Made by a program: the position numbers and the translations under genes. Positions 1 through 64,000 of a stretch of DNA of 64,000 nucleotides are shown here, in pieces. Under the pieces are notes generated by a model that was not told where the DNA came from, made no database searches, and saw only the letters and a list, made by a program, of their open reading frames with translations. This DNA is from Morinoia aosen (lineage: Eukaryota; Arthropoda; Malacostraca; Amphipoda; Talitridae). Within the stretch, counting starts at the first letter, position 1. The number at the start of each line of letters is the position of its first letter. Location of the stretch: NCBI GenBank assembly GCA_030386875.1, contig CM059575.1, forward strand, positions 47,956,859 through 48,020,858, read 5' to 3'.

Positions 1-1696
1 TCGTTTCGAAGAGAGGGAGGGAGGCACCATTTAGTATTGAGATAAGGAAACCCGGAATCTATGCAGAAGGGGCATGGAAACAGTAAGTTGAAAAAAAAGT
101 TCATGAAACAAGATATAAGTTGAAGATGACAGTAGTAGGTGCAGAAAAACAGGGCAGCAGTGAACCAAAAACTGGTGGTCCTTAACATAAAAAAAACATT
201 CTATTCCAATAAAAAAAGGCCTACATAACTCTCAGCTTGTGCCCTCACACCTTTTCCCCATGGGAGTCCTAATTCTCATAGATACAATATTTGTATCCCA
301 GTGAGGGGAAAGATATTAGTTAATGAACGAAAAGAACTGTGTGAGCTTACACGAACCATATATTAACTCACAGGTGGAATGCTCCTTGAAAGAGATTTTC
401 ATCTGTAGACGAGCTCGTCCTAACACAGAGTAGGACATTTCCTAGGCCACACCACCGTCATGACGTCATGGTGAGCTGGTGACGTGCAGACTGAGACCCA
501 CACATCGCTGAAGCTCCGTTATCTAGAATATAAATAAAGCATGTAATTGTGTGATAAATCAAAATCAATTGCGCTCCCCATTTTGGAAACTGCCTAATTG
601 CAAGAAGAATGCAGCTTTGTTTGTAAAAACCTTTACTACACCGTATCATACTAAATAAAGAATGACCAGGACATTTAGACATATAAATAGGATCGAGATT
701 CATGCCGCTTTTACCTCCACAGGAAAGTTTTCATGGATTGTTAAATTCTAAATAAACGGTGGATAGGCCAGTCAGTTCGGCCTTTGTTCAATAATTCTTA
801 GATTATGAGGATGGGTGCTGCAATGAGAGCCATCACAGCGTAATATGTATTATTCATACTGGTAATGAAAAGTTTTATGTGTGCAATCACTGACCAGCAT
901 CACATTTTCACAGTACTTTTCAACAACTGTATGCTTTTTGCCTACTGAATGCAGTTGGAAACTGGTATCTTTGATATCATTTCCATAATGAGTTTTAATG
1001 TTTATCCATATTCATAAACAAAATTAAAATTGTCAAATTTATTCCACACACAATAAACCTGGAAAGTAATTTCTGATAATAAATATAGTGTTATATGTTC
1101 CTCATTGGAAAAAATCATTTCTAAATTTTACATTTACCCAGAATCACCAAAACAATTCAAACAAACATCATGCTGGATGTCTTCTCATATTTCATTTCAA
1201 AATTTTACTACTTTTTACAACCTTCAACAGCAAAAATGACTTCCGAATTTTTACAAAATAAATGTCCAAATGTGCAGGATGTGAGAAATCATCCTATAAT
1301 GAGTATAATAAATGCCATAGCAATAATAGCATGCAATAGCATAGAAAAATTTCAAGTTGATTAATACATAAAATACTAAATTAGAAACTTATTACTAAAT
1401 GAAGCGTCCAATGCATAATTGCAAAAAATACCCAATTTTTTATGTACCACTTCCCAAACAGACCCTAACAAATGTTTGGCCAAGACCCTGTCTCATTTTT
1501 CAACAATGAGAACAAATTTACAAAAAAAAACTAACTGGAAATTAGTAGACCCCAGGGAATTGTCCAATCCTCTTACAGGAACATTTCCTACAAACTGCAG
1601 CAAATATCTGATTCTGAAAGAAATGAATTTTTGAAAATCAATCTTCAAGCTTTATGTGCATTTTTACTTTACGTTCCATTTTCAGTGAATTATCCC
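1..1696. other. AT-rich intergenic sequence, nothing recognised
   Basis: I see no gene, RNA or element boundary here. Open frames in this stretch are short, have biased composition and resemble no family I know. The right edge is where similarity to 51995 onward begins. Confidence 0.6.
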
Positions 1697-2619
1697 GCCT
1701 CACAATTTTTTACAACCCTGACAGGTGAAATAAACTCTCAAGGCAAATTTCATTACTACTTTCTTTTTTGCGGCTTCTCAAATTTTTTTGCTTGTAACTA
1801 CTTTACTACCTAGTAGACACCCTGTTATGGGAATGAAAGAAATGTCCAATAATCAACACAAAGCAATAGTACTGAATCATAAGAATTAAATACTTTACAT
1901 TTCAACATGACAGGTCTTAATTTACTTGAGGTATCAGCAAAGGCTTCATTGGAGGGATTGCATGAAAAGAACTATTGTCTCTAGCTTCAGACTCAAGCAA
2001 ATCTAGATGGATTTCACTTACTGAGTTTCCAAAGTTTTATTGACCCTGGGCTATTATCAATGGGAGTATCACATTGAATTTTGACAGTTAAATGAAACAG
2101 ATTTACTGAACAAGTCTAAGCGTTCATCAGGATGTGACTAAGAATTAGAGGGAATTAAGAGCTGTTCACTTCATTTCCATTATTGGATGATTCTGAAATT
2201 AATCAATCATTAACACAAGGTTGGGAGACATTACCAAATACATCTGGGCAAGTGTTAGAAACTAGATCATTTATTATTCAACTTTTCAACATTACAAAAC
2301 CTTTCCAGAATATCATGGTAAGAACAATGGTAAGAAATTCACTTTGCATATTTTTATTGATTAATTGTCAATAGTTGAAAAATTCACTAACTCTGTAGTC
2401 TATAAAAAAAAAATATTTTGATGTACAAGCATCTTCAGGCTGAAAATACATATAAAAACACATACAGTCACAATGATAAAGTGCAAATCTAATACCCAAA
2501 GCTACATCCAACAGAGTGATAATTTTGAAAATGACAGCACTGGAAAATGATTAGAAGCAAAACTTGTACCACATTAATAAGTGCTGGTGAGACTATATCT
2601 TTTTACTTTATAATTAAAA

Positions 2620-4405
2620 ACTCAGGTTTTATTTCGAAAAGCTCGGGTTACATTTCGAAAAGCTCGGGTTACATTTCGAAAAGCTCGGGTTACATTTCGA
2701 AAAGCTCGGGTTACATTTCGAAAAGCTCAGGTTACATTTCGAAAAGCTCGGGTTACATTTCGAAAAGCTCGGGTTACATTTCGAAAAGCTTGGATTACAT
2801 TTCGATAAGCTCGGGTTACATTTTGAAAAGCTCGGGTTACATTTTGAAAAGCTCGGGTTACATTTTGAAAAGCTCGGGTTACATTTCGAAAAGCTCGGGT
2901 TACATTTCGAAAAGCTCGGGTTACATTTCGAAAAGCTCGGGTTACATTTCGAAAAGCTCGGGTTACATTTCGAAAAGCTCGGGTTTTATTTCAAAATGCT
3001 GTGATTTCATTTTAAAAAAGCTCTGATTTCATTTCAAAAAGCTCTGATTTCATTTCAAAAAGCTCTGATTTCATTTCAAAAAGCTCTGATTTCATTTCAA
3101 AAAGCTCTGATTTCATTTCAAAAAGCTCTAATTTTGTTTCAAAAGCTCTGATTTTGTTTCAAAAAGCTCTGATTTTGTTTCAAAAAGCTCTGATTTTGTT
3201 TCAAAAAGCTCTGATTTTGTTTCAAAAAGCTCTGATTTTGTTTCAAAAAGCTCTGATTTCATTTCAAAAAGCTCTGATTTTGGTTCAAAAAGCTCTGATT
3301 TCATTTCAAAAAGCTCTGATTTCATTTCAAAAAGCTCTGATTTTGTTTCAAAAAGCTCTGATTTCATTTCAAAAAGCTCTGATTTTGTTTCATAAAGCTC
3401 TGATTTTGTTCCAAAAAGCTCTGATTTTGTTCCAAAAAGCTCTGATTTTGTTTCAAAAAGCTCTGATTTTGTTTCAAAAAGCTCTGATTTTGTTTCAAAA
3501 AGCTCTGATTTTGTTTCAAAAAGCTCTGATTTTGTTTCAAAAAGCTCAGGTTTTGTTTCAAAAAGCTCAGGTTTTATAACTAGGTCACATATTATTTTGA
3601 AAAATCTCAAGTTCAATTTAAAAAAACCTCAAGCTCAATTTAAAAACCCTCAAGTTCAATTTAAAAAAAACTCAAGTTCAATTTCAAAAAACCTCAAGGT
3701 AAATTTAAAAAACCTCAGGTTCAATGTAAAAAACCTCAAATTCATTTTAAAAAACCTAAAGTTTAATGTAAAAAAACCTCAAGTTCATATTAAAAAACCT
3801 AAAGTTCAATTTAAAAATCTCAAGTTCAATTTAAAAATCTCAAGTTCAATTTAAAAAACCTCAGGTTCACTGTATGAAATCTCAGGTTCAATGTAAGAAA
3901 TCTCAGGTTCAATGTAAGAAATCTCAGGTTCAATGTAAGAAATCTCAGGTTCAATGTAAAAAACGTCAGGTTCAATGTAAAAAACCTCAGGTTCAATGTA
4001 AAAAACCTGAGTTTCAATGTAAAAAACATCAGGTTCAGTGTAAAAAAAAAATGTAAAAAACCTAAGGTTCAATGTAAAAAAGGTCAAGTTCAATGTAAAA
4101 AAGGTCAAGTTCAATGTAAAAAAGGTCAAGTTCAATGTAAAAAAGGTCAAGTTCAATGTAAAAAAGGTCAAGTTCAATGTAAAAAGGTCAAGTTCAATGT
4201 AAAAAAGGTCAAGTTCAATGTAAAAAAGTTCAAGTTTAATGTAAAAAAGTTCAAGTTTAATGTAAAAAAGTTAAATTTTAACTTAAAAATGCTCAAGTTT
4301 AATTTTAAAATGCTCAAGTTGATTTAAAAAATCTGAAATTGGTTTAAAAAATCTGAAGTTGGTTTAAAAAAAGCTCAAGTTCAATTTAAAGCACCCAATT
4401 TTGAC
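2620..4405. repeat. 21-bp minisatellite array with three sequence blocks
   Basis: The array is tandem with a 21-bp period. Block 1 (about 2620-2990) has the core GGGTTACATTTCGAAAA. Block 2 (about 2991-3580) has cores TGATTTCATTTCAAAAA and TGATTTTGTTTCAAAAA. After a break of about 20 bp, block 3 (about 3598-4405) has cores CAAGTTCAATTTAAAAA and GGTTCAATGTAAGAAA. Because 21 is a multiple of three and the units lack stops, long open frames of seven-residue repeats appear on both strands; these are artefacts. Neighbouring units are near-identical within a block and differ between blocks, as expected from local unequal exchange or slippage. Confidence 0.95.
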
Positions 4406-4535
4406 ATAAAAAAGGTCTGGTGTTATTTATAAAAGAACAAGAACATAGGTATAGGTAAACAATTTTAGAAACATTAGATTTTCAAAATAATTTCATCTGT
4501 TATAAAATATACTTAACATATTTTAAATTATGACC

Positions 4536-4592
4536 TGAATTGAATTAAACTTGAGCTTTTTAAAATAGAACTTGAGCTTTTTATAAGCATAA
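4536..4592. repeat. Two array-type units in inverted orientation
   Basis: The motif AACTTGAGCTTTTTA occurs twice here with small differences. It is the reverse complement of the AAAAAGCTCAAGTT-type unit of the array that ends about 130 bp upstream. Copy B has the same inverted units near 53210-53240, so the arrangement is ancestral to the family. The array can therefore fold back on this segment. Confidence 0.7.
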
Positions 4593-5506
4593 ATAAAAAA
4601 GTGTAGGTTACAGTATTGCTCTAGGTGTAATACTAAAAAATATGTTAATACTGTTACCTAACCTTACTAAAGTAGTACATATTGCTGTGGTACAAATTTA
4701 GTTTCTAATTATTTTCTTGTGCTATCATTTCTAAAATTATTAATTTGTCTGATGTAGCTTTGAGTATTAGATTAGCATTTTATAAGTGACTGAAAATATT
4801 TCTCTGTATCATTTTATCCTGAACATGATGTTCCTATTTTGAAATGTCACTTTTTATAGAGTACAGAGTTAGAGAATTTTTCAGCAATTGACATTGTTTC
4901 AATAATAATATGTTGAGCAAATTTATTACTACTTTAACACACAATGAAATGGAATGATTTGGTAAAGTTGGAAATTTTGCCCAACTAATTCCAATTTGTC
5001 ATTAGATTGAGAACAATTTCCGAATTAATAATGCTCACGACAATCCTCAAATGTTTCTACTGCACAAGCAATCAAGAACATAATTTCAGCTTCTGCAAAG
5101 ACATTGTAGATAGGTAGTGGGATGTCAGCATAGCAAATCAGAAAGTAACTATCAGTAGAAATAAGTTGTAGTGGGTTTGAGAAAATATTAAACTAAATTT
5201 TTTCCCAAAAAATATTGATGGTGTCCATTAAAAGTTTGATTCAGGAATACACCACACCTCATCTCTAAAAACACAACTGAGGTGAGTCAGAATATAATTT
5301 GTAATGTCAACACATGTTAAAACAAGATCTTACCAACTTCATAATTTTTGACTATTTTATGCAGTTGGAAACTGCTCTCAATGATGCCTTATCTGTAATA
5401 ACTTTTTGTGTCTAAAAATATGATACTAATACGCATATACAAATATTTCTCACAAACACATATATTACTAGGTAGAATATAATTTGGCAAACGGTTAGGA
5501 AAGAAA

Positions 5507-5997
5507 CATTACTAATTTTCCACTTTTTGGAGCCTAAGCATAGCTAATTAGATCAAAATAAACAACTTTTCTTCCATGCACTTTCTGTCGCAAATTAGCA
5601 TTAAAGGTAAAAGCGGTAGGTTTAGTTTGGCTCCTATGTAATTCATTATTTGCCAGCCCCACAGAGCCTGAACCCACTTCTAGGATCTTTTAATTAACAA
5701 CACAATAGAAATTATCACCCATAAATAAGAAGTTATAACAGTATGTTAACTTTTGTCTTACATGGTGGGAATGAGCTCAATCATTCGAGCGCATCGGATG
5801 GAAGAGTCCATTGTTGTGTTGCCATCCAACGCGCTCGGTGAATTAATTTCCGTTTCAAACACTAGAGTTGCGGTCCGTAATTTACCACTATAACTCCTCA
5901 AATACTCATTTGCAACAAAAAGTGCATGGAAGAAAAATTGTTCATTTACATCTAATTAGCTATGTTTAGGCACCAAAAAGTAGAAAATTGATCATTG
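5507..5997. mobile_element. MITE with about 120-bp terminal inverted repeats
   Basis: The left arm (5507-5625) and the reverse complement of the right arm (about 5870-5997) match over roughly 120 bp. Shared words include CATAGCTAATTAGAT and TTTTCTTCCATGCACTTT. The interior is under 250 bp and noncoding, which is the structure of a nonautonomous DNA transposon. The exact termini and target duplication are not resolved. Part of the arm (AACAACTTTTCTTCCATGC) also occurs in the arms of the MITE at 53398-54071, so the two belong to one extended family. Confidence 0.8.
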
Positions 5998-7080
5998 TAA
6001 TCTCCTGAACATTAACCACTAATTTTCTGTAGTAATTACACAAGGTTATACTCTCCACCAGTCACCAGAAGGAAAGTCACTTACATTTATAAAAAATTTA
6101 CATTTAGGTATATTCAAACTAATCTAAATAATTATTATTTTGATCCAATGAAACACATTACCTTAATATTCAACAAGTGAGCATTGAATGTTTCACATTT
6201 CATTAAAATAGGCATACCAGAGCAAGACTCAATGGTAATATTTTTAAGCTATTATGCAACATTATCAATAAATTTTTAGTCTCTCTGAAAACAATTTGCA
6301 CCGTCACAAAAACAAACAAAATTGGCATGAGCAAGTTACCAAAAATTTCCAGAAGGTAACTATCAGCACAAATAAATCTAAGGGTAGAAATTATTTACTA
6401 TTGAAATTTTGCTCAAACCATGATTTTGCTGGCATGAATCAGCAGTTCGATTTAGTTACACACCCATTTTCATCCACACTATTTTAAGAAAGGCGGCTGA
6501 AATGAATAATTAATGACACCAAACAACTTACGCATTTTCTTTATACATTATTCCTTGTTTACTACAGTAGTTTAACTTGAATGGTAACTTTGATGTGTGT
6601 ACACATATAAAATGCAATTTTTTCTTGTGAATGCACAGAATAATTTTAAAATCTCCCCCGTTTCCAATAAAACATATCAATATAACTTAAAACGCCAACA
6701 TTAAGGCAATTAGATCTTGGTTCCAATATTACAAGCTATGAAATTTCAATGTTTAGACCTTGATACTTTGAAGCATTCTAAACAGTAAATAGTATGAAAG
6801 CTCAAACTTGCAGCACCACAATGAACAACAGCGAGCAATGTGACACCGTAAGCTCAAATGCAAGTTCAAAAATCACGAAGGTTTCAATAATTTTTGCATG
6901 TGGATTCACTAATTTAAAAATATTTCATTAATAAAACCTGGGAATTTATAAAGGTATGCTTGTATTTTTTGATATGTTCGTTTTTAATCACTTCACATAA
7001 AATCATTTCATTATAAAATAGGCCAATAAGGTTTAGAATTGTTACAAATATGAACGTGATAAACAATTGTACTCTCGTAC
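5998..7080. other. AT-rich intergenic sequence, nothing recognised
   Basis: No coding or structural signal. A short word near 6360 (AACTATCAGCACAAATAA) resembles one near 5148 in copy A, which hints at an older internal duplication of that family. Confidence 0.5.
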
Positions 7081-7475
7081 TCTAACTCTTTTAAAAACTG
7101 ACAGGCCGTATCCGGGATAGTACAGAAAGTTTTGTGGAAACCACAGAAATTTCTTGAGCACGCAGTCAAAAGACTTAAGTTTACCACTCGTAACTTTTGA
7201 AAGAATCCACCGATTGACTTTAAATTACTCTCAAACGAAAGAACAAAGCATTAAGCTGAAAGAAAATGCTTTGACCGGCAGGCCGCAGCCGAGACGGTTT
7301 AGAAACTACAGAAATTTCTCTAACGCGCAGTCAAAAAACTTCACCATTTCATTTGTAGTATAATGTATAAAATTACGTACGTGTGTAGCCATATGCGTCC
7401 AGCTCTTGTGAATGTTTCAGCCCTGATGACGAACTCCACTTGTGAGTTCGAAAGCTTGGCCTAATATATATTTTT
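7080..7475 (+). mobile_element. Possible Penelope-like element tail with a hammerhead-like core
   Basis: Two diverged copies of a segment containing ACAGAAATTTCT and CGCAGTCAAAA lie at about 7140-7175 and 7308-7345. Downstream, CTGATGA (7423-7429) is followed by a six-base-pair stem (GAACTC 7431-7436 with GAGTTC 7444-7449) and then GAAA (7450-7453). The same order, CTGATGA, one base, stem, GAAA, recurs at 56488-56513 just after a recognisable Penelope GIY-YIG domain. Penelope-like elements are known to carry hammerhead-type motifs in their terminal repeats. No RT or endonuclease coding is visible here, so the assignment rests on this motif and on the adjacent repeat shared with 56634-56955. 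Confidence 0.35.
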
Positions 7476-7775
7476 TAACCTGGAAGAGTTATTTAAAAAA
7501 AAACCTAACTGCAAATATGGAACCCAGGCGTCAACTATTCACCTTGATAATGTATAAAGTGTTAAAATTAAAACGTTTGAAATTAAATTCAAAACATTTG
7601 AAGCCCTAGTTAAAGAATTTCACCTTCATATTACAATGTATAAAATTAAAATGTATGAATATTGAAAAGTTGCAAACGAAAATCCAATCTTCGGTTTTTT
7701 AAATCTAAGCTTCGATTTTCAATTTCCCAATAAAAGAATCAAAGCTCAAATTACATCATGTGAAGGTTACGTAAA

Positions 7776-8095
7776 CTAATTTGATTTGACCACGGGTGAT
7801 ACATAACATAATTTTATCTGACTTGTCTTCGATTAAACTTATTCATGGACTATCATTGACGATAGATTCAAATAATGAAGTATAGTCTGAAAAACAACAG
7901 TAGTTTTACAGTTGTATTTCTACGGTAAGAACGACAGCCAGAAATCGACGGTGAATCACGGTCATCATCGTCGGCGTGCAGTTTTAGCGTCTAAAATTAC
8001 CGTAGATCACTGGTAATATTATTTACCGTCGGAATACTTAGATAAAAGATGAAAACCGATCATAATTACCGTTAGGCCGGCGATAAAATTCTGAC
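7776..8095. repeat. CGACGATAA-rich repeat family, copy 1
   Basis: About 320 bp align with 56634-56955, for example ACCACGGGTGATACATAACA against ACCACGAGTAATACATAACA, and AACGGTCATCATCGTCGGCG against the same context. The right terminus, read in reverse, is CAGTCAGAATTTTATCG and matches CAGTCCGAATTTTATCG in copy 2, which suggests a true element end. It is noncoding. Both copies lie a few hundred bases downstream of a CTGATGA...GAAA motif. Confidence 0.8.
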
Positions 8096-8099
8096 TGGT

Positions 8100-9299
8100 T
8101 ATATGAAAAACATAAACCTATCAGTTTAAAACTTTCCACTATTAAATTACTTGAATGGAGTATTATCTTCTATTTTTATATTCCATCAGTAGTCTGCTAA
8201 CATGCCAGGGCTCCATTCCTTTGAATCGTTTCTCCATCACTGAAATATTCCTATGGAGTCTTTCACATCATCAAGATTCTTCGCCAAAAATCCAAATGAG
8301 TGTAGATTATTTGAAATTTTAGACATGCCACATGTTACTCATGGAAATACTTTTTTTAATTCTAGCTTGACTTAAAAAAAGTAATTTTTGTCAAATATAA
8401 GCTCACAATAATAAATCTGTGTAAAGATCATAAAAACATAAGTGATCTGTCACCATTTTTATGTACAAAAAGAGGGGGAGATCAATTTCTGCCATTTTTT
8501 TCTGAAATTCTCTGAAGTAACAATTTTGCAAAAACCATGCCTAAATCCGCAAAATAGAGGCCCGAAATGGATTTTCCCCGTCACTTTGCTTGTAAAAACA
8601 GCCACAGATTTCGGGAACTTAATTGAATGTTGTGGAGTGTTATTAGAGAATATTTATACGAATATTAGACCCCAAACATCCGACTTCTAAAATAGCAAGA
8701 TTTCAATCCTTGAGATCAGCCATTCTCAACCTTTCCTCCAACATTGACACTATGCCTTATGTACTAAATATATTAGGCCAAAATTGTCATCAACTAGAGG
8801 TAAATTTACCCCTAGTTGAGATCACGAATTACTGCTTTAGAGTATAACGTAAAGAGCGTCGTTGAAAGGCCGGCTAATTGACATCCTACCATAGATATGC
8901 AGAAGGCCTCTTTTATCCGGGTCACATCTCAAATGAGTAAGGACCACTTAATTTCAGCTGGTCGTCGATTTCAGACCAGACTAGAAGCAATCATTGAAGC
9001 CAACGGTAATTCAAAGAATAATTTGATGTAAAAGTATGGTCAAGAATATTTTTATTAACTTGAGTCATATGTATCTAGGGCTATTAAAAGTGCTGTCGTG
9101 TATAAATCATATTAAAAATGTCCTTTAATAGCCCTCGAACATTATATCTCCATACTATATCACTAATGCAGGGGTAAAATAAATTCAAGCATAAATATGT
9201 TCAGCCATACTCGATTAAATTACGCGCCATAAAATTTATAAACAACTCAAGACTAGTGCTATCTAGATAAAAAATGAAGGATGATTCCCTCACCACCAC
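8100..9299. other. Intergenic sequence, nothing recognised
   Basis: AT-rich sequence with small open frames of no recognisable family. No repeats of note. Confidence 0.5.
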
Positions 9300-9690
9300 G
9301 CTTCAGTACAATGTTCACGAGCAAGACCGGCATGAGCGCTTGTCTTCGTGTGGTCCCTTGCAATATTTATAGTGCCATAGAAGGGTGTGTTGAAGGGGCC
9401 GTCCCGCTGTCGAGTTTGCCTTCAGTGTTACGGCTGCACAGCTAGCGCGCAGCTCCCCTCGCGGTGCACAAACAATTCTAACGCCATTATCGCTCTGGGG
9501 GAGTCCATCACACTCACAATTGCCCTCCATTTTAGGAGGAATAAATTTTCCTGCTGTAAGAGCCACAAATTGCTTTGGAGGAAGGGGCTTGAGAGGGTTG
9601 CGGCTCCCCGTCGCCCAGCTCCCGATAAATTCGCTGGCCCCGACGAGCATTCATTCTCATTTGGGAGCTCCAAACATGTAGACTTGTTTT
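9300..9690. other. GC-rich block with overlapping open frames on both strands
   Basis: Base composition shifts sharply to GC-rich with many CpGs. Open frames overlap on both strands (+ 9387-9695, - 9315-9650 and 9428-9673), so none is favoured by frame evidence alone. I recognise no domain. It could be a CpG-rich promoter or 5' exon of an unseen gene, or an old fragment of a GC-rich mobile element. Confidence 0.4.
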
Positions 9691-9699
9691 CATAAATTT

Positions 9700-11271
9700 A
9701 GCTCTTCTCAGTGAGGCTAGTCACTGAATGAGAGTAATAAGCATCATAACCGACGTCGGGAAGGTTATTTTGTTCACACCACGAACCAGTGCACGGAATT
9801 TTAAGATCGTTTATACTTTACTTCATTAACCATTTATCAAACTAATTCTTAATACCTGGAGGCTGATCATAATTTCTGCAGTTAAGTTTGCGACTCAATA
9901 TTCTCATTTTTCATTTAAAACGTTACTCTTTTTCTTACCACAATAGGTGTTTTTATTTTTCGTTTGTGAAAATCTGCCGCAACAAGCAAGTCTAATATTA
10001 ATCCCTGATGTCAAGAAATTCTAAGCATATAGGTTAATATACTTGTAAACTGTCATAAGTGTTTTCACCCCACAAAGTTCGTTATCTTTATTATTTCCAT
10101 GAATTGACAAACTCTATTCAATTTCAGTTAACGAGCTATAGGATACATTTTTATGTTTTTTCTCTCCGTTTTTGTACAAGCATCAAACTGGACGTCATGG
10201 CACCTAGGTATGTTTACCAATTAAAGACATTTGGATCTCATTTCGGCAGTAATGTTACTCTTTATAATTTTTTCCCTTTATAGGACATTAACATTTTCTT
10301 CTCTTATTCATGTCCTAAATTTTTTTGTGCTTGTGTGGTGCTTATCCCGGTCTTGAGTAGATTATGACACCCCTATCTAGGTTGTCACTTCCACGAATCA
10401 CTCCAATTATGTCGTACATGTCTTGTAGCCGTTGTAAGACAATCGTTTTCATGTTTATAACTCAGGTGGACTCGTTTGTGCCACTATTATTAGCATGGAT
10501 ATATCATAATTCGTTGCGTGATAAAACATACTTTCTCCGAGTTCCTTGATTGGAATACTAGTTGAGACGTAGGAGTGAATGTATAGTTCTGAATGTCAAC
10601 CTATTGTTCTTAGACTTAGGATTATTTTAATCCTCCCGTTTTACTGTCAAAAAATTCCTTATATCGCAAGTCCCTGAGTTCGTATTTTATTGTCAGTGTG
10701 CACTAAGATGAGTGTTAGTGTTTTCAACAGTGTATCGTCACTGAAATTGTATTTCCTATCCTAATTGTAGTTACATTTATTATCAAATCTAGATTAAAGC
10801 AGGATTAGGAAACAGCGCCCTCAATCATTTGTTTTGACTTGGGACATGGGTATTACGATACTCATGTGTGTGTGTGTGTATCATATAAGGATCCTCACTA
10901 TAAGATTTTTTAAAAACCAAAGATGAGCTGTTTGTATCATCTTTATTGGAAATAAACTGTTGTTCTTTTTTTTTTCATTATTCCTTAATTGTATTATTTA
11001 TATGTACATTAGGAGCGTTAAGTTATAAGAATTTCAAATACCACATTATGAATGTTTTAAATGAAACGATGCTCTGTCAAGAAAACAAATTCTATCCCCA
11101 TAGACCTACAAAACGATTTGAACATTCCTCAAGGATCCACCTTATGCCTAACTTACTATTTTCATTTGTAATTTCCTTCCAATACCATTGAACCCAAGAA
11201 TCTCTATGAATGTAGATGAAGATCAAATCGCAATAAGTTTTATGTTCGGATTGTTAGAAACGCAGGTAAGC
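9700..11271. other. Intergenic sequence, nothing recognised
   Basis: No gene, RNA or element boundary seen. A short TG dinucleotide run lies near 10868-10878. Confidence 0.5.
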
Positions 11272-12902
11272 GCTCGAGGTCCTCTAAAGCCAGGGCAGCA
11301 GACCGGTACCAGTCCGCGAACCAATTGGTACTGAGGACGCAAAAGAAGTATTTAAACCTTATACAGCCCGGAAGTACTATACAGTCCTTTTTTAAAAAAA
11401 ATTCAGTCTTCAGAATGTCTATCGCCGAAGAATACGAGTGCTAAATACATTCAGTTGCTATTCTGTTTCAAAAAAAGTAGCGCCAAGCTTTTGAATTCCA
11501 TGTTTATAGTCAGTTATTAGAAAGAATTAAAAGCAGATGGTGACTTCGTTTCTAAAACTAGTGAACTGCAATTTAGAGAGAAAATGACTGACAAGGCAGG
11601 AAGGCTGGCCTAAACGTAAAATTTATTAGAGTTATGGGGGCACTATATAGAGAATGGAATTTTATTGCGATTAATGATTCTGTGCCAACAGTACATCATT
11701 CATCATTACAATGAAAGTGTTTATATCAGTTGTATGTACGACTTTTGAATTTTTATATATAAGTTTTCATAGTTTTCCTCTTAAAGATTCATGATTATGA
11801 AAAGTTAATATAAAACTGAGTTAGTACATGGAAAATGTTCTGAACTTAAGTTAGGGTGTAAATGTTTCGTGAAAAAATGATAATGTAAAAAATGGAAAAT
11901 TGATGAAAATACTCACGCTTTTACATTTCAATACTTAATGAACTCAAACACTAAAAACTCTTTTCTTCAAATTTTTATGTATTTTTTCGTTCATTTTCAT
12001 AATTTTCATATCGTATTTTTACTTGTATTTTCAAAAATAATTTTTATTAAGTTTATCATTGAATATTAAAATGTAAAATTCGCCCAGTTCTTCCTCATAG
12101 CGAGTCACAACTAAGTTACCTAATCGCCATCTATTGTATTATAGAAGGAAGGTGGCTAAAAGCGTGTGGAAACACCCACACGATCACTCATTACATTTAT
12201 TTCTTCTCCATCTGCTGTGAGACCTAGCTTCTACAATATTACTTCATTTATATGCAGCATAGGGTGAATGTTTATTTTTTCTCCTATTATCAAGTTCATC
12301 ATTTCATTCTCATGCGTATCTTTTCTAAGTCTTAAAAAAATTATAATGCAGTGAAAAAATTGGGCTGCAGAAGGCTATTTCTCATTTTATTTACTAATTG
12401 TGTCTAACGATTTTTTGCCTTTCATTTTCCAAGTTATAACTCGGTCATTTGAGGACTGAAATTACAGCCCAAAAATTAGCGAAAATGAGTACCAAACATA
12501 CGTCGTTAGAAATTTTTATTGCGATGCGAACGGGAAAAGGCCCAGTGAAGAAGCTGAAGAAGAGCCTTTGACATGAAAAAATAGTTCGCTTCCAACAGAC
12601 AATATCATGAAACCTACTTGAAATTTGGATATTTTGTGACAGGTGTTTCCCCTACACCAACACCGCTCAGCGTGGTACGCGCCGACCGGCTCTCTAGTGA
12701 AACAATGAAATCTTCAAAACTGCTTCACCACCTGAAAACCATGCACCTTGGATTAAAAGGCAAGTCACTAGAGCATTTTGAAAAAATGGGTATATGAAGG
12801 ACAGAATAAATTTTTGCGAGAACGTATTTTCATTAGTGTGGTGGCACACGTTAATATAAGAGAATGCCCTGAGAGCATCATAATTGCATAGCAGGCTAAT
12901 AA

Positions 12903-13798
12903 AAGCGGGCGCACACTTGTCCGCATCGTACGGACGACACACAACGGACGAATCGGATTGTTTTTGGGGTCTGCGCACATTGGTTCGCATCGTACGGACG
13001 GCACGCATCGGACTCATCGGATTTCTATCCGCAGATCTGAAGCTGAGCTCTCTCTGGAAGGTCATAATCCATATCTTTGTAGTTATAAAGTTGTAAAAAT
13101 TTTGAACATTGATAGTAAAGAGGAAGAAATTGTAGTGTTTAGCTGTTTGGTGGCAGAAGCAGAAGAACAGAAAGTTAATAAAAGGAAAACATGGATTCAC
13201 AACATAAACAGGAAAAGGCTGAAATTTGGATAATTTCAAACATTCTTCCCTGATTCGGTGGAAGATGATATAAAAATTTTTCGTTACTTTCGCATTACTT
13301 TTTCAAAATTCTGTCACCTTCTCATTATTTTGGAAATGTACATAGCAAAAGAAAACACTTCATTCCGCACTCCAGTCAGCCCAAAAGAAAGACTAGCAGT
13401 TTGCTTATGGTAAGGATGCAATAAAATTTACGGACATTTTCCGTTTATTTTGTAATCTTGCACAAAATGGATAATAAGTGTATCATTCTTTACCTTCAAG
13501 GTAGGTAAGGTGCCCCTACCTTTATATAGAACTAAATAATATAAAACTAAATGATATTATAACGACGATGCGACGATATGGTCGCACATTTGCCGGCAAA
13601 TGCCGTATAGGCCATCAGCATCGTTAGTACGCATCGGATTGAATGCTCTTGTGGGGATCCCCATCGGCATTACCGATGCCCGATGCGTACGATGCCGTCA
13701 AATGTGCGCAGTCCCATTTGAAATAATGTAAAGAATACTAAAATCCGATGCGTGCGATGCGTGCTGTCCGTACGATGCCGACAAGCGTGCGCCTACCT
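12903..13798 (+). mobile_element. PIF/Harbinger element with 33-bp TIRs and TAA target duplication
   Basis: The left TIR (12903-12935) and the reverse complement of the right end (13766-13798) match at 28 of 33 positions; the shared core is GCATCGTACGGAC. TAA flanks both ends (12900-12902 and 13799-13801), the three-base TWA duplication typical of PIF/Harbinger. Inside is a remnant of a HARBI1-like transposase. At 896 bp it is an internally deleted derivative of an autonomous element. It sits within the older hAT element 11272-15790. Subterminal regions are rich in repeated CATCGGAT/CGATGCG words, probably transposase binding sites (inference). Confidence 0.9.
13190..13430 (+). pseudogene. 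HARBI1-like Harbinger transposase, N-terminal fragment
   Basis: An ATG at 13191 opens a frame that shifts once near 13250 and then reads FRYFRIT..F..L (about 13277-13320), then TSFRTPVSPKERLAVCL (about 13360-13412). This is the conserved N-terminal region of HARBI1-family nucleases, in which an FF/YFRM segment precedes a TxFRxxIxxxERLAVTLR segment. The DDE catalytic core that should follow is absent, because the element ends after less than 400 further bases. It is a nonfunctional remnant, but it identifies the superfamily independently of the TIRs and the TAA duplication. Confidence 0.75.
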
Positions 13799-13839
13799 TA
13801 AAAGGCCATTCACTCCCGGTGAAGAATAATAATTATTGA

Positions 13840-15665
13840 TCGTGCCCTTCATTGAAGATTTTTGCTGTGAATTTCTAGAAGAGGCAGGTGTTAAAAATAG
13901 CACATTTGACTCTAGCAGCTAGCATTGTGACTATATAGCCGAAGACATAGAGTCGCAAATTATTGCTGGAGAGGATTAGTACATCACCGCGTTACGCATT
14001 CGAGGTTGATGGATCTACAGATATCGACAAGGTAATACAACTTTTTAATGAGCGAAATCTTTATCAAGAGAAAACCAACACTATAGAAGTAAAACTGTTC
14101 GGGTCTCTGGATATTCATATATCAGGACAACTAAAACGATCTTTCTGTGTGGCAAATGCACTGACGGAGATGCTGCCATGACCGGACGACTGTCTATTTT
14201 ACTGTTCGAATTTAGGAGGCTATACCTGAGAGAGAATCTATACTTTGAACCATTCAAATGAAATGCAGGTAAACTGAAAAATGTCACCTGAATTCAAAGG
14301 CATATTGAATGATATCGGTAAAGTTATTGACTACATCAAAGCACACGCCCTAAACTCGTGCCTGTTTGAGTAGCTGTGCGAGGAGATGTATACAGAGTAC
14401 AAAAGCCTTCTGTTGTACGCAGAAATAAGATGGTTTTCAGAGGAAAATCGCTAACCAGAGTATTTGAATCATGAGAGCTATTACAAAGATTTCTCTCAAG
14501 AAAGAAGTCACCACTGGCACCACATTTCAGTGACAAGGTTTGGGTCGCAAAACTTAATCTGTTCATACAGGGGAAAATGACAGCTGTTTCAAGTTCACAG
14601 ACGAAGTAGCGACGCTTAAGGCTAAATCGGATTTGTAGGGACGACGCGTGAACAGCAATTTTGGACATGTTTAAAACATTCACTGAGATTTTGAGCGCGA
14701 CTGAGCCTTCATTCACCCTGTTGATGTACGATCACCTGTTGTTGCTCTAAAGTTCGAGCGCTACTTCCCAACTACAGAAGACCAACGAACTGGTAAGGTA
14801 TGGATCCGCGACGCATTTGCCAAAAAAGGAAATCTAGAATGCCTGTCCAAGAAGAAGATCAGATGAGGGAGATTGCAAATAACGGTGTCTTTAATTAACT
14901 CTTTCGAGTCTGCTCTGACATATGAGTCCCACCGGATATTTTAAAAGTCCATAGAGCTATATATGTCCCAGAAATATGTTCTATTACATCAAAACTCACA
15001 GTTATAGGTTCGGTAACTTTTCGCTCCACTTTTCTGCTATCTATTGCACAATGTCAAAGAGCAAAAGCGACAGTTGACCCGCTACTGCTGATAAAGTTTT
15101 TTTTATACAGATCTTTCACAAATTTGTCTTAAGTTTTTTCAATTTTTTTACAGGGTAAAATTATTGTTGTAATACTATTAAAGGGAATTTTCATTCAAGA
15201 TTGTTTGAACCTTATTGCTCGTGACTGTTTACTGGGACATAATCATCTCAGTACACATAAACTGACATGTCTGCTGATACACCAGGGGGCCAATTCTATA
15301 ATAACCCTTATGATATGTATATAATAAATCATTTTTTGCTTAATCTGTTTCCAAACGGATAGTGAAGCAGAAACATGTTTATTCACCTGTCTAAATCAAT
15401 TTTGTGAAAGCCGACACGTTAAAACTATGTTCAAGACAACTCGGTCGGTATTCTGGATTAAAGTCGTGGTGCTTTACCCTGACTTAACCGCCACAGCAGT
15501 TAAAATTCTATTGCCATTTCTGATATTTTATCAATATGAAGCAAGGTTTTCTGCAGTCGGAGCAATCAAAACAAAACCACGGAATGAACTGGGCATAGGC
15601 AACACACTTCTTGAGTCATTCTCTCCTATTATCCCTTGATGGAACCGTCTCACTGCAGATAAACA
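13840..15665 (+). pseudogene. hAT transposase relic (ZBED5/GTF2IRD2/FAM200 type)
   Basis: Frames shift repeatedly and stops interrupt, but family landmarks occur in order. First is FEVDGSTD (about 13999-14022), the first catalytic-acid region, usually written LDESTD. KCTDGDAAMTGR follows around 14155-14190, the second acid. Then AEIRWFSEE near 14420, matching TEVRWLSRG; YFPTTEDQRTGKVWIRD near 14765; and EEDQMREIAN near 14855. After the TTAA insertion come FWIKVVVLYPDL...LLPF (15450-15520), FSAVGAIKTKPRNEL and the C-terminal SFSPIIP, the hATC dimerisation region. The BED zinc finger expected at the N-terminus is not seen. The protein cannot be made, and the copy is older than both of its insertions. 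Confidence 0.85.
14895..15418. mobile_element. 524-bp insertion flanked by TTAA (piggyBac-type)
   Basis: TTAA stands at 14891-14894 and again at 15419-15422. Removing the 524 bases and one TTAA brings the hAT transposase back to one frame with exactly the spacing expected between its G-x-F and FWIKV segments, so the boundaries are well supported. TTAA duplication is the hallmark of piggyBac-like elements. No convincing terminal inverted repeat or coding is visible, so this would be a nonautonomous or degraded member. The left end reads CTCTTTCGAGTCTGC. Confidence 0.7.
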
Positions 15666-15997
15666 AACTCAGAGGTCTCATTGATTTAGCGTTCCACTCA
15701 ATGTTCCACTTAAATGTTCATGTGCTTACATTTGTTTTTCTAGCGTATTGTATTTTAATTTGGAAGCATGTTTAAATGAACTATTACTTTAAAATTGTTT
15801 AAATCATTTAATTAGGTCATGACATCAGCCTAAACCAAACTCAATGCTTAATATGCAGCTTCAAGCAATTACAAAATTACCAAAATTAATTCTAGAAAAT
15901 CGCTCCTGGTAAGCCGGTAGATAGAGTAAAAAATTGGGCGTTTGGTTTGACCGAAATGTGCCTTGCAAATTCCAAAAGCAGAAAACGTGTGAAATAA

Positions 15998-16126
15998 TAT
16001 AAAAAAGTTTAATATGTATCGATTGTATGAAGATAATCCTAGACAAAAAAAAATGATATCATTAGTTCATCAAATTCAATTCTAGCATCAATCGTCGTAT
16101 GATAATTTTCATTGCTTTGCATGAAC
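15998..16126. repeat. Dispersed repeat, copy 1 (partner at 23041-23165)
   Basis: Shares AATATGTATCGATTGTATGA and TTAGTTCATCAAATTCAATT, in the same order and orientation, with 23041-23165. It is noncoding; the element class is unknown. Confidence 0.8.
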
Positions 16127-17261
16127 GTAATGATCGCTCTAATATCTCTCTCGATAATGTTTTTCTCTAATAAATATTCTCAAAGTGAGTTACGAAAATG
16201 CATAAATTTTTTGCCGTACATAATTCAAGAAGAACAATTATCCAACCCTCTCTTGACGTTACTTTTATGGGCCAACATGAACAAAAGAAGATTCCTCATT
16301 CATTAACTAACAACGCTATGTTATTGCCTCTTCAGATCTCCCTGAGAACAATGCTTAAGTGAAATTTCACCTACCCACTTTAGCGAACAAAATGCTTTCG
16401 GAGAAATTATATTTTTGTAATTTACTGTGCATTTGAGACTGGGCTAAAAACTTGTCAGTATCAGGTGCCTAACAGAGCACAAACTCTTACAAAATGTAAT
16501 AAAATCTCAACCAGTGAAAGAATTCAAGGCCATTTCGGCCAGTGATATTGGCTTAGGGAATCACACCTCCTTGGGGCAAATGTATGCTCCCAGAGTAAGA
16601 ACTAAATAATTCCTCTTGAAATTCTGTATTTCGCAATTATAGTTATTGATAATCACGCCTGCTTGTATGCGCGTGTGGTATGATAACATATGTCCGTATT
16701 GCTATTTCGTTTTATGCGTTCATGTACATGTGTTAGAGCCAAATAGCAGAGCCTGTAATTTTCAATTAATCTTCTCCAAATGTTGTATGTTTATGCAGCA
16801 ACTGTGAATTTGTTACTTATACTATTGTTTCTTTATTTTATGTTGTTATGGCTGAGCTCACGTGTCATAGACTGTGAATATTCCGATAAGAAATTTAAAT
16901 GAACGCCCCGAAGCTTAGGATGCACTCAGATTGAAGATGAAAAACCAATTTTTTTACTCGTGAACATTTTCGTAACCAGCACAACTTCAATTTTTCCTGT
17001 TCACGGTCTTCGTTTCTGAAACGCAAGAATCATGTTAATTTGAATGTAAAATGATTTTCTAAATTCCGACGAACACAATCAACTTTCAACTCAAAATTTG
17101 AATGAGTAAAAATGAGAATCAATTACGAAAGTTAGAAGAGAGTTCAAAGTCAAGTCACCCCCAGAATGTGCACCCTCAGTTTTACGTAAGTAAAAAATAT
17201 ATCTGTCGGGCCAAGTGCGTGCCTGCGTTCACTGTGCCAAGCATTGCTTTCGTTGTGCTTC

Positions 17262-17350
17262 GATCACCTTTTAGGGTGGTCGGTAGCGCGATCGATAGCG
17301 TTCTGGCGCGGTGAATTTAAGTCCTGAGTTCGAATCTCGTGAGCTCCTCG
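17262..17350 (+). repeat. tRNA-like segment, probably a SINE head
   Basis: GAGTTCGAATCTCG (about 17328-17341) matches an RNA polymerase III B box inside a T-arm, and GGTCGGTAGCGCGATCG (about 17277) resembles an A box about 50 bases upstream. The acceptor stem does not pair and no credible anticodon arm forms, so this is not a working tRNA gene. A tRNA-derived SINE head or a tRNA pseudogene fits best. Confidence 0.4.
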
Positions 17351-18027
17351 TACATTTATTGAAAGTTAGAAGTTAATACCATTTCTGAGTTATTTCAATA
17401 TCATAAAAGTTTATTTCTCTGTTCTTTCTCGTCGTAAAACGTTTCAAGAAGCTTCGTTGTAAAAGAATTTCTCAGTTTCTAATTCCGAAATATTATCCTA
17501 CTGGCATTGCTAAAGAGAATATTTTATCATTTCTTCGAAAGGAGAATCATGTTCTCGTTGATTGATGAAGGTTTCTTAAACGTTTTTTTTAAATATGTAC
17601 GTGAGACATATTAGTTTCAAATTTCTTAGCAGCTGATTGTATTAAGGGGCATAATTTATTTTTGCTCACAACATCTGTTATTGCATTATAAATTTCTATC
17701 AAAGAATCGAGCTCATGTGTCTATAGAAAGTGAGAATGGGTCTTCCACTGCGTTTTTTATCGTAGTCTAACCGTATTCTTTTTCGTTTTCGCTAATTAAT
17801 AATGAGCATTCTGAAGTTCAGGCTAAACAACCTAAGTGAATGCATTTTGTAGCAAGACCTAATCTTCTTTAAATTCACCTTCCCTTATTAGTCCCTAGGG
17901 AGGATCAGAGGAATGTCGATAAAGTACTAGTTTACTAAATGCTATATTAGTCAATGCCTATGGGTTAGAGTGGCACAGAGCGTATTTTCATTCAGTCGGT
18001 GACATAACTAGAGAGAGAGGATGAAAG

Positions 18028-18095
18028 AACCTCGACAACTGTCCCCTCACGTAACCTTCAACAAAACCAAGAGAAAATAAGTAATACCAGACTAA
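18028..18095. repeat. Short duplication, copy 1 (partner at 19420-19480)
   Basis: The segment with CAACTGTCCCCTCACGTAA recurs as CAACTGTCCCCTAACGTAA near 19428, with about 60 bp of diverged similarity continuing downstream in both. Origin unknown. Confidence 0.6.
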
Positions 18096-18278
18096 TTCAA
18101 ACGTATGCAAAACAAGCATATACGAATCTTAAATAAGGACATAACACTTTTCATTAGTACGATATACACGCGCTCATGTTCGTAACGGTACAAGAGTTTG
18201 AAGAGTTTTCCAGGGTAGAACAGGAGGATAAGAACAAAGAAACGTTAACCAAGAGGTTAAGCTTAGATTCGATGGCTT

Positions 18279-18463
18279 AAGCGGCCAATAGACGATCAAT
18301 TTAATCGTCAATATCATTGACTCAATATATTGATGAATTTTTTTTGGCCACTAAGTCAATAATTGACGGTTGTCAATCAAGCCCACAGATGATCAATAAA
18401 ATTGTCAATATTCATCATTGTCAATTATATTGACAATAAAATTGATCGTCCATGGGGCGCTTT
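18279..18463. mobile_element. Small MITE with inverted termini
   Basis: The left end AAGCGGCCAATAGACGATCA matches the reverse complement of the right end, AAAGCGCCCCATGGACGATC. Similarity continues through ATTTTATTGTCAATAT-type sequence for about 40 bp, and further ATTGTCAAT words fill the interior. A target duplication is not certain. The G/C-rich first bases followed by a transposase-site-like repeat resemble the PIF/Harbinger ends elsewhere in the window (inference). Confidence 0.7.
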
Positions 18464-18464
18464 T

Positions 18465-20635
18465 TACTACATAGTGTTAGCTGAAGTATACTGCATACTA
18501 AACATTTATTTATTTTTTTTTCAATCGTTTGTTCAGCTGTTTACTTGGTTATTACGATAACTTTGATAAAATCATACCTCTTACGGTATGTTTACCCACT
18601 AGGAACTATTATGTTAAGACAATTGTAAGGTTTTATCTTTTGTGGTGGATGTTTTGCACCTCCAATTCTAGGAATAAATTTTTACTCTTTTTCTGGAGAT
18701 GACGTTATTACAAGCGACGGGAAGTGAGTTTAGGGATAGGTTTGAATATTCTTATTGTGAATGCACTAAGCATTCATTTCTGGAAATTTTACTCATTAAA
18801 TTATAGTTACTTAAAAATTAGTACGTGCATCACAAAAACGTAAAGAAAAGGTTGAGGCTTAATAAATGAAGTACCAAAAACTCACACAGTGGATTGGGAC
18901 TAGATCGAAGTGACTGAGAGACGAGGAACATAAATTGTTCGATTTTGATTGATGGTGTACGCCATCGTATTTGATTTAGCAGCGAGGGGACATGCCCCAG
19001 AAGAACTCTTAGAGCTTTATAATTTTTTTTATGTTTGTAACAAAAGTAACATCATATTGCAAGATTTATTGATTAAATCCCACCAAAGGAAGTCAGGAAC
19101 ATATGCACCAATTCGTTACAAAATCAAAACACAATAATTTCGATTTATAATAACATGAAAATACGGATAAAGAGCTACCTCAAGAGGGCGCTCCTAACGT
19201 TTGGATGCCGTGGTGAAGGTGGATAAAGATATACGAGACGTGGGGAGAATGAGGTGGAGCAGCCTGGGGCAGGATTCACAGATTACTTAACGCTCACATA
19301 TCTAACAGTTATCTACGTTACTCGACTTGGTAATGATCACCAAATCGTTTTGAAACGCGATGTTGTGAAATTGCTTGTGCAAATTTCAAGTCGTCTAACG
19401 AGAGCCTTAAGTTCTGATTCGTCGACCAACTGTCCCCTAACGTAAACTACAACAAAATCGAGCGAACAAAAGTAATTCAAGATCGACCAATTCAAGTTGT
19501 CTCCAACGTTGACGTTTCTCCAACTCTTAAGTATGAGCCAATTCACTTCCCCATTTTTTGCGCACCTTCAAGTTATTGTACGTGTTAGCAGTTGTAGGAA
19601 TGAGTATCTTGATAGTTCGCTCAAATGCTTCAATTACCTGGATAATGGTATTTAGTTGGGAAACTATAGCTCAATTATTTTTTATAACTTCGGGTTTACC
19701 AAATTTGCTTTACAACTCTGACTCAGCGATTAATACAGAGGGTTGTGATTGAGTTGAAACTGAAATCCGTCCCCCGTCGCTCGAGGAAGCAGCCATATCA
19801 TTCTGAGAGGAATGAAGGGGAATACGTTTGCATGGAATACCCATTAACTTCAAGGCACAGGAGACTTGCTATATGTATATACATCTTAATGAAGTACCCT
19901 TCAATGTATTTTTTTTTCTCCAAGATTATACCGCAAGTTGAAGTATTCAATATTGTTCACCACTGATATATGTGAAATATTGCGAAGACATGAAAAATGG
20001 TCAGGGGAGACGTACAGAATGTCAAAAACATACACAACTCAGGCTCGTAACGAAATACTTTATTTATATGGGGAGAGAAAACACTTGGGAAAAGTGGTAG
20101 GTCCGTGATAGTTCCCAATTACGTTCTTTGGTACAATGTAGAACCAATGTCTCCAGTATCTTTAGGCCTTCTCTTAGAAATCGTTCCACAGCAGTGGTCG
20201 AACATTTCGCGTCATTGAGTATAGAGTGATGGATGGAATTGGCAAAATTAAATTAACTCAAACTAACAATTAACTGATACGGGTGATAGTTTAGTTAACA
20301 ATGCTGCTGGAATTTTTAGGAGATATACAGAAATTCTTTTTATGAACAGTAAAAAAATTACATGAAAACATTGAACATAATAAAATACAAAAAAAATATT
20401 CTTGGAATGAAAAAAAAACATTCAAATTTTATGATATTCAAAGAACTTCAGCAGTAAATTAAAGTTCAAATTGTAACCCATGAGTTGAACAACATACACG
20501 GTCATTTAGATAATTTTGCATCAATTCGAAAACGTTAATTATGATCTCTCTAAAAGTTTGCAACATTAAAGGGCAAGGGTTACGCTTAGTATTCTATAAA
20601 GCTGGCAATCGCCATTCGGTGTTTGGTACATAAAC
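18465..20635. other. Intergenic sequence, nothing recognised
   Basis: No coding or element boundary is supported apart from the short duplicate at 19420-19480. Small open frames near 19254-19966 show no known domain. Confidence 0.5.
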
Positions 20636-20639
20636 ATTA

Positions 20640-21675
20640 ACCAATGGAACAGTCGAAACGCTCAGCTGCCAGCGAACTTCGCAGAATGAACCGAAGCCAA
20701 GCCTTTTTATGCAAAATCATTCTAGTACTGTAGGCAGGCAGTTTATGATGTCTCTATGCGTTTTGATGAATCCGGCAAAGATTACAGAGCCATCCACATG
20801 GTAAAAAAGATATTCGCAAATCTCGTTTTCGATCTGGCTTCAGAACGAGCGTCAAGGCTTACTAACATCGTCATTGTCGAAATTGGGTAAGAAGAGGCTT
20901 GTAGCAAAACGATGATTTACAAAATGATATAAGACTTTGAACCAACCTCTGATGCATAAGGTAGGAAGTGTCTCCTAACTAATAAGATGAAAAAAGTTAG
21001 TTAGGAGAGGAAAAGAAAGATTTGAAGTGCTTAAAGGTTATCGTTTTTTTTCTAGTAAAAATATTTATACATTTAATAGGGTTTGCAACATAAATAATGA
21101 TCGCATGAGTTCTTCTTAGAGCACTGGCGTTCAACCCTTGACACTCACGAAGAAACCAGTTTGCGTCATAACCCTCTGCTTGGTTTCAAATGCGGCTGAC
21201 GTCTTTACCAGCTTCTATACGACAACGAAGAATCCAGAATCTAAGTTGACGTCTTGTAAACAGAAATCAATCCATGGATGAAGGTCAATGATTCAAACAT
21301 GAAGTTCATGTTCCAGCAAGTTGGCCTCATACCCCACGGTGAGCAAGACCGTTGTTTTACTCAAGAAGTATATGACTGGCGAAACCGGGAGAAAGGCTTT
21401 TGGCCATTCTCCATAACCTTCCATAACCATTTTGGCCATAACTTTTCAACTCGCCAGACTCAAACATGCCAGATTACTGTTTTCGGTCGCAAATTGAGGC
21501 CAAGCTCGTTCAAGGTCTTGCAACAGTGTCAGCCCGTAAGAAGGACATCAAAATTAATGTCTGTGGAATTGTTAGAAACGGAAGAAGTTATCCGTGTAGT
21601 GTCTAGCTTTCGAAAGTTTCAGACGCCGTCATCATGGTTGAGGTTGGTCATTGCAACAAAGATTTTAGTCTGATA
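20640..21675 (+). pseudogene. mariner-type transposase relic
   Basis: The stretch is about 1.04 kb, the length of a full mariner transposase, but has many stops and frameshifts. The N-terminal helix-turn-helix region is suggested by VYDVSMRFDESGKDYRAIH (about 20737-20793), which resembles the mariner pattern of a VYD..RF...GS segment followed by an R-rich linker. Near 21311 MFQQVGLIPHGEQDR matches FQQDGAPAHTAxx at the second catalytic-acid region, with D changed to V. The C-terminal part, KLMSVELLETEEVIRVVSSF then RK (about 21550-21612), fits the family's closing helix (W..L..E.I...V.SFR.RL). I could not find terminal inverted repeats. It faces a Tc1-type relic immediately downstream. Confidence 0.65.
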
Positions 21676-22029
21676 GTCTGTTAAAAATTGTCAAAAATTC
21701 TAAATATTATGCTTCTTATTTCTTAAATTATCAAGATCTAAGCAAAGAAAGGGAAATCGTTCGGATTTATCTGAAAGACCTGTAGGTCAGTCGTCAGTTA
21801 TCCAGTCAACTGCTGAATTCATATTAAATAAAAAATATGTAAAATTTCTCAGAGGTCCCATAACCTAAAAAATATTACGCACACATAGGTGTCTTGACCA
21901 TTCTTTTTGAAAGACATACAGCTCGTGCTGGCTAGGCAAGTTCACAGTGTTATACTACAAATCCTGAAATGTTAGATGGTTCATTATTTTATCTGGAAAC
22001 GACTGGACCGCCCTTGTCTCAAATTTTAC

Positions 22030-22980
22030 CTTTCATTTTACTTGCCATTACTTCTACAAGATACTTAACCTTCTGACTCTTTTTTGCCATAATTGAAGCA
22101 GCCTGACCCCTAAAGCAGATTATGTTGAAGGTAGGGGCGAAGAGTAAAGGCAGGATCTTCTCAAGCTCATCACAATCATGAAGTTTTGATGGGGTTCAAA
22201 TCAAGCGATTGTCCATGCGCTTAATTTTCCCTCATTTGCTATGGACAAATTTCCAACATTTCTAGCCTTGAGGATGCGAGCATCCTCAGAAATCCCCAGG
22301 CCATTAGGAAAGTTAAACTTTATGGAAGGTTCAACGGGGTAAAAAAGTACCAGTAAATAGTCGGGTGAATTGATTTGTTCTTGTAAAGTGGCGTTGATTC
22401 ATTTTCATACCAGCAAAACCACCCCAATAAATATCTTTACTCTCGGAGGTCTAAACAGGTGGGACTATGCAAGAAGGATCCATTGCTTCGAGTAGCTGTG
22501 GTCATTCCCTAACACGCCCATTATTTTGAAAGAGGGACTTACTGGACTCATCCTACCACATTACTTGCTTTGAATCCTCAACAGTCCTGTCATGGTGTTC
22601 TCGAGCAAATTACAAATGTTTTTCCTGATTAGCCGCTGATACTGGTGGGCCCCTGGCGGATTTTTATTTCACTAAATTCATTGACAGGAACTTTCTACGT
22701 ATAGTCCTTTGAGAAACTGTTTTTAGATCTTCACAAAACTCGCCAGTTATCATTTGCGTCAATGAGCGACACTAATCATTCCCTGAAACGTCTGTCTACG
22801 TCGTTCAAAATATTAGCCGCTCCAGATCCACGAAATGAACCAAACGTGCCATGCTGTTTCTGGAGTGCTAGTGTTTTCTCGATCGTTCAGATATTGATCC
22901 TTGTTTCTGTACTAATGTTCTAAGTTTATTTGCTGTTCTGATGAAGTCCAATGATGAGTCCTTTATCAAACGCTAGCTGG
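22030..22980 (-). pseudogene. Tc1-type transposase relic
   Basis: Read on the minus strand from about 22980 downward, landmarks of a Tc1-like transposase occur in order. DDRRF...VSLIDAN and TIRRKF mark the DNA-binding half. HHDRTVEDSKQVMW, a stop, then DESSKSLFQNNGRVRE (about 22590-22500) corresponds to W..V.WSDESKF.LF...GRVRVWR at the first catalytic acid. GQSLDLNPIK (about 22214-22190) corresponds to SPDLNPIE at the third. The C-terminal basic end follows at about 22080-22030. Several frameshifts and stops make it nonfunctional. It lies tail to tail with the mariner-type relic at 20640-21675. Confidence 0.75.
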
Positions 22981-23040
22981 TAGTTCCTTCCCACGGGTTA
23001 GTATTCCTCCAATGCTAATGGTAATTTAAAATTCTAGATA

Positions 23041-23165
23041 CACTTAATTAAATAAAGTTCAATATGTATCGATTGTATGAAGAGAATCTTTGACAAAAAA
23101 CTTATGTTATTAGTTCATCAAATTCAATTCTAGCACTGTCGTATTTTGATTTTTATTGCTTTGAT
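23041..23165. repeat. Dispersed repeat, copy 2 (partner at 15998-16126)
   Basis: Direct-orientation match to 15998-16126 over about 120 bp with small indels. Confidence 0.8.
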
Positions 23166-23169
23166 AAAC

Positions 23170-24462
23170 ACTTCTAGATATTGCAAGTAAATGGCCCTGT
23201 TTGATAAACATTACTAGATATTGCAATGTGCCATGCACAGTTTAACTGCTACAAATGAACTCGGAAATGAATAGTTACAAAATTTGTCGAGTAGGTAAAT
23301 ATTTGAGGTGCACGACTTTTTTTCACCACTTAGTGTATTGGTCAGAAATAACTGTATTGTAGAATAAAGTTCACATTTCAAGATGAATTGATTCATTTAT
23401 CAAGTTTTAAATTTTGAATGGTATACTGGAATTTGGTTCAACTCAACGCTATTAACTAGTGATTCCAAAATAAAAATGAATACTTCGAATCGCATTCATT
23501 TAAATTATAAGAAAGAAAGACAGTGACATCATCACAGAGAGCTTGAACAGTGCACATGTGGGAAACTTTTCTAATTTGTTTTTATCAGCAGTTGCAGAAG
23601 TAAACTTACCAGTAGACTGAAAACGAATTCACTTATTTTGTATTACAATTGACTGATACAAATGCAATGTAAACTTTGAAAACATATGATACATTGTTAT
23701 TGAGATTACTTTTTGTTCAGCAAAATATGTTAGAGAACGTGAATTGTTAGAGCAGCTCTTTCTATCTTTCTCTCTCTCTATCTTCCTTGCAGGAACGGTC
23801 CCAATATACCCAGCATTGCTGACAAAAAATTAAGTCTCAGCGGATTTTGCTCATGGCGCGCGTGACCGACCTTTGCAAATTAGTTCGGCAGAAAAGAGTT
23901 CACGAATGCCCTCGGGAAATCAGGTGATCTTTGTAAGAGCAATCGAACTTGGAAATGTTACTGTCGGTGTTCGAGCGCTCTTCGTAACCCCGCAGCACTT
24001 CTGTTATATCCGTTGCATAAAGATGAGTGCTTCAAGCCGAGAGTCGAGTGAACTTCCCAACAAATACAGGTTTTCTTCAGAAGTTTTGTTACTAAGAAAA
24101 TACTGAACCAAATGAAAAACCCGATGTCTGCTGTTGCTCATTTTTCATCATGAAGACATTAATATGGAAAGCGCATTGACATACTTAAGATGAAGTTTTT
24201 AGCAGCTGAATAACGCTTCACAAGCCTACGGCGCGGTCTGTAATAATTTATCACAGTTGCTTACTAAATATTTTCCTGCAATTCCATAAAAAAGAATGAT
24301 ATTATTGCGTCAGAGGTAATTCTACTCTAGGAAAATAATCCGATATTACATTTATAGCGGGACGTGGCAAGGGGTTCGTAGTGCAGGAGGGGAATACATG
24401 CCTTCTGGAGAGTGATGGGTAGAAATAGAGAGAAGATGTGTTTACACGGATGGAGGTGTGAA
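23170..24462. other. Intergenic sequence with one strong splice-acceptor-like site
   Basis: An internal repeat of GTTTGATAAACA-type words lies near 23165-23215. The only other signal is the acceptor described at 23755-23865. Confidence 0.4.
23755..23865 (+). other. Candidate 3' splice site and short terminal exon
   Basis: A pyrimidine tract of more than 25 bases (about 23758-23788) runs into TTGCAG ending at 23792. From 23794 a frame reads NGPNIPSIADKKLSLSGF and ends at TGA 23863-23865. The signal is textbook quality, but the peptide is too short to assign, and pyrimidine-rich tracts also arise by chance from the CTCTCT microsatellite. It could be a terminal exon of a host gene spanning the window, or noise. 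Confidence 0.2.
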
Positions 24463-24596
24463 GACGAAAAAAAGCTACTCTAACATCATCTACCTAATCA
24501 TATGCAATCATTCAACGAGCAACATGGTGCATGCCAAATGCAATGTTTAAATTGAAGTTTCCACCCACGACTGTTGCAAATATGTTATGATACCAC
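24463..24596. repeat. Recent direct duplication, copy 1 (partner at 25590-25724)
   Basis: 134 bp match 25590-25724 with one substitution and one single-base indel in an A run, so the duplication is young relative to everything else here. Confidence 0.95.
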
Positions 24597-25237
24597 CGGT
24601 GTGCATGTCTGACGTCCTACATGGTATAACCTTCCCAAAGGGAAATGACGTTACCATTCTAGAAACCAAACAAGCCAAATAACATAAATTACAGTGGAAG
24701 CACTGAAACAAACATCATCGGTCTGTACCGTTTATAGACCTAAGCTGCATTTCAATCACTGACACAATATTTTCATTCCAGTTTAGTAAATTACCGCAAT
24801 TTGATATTTCACTCCTCTGTTAATGACTTAGCCATAAATGTTAATGAATTATTTTTACCACGAGTACATCACAGACAGAGGAACCCATTTGCCTAATCAA
24901 TTCTTTAACATGTACGGGGCTTGACTTTCACAACGGCGATATTTGTTATGCTCGAAGGTTATGGAAGACGATGCTCATTGCCCGTATGCACCGTCAAAAT
25001 TTTAGGGTATTGTAGCAGAAGCAATCCTTCTCCTTCTGATGCATATATATATATCTATATCATACGCTTAAAAAAATCTAAGTTCGTGTGTAACGCTCTC
25101 ATTCAAGTTTGCGGTATCACTGATGCCGAATTTCTGAGTGTTACATAATAAGCTCGCCTGTACATGTATCGATACGTTTGTCATTTTATTAGCATAGGAT
25201 AGGCAGGATAGGGTAAATTTGGTTAGGTTAGGATATT

Positions 25238-25560
25238 TATTGATTTTGTTATTATCATTTTCTTTACTCATTTTATTATTATTATTTTATCATATAATTG
25301 TTTTCTTTATTTTTATTTATTTATTTAATTTTATTTTTTTTCCTTTTTGTTTTTTCAATTTTTATTGGTTTTTATCATTGCATTTTTTGGTTTTATATAT
25401 TTTTTAATTCATTCATTTCTTCTATTTGTTCAATTTTTTGCACTTTTTATCTTGTTCATATGCTTTTCATTTATTTTTTATTTTTATTGTTTTGCTTTTA
25501 ATTTTTATATTTTTTGATGTTCCAATCTTTTAGATATTTTTCATTTTTTATCTATATATT
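25238..25560. repeat. Low-complexity T-rich tract
   Basis: Over 300 bp of T and A with interspersed G/C. The open frames here encode hydrophobic low-complexity peptides rich in F, L and I and are compositional artefacts. Confidence 0.9.
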
Positions 25561-25589
25561 AATTCTTTTAGAACTCTGTTCTCGAAAAA

Positions 25590-25724
25590 GACGAAAAAAA
25601 AGCTACTCTAACATCATCTACCTAATCATATGCAATCATTCAACGAGCAACATAGTGCATGCCAAATGCAATGTTTAAATTGAAGTTTCCACCCACGACT
25701 GTTGCAAATATGTTATGATACCAC
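25590..25724. repeat. Recent direct duplication, copy 2 (partner at 24463-24596)
   Basis: Near-identical to copy 1. The sequence after it (TTGCGGTATCATGGATACCG, about 25740) also resembles 25110-25145, which lies about 500 bp after copy 1, so the copied segment was larger and copy 1 has since gained material or copy 2 lost it. Confidence 0.95.
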
Positions 25725-27479
25725 ATTCACATACGAGTTTGCGGTATCATGGATACCGAATTCCTGAGTGTTCCATGAAAAGATCGTGTTTACGTTTGAC
25801 ATTTTATCAGGTTAGCATAGTCTACGTAATGTTAATGAAATATTTTCCCGGGTCCATTGTTTTTCATGTTTGACATATTATCAGGATAGCTTTGGTTAGG
25901 GTAGGATATTAGGTTATGTTAGGGTAGGACGGGTTAGGTTCCAATATGTTATGCTAGAATTTGTTAGGTAATGTTGACCGAATTTTTTCTCGGGTTCACC
26001 TAGTTGAACGATGACATTGCTCAACCCATTGATTACGTTGATTCAAATGATTCAGGATAAGATAGGTTAGTATAGGGTAAATTAGGTTAGGTTAGGCTAG
26101 GATAGGATAGGTCGAGGTACGATAGGTTAGAATGCGACAGGTTAGGATAGGATGATTTAGGATAGGTTAGCATAGGTTAGGTGATGTTGATGGAATTTTT
26201 TCACGTGTCCATGGTTTTTTCTATATTTGACACATTATCAGGATAGCTTTGTTAGAGTTGGATAGTAGGATATTTGTTTAGGATGGGTTTCGTTAGAAAA
26301 TGCTACGTTACAATTTGTTAGGTAATGTGACGGAATATTTTCACGGGTTCACCAGGGTAAAAGTTTTAAGTATCTTGAAATATCAATGAAATTAGTATAG
26401 TGTGGGAATATTTCGTTGAGCTAGCACCTACCTCTTCATTTTAGTTTAAAAACTTCAACCTCAAACGCTAAAATGCTTTGCCAGGAAAATTTTCGGTATT
26501 TAAAATACAGTTTTTTGTATTTATGAAGAAAACATAAATAAATTTTTAACTGAACTTGCTCAAGCTGAATAGAAAAGGTTATTGAGTATGTTGTTCGGAC
26601 TCGGTGGAGAGAACTTAGAAGTAATCAGTGGTAATTTACGCGAGTAAGCTTCTGGAATGCTTAAAAAGTGGTTACGCGAAATCTTTTGAGTTCCCTTTTT
26701 TTATAATTTACTTTAAATATTTCCGTCCAAGTTAAATAACTTCAAAATTTTGTCAGATACCCTGAACTGGAAGCATTAGCCATCTTGGCACTAGAGTCCC
26801 GTTAGTGCTTAAATGGTTAGGTTTGGTTAGAATAGGATAGGTTAATTTAGGTTAGGTTAGGATAGGTTAGCCAGCATAGGTAAGGGGATGTTGCCAGATT
26901 TTTTTTCACGGGTCCACGTTTTTTATGTTTGACATATTATCATGATAGGTTCGGTTAGCATAGGTCATGAAGAGATAGGTTAGAATATGTTAGGTTAGGG
27001 TAGCGTAGGTTAGAATATGTTAAGTTAGGGTAGCGTAGGTTAGAATATGTTATGTTAGAATTTGTTAAGTAATGTTGAAATTTGTTTACGGCTCCACGTT
27101 TTTTTATGCTTCACGTATTATCAGGATAGGTTCGGTTAGGATAGGTTAGGCAATGTTGACGGAATTTTTTCATGGGTTCACAGTTTTTTGCGTTCGGCTT
27201 ATTATCAGGATCGGTTCGGTTCGGTTAGGATAGGTTATGTTAGGTTAGAACATGTTACGTTGGAATTGGTAAGGTAATGTTGACCGAGTATTTTTTCACG
27301 GGTCCACCTATCGCAACGATGGCATTGCCCGTGGAATTTCCACGGGTCCTGCTAATTAAATTAAATTCAAGAAAAAATATACTGGTTTTCTCTTCCGAGA
27401 TATTTAGATATTTTTGTCTCTCACTATTAATTTCATCTGATTTGCTGATAAAATTTTTCGTCAATAAATTACCATCTCT

Positions 27480-27945
27480 CTGCCCACTTTGCCGTTTAGT
27501 GCCAGGGGACCGAAAACTCAATGCCAAAATTGAACTATGGAGGCAAACCGAGGGTGTGCCAGGTTGTGATATTTGTATCTTTTTACGATTTGTTAAGCGT
27601 TAAAGCACAGGCCATGGACCATGTAAGGTTAGAATGAGATATGTAGGCCACGTCATTTTTGTTTTGTTCATCTTAGTTCAAAACTTTAGAGCGACTCTGA
27701 AGACTGTTTTATTTAATAATAAAATAACAGTAATCTACTTCTTTTAATTCAGATACACTAAAATTTCTAGTGTTTTATTCCTGTCCTCCAACTTCCTGTG
27801 TTTGGAAGCTAAGTGCAGAGGACGACTTAAAATCTAATCACAAAATTAGTCTATGGAAGCTATCCGAGGGTGTACAAGATAATAAAATTTATAACTTTTT
27901 ATGATTTATTTAGGATTGAAAAACCATTTATCTTATGTTAGGTTA
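27480..27945. repeat. Diverged tandem duplication
   Basis: A segment around 27505-27640 (CTATGGAGGCAAACCGAGGG) recurs around 27830-27945 (CTATGGAAGCTATCCGAGGG), followed in both by TTTTTACGATTTGTTAAG- or TTTTTATGATTTATTTAG-type sequence and ending in GTTAGGTTA-like words. Noncoding, unknown origin. Confidence 0.65.
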
Positions 27946-27949
27946 AAAA

Positions 27950-29739
27950 AGGATGGTTTAATTTATTAAAATTGGGATTCGTTTTTTAATCACAAAATAA
28001 TCATTATTGCATGGTCGGTATTCGTAGAACCTCCATGAAAATGATCTTTTTTAATTTTCGACTTCAAATCTTATAATATACTTAACAAATTTTGAATATT
28101 ACGGGTAAACTATATTGAATTTGGCTGTTAAACCCTGTTCATTAATTTGTTCGTTATTCAGTTAATTTCTTATTGTTCGCAATGCATTAAGCACGATCGT
28201 TGCACGATCCTCGCACGATCCTCGTTAGACGTAACTGAGGAAAGAAAGACTCATTTTATTTGAATATATAAGTTGGTATGAGAGTTTGTACAAAAATATC
28301 TGCCATAGCAGTTTCAACCAACATCGAAAATAAAATTACTAAATCATGAAATTAGGAAAATACACCGGAAACTAATAAATTGCATTGGAAATAAATTACA
28401 TCCGAAATTTCCAAAACAGTTTAAATTCGAGAAATCAAATTAGAATTCTAACAAAATGAATGTGAGTATATTAACATGCAAATGAGCTACTATCTGGACT
28501 ACAGATAATAAAATATTATGATAACTTAATTTACCTACGTAGTTTCAAATTTCATCAAAAATTGGCTTAGAAATCGATAATACCTGCTACTTGTTAAAGA
28601 TCAGGATAAGGTTTTTAAGACTTCATTAATTAACTTCGAGACCCGCCTATGTTGTTATGGTGGTATCAACATGCTCCTGAACTGGCTTCCTATATCACCA
28701 GATCTTACAAAGGCAATAACTGAATAATAAGTAAATACTCTAGATTCTGGACATCGCTCTGGGTACAAATATTTAATAGGCCATTATTATGTCATTAATT
28801 AGATTCTTTTTTCATTGTATATGTACTTGCCCGCCATCATACCGACTCTCCAGGCAGGATAATAAAATGATCAGGAATTCTTGATGATTTGAGAGAACCG
28901 TAGCTTCTGACCATAAATTATGTATGTCGTAACACTAAATAATAAACTTCAGTCTGTCAAATCAGTGTGATTTTTATGACAACACAGTGCCTATTTATTT
29001 CAGCAGTACAAATGTATCGCCAACATCTAGGTATACTCTCCCTGTTTCCAGTTCCCTTTAAGTTTCAGCCTGCTCACACTTCCCCGGACTGCGGGGAGCA
29101 GCGAGCGTAACAACCCGCTCAACTCAAAACCCCAATACGCGCCATTCTTTAGCGGATTCACTGGCTCGAAACAGAATATGTAGTACAAACATGCATTAAT
29201 TGCCTATTTCATCAAACTAAAAGCTAAGGATTACCTATTACCCATAAATTGCTGCTCAACAAATTCGAAAGTTTAGAGTATATCTTAAAACACATTGTCA
29301 TAGTTTGATTATATTGAATACATATTTGATTTCTTAAAAATTCTATACAAGAGAACAGTAGCATTTCTGTATCTTTCTGCGCTACTTTAATGCTGAACGA
29401 CTTTTTCATAGTTTAAACTATAGTTTAGTATTAACACGTTTCATTTTAAAGCTATTTTCGCAAGCAATCCGTTAGGAGGAACGAATATCGTTACACTGGC
29501 TGCACGTTTATGTTGTACCTCATCAGAGAGACACTTTTTCCCTCATAGAAAATTTTACAAACAATTAGGATGAAGACAAGAATGTTAGAGGGAATAAATA
29601 TTCAAAAAAACATACATAGAACTCTGCAAGCGTTTAAAAATTCTAAATAACTTGAAGACCAAGCGATGAAAGCGATCGGAACACAAGTCACTGATATAAA
29701 AAAGTTGAAAATTCTTGTGAGGACAGGCTCAAAGAAGTC
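27950..29739. other. Intergenic sequence, nothing recognised
   Basis: CACGATC repeats three times near 28193-28220 and a short GC-rich patch lies near 29080-29150. No gene or element boundary seen. Confidence 0.5.
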
Positions 29740-30632
29740 TAAAGGCCCGTCCACACTATCAATCTTTCGCCCGAAGTTCGTGTTTTTCGGCAGTCCGCGA
29801 ACACGAACACAGATGAAAAGTTCGCAGATTTCGGTGTGTTTGTGTTTTCGAACGTGTTGGAAAACACGAACACGAACTTTCGGTCAAACAGCGAACACTC
29901 GTTTTGTTTATGTATTGTGGAAGGTGGTTTTGCGAGTGAATTACTTGGTTTCTATGTCTTTCCTATTTCATCGATTTATTTATGTTTTTGGTGCAAATTA
30001 TGGTAATTGTAGGGTGGCACGGACATTTATTTACCAAAATGAACCACGTAACGATGTTATTTCATTTTATTCAGATATGGCTGAATATGTAAGTAGGTTT
30101 GGATTTATTTGAGGTGAATGTAATTGAATAAAAATTGCTGAAACCGAAGCTGAATATGCATAAAATTATCAAAGTTTACTTATTTTGACATCTAGGCTAA
30201 CTTAAATATAATATTGAATATTTTTCAGTAGTATGCCAAGAGTGGTAGCTACTAATTTGCAGCTGATAAAATTGGCACAAAAATTCATTTGCAAAATCTG
30301 TGGCTATTATTTATTGTATTTATTTTTGACATTTTTTGGTTAAAATAGAATATTTTATTTCTCTTATAGCCTGATATTGATACTATGAAATTAAACTAAA
30401 TGCTATTTTTTTGTATTTTTCAGAAAGTTTTCAAACAATTGGCAATTTTGCATGAAAGGTGTTGATGTAGCAGAATAAATTTTGGAAAACTTATTTTAAA
30501 TAAAAACTAAGGCAGTTGCCTTAGATTGCCTCTGTAGTACTTCAAAGTAGTTATTGAGCAGTGGTGACTCAATGTCATTAGGTGACTCTACTATGGAACT
30601 GCAGAGCTGGGTCTTCAGAATCTTCAACAATG

Positions 30633-31187
30633 GTAAGTATTTCAGTGAATTGTTCAATTTTTCTACCTAACTTCATTCATGACTATTGAAGTTAGTAAGA
30701 TTAGTATGTATGAAAGCTTTGTTTAAAAAATATGGTCCTTAAGTATTGAATTTTTATGGCATATAGGCTTAACAATAAAAAATGAATGCAGAAGTGTGAA
30801 TTAGAATAAAATTTTTCATTTATTTGTGAACCAAATTTTGGTACTTCAACAAACCAGCCTGCTATGCAGGTTGTAAATTGGATACATTTTTTCTCAATCA
30901 ATATTATTTGTTACAAATACTATTGGAAATAATTATCAACTTTTAACATCAGGTGCCACTTCCAGCACTTTAGCTTTGGCAAAATTCTGGCTTTGTCACA
31001 TCTCTCTACAAAAACTACTTTGATGAACTTCACCTATGTTTGATTGAAATTTTACAAAATTAAACTTTGATTTGCTCAAGTGTGTAATTCTAATGTACCA
31101 AGTCATTCATAATTATTCAAGAGTTTCTATCATTTTTAGAGAGCCACCTATGATTAATAGGCAAATTATTTTCTTCTCTTCCGTCAG
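30633..31187 (+). other. Candidate intron inside the PIF/Harbinger-like element
   Basis: TG|GTAAGTATTT at 30633 is a near-ideal donor. A TTTTCTTCTCTTCCGTCAG tract ending at 31187 is a strong acceptor. The 555-bp interval is AT-rich, as expected for an insect intron. The flanking exon frames are short, so coding is not proven. Confidence 0.35.
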
Positions 31188-31340
31188 GTTGAGAAGCCCA
31201 TTGCCACCCAAGTCCTTCAGTCCATTGCCACCCAAGAAGCAATTGAAATCATTGAAGACTATTCACGGGCCTTCCTCGAATTGGTTACCATCATTACAGG
31301 TCATTACAAAGACCCTGCCTTCAAGTTCAAGCACCTCTGA
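31188..31340 (+). CDS. Candidate exon of an unknown protein
   Basis: In phase 0 after the acceptor a frame of 50 codons begins VEKPIATQVLQSIATQ, continues EDYSRAFLELVTIITG and ends KHL at a stop (31338-31340). A 14-bp segment, CATTGCCACCCAAG, is duplicated within it. A second frame over the same bases is also open to about 31434 and is rich in Ser and Pro. I recognise no domain. PIF/Harbinger elements usually carry a second, Myb/SANT-type gene besides the transposase, which would fit the position, but no such motif is visible. The hAT element inserted 67 bases downstream of the stop. Confidence 0.25.
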   Translation, partial: VEKPIATQVLQSIATQEAIEIIEDYSRAFLELVTIITGHYKDPAFKFKHL

Positions 31341-31854
31341 TGAATCCCTACCACCATCACCGTGGTCCTTTTTGTTGGTAGTCTTCTTCCAACACAAGTC
31401 TCTAAACCAGTGGTTCCCAAACTATCTTACCTGACGCCCCCTTTTTGCTTTCAGTAGACCGGCACGCCCCCAGTGCCTCTTTGTTTTCATATGACATGAT
31501 TCTTACATCTATTTCATAGCATTGTTCAGTAAAACATATTTGTTTGTATTACATTTTAATAATGAAAGCCACTCAAACGAATAGTACTACATTCCAGTAA
31601 CTAAAAAGGAAACATTTGGTTCAAAGAGAGCGAAAAAAAGGTTTGAATATTAGCAAATTGGCAATATTGAGTTGCAATTTTAAAAAAAAATTAATTTGAA
31701 ACATGGCATAAAATATTTGGAATGACTCATGAGACTAAGGCAAAATTTATGAACTAATTTAGTGAGATGGATGCTGCTGCTTCTTCCTCACGAGATCCGA
31801 AATTCTAGGATTGAAGGATGACAGCGCGGAACGCAAGTCATTTTTCACATCAAG

Positions 31855-32689
31855 AGAAGTGTACCCCTTTAAAAAAAATTCTTTATTATTGAACCTATAG
31901 TAATGAAATTTGATATACAGATAGGAAATGCAATTTGGAATCATTTGTCATTCGTAAAAAAATGCGATTTTCCCCATAGAAAACGAGATATTCATAGAAA
32001 ACGAGATTCTGGGGGGGTTTTTCAAAATGCTTCTCCTCCTACAGTTTTTGAGCTACATTGATGATTTTAGTGTCGTTGTATGCGAAAATACTTGTAGATT
32101 TCAAAAACTAACTTGGCATTCTTCAAACGTTGGTTTGAAGTTGAAAAACTTGAAAAATTAAAAAAAATGCATTTTTTCGCAAAATTTCGTACTTTATGAC
32201 GTCACAACTTTCGATTGAAAATGAATTTCTGAATGGCTTTTTAATTTTTGGAATGCCCACGTATTTCCGCATCCAATGACACCAAAATCATTACTGTAGC
32301 TCGAAAACTGTAGGAGGAGATACATTTTGACCCTCCAAAACCCATTGTTTACAGAATAAGCAAAACGAAGAAACATAAACAATTGAAATTGAATTTTTTA
32401 AAAATTTTTGGTTCAGGTTAAACCCCTGAAATCATTATAGAGCAATCCAGAGACATAGGAGAAGACACAGCAACGTTAAGTCGTGAAGAAAGTGCCAAGG
32501 GGGAGGTGCAACATGATAAAATATCACTTCCCCCTCCCCTCTCCCCCATACTTCAAACCCGTGTAGCGGGCGAACCAATGAACGTACGAACTTCATTTTT
32601 TCACAGGATGTACCTGACATCTTACCCTTCCTATGGCAGCTAAAACCCAATATCTCCAGAAAATTCGATATTTTGGGGGTACACTTCCC
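31855..32689. mobile_element. 835-bp nonautonomous element inserted in the hAT transposase
   Basis: TCAAG flanks both ends (31850-31854 and 32690-32694). The ends form a short inverted repeat, AGAAGTGTACCCC on the left and GGGAAGTGTACCCC as the reverse complement of the right. The hATC coding of the host element is interrupted exactly at this duplication. Inside is a second inverted repeat, arms about 32011-32092 and 32258-32345, sharing CTCCTCCTACAGTTTT followed by GAGCTAC. There is no coding. A 5-bp duplication with a GTGTACCCC end does not match a superfamily I can name. Confidence 0.9.
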
Positions 32690-33404
32690 TCAAGTCGGTT
32701 GCGCTGTTTTTTTTTCAGAACAACAATAGCTGAAAATCCAGCTTCTCAAAGCAAAGTAGAAGAAAAGGGAAGAATCACACGAAGTGCTTCTTCACCTACT
32801 TCTTGGTACATGGGGCGATATTTCACCCAAGACTCTCCTAACGTCAATGTTTGAAAGTCCCTTTTCGCGCTGGAGTCACATTTCAAATCGATGGCATTCT
32901 CTTGCAGTGATTCCAGTAACAACTCCACATCAGTGTTAAACGGATTCTGCACCAATGTCCAAAGAGAATTCTCCATTGAGACATTTGGGAAATAGTGCAC
33001 AAATTCCTCAGTAAGGGAATGCAGATGTGATAAAGTCTCTTTTGTCACGTCATACTGCTCAATGTTTCTCTTCTCAGATACGAGCTCATTCAGATGTAAT
33101 AACGATGAAAAGTTCCCAACTTGTACTTTTCGTTTCCAATGATAATTTTTTTTGGTGAAAGCTCTGATCACATCAGAGTGTGCAATGATGTTTGTGTTTC
33201 TTCCTTGTAACTTAAAATTGAGGTTGTTGATAGCCTCAAAAAAGTGCACAAGGTATGCTAGTGAGAGCTGAAAGTCTTCCTTTCTGAATGCTTCATAAAG
33301 TTTGTCCTGTTTCTGCTTCTGCAAGAAAATTTCCACTTCATCTTTGAGCTCGTAAAGACGACTCAGCATGTTTCCCTTGGAAAGCCAGCGGACTTCGGTG
33401 TGAA

Positions 33405-33464
33405 ACAGGAGAGTCTTGTAATCAGTACCCAAATACAGGAGAGTCTTGTAATCAGTGCTCAAAT
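33405..33464. repeat. 30-bp tandem duplication inside the transposase relic
   Basis: ACAGGAGAGTCTTGTAATCA begins at 33405 and again at 33435. Ten codons are duplicated in frame, so the open frame survives and the peptide reads TDYKTLL twice. Confidence 0.9.
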
Positions 33465-34412
33465 CTGAACAAAGAGCTGCGAAAAGCCTAGAATTCAAAG
33501 AGCTATTTTTACAAAATTCACCGCTTTTATTGCTAAATTCAGTGAACTGCGTAGATTACCAGGCAGAGTTTTGCTTGCTAATGATTGTCTGTGGATAACA
33601 CAATGAGTCCAGTTACAGCAGGATTTTTACTTTCACCAGCTTCACAAATCCAGAGCGAGATCCAGTCATTGATGATGCACCATCAGTACAAACTCCGACT
33701 AATTTTTCTCATGAAAGACCGTGCTCTTGGAAAAACTCATCAACTTTCGAAAAAACATCGATGACCTTTGCTGCTAACGTTTTTATCAAGTGAATAGATA
33801 TGGCGATTGAACCATCAACCCAGCAACATTTACAGTACACTTGAATTGTCACACACACACTTTTCGCCGCCTATACTGGAATCACACGCACACACTTCAC
33901 CACATACATTCAAATTAGCGTACAAAACTCACCGCGTATTATTCAAATTTCACACTTTCGATCACAACGAGTATTTCACACAATCAACACGACATTCTAT
34001 TCTGCATAGTTCTACCCTTGCAAATTGCCAAGGTTACAATGTCACTCATACGCGTGTGTGATCAACAATTGAAGAGTGAAATAAATCCCTACTGTGGACA
34101 AGGGGAATATGTGCTCAGGTTGACGGGATGGAGTATTGGGAGTTTGTGACGAGTCCCTCAGTGGCGTCAGTGTGGTTGGTATCATTGGCTTGTCCTAAAC
34201 GTGTAAAGAGAATTAGCTTAATAGAAAACGGGTTGGAGTGACTGCTATAATTATACTTTGCATGTATGTAATGACAGATATTTGTTCATTGAATGATTTT
34301 ATTATTCTAATGAAACAAATAATTTTGAGCAGAAGACTTCACGCCTCCTTGTATCCTCCTCACGCCTCCCTAGAGGGGCGCGCCCCCTAGTTTGGGAATC
34401 ACTGCTCTAAAC

Positions 34413-37400
34413 AGACTTGTGTTGGGTAAGTTTTGATTAGACTCTACATGAATTTAAAAGTGAAGGTTGAGAATTTTTAACACTTTCCCTGCGTTTCCAT
34501 GATTGTTGGTTTGATTAGCTTATAAGTAGCAGAACAGGTAAATCAATTTTCCAGCTTGAATATACACTGTATTCTAATTTTTCCTAATGATAATCAAAAT
34601 TTCAATTGCGCGATAACATTTTACCTCGTATGATTTCAATTATTTTTTAAAATGTCGGAAAACATCAAATGTTGTACATTTATACCTGCCATTAAATGGG
34701 CAATTAACCTGTTGGTACACATATGGCCCAATACGGAGGGAACGTGTTGAAAGAATGATGCAGGGTGCCCTTTCTGCATTGTGGCATAATGATTTGGCTG
34801 TTAATAGTTTAATTTTTTGTTGATTATAATTCCACAAAGGAAATTTTTCCACTGATGAACATAAGCCAATCATATAGTAAACAATTTAGTTGCCATTAGC
34901 ATCCTGATGCGCTGAAACAAAATGTATGTGAGTATTTACTTTGGTAGTACAGGCGTTAATCAATTGTGTATGAAGTATTAAAAAAAAGTTCCTGTAATGC
35001 AAAAAATAATGTTGAGATCATGAAATGAGTGAAGTGCTCGATTGATCAAATTCTAGTCTTTGTGTATCTCGTTAATGATGTGCTTGACCAGTAATTACAA
35101 ATTGTACTCATAATTTCGTTATGCTACATTATATGCTAGTTATGATTATTTAACATTACAATACCAGAGGGTATTTAAACTCTGAATATACTTTTTATAA
35201 TAGTCATCAAGACAAATTATCTGTATTAGATATGTAGAATATAAATGCCATATTTCTATGAATTATTTTTTCCTTGAGCTAAATGTTCACCAAATATTTA
35301 CCAGAATGCCAGTTAGGTTGTATAGTGATGATTTACGCTACATTTGTGTCCATAGAGGAGACTTAGAAATTAAGCACCTCTCTAACTTAATTCAAGCTGA
35401 AGTAAACTGTACAATTCAATTCCCGAGAATTGGTCAGGGCTGCATTAAAAAACCATCGAAGTGCACGTCAAGCACAGCATGATAGTCTATACTAGTCGCT
35501 ATACGCAGTGACGTTACTTAGCATACAAAATATAAGATGAGACAGTGGTTAAGGGATGTGCATCTCTATTCAGATTTTTCCATTGAGCTAAATGTTCACT
35601 AATTATTACCAGAATGTCAGTTATATTGTATAGTGTTGATTTTCATAAGAAATATTTATTTGCAATGTACTTTTCATCAGCTTTATGTCAGAATTTGATG
35701 GCTTGCGGTTGACTACTTATTACAGAAATATGTTATTATTGTTAGTGGATTTATAAATATTGCACAAACCCTGTGTACATGTTTGTACTCAATGATCACT
35801 ACTTTATTCCTCTCTTTGTAACACCCTTGTTGTGGTTAAAGAGGCCCAAAGTAACATATATGTTCACTTCATTGGTAATAAAAATAGTGCAAGGTATGGG
35901 GAACAACAAACTTGCAATCAAAGCTGAAAGAAACAATTAACAACTTATGAGAAACGTTTGAAATAGTTTAGAAATAACATCTTTATTGGTGAATTAATTT
36001 TAGATAGCACTGCATTCTGTTTAATCATAGTTTTTTGTCAATGGAAGATTAGATATTCAAGATCTGTGCAAACAACAAGTGACATTTGCAAATTTTTACC
36101 TTTCAAGGTATCTCTATGACTTGTTTCTGGTGCCTTAACCTTTGACTTACTGTTTTTATCCATGCAGTTATTTTCTCTGTAAATATTGAATAAAATGAAT
36201 TCACACACTTTTTGAGAACACATGTTCTGGGTTCACTCTTGTCCTTATGTTAATCAGTTTCATGAAAATGCATTCTTTAACATGGTTTTAGGTAATGGAC
36301 CTACAAAATTGTATTCAGAACAGGTTTATCATCTTCTTGGTAACTGATCGATGTCCTTCACATTTGGGATAATACACAAAAATATTCAACTGTTTTTTCC
36401 CCTTGCTTGAACACAGGACTACATGATTTTATGAAATTAAGTGATTAAGAACGCACCCTTTATGGGTAGGTGTCGGTTTTTTTAATCCCAGCGCCATGCA
36501 GGGATTTCTCCCCGTTGGGAAAGGAGAGAATTCAGATACACCCTACCCAGGTGTCGGAAATGGATACAGACTTGACCGGGTAACCGGCATTGTATCCTGA
36601 TGTCAGTTATAAAGCATTTGAAAAACCAATGTTCATGATGATAGGATGGCGGGTGAAGAAAAGTATTTAGACACCAGTGCATTACGATATGATAGTATTG
36701 TAAAGTCATGAATCATTCACACCGGTAGTGCAAATGCCCCTCGCCAGTCGTGGAAAACCAAACCAGGAAGGTTTGGCAGCGCAGGACAGTACCACGTCTG
36801 GCCCACGAGCACAAACGAATAGTAGGGTCGAGCTGGGGCTGTGAACAAACATTAACGTCAAACAAGGTCTCAAGGAAATGAATGATTTCAAGCGGAGAGA
36901 GTTAAGTTTATAATTCAAGAAATGCAATATTCTAGCTGTTCATAAATTAAAACATTGGCGATATTATAGCAGCGTTTACTTCGCAAAATACCTTTTAGAT
37001 TGAACCATAGCTTCCCTAAATCAAAAGTTTATTACGATAATTGGAGTAGTTTGAATGCCAGAAAATGTTTAAAATGATAATTCTTGGCACACTAGCATGT
37101 GTACATAAAACCTAATCCCTTCTCATCATTGAAAACTCCAAACTCCAATCCAACCAACACAGAAATTTTGGAGAGGGATGGAATGGAGGATTAACATTTT
37201 TGATGGGAAATTCTCAAAAAAAGGTCGACCGAACCCAGAGCTACATGTCACTTCGACCCACCTCAAAAGCGAACTCGTTCTGAAGTCTCTGGTACCGCTG
37301 CAGTCGTTCACAGGAAGTTCACGGGGACGCTATTTATGCAATGCAACATGTAGGTAGTTGAGGGGGTCCATAGTTCATAATAGCTCTAGGACGCAGCAGC

Positions 37401-39420
37401 AGTTTAGCCTCCACGGATGAAAGCGGTACGGCAGCACCACATCGCGGAGCAGCACAGTTGCAGCGCCCACCGCTGCCGCCAGCTCAAGGAGCTCTCTCTT
37501 CTCACTCCATCATAGTGATGCTAAAGTGGCATGCAATCTCTAGAAAAGAGTTCATGAAATTCAAGAAGTTTTATGGGAAGTTTCTCTTCAGGTAGAAATC
37601 ACTGGCTGCTGATTCCGACTCTGCTTGCGCTTGCGAAGTCTGTAAATGAGTACAACAAAGGGAATTACAGATGGAAGTCCACCGCAAATTTTTTGATGGT
37701 TTATGCATTATCGTTTCATGAGATGTGAACAATATTACTGGAAGAAAACAGTGGTTGTATAGATTCCCCTAGATATCACACAATATACAATTTGCTCATG
37801 CACCTGAAAGTTCACAAATAATGGAAGTAGGTTGGTTTCAAAGTATTTCTAATTGTAGTAGTTTACAATCAACTATGAGAACAATTGAAATATATATATG
37901 TACTTTGCACACCACTACTTTTTTGTGCGAGAGTTCATCAATTCAAGTAGCACCCCAATTTTATATTTAGACCAGAAAGTGTTGCAAAAACATAGTGCTC
38001 AGCTATGCTATTGTACCAAGTCAATACCATATTTATGATGATACGTGGGTCACTTAACTCATTTCATTACCATATTTCAAATGATTTCAACTTACTGCAA
38101 ATTTCTCAATGGTTTCAATATTCCAGAAAAATTAGTTTTCTATTTAAGCAACATTACAATACTCATTGCAAAGTAATATTTGAACCCAACACTGCAATGG
38201 GATGCATGCCTTCCTGTTTTCATCCTTAAGTAGAGTATAGATGGCCTCACAAGTTTCAGGTATGATAGAGAGCGACTGCTTTGATATTCTTGTCAAATGC
38301 TGTAGAGAAGCGCATGAATCACCTCGTGGCAGCCACCTGTAAAAAAATAATCCAAACATGAGGAACACATAAAAATGATTATGTACTAGCATCGAAATTT
38401 GTGGAATATAATTGTTATGAAGTCCGGAATAGGAGCAAATTAATTATAATCAACATGAGATGTCTAATAATAATTCAGAATAATTATTATACTTTTGTTT
38501 TTTATATACGTATTATATTTCATTATATATTTTCATACACGGATTAAATTTTTATACCCAGATTTTATACACAAAATTATATACATGGATAACTTACATT
38601 CCACATTCATACTTTTCATGAAATATGTAAGTGAGCAGGTGCTGACATAAATGATAATGAACTAAAAAAATACGGTCCTTAGCAAGCAAAAAAACTTGTT
38701 AATATAAAGATAGTCTGCTTGACATTCAGCTTTGAGTTCTCAGATTCTTCCCTTAGAACTATTTCTTAGATATGTTTAGTAGTTATAAGAGATCTAGGTG
38801 TTAACAATGTTCTCAGAAAAATATCACAGAGAAGCACACAAAAATTTATTGCGCAATAGTAGAAATACATTCTGGTATGCTTGACTGCGTAATGGATGCT
38901 TCAAAAATACGCACACAAAGTATGGATACTGCATATAGTTTAAGACACCAATTAAATGCATAACCTAAATTTTAAATTTTTGAAATAAATTGTTGGCTTA
39001 ATTAAACAGAAAAGTATTAAATAACTTTCTTAAATTACTTCAAATATTGTAGGAATATTTTATGACAAAATGAAAAATATGAGCATTTTTCACCTCTTAT
39101 AGAAAATTTAGGTCACAAAAAGTAAAAAAAAAAACATTCTATAGGCAGAGTAGGAGCATATGTTAAAGTTTTAAGCACAAGTCCAAAAATGTAAAGTTCA
39201 TGAAGAGCATTGAAAAAGATCAAGGACATCAGCTGATCCTATCTTACAACTGTAACACTGATAGTATTCGAAAAATTCTCATAATACATCAGCGATTCTT
39301 AATATTTTCTGTTCACACATGCCCACACAGATAAATTATGGTTACTAACTCTCAACAAATTAAATTTACCAATTATATACATCAATTAACTAAAACTTAC
39401 TTTGGAAGCAGTATTGTTTG
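34413..39420. other. Interior of the PIF/Harbinger-like element, no gene recognised
   Basis: A segment with GAGCTAAATGTTCAC and ACCAGAATG is duplicated at about 35262-35330 and 35575-35645. A GC-rich, CpG-containing patch lies at 37380-37500. On the minus strand an acceptor-like TTTACAG near 37648 precedes a short frame reading TSQAQAESESAASDFYLKRN and a stop near 37580, which could be a terminal exon. Nothing in this stretch matches the DDE core of a Harbinger transposase that I can identify. Confidence 0.4.
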
Positions 39421-39565
39421 TTTACACGTTGCTCGCGAACAACTTCTCTCCGCTGAAAGCGTATAGTCTGGACGTCTGTACACGATTCGGAAAAGTTTGT
39501 GTTTTTGTTCGCGTTTTGGTGTGTTCGTGATTGACAAAGTGTTTGATAGCGTAGACGGGCCTTAA

Positions 39566-41640
39566 GATAGGGCCGGACATCAATAAATTTGAGCTCCTTC
39601 CCCTCTCAAATGTCAATCAAGCGTATTTGTGATACATAAAACCCGTTGTGACTTTCTCTTCATGCAATAAGTACAACACGTCCTATAGATCCTTGTCGGA
39701 AGTCAGATTTAGAACCTTGAACCCGTACTTCAGTTACAAGAGAAACCTGCGTCACTGAGACAAATACGGTACGATAATTTATTCTTCTCTTCTAATAGTT
39801 CAAATTTACTATGGAGGTAAACGTTGCCACGTTGCCGCCTGGTGAAGGCCTCGTGTCTAAATTAAAAGCGAAGGAAATTAATTGCTTCTATACACAATGT
39901 GTTCTTTACTGAAGACAGGCTGTACTCGCTTGTTGAGATGCATACATTTGTAAGGCACCGTAACCACCAACATACACATATTTTTCAACTTAATAACTCA
40001 ATTCCTTGCTTGATAAAATGGAACAGAAATCCCAGCTCTGTAAAAATCCGAACCAAAGGTAATAAATTACACCGAGAAAATATACAGTTATCTAAAACCA
40101 CCACCTTAGCAGACTGTCGGTAACTGAAACGTACTTGATAACTTCGCCGACGACTAAACAATCATTTATGTTTAGGCTCCAGAGGCGCGAAGGTAATCAT
40201 TCATTTTAGATGAGAAAATTAATGTTACTGCAATAAGGGTGAAGATAAGTTTTACAGTTGACTTGCTTGGGTGAGATTTAGAATGCTCACGAGCAACATT
40301 TTCTTACACATAATAGGAACTGAGCATTATACTGAGATAGGACTTACCAAAAGGTATTGTCAAATTTCAAACTAACTCCTAATTCAGTTCATGGTAAGGG
40401 GTTCATCCAACACATTTATCCGATATGAATTAAGGGGTCCTCAAATCCACTTTTATTTGAAAATAAGCTTTCACATATATTTTTTGAATGAAAATTAACG
40501 GGTGTAACACAAGTCGATCATTAATTTTCAGCCTCTTAAAGTACAGGAAGTTTAGCGTATAATTGACCAAAATCAAATAATGGCATGCTCTTATTAATTT
40601 TTTGTACCCTTCATTTGAGTTTAATTTAAGTTGATTATTGAAAATAGCTGTTTTACCCACAAAGTTACCGAGTTAGAGTGTTTCTGCTCCAATGGACGTT
40701 GCATTTGTACAAAATTTTGTTAGGAAAGAGTAGATGGTCCGATCATCCACTTTTCTGTCTCGCAAGTGAGCCACACAGAAAACAAAGTAGAGCCTTGGCT
40801 GGGCATTGGAAACCAGTTCGCCAACATATCCTGCCGCCACCACTAATCTTTGCCCGAGCTTTCCTGTACACCAAGAAAGCCCGCATTGCACACACAACTT
40901 TACCTCCGCTGCCATTGGAGTCCCAGCCTCGAGAGGTGGGAAGGAGTGGTCCCCATACCTGGGGGCTCAACGTCACTCTTCGCGGCTTCCCGCTTCTGCT
41001 GCTGCGCCGAGTTGTGCCACGAGGTGAGTCTCAGTAGTTGTCAGCCAGACGTTTCCCTCGCCCCTTGCTCACTTTTGATAAGTGGATGATCCCATAGGAC
41101 CGAACTGTTTATATAAACTTTCCCTCCAGGTTTTATGCCGTAGTGTACTTATTAATTAATTATAGTTTGATTCTCATACGCTTATACTTGAATTCGAATT
41201 CTCGTAAACTTATTCTGGCATAAATGCTTGAATTTATTCCCACATTTTAATTCTCGTAAACAGTATTAAGTTAAAAACATTGTTTATTGTATTATTATTG
41301 TGTATTGTAAGCGGATCCAACATTTATTCACATTGAATATCGCGGAATTAGAATGGATGACAAAATTTTTATTGCTAATGCAGGAATTTATCTGGGTAGT
41401 AATGTACAAATATAAACTGTAATTCAACGGAATCGTACATTAGTACTCAGTGAATCACACTTGTATATTTCTTTTAACGATGAAATCTACATATCGTTCA
41501 ATGATAACCTTTTGTATTTACATGTATATGATTCCATATATGTGATAAAGTGGAATTTCACGTATATAAGTGTCTATGAGTGTAAATAAATCCTCGAAAC
41601 CAGTTTTGCATATAACATCCAAAAGATACATATTTAACAT
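39566..41640. other. Intergenic sequence with a GC-rich block at 40780-41040
   Basis: The GC-rich block has open frames on both strands and a donor-like GAGGTGAGTC at about 41022, but no recognisable domain. It could be a promoter, a first exon or an old mobile fragment. The rest is AT-rich with nothing recognised. Confidence 0.4.
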
Positions 41641-41689
41641 ATAAAACTCATATTAACAAATTATGATGTCATTTTATAACTCAACTGAG

Positions 41690-41985
41690 GGTTGGATTAA
41701 TTTGAACTTGACTCGGATTAATTTGAACTTGACTCGGATTAATTTGAACTTGACTCGGATTAATTTGAACTTGACTCGGATTAATTTGAACTTGACTCGG
41801 ATTAATTTGAACTTGACTCGGATTAATTTGAACTTGACTTGGATTAAATTGAACTTGACTTGAATTAAATTGAACTTGACTTGGATTAATTCGAACTTGA
41901 CTCGGACTAATTTGAACTTGACTCTGATTAATTTGAACTTGACTTGGTTTAAATTGAACTTGACTTAGATTAATTTGAAGTGAAA
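41690..41985. repeat. Second 21-bp minisatellite array
   Basis: About 14 units of 21 bp with core ATTAATTTGAACTTGACTC. The first seven or so units are identical and later ones diverge. The reverse complement core GTCAAGTTCAAATTAAT resembles the CAAGTTCAATTTAAA unit of block 3 in the array at 2620-4405, and the period is the same. The seven-residue repeat open frames (INLNLTR and others) are artefacts of the period. Confidence 0.95.
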
Positions 41986-42064
41986 AAGGTTCAGTTACAA
42001 CTTGCAACGGGTAGGAACTGTCAGTATTGTTGAGGGCCGGTTTTCATTTAAAAATATGTAGCGA

Positions 42065-42260
42065 CTCTAAAATTCTAAGGCCATATGCAGTTGAAGCCGA
42101 ATATAAGATTTTGAAGTCTGCCGAGGATATCGGTTCGCTGCATTTTTTTCGCATGATTACGTACAGCGGAGTGTGAGGGGTGTGCTAATTGGTTCCCCAT
42201 GCAGAAGCTTCGACCCCGATGTTCGGCCATTCTGATAAAAAAAATTCGTGACGTCATGCC
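42065..42260 (-). pseudogene. Penelope-like element, GIY-YIG endonuclease fragment
   Basis: Minus-strand coding reads IPYVGMTSR (the YIG half of GIY-YIG), then RMAEHRGRSF, then PSHSAVRNHAKK. These correspond to YIGxTxRxLxxRxxEHxGRS and PSHSxxRxHAxxC in the C-terminal endonuclease of Penelope-like retroelements. It is truncated at both ends relative to the domain: no RT upstream and no closing Glu-...-KPxLN segment. It is related to, but distinct in sequence from, the fragments at 48550, 56000 and 58380. Confidence 0.75.
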
Positions 42261-42409
42261 GACGTACGGAATTAAAAAAAGCAACCTTAAAATTATTAAC
42301 CATGCAAACTTAAAATTATTAAAACAAAAAGAAGCAACATTAAAATTATTAACAAGAGCTACGCGTAACTGAAGGTTTTGAAAGTATTTTTCACACAATA
42401 ATTTCAACT

Positions 42410-44140
42410 CGTAAGATAATTTTTCATTTAATTTTATTAATGTTTTCGGGATTTCTTGTCACGGCTGTTTCCAACTTTTTGTTTTTTCTTTTATTACAGA
42501 AATAATGATTTGTATTTTTACGAACTGGTGATGGAGCTCGACTCCGAACCATTTTCCTAGTAAATATGATTAAGTTCTTTGGAATTTTCCTCGTTTTTAA
42601 ATTCCTCATCTTTCAAATGAATAATAACAGCTATGACGTTGTGGGACCATAGTAAATGCTTCAAACTTTCTAGCCTTATAAATACTATAAAAATACCCTT
42701 CAGTTAAAATATTTTATCACGTGTTTTGAACTTATTGATTTATTGAAGCATTTTCTGCTTATCATTCACGAATTATTTTGGATTTACTTTGAGGATCACA
42801 AGAATTTCATGACGAAAAATGTTTAGGCCTCCGCTAACATGTTGCGCATGATGATCTCCTTAACAGTTCTGGGCCTGACCCTGTAAAAATACATTTATCG
42901 TGGTCAATTAGTACATTATCAGTTAATAGGTCAGGCCATTTTAACGGTTGACGGCTTTGTATCTGAAATAAACGTCGGCGAACTTGCATCGCTAAATCAC
43001 GTTTTGAGTTAATAGCTTAACACGTTAACCAAGGTGGGTTGAACTAAAGTTCAATATTCATCACAAATTTCAAGTCAATAGTTGTAAGATATTTTGAAAA
43101 CACTAACCATTACCTGGATTGTACCTTCATTTAGTTATTGATTATTTTTTTTTTAATTGAGTGTGTGACTATTGGTCGATCAGCAGCTTCATGATCATCT
43201 TCTGTGACGGTCGACGTGTAAAAGAGTCCGTCAATTGGTTACGGAGAAGATGAGAGAATATATTGTAACTACATCAGAATACTTTATAACATGATAGCAC
43301 TAGCGTAGTGATTGTGCATGTTAAGTTTTATGCCGTATTCAAAAAGTGTACTGTATTTTGACATCAAATTCATCCTTTACATACCATTGAATTTTCTCTT
43401 CCTTTCTTTCTCATCCTCCTTGTTTTATAAAAGCCTTTTTTACGCTTTCTTCAAGAGATTACCGTTCGCCTTAGTTTTCTCGTCAGTTCAATTAACAACA
43501 ATGCTCAGAAACGTTACGCTTTTAGATGGTAGGAACCGGAAAATTTGACGTCTGAAGTTCTTTTTCAATTCTGATTGACATTCTTTTCCTTTCGTCATAA
43601 AAATGAGAATCAAATTGACCTGCACACATTTGAGAAATACGTTTATTGTGCTTTATGTATGACTTCAGTATATATGATATTTACACATACGTGTTTGTAC
43701 CGAAAGATTGTTTCTGTGGTCGTTGTTACGGTCAGGAAAATGAAAGGCCATCGAACGATGTTACGATGATATAGATGTCGAGTAGAATATATCCCTTTCT
43801 TACGCGGGAAAATTGAAATTAAAAACAATAACTAATGAAAACTGGCAATGACATTTTTAAGCGTACATAACTTTGAATATACGCCTCACAAGACCTGATT
43901 AATACAGCATCAAGTATTCTACATTTCATTTTTGATGATTATAACTGTTAAAAATTGTTATTATCTTACTCCCCCTTTTTCTTAAAATTATTTTTTTAAC
44001 AATGGTCTGTGAAAAATATTATTTTTCATTAAAGATTTTGTTGCATCAGAATTTTGCCTTCAAATCAATCTCCCTTGAATGATTAGGTTTAGATAAGCAC
44101 TCTCATTAATTTTGAAGAGTTGTATTGGATTTAACTCACG
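42410..44140. other. Intergenic sequence, nothing recognised
   Basis: No gene or element boundary supported. GTTAACGTGTTA-type words near 43020, in reverse, resemble a stretch near 58170, which may be chance. Confidence 0.45.
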
Positions 44141-44144
44141 AGAA

Positions 44145-44345
44145 AACGTATGAAAAAGTGAATGAGAAAACTTTGAATGTTCGCTGAACACACAATGAAA
44201 CAAAAATGCACATTTTCGAGTATTATGAATTCTTCAGCCATCACTGAGAAGTCATGAATGGCCCTTGAAAGTGATCGCACGTATCCCTAGAAATATTTTA
44301 CGTCAGGAATGAAGTTCCTGGCCTTTGACTGAGCGCGGGCATTTA
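44145..44345. repeat. Dispersed repeat, copy 1 (partner at 46235-46430)
   Basis: Direct-orientation match of about 200 bp, with AGTCATGAATGGCC and GCACGTATCC shared in order. Divergence is moderate; noncoding. Confidence 0.8.
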
Positions 44346-46234
44346 AACTATGCAGAGAGATTAGTTTTCAAACATTTTCCCCTAACTACAATCTCAGAGT
44401 CTTCTTCGACTTCTTTATATTATATGTCTGGAAAACAATGATCCCCACCCGATAGGGCCACGAAGCTTCCTCATTTTCTATTCGCATTCTAATGGAGGCC
44501 GCCCAAACTAAATGCTATCTTTGAGCAAAGATCAACATCTTTTAAGCCAGTCCTGGGGCTGAATTTTTCAAGGAGCTTCTTCGTTAATTCAGGTATACAA
44601 AAGTTTATAATGAGATTAGGACACAGTCCTTCGATACCCTAATGCAGTCTCTTTCGAGCCTCCTCAGAGGATGAGAACTTTTAATGTTCTTCACATGTGC
44701 ATTAATTCGGAGACGAGTTGAAAAGAGTGACAGATAGCTTCTCACACATGAAAGGAAATGTTTAATGGGCTCTAACTTGGTGAAATGATTTGATAACGCT
44801 AAACTATAGAATCTCTTGTTTCATAGTGCTTCAGTAGTGGAAAACGTTGACTCGAAAAACTTACTCATTCAGTTGTTTTCAATTTAGTAAAAAATATATT
44901 CAAATAAAAAATCAGTTATGAAAATTGGATTTTCGGCATCAAAGTAAAACAAATGAGCATTTATTTAGACAAATGGACAATGTAAGCCGTGATTTATACG
45001 TGTACTGTCAAAACTTTTAAAATATTAAATTAGCGGGCTTGGCTAATATTAAAGTAAGTACCTGAAGCCGTACAAAAAAAATTGAAACACGTAACAAATT
45101 AAGTTACGAACGTCTATATGGTATTTTTACACGTTGGGTGAGGAACGTTCATTTATATGGTTGTGTACTTGTTGGAACTTGTGGTGCAGAAAGAAACTAG
45201 TTATAAATGAACTATACGGGACGACATTCAGTACCCTACATAGCATTCCGTGCACTTCACATTCAGAAGATTCGCATGAGTGACCAATTACTAGCTCTTT
45301 AATCCATCACCGCTTACTGAACCATTATAAGAACATTCAAAATATATACCCGCTTTTCCCACGAGCCATTTATAGGTAAGGAGGATCAGGTGTAGAAAAG
45401 GGGAGATTTTTGCAACTATGAATGTTAATAGTCAACCTTGATGGCTAGGTAGACGTACCAAAACAAGTAACAACCAAATCTGGTTGTCCATCCGAATGTT
45501 TCGTATGTCTAAGTATGCTGGGAATGGTAAGCGGGGATGGAGGGCGGGTTATAGTAGCAGTGTTTTGCTAACCCCGCTGAAAATGTTTTCGTGAAACTAT
45601 TAGTCCCCGAAAGCAATTATCTCAAGTGATGAGAAGGATATAATAGGAATAATTTAAGAAGAGCTTGTATCGTGGAAAAATTATTTTACTTCAACTGTAT
45701 TGCTAGTTTCTGCAAAACCTCTAACGGCTATTTCATGCAAGCCTCCAGCCCTGCAGCCCTGGCCAATCATAAAGGATGCATCCTGCAATGCAATTCGCAC
45801 CCCCTTTCACTTCGTAGGCTTCATTAACTGATTCAGAATTTAGGTTTCGAAAGATTTTCTCATCCAACTTACTATCCGGGAATTATACCAACAACGATCA
45901 TCATTTTCTGGATCTTGACGATTATTCCCGGGGAAAAATGATGAATTCCAAAGGCAAAGTAGAAAATCAGCTTTACCTCTTTCTAACTATAAACATAAAG
46001 TTTTCTATGCGGAAAGGAATAAAAAAAATAGTAAGTAGGTAGGGTGAGGTTATCAATAAGGATTTTACATTAGCTGCAATAGTTTATATTGATTATATTT
46101 AATTGATATTGGTTGCTATATACGTTCTCATTAACCTGAACGTGAAATTAAAAGACGCTCGGGACATTTGGTACGACCAGAAATAATACTAGAGAATGAA
46201 ACGTGTGCATGTTCATTGAGACAATTATCAGTTT
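44346..46234. other. Intergenic sequence, nothing recognised
   Basis: No supported features. Confidence 0.5.
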
Positions 46235-46430
46235 TTCAGCATATGAGAAACCTATGAATGTCCATTGAGCATACAATGGAACGAAAATGGACATGCTCTC
46301 GTTTTATGAATTCCTCAGTCATCATAGAAAAGTCATGAATGGCCTTTGAAAGTGATTGCACGTATCCTTAGAAATATTCGATGGAAGCATCGAAGTTCGC
46401 TCTTCGACTGAGCGTGGTCAAATCTCTGGG
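46235..46430. repeat. Dispersed repeat, copy 2 (partner at 44145-44345)
   Basis: Matches copy 1 in the same orientation about 2.1 kb away; unknown family. Confidence 0.8.
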
Positions 46431-48545
46431 AAAATTTTGTGTAAATTAAATAAAATAAGCTAACACGTCACTGACTCAAACGCAATGCAAAGTTTACACT
46501 AGGCTTGTGAAATGTGAATTTTTCTACTTTAGCATATTTCACTGTGCCGACACATTCCCCAAGATCTGAGTGAGAGGCTGTTGTACTTTCTAGTATGTAC
46601 ATATGTCACTGATGCATGAACTTTTTTTCCTTCAGCAGCTATTGAAAAACATGAGGCTAGCAATTTAATATCTGTACACAAGAAAACTCGCTGAATTCCT
46701 TTCTTGCAAACCGATTCTTAATCTATTCGCACACCCTCTACTTTATTGATGTAAAGTTATTGTCGTTCAATTTCTCGAATTTAGGAGTTCAAAACCGATT
46801 TTTCTTTTCCACAAATCGCATATAGTTTGTCATAAAATTTTGGAAATCGTATCTTCAGTTCACTAACGAGAGTCAGTTTGTTTAAAAAAAAATCCATATT
46901 CACGTTTGTACCTTCATACCTTATCCTAGTATCAACTCGTTTCTTGATTAATAATACCAAGCCTTCTATCAAACTTTAATTTTTTCGCCAAGGTGGTTTC
47001 CAGCCCCGAAAGAGATGATCTTTCAAAAATACCACTCATTTTATTAATCAAAACATTATGCATCAGCAAACTGTGCAGGGGTGTGAAGAAACATTCCTAA
47101 TAATTATGTAATCAATAATAGGTTTTCAGAACAGACCGCTGAAAAACGTTGCGACTCCCCAAAAACTTGGCTTCGGTTTTGAAAAATGATAACCCAATCA
47201 CTTTTAACCTATGGTTCAAAGTAGATCCGTGGACAAAAGAAACAAATTCTCATCTCTCACTCTTTAGGTTCGTTAAAGGATGTTCCGTCAGCACGTCTTG
47301 ATGGCATATCTCCCAAAAACGGGATAATATCTAAGTATTCAATTGAACTTCCGGAGACATTGATTGTGCCGGGTCATGTCAGTAATACCTCGTTAGAGCA
47401 TGCTGAAAAATCAAAACTTAACTGTAAACTTCCAGTAAGAGACTGTGTTTCTTGTTTCCTTGTGAAATTGACCTCAGTTTAACCCTTTCTTTTTTGTCTT
47501 ATTCAGAACATAAATTATGTCTCGGGATCCATTAATTCCATCAAACGTTTCTCCTCAGATTTCTACTTTGTCTATGAAATCCCAGTGGAGTGGAAATCGC
47601 CATCTAAGCCCAATGTAGAGATAGCCATCTAAAAACCTATAAAATACTTAGAAATTTGATTCTCATGAATGGAATAAGATACGATGTGAATCTTTATCAA
47701 AATAAAAATAGATGAGCCATGTTTTTTTTAATTAAACCTAATGCGTTTTAGAGCCGTGTTTTGTGGATATAGATGAACATATTTGAATGCGTACTGAATG
47801 CCTCAGATTCAGACTTTTTATATGTTATAGTTTAGTCACTTTAGTGCTATGACTGAGATCAGAATCAGAAGTTTATGCAATGTAATGTGATTATTACTGC
47901 ATAGGTGCTGCAACAATAGGCTCTTTTACATTGAGTTATTTCAGACGACCTTATTAGCTCTTCTTTTCTTACAGCGGTGTCAGTGCCATTGTATGAATGC
48001 TCTATAGTAAAAACGCTAGGTTTGTTGAAGCAAATGTAAAACGTGTATTAAGAACTGCTGTTGGGTAACAATTCTTAAGGCTTTTTCGGTATCACAAAAC
48101 GTACCCGCTTTCCGAAAAAAACATGAAAGAAAATTAATCACTTTTCCTGAGAAAATATGCTGTATTCAAAATTCAAATCAAATGTAATCCCGGTATTATA
48201 AAGGAGTAGAAGAGAGCAACAATTAATTGAATAATGGACCCAAATCATATAAATGGAAAACGCTTATCTACTTTTACTTCAGAATGGCCTACAGGGGGAA
48301 AATGAGCTGATGACGAAGGTGTTGGACAGCAGGATGTCGGTTTTCTATGTGAGCACCATTGTGCTAAAATTCATGGACCGAGTGACAGAACTGCGGTGTT
48401 CAGATAAACAGAGGATGTTTTGGACTAAGTGGCTACTCATTTCTACAAGGAAAAAACAGCTACATGCTGGTCCTATTTCAATCGAGCCGCCTGTTGTAAG
48501 TCGTAGTTTTGTTTTTGCAAAGTCTAACGATGAATAAAAGAGCAA
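46431..48545. other. Intergenic or intronic sequence with one exon candidate
   Basis: Apart from 47268-47434, no signal is recognised. An open frame at 48253-48537 (94 codons, + strand) is overlapped by an equally long one on the other strand and matches no family I know. Confidence 0.4.
47268..47434 (+). CDS. Candidate internal exon with fibronectin-III-like motif
   Basis: A pyrimidine-rich tract and TCTTTAG acceptor end at 47267, and CCA|GTAAGA is a good donor at 47435. The 167-bp interval is open in phase 1 and reads DVPSARLDGISPKNG then IISKYSIELPETLIVPGHVS. The PxNGIIxxYxIEL pattern is the typical middle of a fibronectin type III domain, and entry in phase 1 is common for exons of extracellular modular proteins. 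If real, it would belong to a + strand host gene whose other exons lie outside or in unrecognised parts of the window. No neighbouring exon was found, so it may also be a decayed fragment. Confidence 0.3.
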
Positions 48546-48549
48546 AGAA

Positions 48550-49045
48550 AGTCGCTTTGATAGATATATTTTTTTTAAAAACATTTCAATAATAAAAAAG
48601 AACGTTTCGACAAATTTGTTGATCATTTTCAACTTTCAGAGAAATACCAAAACACAGAGTTATAACAAGGTCAAAATACATTCATCAGTGGAATTCATGA
48701 CATTAAAAAAGAGAGACAGAAACTACACTAATTGCAGAGGGAAGGCTGATTGCATATTGTTTAAGGTAGGTTTATCTTTTAAAATGAACAGTGATTCCAA
48801 AATGCGAAGGTTAATTGTACCGGACGTAGAAGAAATTACTTTAAAATCGTCTAGCCGAACTGGAAAGTCAGAACTCTCTGAGAGCGAACAGCAAATTGGG
48901 GATGGGAAGAGAGTAACTGTTTAGTTCGAAAACTCCTACCGGCATGCTCAGCCACATGAATCTCCAGGGCTCGAATGGTCGAAACCATGTATTCCAACGC
49001 ACACCGTGCGCAACAGTATCTATAAATAACGGAGGAGAGCATGCT
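48550..49045 (-). pseudogene. Penelope-like element, 3' part with GIY-YIG remnant
   Basis: Minus-strand coding from 49042 reads SSVIYRYCCARCALEYM, then RALEIHVAEHAGRSFRTKQL, the zinc-knuckle-like CxxC and YIG part of a Penelope endonuclease, followed by frameshifts. The nontranslated tail contains AAAGTTGAAAATG and CGAAACGTTCTTTTTTATTA (GAAAC at 48607-48603). The copy matches 59330-59800 almost throughout but lies in opposite orientation. It is 5'-truncated at 49045, where the CGACGATAA repeat begins. Confidence 0.85.
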
Positions 49046-49055
49046 TCCCAGTTTG

Positions 49056-49325
49056 AAATTTATCGTCTGACCGACGATAATTGACGTCTGAATTTTCCAG
49101 TAATTATAATTTTTTTACAATAAACCGACGATATATCGTCGGAATTAGTGTCGAGAATGTCTCATATTATCGTCGGATTATCGTTAAATTAGCGATTTTT
49201 AGCGTAAATTTAGGACGAAGACCGACGATATTAACCGGTTAATTACCGGTATTTAAACGATTATTATGGTTGGTCTTCGTTCAAAAATTACGGTAATTAT
49301 CGGTAATTTAACGTTAAAAATGGCT
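49056..49325. repeat. CGACGATAA-rich palindromic repeat, copy 3
   Basis: The left edge CAGTTTGAAATTTATCGTC resembles the termini of copies 1 and 2. CCGACGATA and its reverse complement recur several times. A hairpin lies at about 49212-49283, with arms GACGAAGACCGACGAT and, as reverse complement, GAACGAAGACCAACCAT. It abuts the truncated Penelope fragment at 49045. Confidence 0.65.
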
Positions 49326-49329
49326 CCTC

Positions 49330-50320
49330 TAACCACTATATTCCGGAAAATTCATAAGCAGAGCAACAATTTTTCCCAATAAGCGCGAATCGCTCCAAAG
49401 AATAATATGCCACACCTCATGCAACGCATCTGTCCAATTACCGCGAATTTAGAGACTGCACAGAAATTAACGAAATTACTTATTTAAATTCAACAAATAT
49501 GTTTAATTCTGTCGTTAATTCTGTCGTTCTGACGTGTTCTATTTCGTTAATTTTTTTTATAATTTACGATAATCGAACACGTTAGTGCTACAGGGTGAGG
49601 CCTACTGTAACAAGTAACAATGCATTATTAGAAAAAATATCTGCGATGCTGATGAATGCTACAGCATGAGGGCTCAAATCGTCATCGGCATCGTAGAACA
49701 TGAGACTATTACGATAAGTCTCACAGTACATTTTAAAGTAATTTCAAATAGCCACTGATTTATAAATAGGTTAAAACATTACAGCTGTTTAACAAATATA
49801 TTTAATTCATTTTCAACAGCCGACATTTGACTAATGAAATAAATTTTCACAAATCATCTTCGACACGCAAAGAATTCCATCACAGGTTGTTAGTAACATT
49901 CATTACTGCAAACACTACGTATATAACTTTCATTTAAAATTAACTACCACCACAAAAGGACTCATCAAGCAACCGATTACTAAGAAAATTTCACCAATTT
50001 TGAATTAAATTTGCACACTTCCATTTTTAGATATCAAATATCTACAATGACCAATCCTCTCAACCACTGCACATCTTAGTTCTTTAATTGGGATGAGGAG
50101 ACGACAGAGCCCGCACTAATGCTATTGATTCGCAGGTAGCAGAGGGCGGAATTATCCTCCACAGCTATACCTCTTCAGAAGTAGCCCTCCACCTTCCGCT
50201 TCTATGCGGCTCGCGTTTGTACTCTCTATAGGATTCTTAATTTACAAGATATTCACATCGTAAAAAATAAACAAATCAAATTTTTCAAACGGAACTTCCC
50301 CATAAAACTGGTGCTATTAG
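49330..50320. other. Intergenic sequence, nothing recognised
   Basis: A small GC-richer patch at 50090-50230 has no recognisable function. Confidence 0.45.
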
Positions 50321-50321
50321 G

Positions 50322-50790
50322 CACAGAAATTTACGTAGGGCCGATACCTCCTGTTCGATTAAACGAAAATAAAATCCATAGAAAAAAGCAACATAGATTG
50401 AGTACTTTTTGGTACCAAAAATAGATGATCAGATGCCACATCAAATTAGTACGATCAGTAAGTACTAGTTTTAAATGAAATCATTAATTCGTAGATGAAA
50501 ATATTATTTCGACATCCGTTTTTTGACATTCCAGCCACAGAAATTTTCGTAATGCCGAGACTTAATGTTCAATAAAACAGAAAAGAAATCCGAAAGAAAA
50601 ATTCTACATACATTGGGTCCTTTTTGTTACCAAAAATAGATGAACAGATCCGACATCAAGTTAGTACGATCAGTCACGACTATTTTCAAATGAACTCATT
50701 GATTCGTAAATGAAAATATTACTTTGACATACGTTTTTTAATATTCCAGCCACAAAAATTTTCGTACTACCGATACCTCATGTTTTTAAC
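50322..50790. repeat. Tandem repeat with about 214-bp period, 2.2 copies
   Basis: Units start at about 50322, 50536 and 50751 (partial). Shared words include ACCAAAAATAGATGA and TTAGTACGATCAGT. The units are moderately diverged. It could be a small satellite or the tandem-repeat core of a mobile element. Confidence 0.85.
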
Positions 50791-51994
50791 CTGTAAACTA
50801 TTTCTCGGAGGCCGGCACACGAACATAAACGTATACGTGAAGAATTCAAGAATTACAGAAATAAGCTAAACAAATTATATCCAAGTCCTATCACGAGTCA
50901 TCCTGTGTTAAAAATAGCACAACAGCGAAAAAATATGCGTTACGATTGTTAACAGGTACGTACTTTTGGATTAAATGGAAAATTAATTCAGCAACAGATC
51001 ATTTCAAAGTCAACAACCTAAAAGCAACAGTACTTCATAAAGAAATCATATTTACAGGTACAATAAATACTATTAGATACTAATACTAATATAAATACTA
51101 TTACAATGAATCTATCAATGTTAAAACTTTAGCCCTCGCTCCTTTTCTAGACCAGGGGAAACTTTTTGGGTTGGGATTAGGCATGAGGACAGGACAGCAG
51201 AGCAACTGAGAGACACACCCTAATTTTAAGACTGCCAAGAACGTACTGCAAAGTCAGTCGCCCTTGAGTGTTTCCGGAATGAAAGTTGGCAGCGACGACG
51301 CTCATGGAGAACGGGTGGGAGGCATTAAATCGAGGGTTCAGTTTTTTTTTTTAAGAGGCAGGGAGGGAGAAAGCGCGTTGCCCCGGGGAAAGCACCCTCC
51401 GTCTAAACCCATCTTAAGGGATGAGCATCATAACCCGATGTCGACGGAGCTAGCAAATAAGGCACCTGAGAGGCGGTCAAACTTAGCGATGAAGAAGCAA
51501 GTAGACTTTGAGGAAATGTACTGGTTCCCGACAGCGATTTTTCTGATTCAATCCGTTGTCTCTGAGCCAGGCCAATCGTTGCAACGACGCAGGACCTTTT
51601 GGATGGCTGACGCCTTTACTTTCTTATCTCCATCATACCCGACTGCAGCTAAAGCATCTGATAAATTGGAATACATTAGTAAATATTAACTCAGCAAATG
51701 AAAACAAAACAAAATAAATTACAATTTGCCGAATGACTGTGTTCCAACTACCACTGGATTCAGAGCAGGCCAGGCTAGCTCTAGTTTGATCGCAACATTT
51801 GGCCCATCTGGCTTTGGTTGCTATCAGTGAATAAGTCGATTAACCTAACTCTGAATACAACACTTGATATCGGTAACCTATTGGACAGCTGGGCGTTAAG
51901 TTATCGTTAATTTTTTATAGGAGACTTAGAACCTATTTGGCTTGTTAAATTTGAACCAAATGATGTTGTGTAATATCTTATATTCTTATCTTAT
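50791..51994. other. Intergenic sequence with a GC-richer open frame block
   Basis: A 141-codon + frame (51264-51689) overlaps a minus-strand frame reading LSDALAAVGYDGDKKVKAS near 51660-51600. Neither is assignable. The block could be a decayed exon or an unrecognised mobile element. Confidence 0.35.
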
Positions 51995-52919
51995 TCACAA
52001 TTTTTACAACCCTGGCAGGTAAAGTAGACCCCTGAGGCAAATTTCACTACCCCTTACTTCCTTTTCTGCAACTTTTCAAATTTTTATACTTTTCACTACT
52101 TTACTACCTAGTAGACACCCTGTTATGGGAATGAAAGAAATGTCCAATAAGCAGCATAAAGCATTAGTACTGAATCATAAGAGATACTTCACATTCCATC
52201 ATGACAGGTTTTAGTTTACTTGTAGTATCAGCAAAGGCTTCATTGGAGGAATTGCATGAAAATAACTTTTGTCTCTAGCTTCATACTCAAGTAAATCTAG
52301 ATGGATTTCACTCACTGACTTTCCAAAGTTTTATTAATTGACTCTGGGCTATTATCAACGGGAGTATCACATATTGAATTTTGACTGTCAAATGAAGCAA
52401 ATTTGCTGAACAAGTCTAAGCGTTTATCAGGAAATGACTAAGAATTAGAGGGAACTAAGAGCTGTTCCCTTCATTTGCATTATTGGATGAATATGAAATT
52501 ATTTAATCATTAACGCAAGGTTTGAAGACAGTACCAAGTACTTCAGGGCAAGTGTGAAAAACTAGATTATTTCTTGTATAAAAAATTTCAACGGTACAAA
52601 ATCTTTTCAGAACATCACTAAGAACAGTAGTGCGAAATTCATTAAACATATTTTTATTGATTCACTGTCAATAGTTGAAAAATTCACTAACGCTATTGTC
52701 TATAAAAAGCAATATTTTGACGTACAAATATCATCTTCACTCTGAAAATATATAAAAATAAATTCCAGTCACAATGATAAAATGCAAATCTAATACTCAA
52801 AGCTACATCAGACAGGGTGATAATTTTGAAGATGACAGCACTAGAAAATGATTAGAAGTAAAATTTGTACCACATCAATAAGCAATGGTAAGACTATTTC
52901 TTTTCAACTTTAATTTAAA

Positions 52920-53160
52920 GAACTCAATTTTTGTCTAAAAAGCTCAGGTTTTATAAAAAAAGTCGCATTTAATTTTGAAAGGTCAACTACATTTTAAAAA
53001 AACTCAAGTTCAATTTAAAAAAATCTCAAATTCAATTTTAAACACGTCAAGATCATTTTAAAAAAGTTCAAGTTCAATTTAAAGACCTCAATTTTTATAT
53101 ATAAAAGAGTTCAAGTTTAATTTATAAAAGGTCAAGTGCATAGGTATAGGTAAACCATTT
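52920..53160. repeat. Short, diverged version of the 21-bp array in copy B
   Basis: About ten loosely periodic units with CTCAAGTTCAATTTAAAAA cores occupy the position of the 1.8 kb array in copy A. Their divergence suggests either the ancestral state or an old array that never expanded. Confidence 0.8.
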
Positions 53161-53397
53161 TAAAAACATAAGCTTTTCAAAATTTAACTTGATCTGTTTT
53201 GAATTAAACTTGATTTTTTAAATTGAACTTGAGCTTTTTATAAATAAAATAAAAAGATGTATGTAATAGTATTGCTCTAGGTATTATACTAAAAATATGG
53301 TAATACTGTTACCTAATCTTACTACAGTAGTACATATTGCTGTGATACAAATTTAATTTCTAGTCATTTTCTTGAGCTGTCTTTTCCAACATCATTA

Positions 53398-54071
53398 GGT
53401 AAAATTTTCAGAACAAAACACTAATCGATTTTCAAAATTTTCTTGCTCGAACCAAGGTAATCACATCAAAATAAACAACTTTTCTTCCATGCCCTTTCCG
53501 GCGCAAAAGAGTATTTAACATGTTATAACGTTAGGTTAATTTGTGTGTTGCATTGCAGTTACACTACGAACAGCAGAAACTGTTACGTTCGGGGCAGAGG
53601 AAATGGGGAAAAGACTAGTGCACTAACCTAACCTAGCCTAACATAAAATAACGTAATCTTACGGAACCTAACCTAAAGTAACCCAACGTAACCTAACCCA
53701 AAGTAACCTAACGTAACCTAACCTAACTCAAACTAACGTAACAACGTAACCTAACGTAACCTAACGTAACGTGACCTAACATAACCTAACATGTGCTAAC
53801 GTAACCTAAAGTAACAAAACCTAACGTAAGTTAACCTAACCTAAAGTACCCAAACTTACTCTAACAGCTCAAGCGCGCAACGGTTTCTGCTGCTTGAATG
53901 ACTGGAACTGTTATGGAACACGAAACTTAACCTACCGCTATAACTCGTTAAATAATCATTTGCGCCGGAAATGCCATAGGGGAAAAGTTGTTTATTTTGA
54001 TGTGATTACCATGATGTAAGCATGAAAATTTCGAAAATCGATTAGTGTATTGTTCTAAAAAAATACCCATA
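53398..54071. mobile_element. MITE with long TIRs and a CCTAACGTAA interior
   Basis: Both arms (about 53405-53530 and the reverse complement of about 53935-54060) share ACACTAATCGATTTTC and TAATCACATCAAAATAAACA. Comparison with the empty site in copy A (near 4735) supports ATTA as the target duplication (53394-53397 and 54072-54075). The interior (about 53609-53865) is a degenerate run of CCTAACGTAA and CCTAACCTAA words, related to the arthropod telomere repeat. No coding. Part of the arm matches the MITE at 5507-5997. Confidence 0.85.
53609..53865. repeat. CCTAACGTAA/CCTAA repeat inside the MITE
   Basis: About 250 bp of imperfect ten-base and five-base words. The CCTAA component equals TTAGG on the other strand. 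It is interstitial and bounded by the MITE arms. Confidence 0.9.
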
Positions 54072-54319
54072 ATTACTTTCTCTGATTTAGCTTTGAGTAT
54101 CAGCTTTGCATTTTATCAATAGGACTGAAAATTTTTTTCTGTATAATTTCAACCTAAACATGATATTCGTATGTCAAAACGCCCGTTTCAACAGAATTAA
54201 AGAACTACAGACCTAGAAAAATTTTTAACAACTGACATTATTTCACTAAAAATATGGTGAGTGAATTTATTATTACTTTAATACATGATGAACTGCAATG
54301 ATTTGGTAAAGTTTAGAAT

Positions 54320-55730
54320 TGTATGAGTCGGGTTTTTTGTCCGCTCTTTCTTGCCTTATGGCCTTAAAGTTCATTTAAGGAGAATTAATGACGATAGCTA
54401 GCTGCCACCACCGGGCGAACCCGGAACTAAATTGGAGATTAATTACGTTAGTTTCCGATTGTCAATTGAGTACTTAGCTGGGTGGCGTTAGCGCGTATAC
54501 GGGAGCTTTTACGACCACCCCTATTCAGATATATAAACTTTTGGTAACGTGCGTATTTCTTGGTAGCAATGGCGGCGGTTGGCGCGTGTTTCAGGTGCTA
54601 GTTTCTGAGAGAGATGAGAGGTAAGGGACGACTCCTGACGCGTTTTCTCATTTATTTTGCAAGACTGGAAGGACGGCACGAGTGCGGCGATTATGAAAGT
54701 CCCACATAAATACCCGAGGGTTAACCCCACATACTGACATACTCAGGAGACAATATTGACAACTGCTAACAAGGAATCGACAACTCGAGCTCAGGGAATA
54801 TTTTGCATATATTCACTCACGATATCACCGGGTGTTTAGCAGACACCCTACTCCAACCACTGAGCGTGTACAGACACTCAACACACGAGCCAACGAAACA
54901 CGAGCCCGGGGGTGTTCTGCAATCACCGAAGTCTGAGCCAATTTAGCGTATAGCAGACGCTTGAAAATCATGCGCCCTCAAACCAGTCAATGGATTTTCG
55001 TTGATCGTGCCACGCTCTACTCGAACACGGTCTCGAAACTCAACTATTGAAGATATGGGCTTTTCCTATCAACTCAAATTCCTAAGTATCAAAACCGGCT
55101 GTTCGTCGTAATCTTCACTGCACTCTAGAACGTCCGTTCCCGACCACGGCTCTCTACCGTTCTCAACGACGACTCCTCGCGAAGTGTCCTCCGCTCGTCC
55201 GACACAACTCCGGCTCGGGCAGTGCTCACCCCTCCCAAAGGGAAGGAGGGTCACTCCACGAGCCGGGCAGCGACGGGGCGAGAGGGTTCTGAGCTCCGCC
55301 TCCCCCCACCCAACCGGGGTGCGGCTGGGGGAGAGGGGTCGGGTCTCATGCCCCTGCCCGCCTCCCGCTACGGCACATTAATTAAAGGTCGACCGTGACA
55401 GCACGCTAGCCGTCGTTTTATATATATTTCCAAGAACTTATAGTGCCCTTGACCAATCTACGTGGTCGCGCTCTACGAGCCCTGCGTCGTCTTTATGACG
55501 GAGTGACCGCCGCAGCCCAAGCACATCCAACTATTAAATTTACTATGGCAGGGTTTCGTAATGAGAACGTCTCTCTTATATCTTTCCCAAGACCATAGCA
55601 CGAAAGCCGGTCGTTATTTTATGACCCGTGTAATCTGAGATCCAGCCTTATGATAAAATATATTCTTTCCGCTCGGCAATGCCAACGATAAAGCTGGGAT
55701 GAATCTGACTTCGTACCCTGACTTTATACA
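54320..55730. mobile_element. Solo LTR of a retrotransposon, 1411 bp
   Basis: The block starts TGTATGAGTCGGG and ends CTGACTTTATACA, with the inverted terminal pair TGTAT/ATACA expected of an LTR. GAAT flanks both sides (54316-54319 and 55731-55734), and copy A shows the unoccupied site at about 4970, confirming the boundaries. The interior is GC-richer than its surroundings, especially 55190-55380. TATATAAA (54531) and TTTTATATATA (55417) are possible TATA boxes; orientation is not determined. No internal retrotransposon sequence is present in the window, so recombination between LTRs probably removed it. A 4-bp duplication fits Gypsy-like or related groups. Confidence 0.88.
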
Positions 55731-55995
55731 GAATAATGACAAACTAACTCAAATTTGTCATAAGATTGAGAATAATCTTCTGAATTAATTGTGCTCATGA
55801 CATTCCTCTAATGCTTCTACTGCACAAGCAATCCAGAACATAATTTGAGCTTCTGCAGAGACATTGTAGATAGGCAGAGGGATGTTAGCAAAGGCATATC
55901 AGAAAGTAACTATCAGTACAAATAAGTTAGAGTGGGTATACGAAAATTTTAAATTTAATTCTTAACCAAAGATATTTATTGACCTTCAAATTATT

Positions 55996-56560
55996 TTGGT
56001 AAATAATTTCAAAATAGGTTCATTTTTTCATTTTGAAGATAGGCTACCCATTTCAATGCTTTCCTCTGTTGTATACAAGTACTGTTGCCCACTGTGTGGG
56101 TCTGTGTATGTCGGTTCGACATCTCGGTGGTTATCTACGAGGGTATTTGAACATAGTGGTAGAAGTTTTAGGACTGGTATTCCATTAAGCAGGCCTTCCC
56201 ATTCAGTTATTAGAATCCATGCTGAAAAATGCAATACAACTATCTCACTTGAAAATTTTTCAATATTAGGCTCTGCAGGTTCGTGTTTTAATTTACGCAT
56301 TCTTGAATCCCTCTTTATTAGCAAGTTGAAACCTAACCTTAATGACATGCAGTCATCCTATCCATTGAAAATAGGTATTACGTAATTTTCTTCTTTTTTG
56401 ATTTTCATTTGTGAACATATTATATTACTTACTGAATGTTTTTTATTACCGGTCTTAATTTGTCATTTCTTGTATTTCAGACTATAGCTGATGATGATCT
56501 AGATGATCGAAACGTTCTAATTTTTAATAGATATGTATTTTAAATCTCTTGTCTTCGCTA
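55996..56560 (+). pseudogene. Penelope-like element, GIY-YIG endonuclease domain and tail
   Basis: An uninterrupted frame to 56383 carries a complete-looking Penelope C-terminal endonuclease. It has VVYKYCCPLCGSVYVGSTSR (about 56070-56129: GIY half, CxxC, YVG half), then WLSTRVFEHSGRSF with the catalytic Arg, PSHSVIRIHAEKC, and ESLFISKLKPNLND (about 56309-56350), where the Glu and the KPxLN segment close the active site. The reverse transcriptase that normally precedes it is missing; the sequence joins copy B just upstream. The 3' tail holds CTGATGA (56488-56494), a GATC/GATC stem and GAAAC (56509-56513), a hammerhead-like order. The preserved domain suggests this is the youngest Penelope piece in the window. 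Confidence 0.88.
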
Positions 56561-56633
56561 TAACCTTCATTTTAAAACTGTGCCGTGTTGTGCAACCTAA
56601 TCTAATTAACAAAATCATAGTTCATGTAATTTC

Positions 56634-56955
56634 ATTTGACCACGAGTAATACATAACATAATTTTATCTGATTTGTCTTTGATTGAATTCAGGCATGGGC
56701 TATCTATCACGTCCGTTTGTTTCAAATTATGAAGTATTGTCTGAAAAACAACCGTAGTTCTACCGTCGTATTTCTACGGTATGAATGACAGTCAGAAATC
56801 GACTGTAAATAACGGTCATCATCGTCGGCGGGCGTTTTTAGAGTCTAAAATTACCGTTGATCACCGGTAATATATATATACTGTCGGGATACTTCGATAA
56901 ACGATGAAAACCGATGACAATTACCGTTACGCCGACGATAAAATTCGGACTGAGC
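56634..56955. repeat. CGACGATAA-rich repeat family, copy 2
   Basis: Matches 7776-8095. Its right end, reverse complement CAGTCCGAATTTTATCGTCG, lies exactly at the truncation point of the minus-strand Penelope copy that follows. Confidence 0.8.
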
Positions 56956-56957
56956 TT

Positions 56958-57860
56958 AAGTAGTTTGTCCTCGTATAAAAATTGAAATGAGACCCTGTTT
57001 TCTATGCATTAACCAATGCTATTTTACCAATGCTTTTGCTTCCTACGAGCAGTAGGTAATGGTACGCGGAACAAAACTTATGATTCAAAAAATTCTTGAC
57101 ACATGATGTTACCAGTCCTGAACGGAAACCATTTTGACTAAAAAACAATTTCAAAAACTCGAATTCGCTATGAATGATATGAAATGAAGAGCAGACACTG
57201 TATGCCCTATAGAGTAATGTTTTGACAGTGTTAATTTGAAATATAAATGGGCAGAAACTAAAGAAATCTGTTCCTAGGCCAGTGAATGTTTGCTGGCGAA
57301 AAAACAGAACTTTGAAAACGGCCATTTCTACGGGTAATTGTACCATCCAAAAATGAGAGAGAATTGTGCTTCTCCGTTTCCGTAGTAAACTTTATATTGG
57401 GGTGTTGAGAGTTCAGATACGACAAAAATAAATTAGAATGTATGAAATTTCTAAACAGTAAAAAAGTATAGTCTATGTATCGCCTGTCAAGTACTGGCTT
57501 GAAATCCAGAGGACAAGAGTCAAGTCATCGTTGTTCGTGATAGTACATAAAAGTATTAGCTAAAGTGGGTCCCTCCCAGTGGCAGACCCATACCTAATCC
57601 ATCAAGTTGCTGATAAAATTTGTGACCAAACATAAAAAATGAATTAAGAACAGAGAGCCGAAGGGGGGTTTTGAGCAGAGGCTTGGTGAGGCCAATGACT
57701 AAGTCAACACTAGCATAAAATAGTTTAGGCAAATGGCAATTGTTTCATACAACGAGATATTACTAAACAGGCTCTCGACATCAAAGGAAACCATAAATAG
57801 TTCGTTGGCATTATTGAAGGAAGTCATTTCCTCAAAAAATGTTTTGAATTAGGCACAGCA
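56958..57860 (-). pseudogene. Penelope-like reverse transcriptase, minus-strand copy
   Basis: From about 57830 downward on the minus strand, VSFDVESLFSNISLYETI is RT motif A with its catalytic Asp kept. A GLPLG..PTLANTF motif B is interrupted. DRRYIDYTFLL (about 57515-57480) is motif C with YIDD changed to YIDY. QHPNIKFTTE, FQSSVFSPANIHWPRN/QTFTGLGTDFFSFCPF and NGFRSGLV..VKNFLNHKF follow, the thumb and connector region typical of Penelope. The GIY-YIG part is missing because the copy stops at 56958. Frameshifts and stops are frequent. Confidence 0.85.
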
Positions 57861-58379
57861 TACATGTTACACTTGAATGATGATAAACTAGGGACTTAAT
57901 ATTTAGCAAGGTTGAAGCTGGGGGTTTTGTAAGCTGCGGAGATAGGAAGGAATGAATAATCAATATTAACACATTTCGTTGGAAGTGACCCACCGGTGGT
58001 CACTTTAGTGATTTTCATAGTGCTGCTGACCCACCTGGAGTCACTGACTCATTTTTTATTAATACTTGATGCCAGCTAAATGAAGGCCCGATCTCAACCC
58101 ATATAATGTTTGCTATTTTCAAAGTTGATAACCACAATTGACTTTAAATTTGAATTGAACGGTGAACTTTAGTTTAACCCATCGCAGTTAACGTGTTACA
58201 ATTAGGTTTATGAATTTTTGGCAATCCGCATAAAATGCATGGACCCGATCCTGTAACAATTAGAGTTGTGTACAATTCATCAGTAATTATATCCGATTTC
58301 TTTAGTTGGCAAAGGAAATTATTAATTTTATCTTTGACGCGAAAAGTGAAGTTTAGGATTGGTTCCGTTATGGCCTAAT

Positions 58380-59800
58380 TCAAAATCTTTTAATGAGGAA
58401 ATGACTTTCCTCTAATAATGTCAACGAACTATTGGTTTCGTTTAATGTCGCGAGCCTGTTCCCTAATATCCCGTTGCATGAAACAATTGACATTTGCCTA
58501 AACTATTTTTTTGCTAGTGTTGATTTAGTCATTGGCCAACCCTCCTTCAGCTCTTCGTTCTTAGTTCACTTTTTATGTTTGGTGACAAATTTTATCAGCA
58601 ACTTGATGCATTAGGTATGGGTCTGCCACTGGGGCCTACTTTAGCTAATATTTTTATGTGCTATCACGAACAACGATGACTTGACTCTTGTCCTCTGAAT
58701 TTCAAGCCGGAATTTTACAGGCGATACATAGACGATACTTTTTTACTGTATATTATCCCATGCATTGTAATTTATTTTGGCGTATCTGAACTTTCAACAC
58801 CCCAATATTAAGTTTACTATGGAAACGGAAAACCACAATCCTCTCTCAATTTTGGATAGTGAAATTACCCGTAGAGATGGCGGTTTCCCAAATTCTGTTT
58901 TTTCGCAAGCAAACATTCACTGGCTTAGAAATGCGTTTCTTTAGTTTCTGCCCATTAAAATTCAAAATTTATAGTGTTAAAACATTACTCTCTGGGGCCT
59001 ACAGTATCTGCTCTTCATTTCATATCATTCATAGCGAATTAGAGTTTTTAAGTTGTTTTTTAGTCAAAATGGTTTCCCTTCTGGACTGGTAATTTTACGT
59101 GTTGAGAATTTTTTGAATCATAAATTTTATTACTGCGTACCACTACCTACTGGTCGGAAGAGGCAATTTTATTTTTCATTTCCGTTCTTTGGCAAGCAGT
59201 TCGAAAAGCTTAAAAAGATATTTACTTGTTGCTGTCTAAATACTTTTTACACGTGGACTTCTAAATAGTATTGGGAATGCATATAAAACAGGGCCTCATT
59301 TCGATTACATGGACAAACTACCTAAAGGCATGCTCTCCTCCGTTATTTATAGATATTGTTGCGCACGGTGTGCCTCTGAATACGTGGGTACGACCATTCG
59401 AGCCCTGGATATTCGTGTGGCTGAGCATGCCGGAAGGAGTGTTCGAACTAAACAGTTACTCTCTTCCCCCTCCTAATCTGTTGTTCGCTCTCAAGCAAAG
59501 AGTTGTGACCTTCCAGTTCGGCTAGACGATTTTAAAGAAATTTCTCCTTTATCCGATATAATTATTCCACGCATTTTAGATTCCCTGATCACTTTAAAAG
59601 ATATACCTACCGTAAACAATATGCAATCAGCCTTCCCTCTACAATCAGTGTCGCTTCTGTCTCTTTTTTTAAAGTCATGAATTCCATTGATGAATGTTTT
59701 TTGACGTTGTTATAACTCTATTTTTGTATTTTTCAGAAAGTTGAAAATGCCCAACAAATTGAACGAAACGTTATTTCTTATTATTGAACTGTTTTCAAAG
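58380..59800 (+). pseudogene. Penelope-like reverse transcriptase plus GIY-YIG, plus-strand copy
   Basis: Order of landmarks: VSFNVASLFPNIPLHETIDI (58433-58490, motif A with catalytic Asp changed to Asn); GLPLGPTLANIFM (about 58625, motif B); FYRRYIDDTFLL (about 58708-58745, motif C intact); HPNIKFTMETE; QTFTGLEMRFFSFCPLKFKI; NGFPSGLVILRVENFLNHKF. After a spacer the GIY-YIG part follows, SSVIYRYCCARCASEY and RVAEHAGRSVRTKQL (59335-59455). A tail matching 48550-48650 ends with CGAAACG (59764-59770). Stops and frameshifts throughout. The RT half is an inverted partner of 56958-57860, about 500 bp apart. Confidence 0.9.
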
Positions 59801-59804
59801 AAGG

Positions 59805-61655
59805 ATGATTCCTATTGAAACGATTTTCTTTGTTTTTTATTCGAGCAATCATATCAAATAATTTGGCAAAGTTGTTAACTTTTCTCCAGGAGCTTGAGAT
59901 TTTTGAGCTTGTCCTACTTGCGCTTTCAACCCATCAAATTTTGCCTTAAGTAAAAAATACTAAGCAGTCTTCCTGGAACGAAATCATCCAACGTATATGG
60001 TTTAAATTCCGTGCAGATAAATTCCTTTCTAATTGTATGTACAATGTTCAATCGTAAGTTCAGGTATTCGTTAATTAAAAAAACATGGCAAAACTACCAA
60101 TATACCAAAGTCAGGAACAGCCCTAAAGAGAGAGAGCCAAGAGAACCATGAGTGTTCATTCGTACTTGAAATATACTGAGTAAAATATGCCGATGAATGT
60201 TTGAAAATCGAGGAAAATCCATACTAAAGCCACCGGTACAAAAGCAAGTGACAGAACCATCAGTAAAGGACGACTCAGGAACACCATCAAACATTGTAGT
60301 CCATATAAAACGCCCCTGTCAGAGGAAAAACATTATGTAAGTCGTTTAAAATTGAAATGAAAGAAAGAAAAAGACTTTTGGGAGAGTCCTCCAATTAAAT
60401 TTCGGATCCATGAAACCAAAACTAAATGGTTTGGAAGTGGTACCGATGGTCATCTTTGGACGACAGACGACATAGCATACGGAACAGAAGATGCTATACT
60501 ATAGCAAACACAGAAACTAGTACCCTTTAATTAAGTTGCCATGAGTGGTTAAGTTTAGTATGATTAAAGGTTTAAGTCGGATAACTTTATTAAGCAGTCT
60601 AAACACTGATTTGTTACATTCTCTTTAAACTGTTAAAATAGTCAAGTTCTATTGTAGCGATCTTGGCTTCGTAAAGACAAATCAGCAAGTAAACTTCAAA
60701 CTTAATTTTATGATATTTATGCAACAAGTTACATTAAGGTTCTTTTTATTTAAAAGATTTCGGGACATCGGCTAAATTTTATTCATTCAAGGGCACATTA
60801 CACTATATGCGGATCAATGAAGTACACAGTGGGCCGCTTGCGCCTCGGGTCGACTTCACCGCCTGATTAAAACTTATAACCGATAATTTCAATGAAGCCG
60901 GTCGCTTGTCAATGGCGCATTTGAAGGTTGTAGATCGAACGCCTCCCAGTTCTTACAGCCCGTGTGCCCCTCTCCAGGTCCGTATTGCGGACGGTCAGCG
61001 TATAGCCGAATACAACGGCTTGCGCATTCTTCTCCACCGCCGGTTATTAAAGGGCGGCACCGGTTAAGAGTCGCCGCTCGATCGCCGGAGAAGCTGGACA
61101 AATAAATAATAAGAACACATCAGATATTATTACATTGTAGCAAGGGCCCGTTGATCCCGCTGACCCGGTCAACTGGCGGAGACAGGCCCCAAAAAGAATA
61201 CTATGTGGGAAAGAAGAAGTAAAAATATTAAAGATTGACTAGCCAGAAGTTAATTAGTTAATTAATTTAATGAGGAATTGAATCACAAAGTCAAATTATG
61301 TTCAGTTTTCTTAATTTGACAGCAATTACAATATACCACCAAAGGAAATGGTGCCCTCAACGTCTAAATTTCCTGGCAAAGTGGTGGATGGCAACCATGC
61401 AAATTAGTCAAAGTGTCAAGTACATCAGTCTCAATTATTCACTAATGAACATGCGCGAGTATCCCAAGATTGAGGAGAATCAAGTCGTCCCCCATCTATA
61501 AACAAGTGCGAACAACACTCTTGACAGGGTCAACCCAAGATTTCAATTTTTTTTCATTCAATTCATTTGAAATTTGGCCAGTATGTGTATTTGTTGAAAG
61601 TAAACTTGTTGTACTCATGTAAATTTTTCTATTTAGGCCTTATTTTTTTGCATAT
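59805..61655. other. Intergenic sequence with a GC-rich block at 60890-61190
   Basis: The GC-rich block contains GATCGAACGCC, B-box-like, but no matching A box or stem structure, and open frames without known domains. The rest is AT-rich with nothing recognised. Confidence 0.4.
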
Positions 61656-61689
61656 ACGAAATATTAGTTTTTTGGTACATATCATGGAT

Positions 61690-61990
61690 ATTTCAAAAGA
61701 AAACAAGTCATTGAGTTCTTATGCTGTTAAGAAACCCAAGACAGTTTTAGAATCCTTGAAGAATTGCAAACAAAGTTACGCGTACCAATTTTCCATTTGA
61801 AACTTTTTTTTATAGGCGATATTTGATCCCTAATAACATAAATTTTTCAACAAATTTTTGCATTTAAAAAAAAAGTTTCATATGGAAAATTGGTACGCTT
61901 AACTTTGTTTGCAATGCTTCAAGGATTCTAAAACTGTATTTGGTTTTGTTCTAGCATAAAAACTCAATGACTAATGTTCTTTTGAATGTA
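61690..61990. repeat. Long inverted repeat with about 50-bp loop
   Basis: The left arm (about 61690-61812) and the reverse complement of the right arm (about 61865-61990) share GTTTTAGAATCCTTGAAG and GTACCAATTTTCCAT. The match is strong near the loop and weakens outward. The transcript of either strand would fold into a hairpin of more than 100 bp. No coding. Confidence 0.9.
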
Positions 61991-62329
61991 AAAATGTGAG
62001 ATTTTTCAGGAGAGCCCATAAACAAAATAATTATTGTGAATTGTATAATCATGGAAACTTTTTGTAATTGAATGCTGTTTTTATTTTTATTTCGATAATC
62101 TCCATGCATAACTTCATGTTCACACTGTGAATTGTAATGTACAAGAAAAATTAGAAAATTAGAAAAATTCTTTTATAAAATAATGGAATTTTATATTTGT
62201 AGTCTGATTCTCGTGAAATTGAACTATTATATGTAATTTTTAAAAATAAACACAATTTTGTCGATTCATTATTTCGATTCAGGCCTTGGTTTTTGAAAAA
62301 AAAATTAGACACATTGGTTTTTAGTTCAT

Positions 62330-62420
62330 TTATATTGATATTTCAAAAGAATAGAACTCGTTGAGTTTTTATGCTAGAACAAACACAAAGACAGCTTTAG
62401 AATCCTTAAAACATTTCTTA
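62330..62420. repeat. Third, direct copy of the hairpin arm
   Basis: GATATTTCAAAAGAA, GTTGAGTTTTTATGCTAGAA and TTTAGAATCCTTAAAAC repeat the left arm of 61690-61990 in the same order. The similarity ends before the loop-proximal part, so a single-arm copy lies beside the palindrome. Confidence 0.8.
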
Positions 62421-62439
62421 AAAATAATGGTAGCAAATT

Positions 62440-64000
62440 TCCCATTTCCCGTTTTATTTTCTTTTTATATGGGCTCAAAATGGGGCGGAAAATTCAGGAT
62501 TTTTTGACCCTTACACCCCCCTGGGGGAGAACTAGTGTCCGTAGCGCCATAAAATTTTAGGACCGAATTGTCCACCACCTAAGGGTCCTTTTTCAACAAC
62601 AAACAGAAAATAGCTCATCGGACCGCCAGTGGCTGGGTTGACCTCCTTAAACAAGCCGGCTGCGAGAACGAAAGTTGAGACGAACTCGCCAAGCAATGTG
62701 CAAGCCTAATTAATGATTCCTATGCCATAAATTGCGCACCTATAGAAACTTTAATAAACTGAAAGACCAACGATACAAATAGACAAAAGAAAACGAAATC
62801 CAGCGACTCAACTATCAAGCCCCTGGGAAGTACCATACGGTAAGATGGGAGTGGAACTGTCACACAACTAGCGCCACCTACGCCCGTCCTGGGAGAAGGT
62901 AAGGCAAGGCACGGCAAAGCAAGGGAGTCAGAGACGATCAATGGCTAGAAAGCGTCCGTTTAAGTCGATGGCAAGCGAATAAGTGCTGAGCTGACTAAAA
63001 AACTATTAGAGGAAGTTTGTGCATGGGCAATAATGATCTCGTATAAAAAAGTCCACCCCGAGTACACACAGTACCTGAGGTGGTACTCACCCTGTTTTTT
63101 TCCCAGAAAACCAAGTATGAAGCACAAATACAGCAGCACAGTGATTAGGGTTACTTCGCCATTTGTGCACTCAACATCAATGTAAGAAAAAAAACTAGTA
63201 GAATATATCGTAATATTTTAGAGAAGAACCTCATCCCGAGAGGAATGCGTTGATTAAAAAGTCACAAGTAGACATTTCACCAGTACTAGGACCTTAGAAA
63301 CATAGTAAATTCAACCCATGAAAGATGAATAAAGACGGAATCAATTTTCTTTAGAGAAAAAGCTAATAACCATGCATCAATCTGATTGAATTTTGTGGGG
63401 GGAATACTGAAGAATTAGATCATACAAAGAAGTTCAAAGAATTATTCTGTGATGAAAAGAAATGTGAATGGAAGAATGAGCGAATATATCACCACAAACT
63501 AGCGAATATTTATTCCACTGCATGGAAACCGTTTCCGAGCTGAAATAAAATCAACGACTCCACAATGAAATATTGAATAGCAAACTTTCTATTGAAAACT
63601 TATGCAAAGTATCATACAAGTTGATCTCACTCACAAATCCGAATAATTGAAAATACAGGTTCATTCCACATTTACATACAAGCCACTAAGAACTGCGTAA
63701 AAATAAAAGCTTGGGACGTTTGATATATACAATTCTTTTTACACAATAACTGTGCTGTGAAAATGCTTCGTCAAAGAGTTACAAGGACTTGAAATATGAA
63801 ACGCATTGGAGATTAAATTTATAGTCTGAGAGAAGCAAGGACATGAAATGTAGAATTTAGGAAAGCATTTTTATTACGAACACAAGAAATAGAATGACAG
63901 CCTTAAGATGACTTCATGAAGAAAGTTTTCAAGTTAGGATAATTATTTTCAAAAGATTTTCAACATCACGCTCATCAGTTGCAGTGAAGGCGTTCAATCA
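62440..64000. other. Intergenic sequence, nothing recognised
   Basis: A C/G-rich run ACCCCCCTGGGGG lies at about 62515-62527. No gene, RNA or element boundary is supported up to the window end. Confidence 0.5.

Follow-up and report, generated by a model that had tools for sequence, protein, structure and literature searches.

Three nested DNA transposons of different superfamilies in the genome of Morinoia aosen, and a mosaic outer copy that may record gene conversion

The window, by which we mean the whole 64,000-nucleotide stretch of DNA analyzed here (C20:47956859-48020858 of the 1.99-Gb Morinoia aosen genome, which is held in 29 contigs), contains three mobile elements lying one within another, and the three levels can be read straight from its letters: an element at 29743-39562 encloses a second at 31408-34404, which in turn encloses a third at 31854-32689. 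All three families are multi-copy in the genome, and the copy numbers given below for each are lower bounds. A first-pass annotation made from the letters alone had described three-level nesting of three different kinds of element, with the insertion order set by the nesting. The nesting is borne out by the ends, by the target duplications, and by related copies in which the two inner insertion sites are empty; that each level belongs to a different superfamily is likewise supported.

The outer element (29743-39562, plus strand) is about 6.8 kb long without the hAT element and reads TAA, AGGCCCGTCCACACTATCA through to TGATAGCGTAGACGGGCCT, TAA. Its terminal inverted repeats (TIRs) are AGGCCCGTCCACACTATCA and AGGCCCGTCTACGCTATCA, and the TAA duplication stands, exactly where the first-pass annotation had placed it, at 29740-29742 after a C and at 39563-39565 before a G. 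The left TIR has 339 exact sites in the genome against 0 for the reversed control. With 40 of 1167 candidates scored, the 5' 857 bp are found at full length in at least 26 places including the window, the 25 others at 97-99% identity, and a further 14 places match about the first 640 bases at 92-94%. Across 26 left and 13 right flanks the family duplicates TNA, identically in 9 of 12 pairs, one pair (L090/L091) having been dropped from the comparison when its right end was not found. A C comes before the duplication in 19 of 26 copies and a G after it in 7 of 13, a preference that is not absolute. As described in the excerpted text of PMC4482050, PIF/Harbinger transposons duplicate TWA and the NuwaII group uses the target C-TNA-G; the outer family has the 3-bp duplication and, as a preference, the NuwaII target.

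A young copy checked for frames (L045) contained none longer than 133 aa inside the element. The DDE_Tnp_4 profile was found at 150 or more places (150 of 1382 candidates scored), and one of these, C2:63063237, lies within a 10.26-kb element that has outer-type TIRs at both ends and whose protein matches the profile at 1.4e-32. This relative matches the outer left end at 99-100% over 95 bp of one terminus; over 88 bp of the other, identity is 95% to the right ends of L045 and L054 and 91% to the window's own. The flanks of the relative, TAA and TTA, are not identical. The first 71 bp of the piece of its gene that was fetched match 37575-37645 of the window (minus strand) at 84.5%, with 18 of 24 amino acids identical, and this 71-bp exon relic is all the DDE_Tnp_4 sequence that the window copy holds. 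Because a relative with the same ends carries DDE_Tnp_4 and the window retains the relic, the outer element is related, with rearrangements, to a PHIS element that bears a transposase, and we classify it as a non-autonomous PIF/Harbinger (PHIS) relative. Two further DDE_Tnp_4 places, C5:49189443 and C6:12902398, are no more than 9 kb from an outer TIR site, judging by eye from the first 100 of the 339 sites.

The TNA duplication, the C before and G after it, and the DDE_Tnp_4 domain of the full relative resemble the NuwaII group as the excerpt of PMC4482050 presents it; the outer element differs in being non-autonomous and in a TIR that starts with AGG, compared with GG in most NuwaII elements. 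That survey has 12 NuwaII species and names no arthropod among them. The 10 outer copies compared lack a segment that the window has at 35335-35573 (plus strand), flanked by a direct repeat of about 65-70 bp of which those copies contain one unit. A Harbinger transposase at C14:10479431 was considered as the outer element's own and rejected, its family recurring elsewhere with a constant edge; the two TIRs of the outer copy there are 11.13 kb apart, a distance made up of about 7.47 kb and 3.66 kb. A second protein of the Myb/SANT (MADF) kind was seen only in L089, which belongs to a different Harbinger family.

The middle element (31408-34404, minus strand), about 2.16 kb long once the inner element is subtracted, reads CTCTAAAC, CAGTGGTTCCCAAACTA through to TAGTTTGGGAATCACTG, CTCTAAAC, with TIRs CAGTGGTTCCCAAACTA and CAGTGATTCCCAAACTA and the octamer CTCTAAAC present exactly, as had been claimed, at 31400-31407 and 34405-34412. 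An 8-bp duplication next to short TIRs is a hAT feature. The 5' part has at least 39 other matches at 91-97% (40 of 112 candidates scored). Seven of 12 copies, counting the window, had both ends aligned, and five of these show perfect 8-bp duplications, L055 agreeing at 7 of 8 bases and L056 showing none; TA occupies positions 4-5 of the duplication in all six usable copies. A remnant transposase frame runs along the minus strand at 32690-33555 up to the inner insertion and continues beyond it at 31759-31853, and it carries one in-frame stop in addition to that insertion. For the protein remnants no Pfam match passed the cut-off, the PDB gave nothing below E 0.09 and no convincing solved relative, and a single-sequence model of the frame was unusable (mean pLDDT 32), so it is the ends and the duplication that argue for a hAT-type element. 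Within the text available from PMC3517528, the Buster group of hAT transposons is given the target pattern nnnTAnnn, and the 8-bp duplications with TA at 4-5 and the CAGTG ends resemble it; unlike those elements, the middle element yields no Pfam hAT domain and holds only a remnant of a transposase. It is the target pattern that suggests the Buster group for this element.

Empty sites order the insertions. All 10 outer copies fetched (L045-L054) carry a single CTCTAAAC and no hAT element, and none of the 11 distinct hAT copies compared (L036, L055-L064) contains the inner element; L055 reads CATCAAGTCGG without interruption at the point of insertion. The inner element splits the hAT transposase codons, as the first-pass annotation had recognized, and does so within the C-terminal part of the coding sequence: the window reads QRNRL up to the break and DVKNDLR beyond it, compared with an unbroken QRNRLDAENDLR in L055. 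With empty sites at both inner levels, the hAT insertion is therefore later than the outer element and the inner insertion later than the hAT element, in agreement with the order first proposed from the nesting.

The outer copy is a mosaic of two ages. Its left part, 29743-31334 (plus strand), has 3 private substitutions in 1506 sites, and its right part, 34413-39562 (plus strand), has 170 in 4471, summed over three stretches, and is about 93% identical to the copies compared. The window was aligned with both old copies fetched, L053 and L054, and with L045, L046, L048, L051, and L052, five young ones out of eight. All 54 diagnostic sites between 29813 and 31334 are of the young type in the window, and from 31348 onward the states are mixed up to the end (206 sites in total). 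The first site that is not young is 31348 and the likelihood switch falls at 31383, with a gain in log-likelihood of 40.8; the hAT duplication, starting at 31400, is 17-66 bp from the switch between young and old. Over the left stretch the window differs from seven young copies at 6-13 positions, and the young copies differ among themselves at 4-14. A chimera shared by a whole subfamily is unlikely because, among 48 other matches listed for the right 2.56 kb (40 of 948 candidates scored), none exceeds 94%. The first-pass annotation had not remarked on the mosaic.

The simplest reading of this pattern is a gene conversion that ended near the hAT element. Ectopic conversion between transposon copies, in which one copy is replaced patchwise by another, is treated in PMC8230782 and PMC6598467; the former, in the portion available, concerns Alu elements, in contrast to the DNA transposons of the present case, in which the patch also stops next to a nested insertion. 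The strongest competitor, and in our view an unlikely one, is a crossover between two outer copies, which would have joined left and right halves of different insertions. It would yield an equally sharp switch, but the outer duplications match and stand in a C-TAA-G context on both sides. This TAA/TAA pair is also the only feature that speaks for a single insertion event, and a chance match is not rare, an A occupying the middle position in 11 of 26 left flanks. The same matching duplications count against a chimera of the assembly, for which the left part, a young repeat with many near-identical copies, presents an obvious risk; we judge such an artifact improbable.

Returning to gene conversion, it is possible, and we offer it tentatively, that the nested hAT element blocked recombination, so that overwriting of the outer element by a young PHIS copy began at the left end and went no further than the hAT element. 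Were that so, the nested insert might have kept the old half of its host element and with it a record of ectopic conversion among DNA transposons, a proposal of the same tentative kind. Whatever produced the mosaic, the left part of the outer copy looks young and the right part of the same copy old, which shows that an age estimated from the divergence of a nested copy can be seriously in error to one side of the insertion. Should such a switch turn up next to further nested insertions in this genome, it would become testable whether insertions stop transposon gene conversion.

The inner element (31854-32689, plus strand) reads TCAA, GAGAAGTGTACCCC through to GGGGTACACTTCCC, TCAA. Copy comparison places its left TIR, GAGAAGTGTACCCC, at 31854-31867 (the family form is GGGAAGTGTACCCC), its right TIR, GGGAAGTGTACCCC, at 32676-32689 on the minus strand, and the TCAA duplication, a variant of TTAA, at 31850-31853 and 32690-32693. 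The first-pass annotation was right that an element is present here and that it contains a palindrome, which covers about 300 bp at 32022-32330 with arms (32022-32121 and 32231-32330) that are 81% complementary; its figures of 835 bp and a TCAAG duplication give way to 836 bp and the 4-bp TCAA. The search for further copies that it had proposed for the inner element and the outer TIR found both to be many-copy, with the inner ends shifted by one base. An 825-bp query gave at least 80 matches for the inner element, and among the best 40 of 4639 candidates scored, 39 other copies were nearly full-length at 88-94%; each of the 40 scored copies also has a reverse match over about 300 bp.

The shift of one base comes from a G that precedes GGAAG in 17 of 20 fetched copies (the exceptions are L005, L022, and L025) and is therefore part of the terminal repeat rather than flanking DNA. 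Duplication lengths of 2-10 were tested against 2000 shuffles of the flank pairs in 17 GTG-type copies, namely the window, L065, five of the 20 fetched copies, and 10 more that a genome-wide search recognized as pairs of exact TIRs; L005 was excluded as degraded. Only the 4-bp length exceeded the shuffled pairs, with a mean match of 0.96 that none of the 2000 shuffles reached; the 4-bp duplication is perfect in 14 of the 17 copies and is TTAA on both sides in 10. Genome-wide, TTAAGGGAAGNGTACY, which ties TTAA to the TIR, has 318 sites compared with 5 for the reversed pattern. Among GAG-type relatives a perfect 4-bp duplication was seen in 1 of 10 tested and no length stood out; this set excludes L017, L022, L025, and L026, which were rearranged or shifted or had flanks resembling those of L024. 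The GAG-type TIR has 366 exact genomic sites, compared with 4 for a control; TTAA directly precedes it in 46 of the first 100 and not in the other 54. A preference for TTAA is thus upheld, although the GAG group shows considerable decay or variation.

Kolobok transposons, in the sections of PMC9587614 at hand, are defined by TTAA duplications and termini of 5'-RR and YY-3', and almost all of their transposases, which are of the DDD/E type, have a zinc finger after a C/DxxH motif and before the last E (section 10). The 4-bp TTAA duplication is present in GTG-type copies, the window copy itself having TCAA, and the termini are purine-purine and pyrimidine-pyrimidine: inner-family copies start with GG and end with CC, and the window copy has GA at the left and CC at the right. 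The PF20700 profile has at least 111 matches in the genome (114 of 128 candidates scored), and two of the loci fetched, L087 and L088, are copies of one 2.73-kb element, 99.3% alike. The ends of L087 are TTAA-GGGAAGCGAACGG...CCGTTCGCTTCCC-TTAA, and its 589-aa frame encodes a protein that matches PF20700 at 6.6e-43. This protein contains FDGSW at 213, GDGDSS at 311, CINH at 340, CPDGTTSWC at 433 with HASH at 456, and NPNESLHS at 497, and the order of FDGSW, GDGD, CINH, a CC..H..H stretch, and NPNESLH is the Kolobok layout shown in that part of PMC9587614. The motifs, taken as they stand rather than from an alignment, would supply the catalytic D, D, and E and the zinc finger, and together with TTAA they mark L087 as a putative Kolobok-like element.

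The inner element is best read as a non-autonomous Kolobok-type element. Comparing 44 exact GTG-type TIR sites with 111 PF20700 matches, we found no transposase gene between exact inner TIRs; the nearest match, 6.8 kb from any of the 44 sites, lies outside the element, and the comparison gave no transposase source with the same TIR. Because the inner element and L087 have TTAA and the first six terminal bases, GGGAAG, in common but agree at 9 of 14 terminal bases, we consider the Kolobok class well supported and L087 as its particular partner less so.

Sola2, an early idea for the 4-bp duplication, was dropped once TTAA emerged. Both piggyBac and Sola3 transposons likewise duplicate TTAA, and the missing transposase would suit either of them as well. 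However, piggyBac termini, in the text available from PMC10045372, are CC..GG next to TTAA, the opposite of the GG..CC ends of the inner family, and the same genome holds an element with a Kolobok-like transposase and TTAA-GGGAAG ends, so a TTAA-type transposon other than Kolobok seems to us quite improbable. The original description, a 5-bp duplication in an element of no nameable superfamily, we regard as practically untenable: TCAAG does flank the window copy and a G follows the right 4 bp in three more of the 17 (L003, L068, and L076), but counting G as flank gives a 5-bp match in 4 of 17 copies, compared with 14 of 17 for 4 bp, and the constant G, the genome-wide tie of the TIR to TTAA, and a Kolobok pattern of mostly TTAA duplications with GG..CC ends in GTG-type copies all contradict it.

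With the Kolobok-type assignment, what looked like an unknown superfamily becomes a family for which the genome itself offers a transposase partner that can be tested. The example also illustrates how a duplication length taken from a single copy can err by one base and mislead classification. The nearest parallel is the T2-MITE of Xenopus, a non-autonomous Kolobok element that, in the passages at hand from PMC6004289 and PMC9587614, shares TTAA, short TIRs, many copies, and the lack of a transposase. It has a purine-purine start of AG, compared with GG in the inner element, which also differs in its 836 bp, its 300-bp internal palindrome, its TIR, GGGAAGTGTACCCC, and variant targets such as TCAA.

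Taken together, these data make it very probable, in our judgment, that the locus consists of three nested cut-and-paste DNA transposons (PHIS, hAT, and Kolobok-type) with a later gene conversion patch in the left part of the outermost. A non-autonomous PHIS (PIF/Harbinger-type) element would have entered a C-TAA-G site, a hAT element would then have entered it at CTCTAAAC, and a non-autonomous Kolobok-type element would have landed at TCAA, which resembles TTAA, within the remnant of the hAT transposase. Presumably a transposase of the matching superfamily mobilized each of the three in trans. Sequence from a subfamily that amplified recently would later have taken the place of the outer copy's left 1.6 kb, most likely through ectopic gene conversion stopping near the hAT element, which the donor copies lack. 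Among titles and abstract openings of the open-licence literature on short Kolobok elements of arthropods, NuwaII in insects, and gene conversion in nested or mosaic transposons, neither these families nor such a mosaic is described; the families may well be catalogued already in Repbase or Dfam.

Two larger relatives of the inner element were also inspected. The 2.6-kb L086 is foldback-like and has no long frame. The 3.8-kb L065, a candidate autonomous form, was rejected as an inner-family copy plus an insert in which no long frame was found; that insert has two direct repeats of 946 bp that are 99.8% alike.

When compared with related genomic copies, the outer element in the window, a non-autonomous PHIS (PIF/Harbinger-type) transposon, proved to be a sharp mosaic of young and old sequence (29743-31383 versus 34413-39562), and the switch lies 17-66 bp away from the target duplication of the hAT element nested within it. 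The same copy carries an additional segment at 35335-35573, flanked by direct repeats, and at 35836 it lacks a segment that measures ~982 bp in young copies and 298 bp in old ones.

A second guest in a host element of the same kind occurs at C14:10472779-10483911, where an 11.13-kb outer-family copy contains an independent Harbinger of ~3.66 kb with both DDE_Tnp_4 and MADF. A further recent nested insertion splits a copy of the inner, Kolobok-type family (L065, C22:39430088-39433932); this insert has two 946-bp direct repeats that are 99.8% alike.

Among relatives of the inner element in the GAG-type TIR group, L007, L008, L016, L018-L021, L023, and L024 have mostly intact terminal repeats with nonmatching 4-bp flanks, and an exact TTAA directly precedes 46 of the first 100 GAG-type TIR sites listed in a genome-wide search. 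Another relative, L086 (C7:37058836-37061433), is 2.6 kb long and foldback-like, with TIRs of ~185 bp and repeated internal units.

Elsewhere in the genome, nine Harbinger copies of the L089 type, a family other than the outer element, are spaced ~3,665 bp apart at C9:84662176-84695174. They make up an inverted array whose unit is an entire transposon, with four copies facing one way and five the opposite way around 84.677 Mb. Eight matches to the transposase family PF20700 at C12:23635953-24016801, with 614-aa frames, similar scores, and pairs ~19 kb apart, look like a putative duplicated transposase cluster.

The window also holds arrays of 21-bp units at 2616-3568 (~45 copies) and 3596-4390 (~37 copies), each with at least two of its reading frames open, and at 41694-41979 (~14 copies), along with CTAACCTAAC- or TAGGTT-type short repeats at 53623-53844 and 26054-27248.
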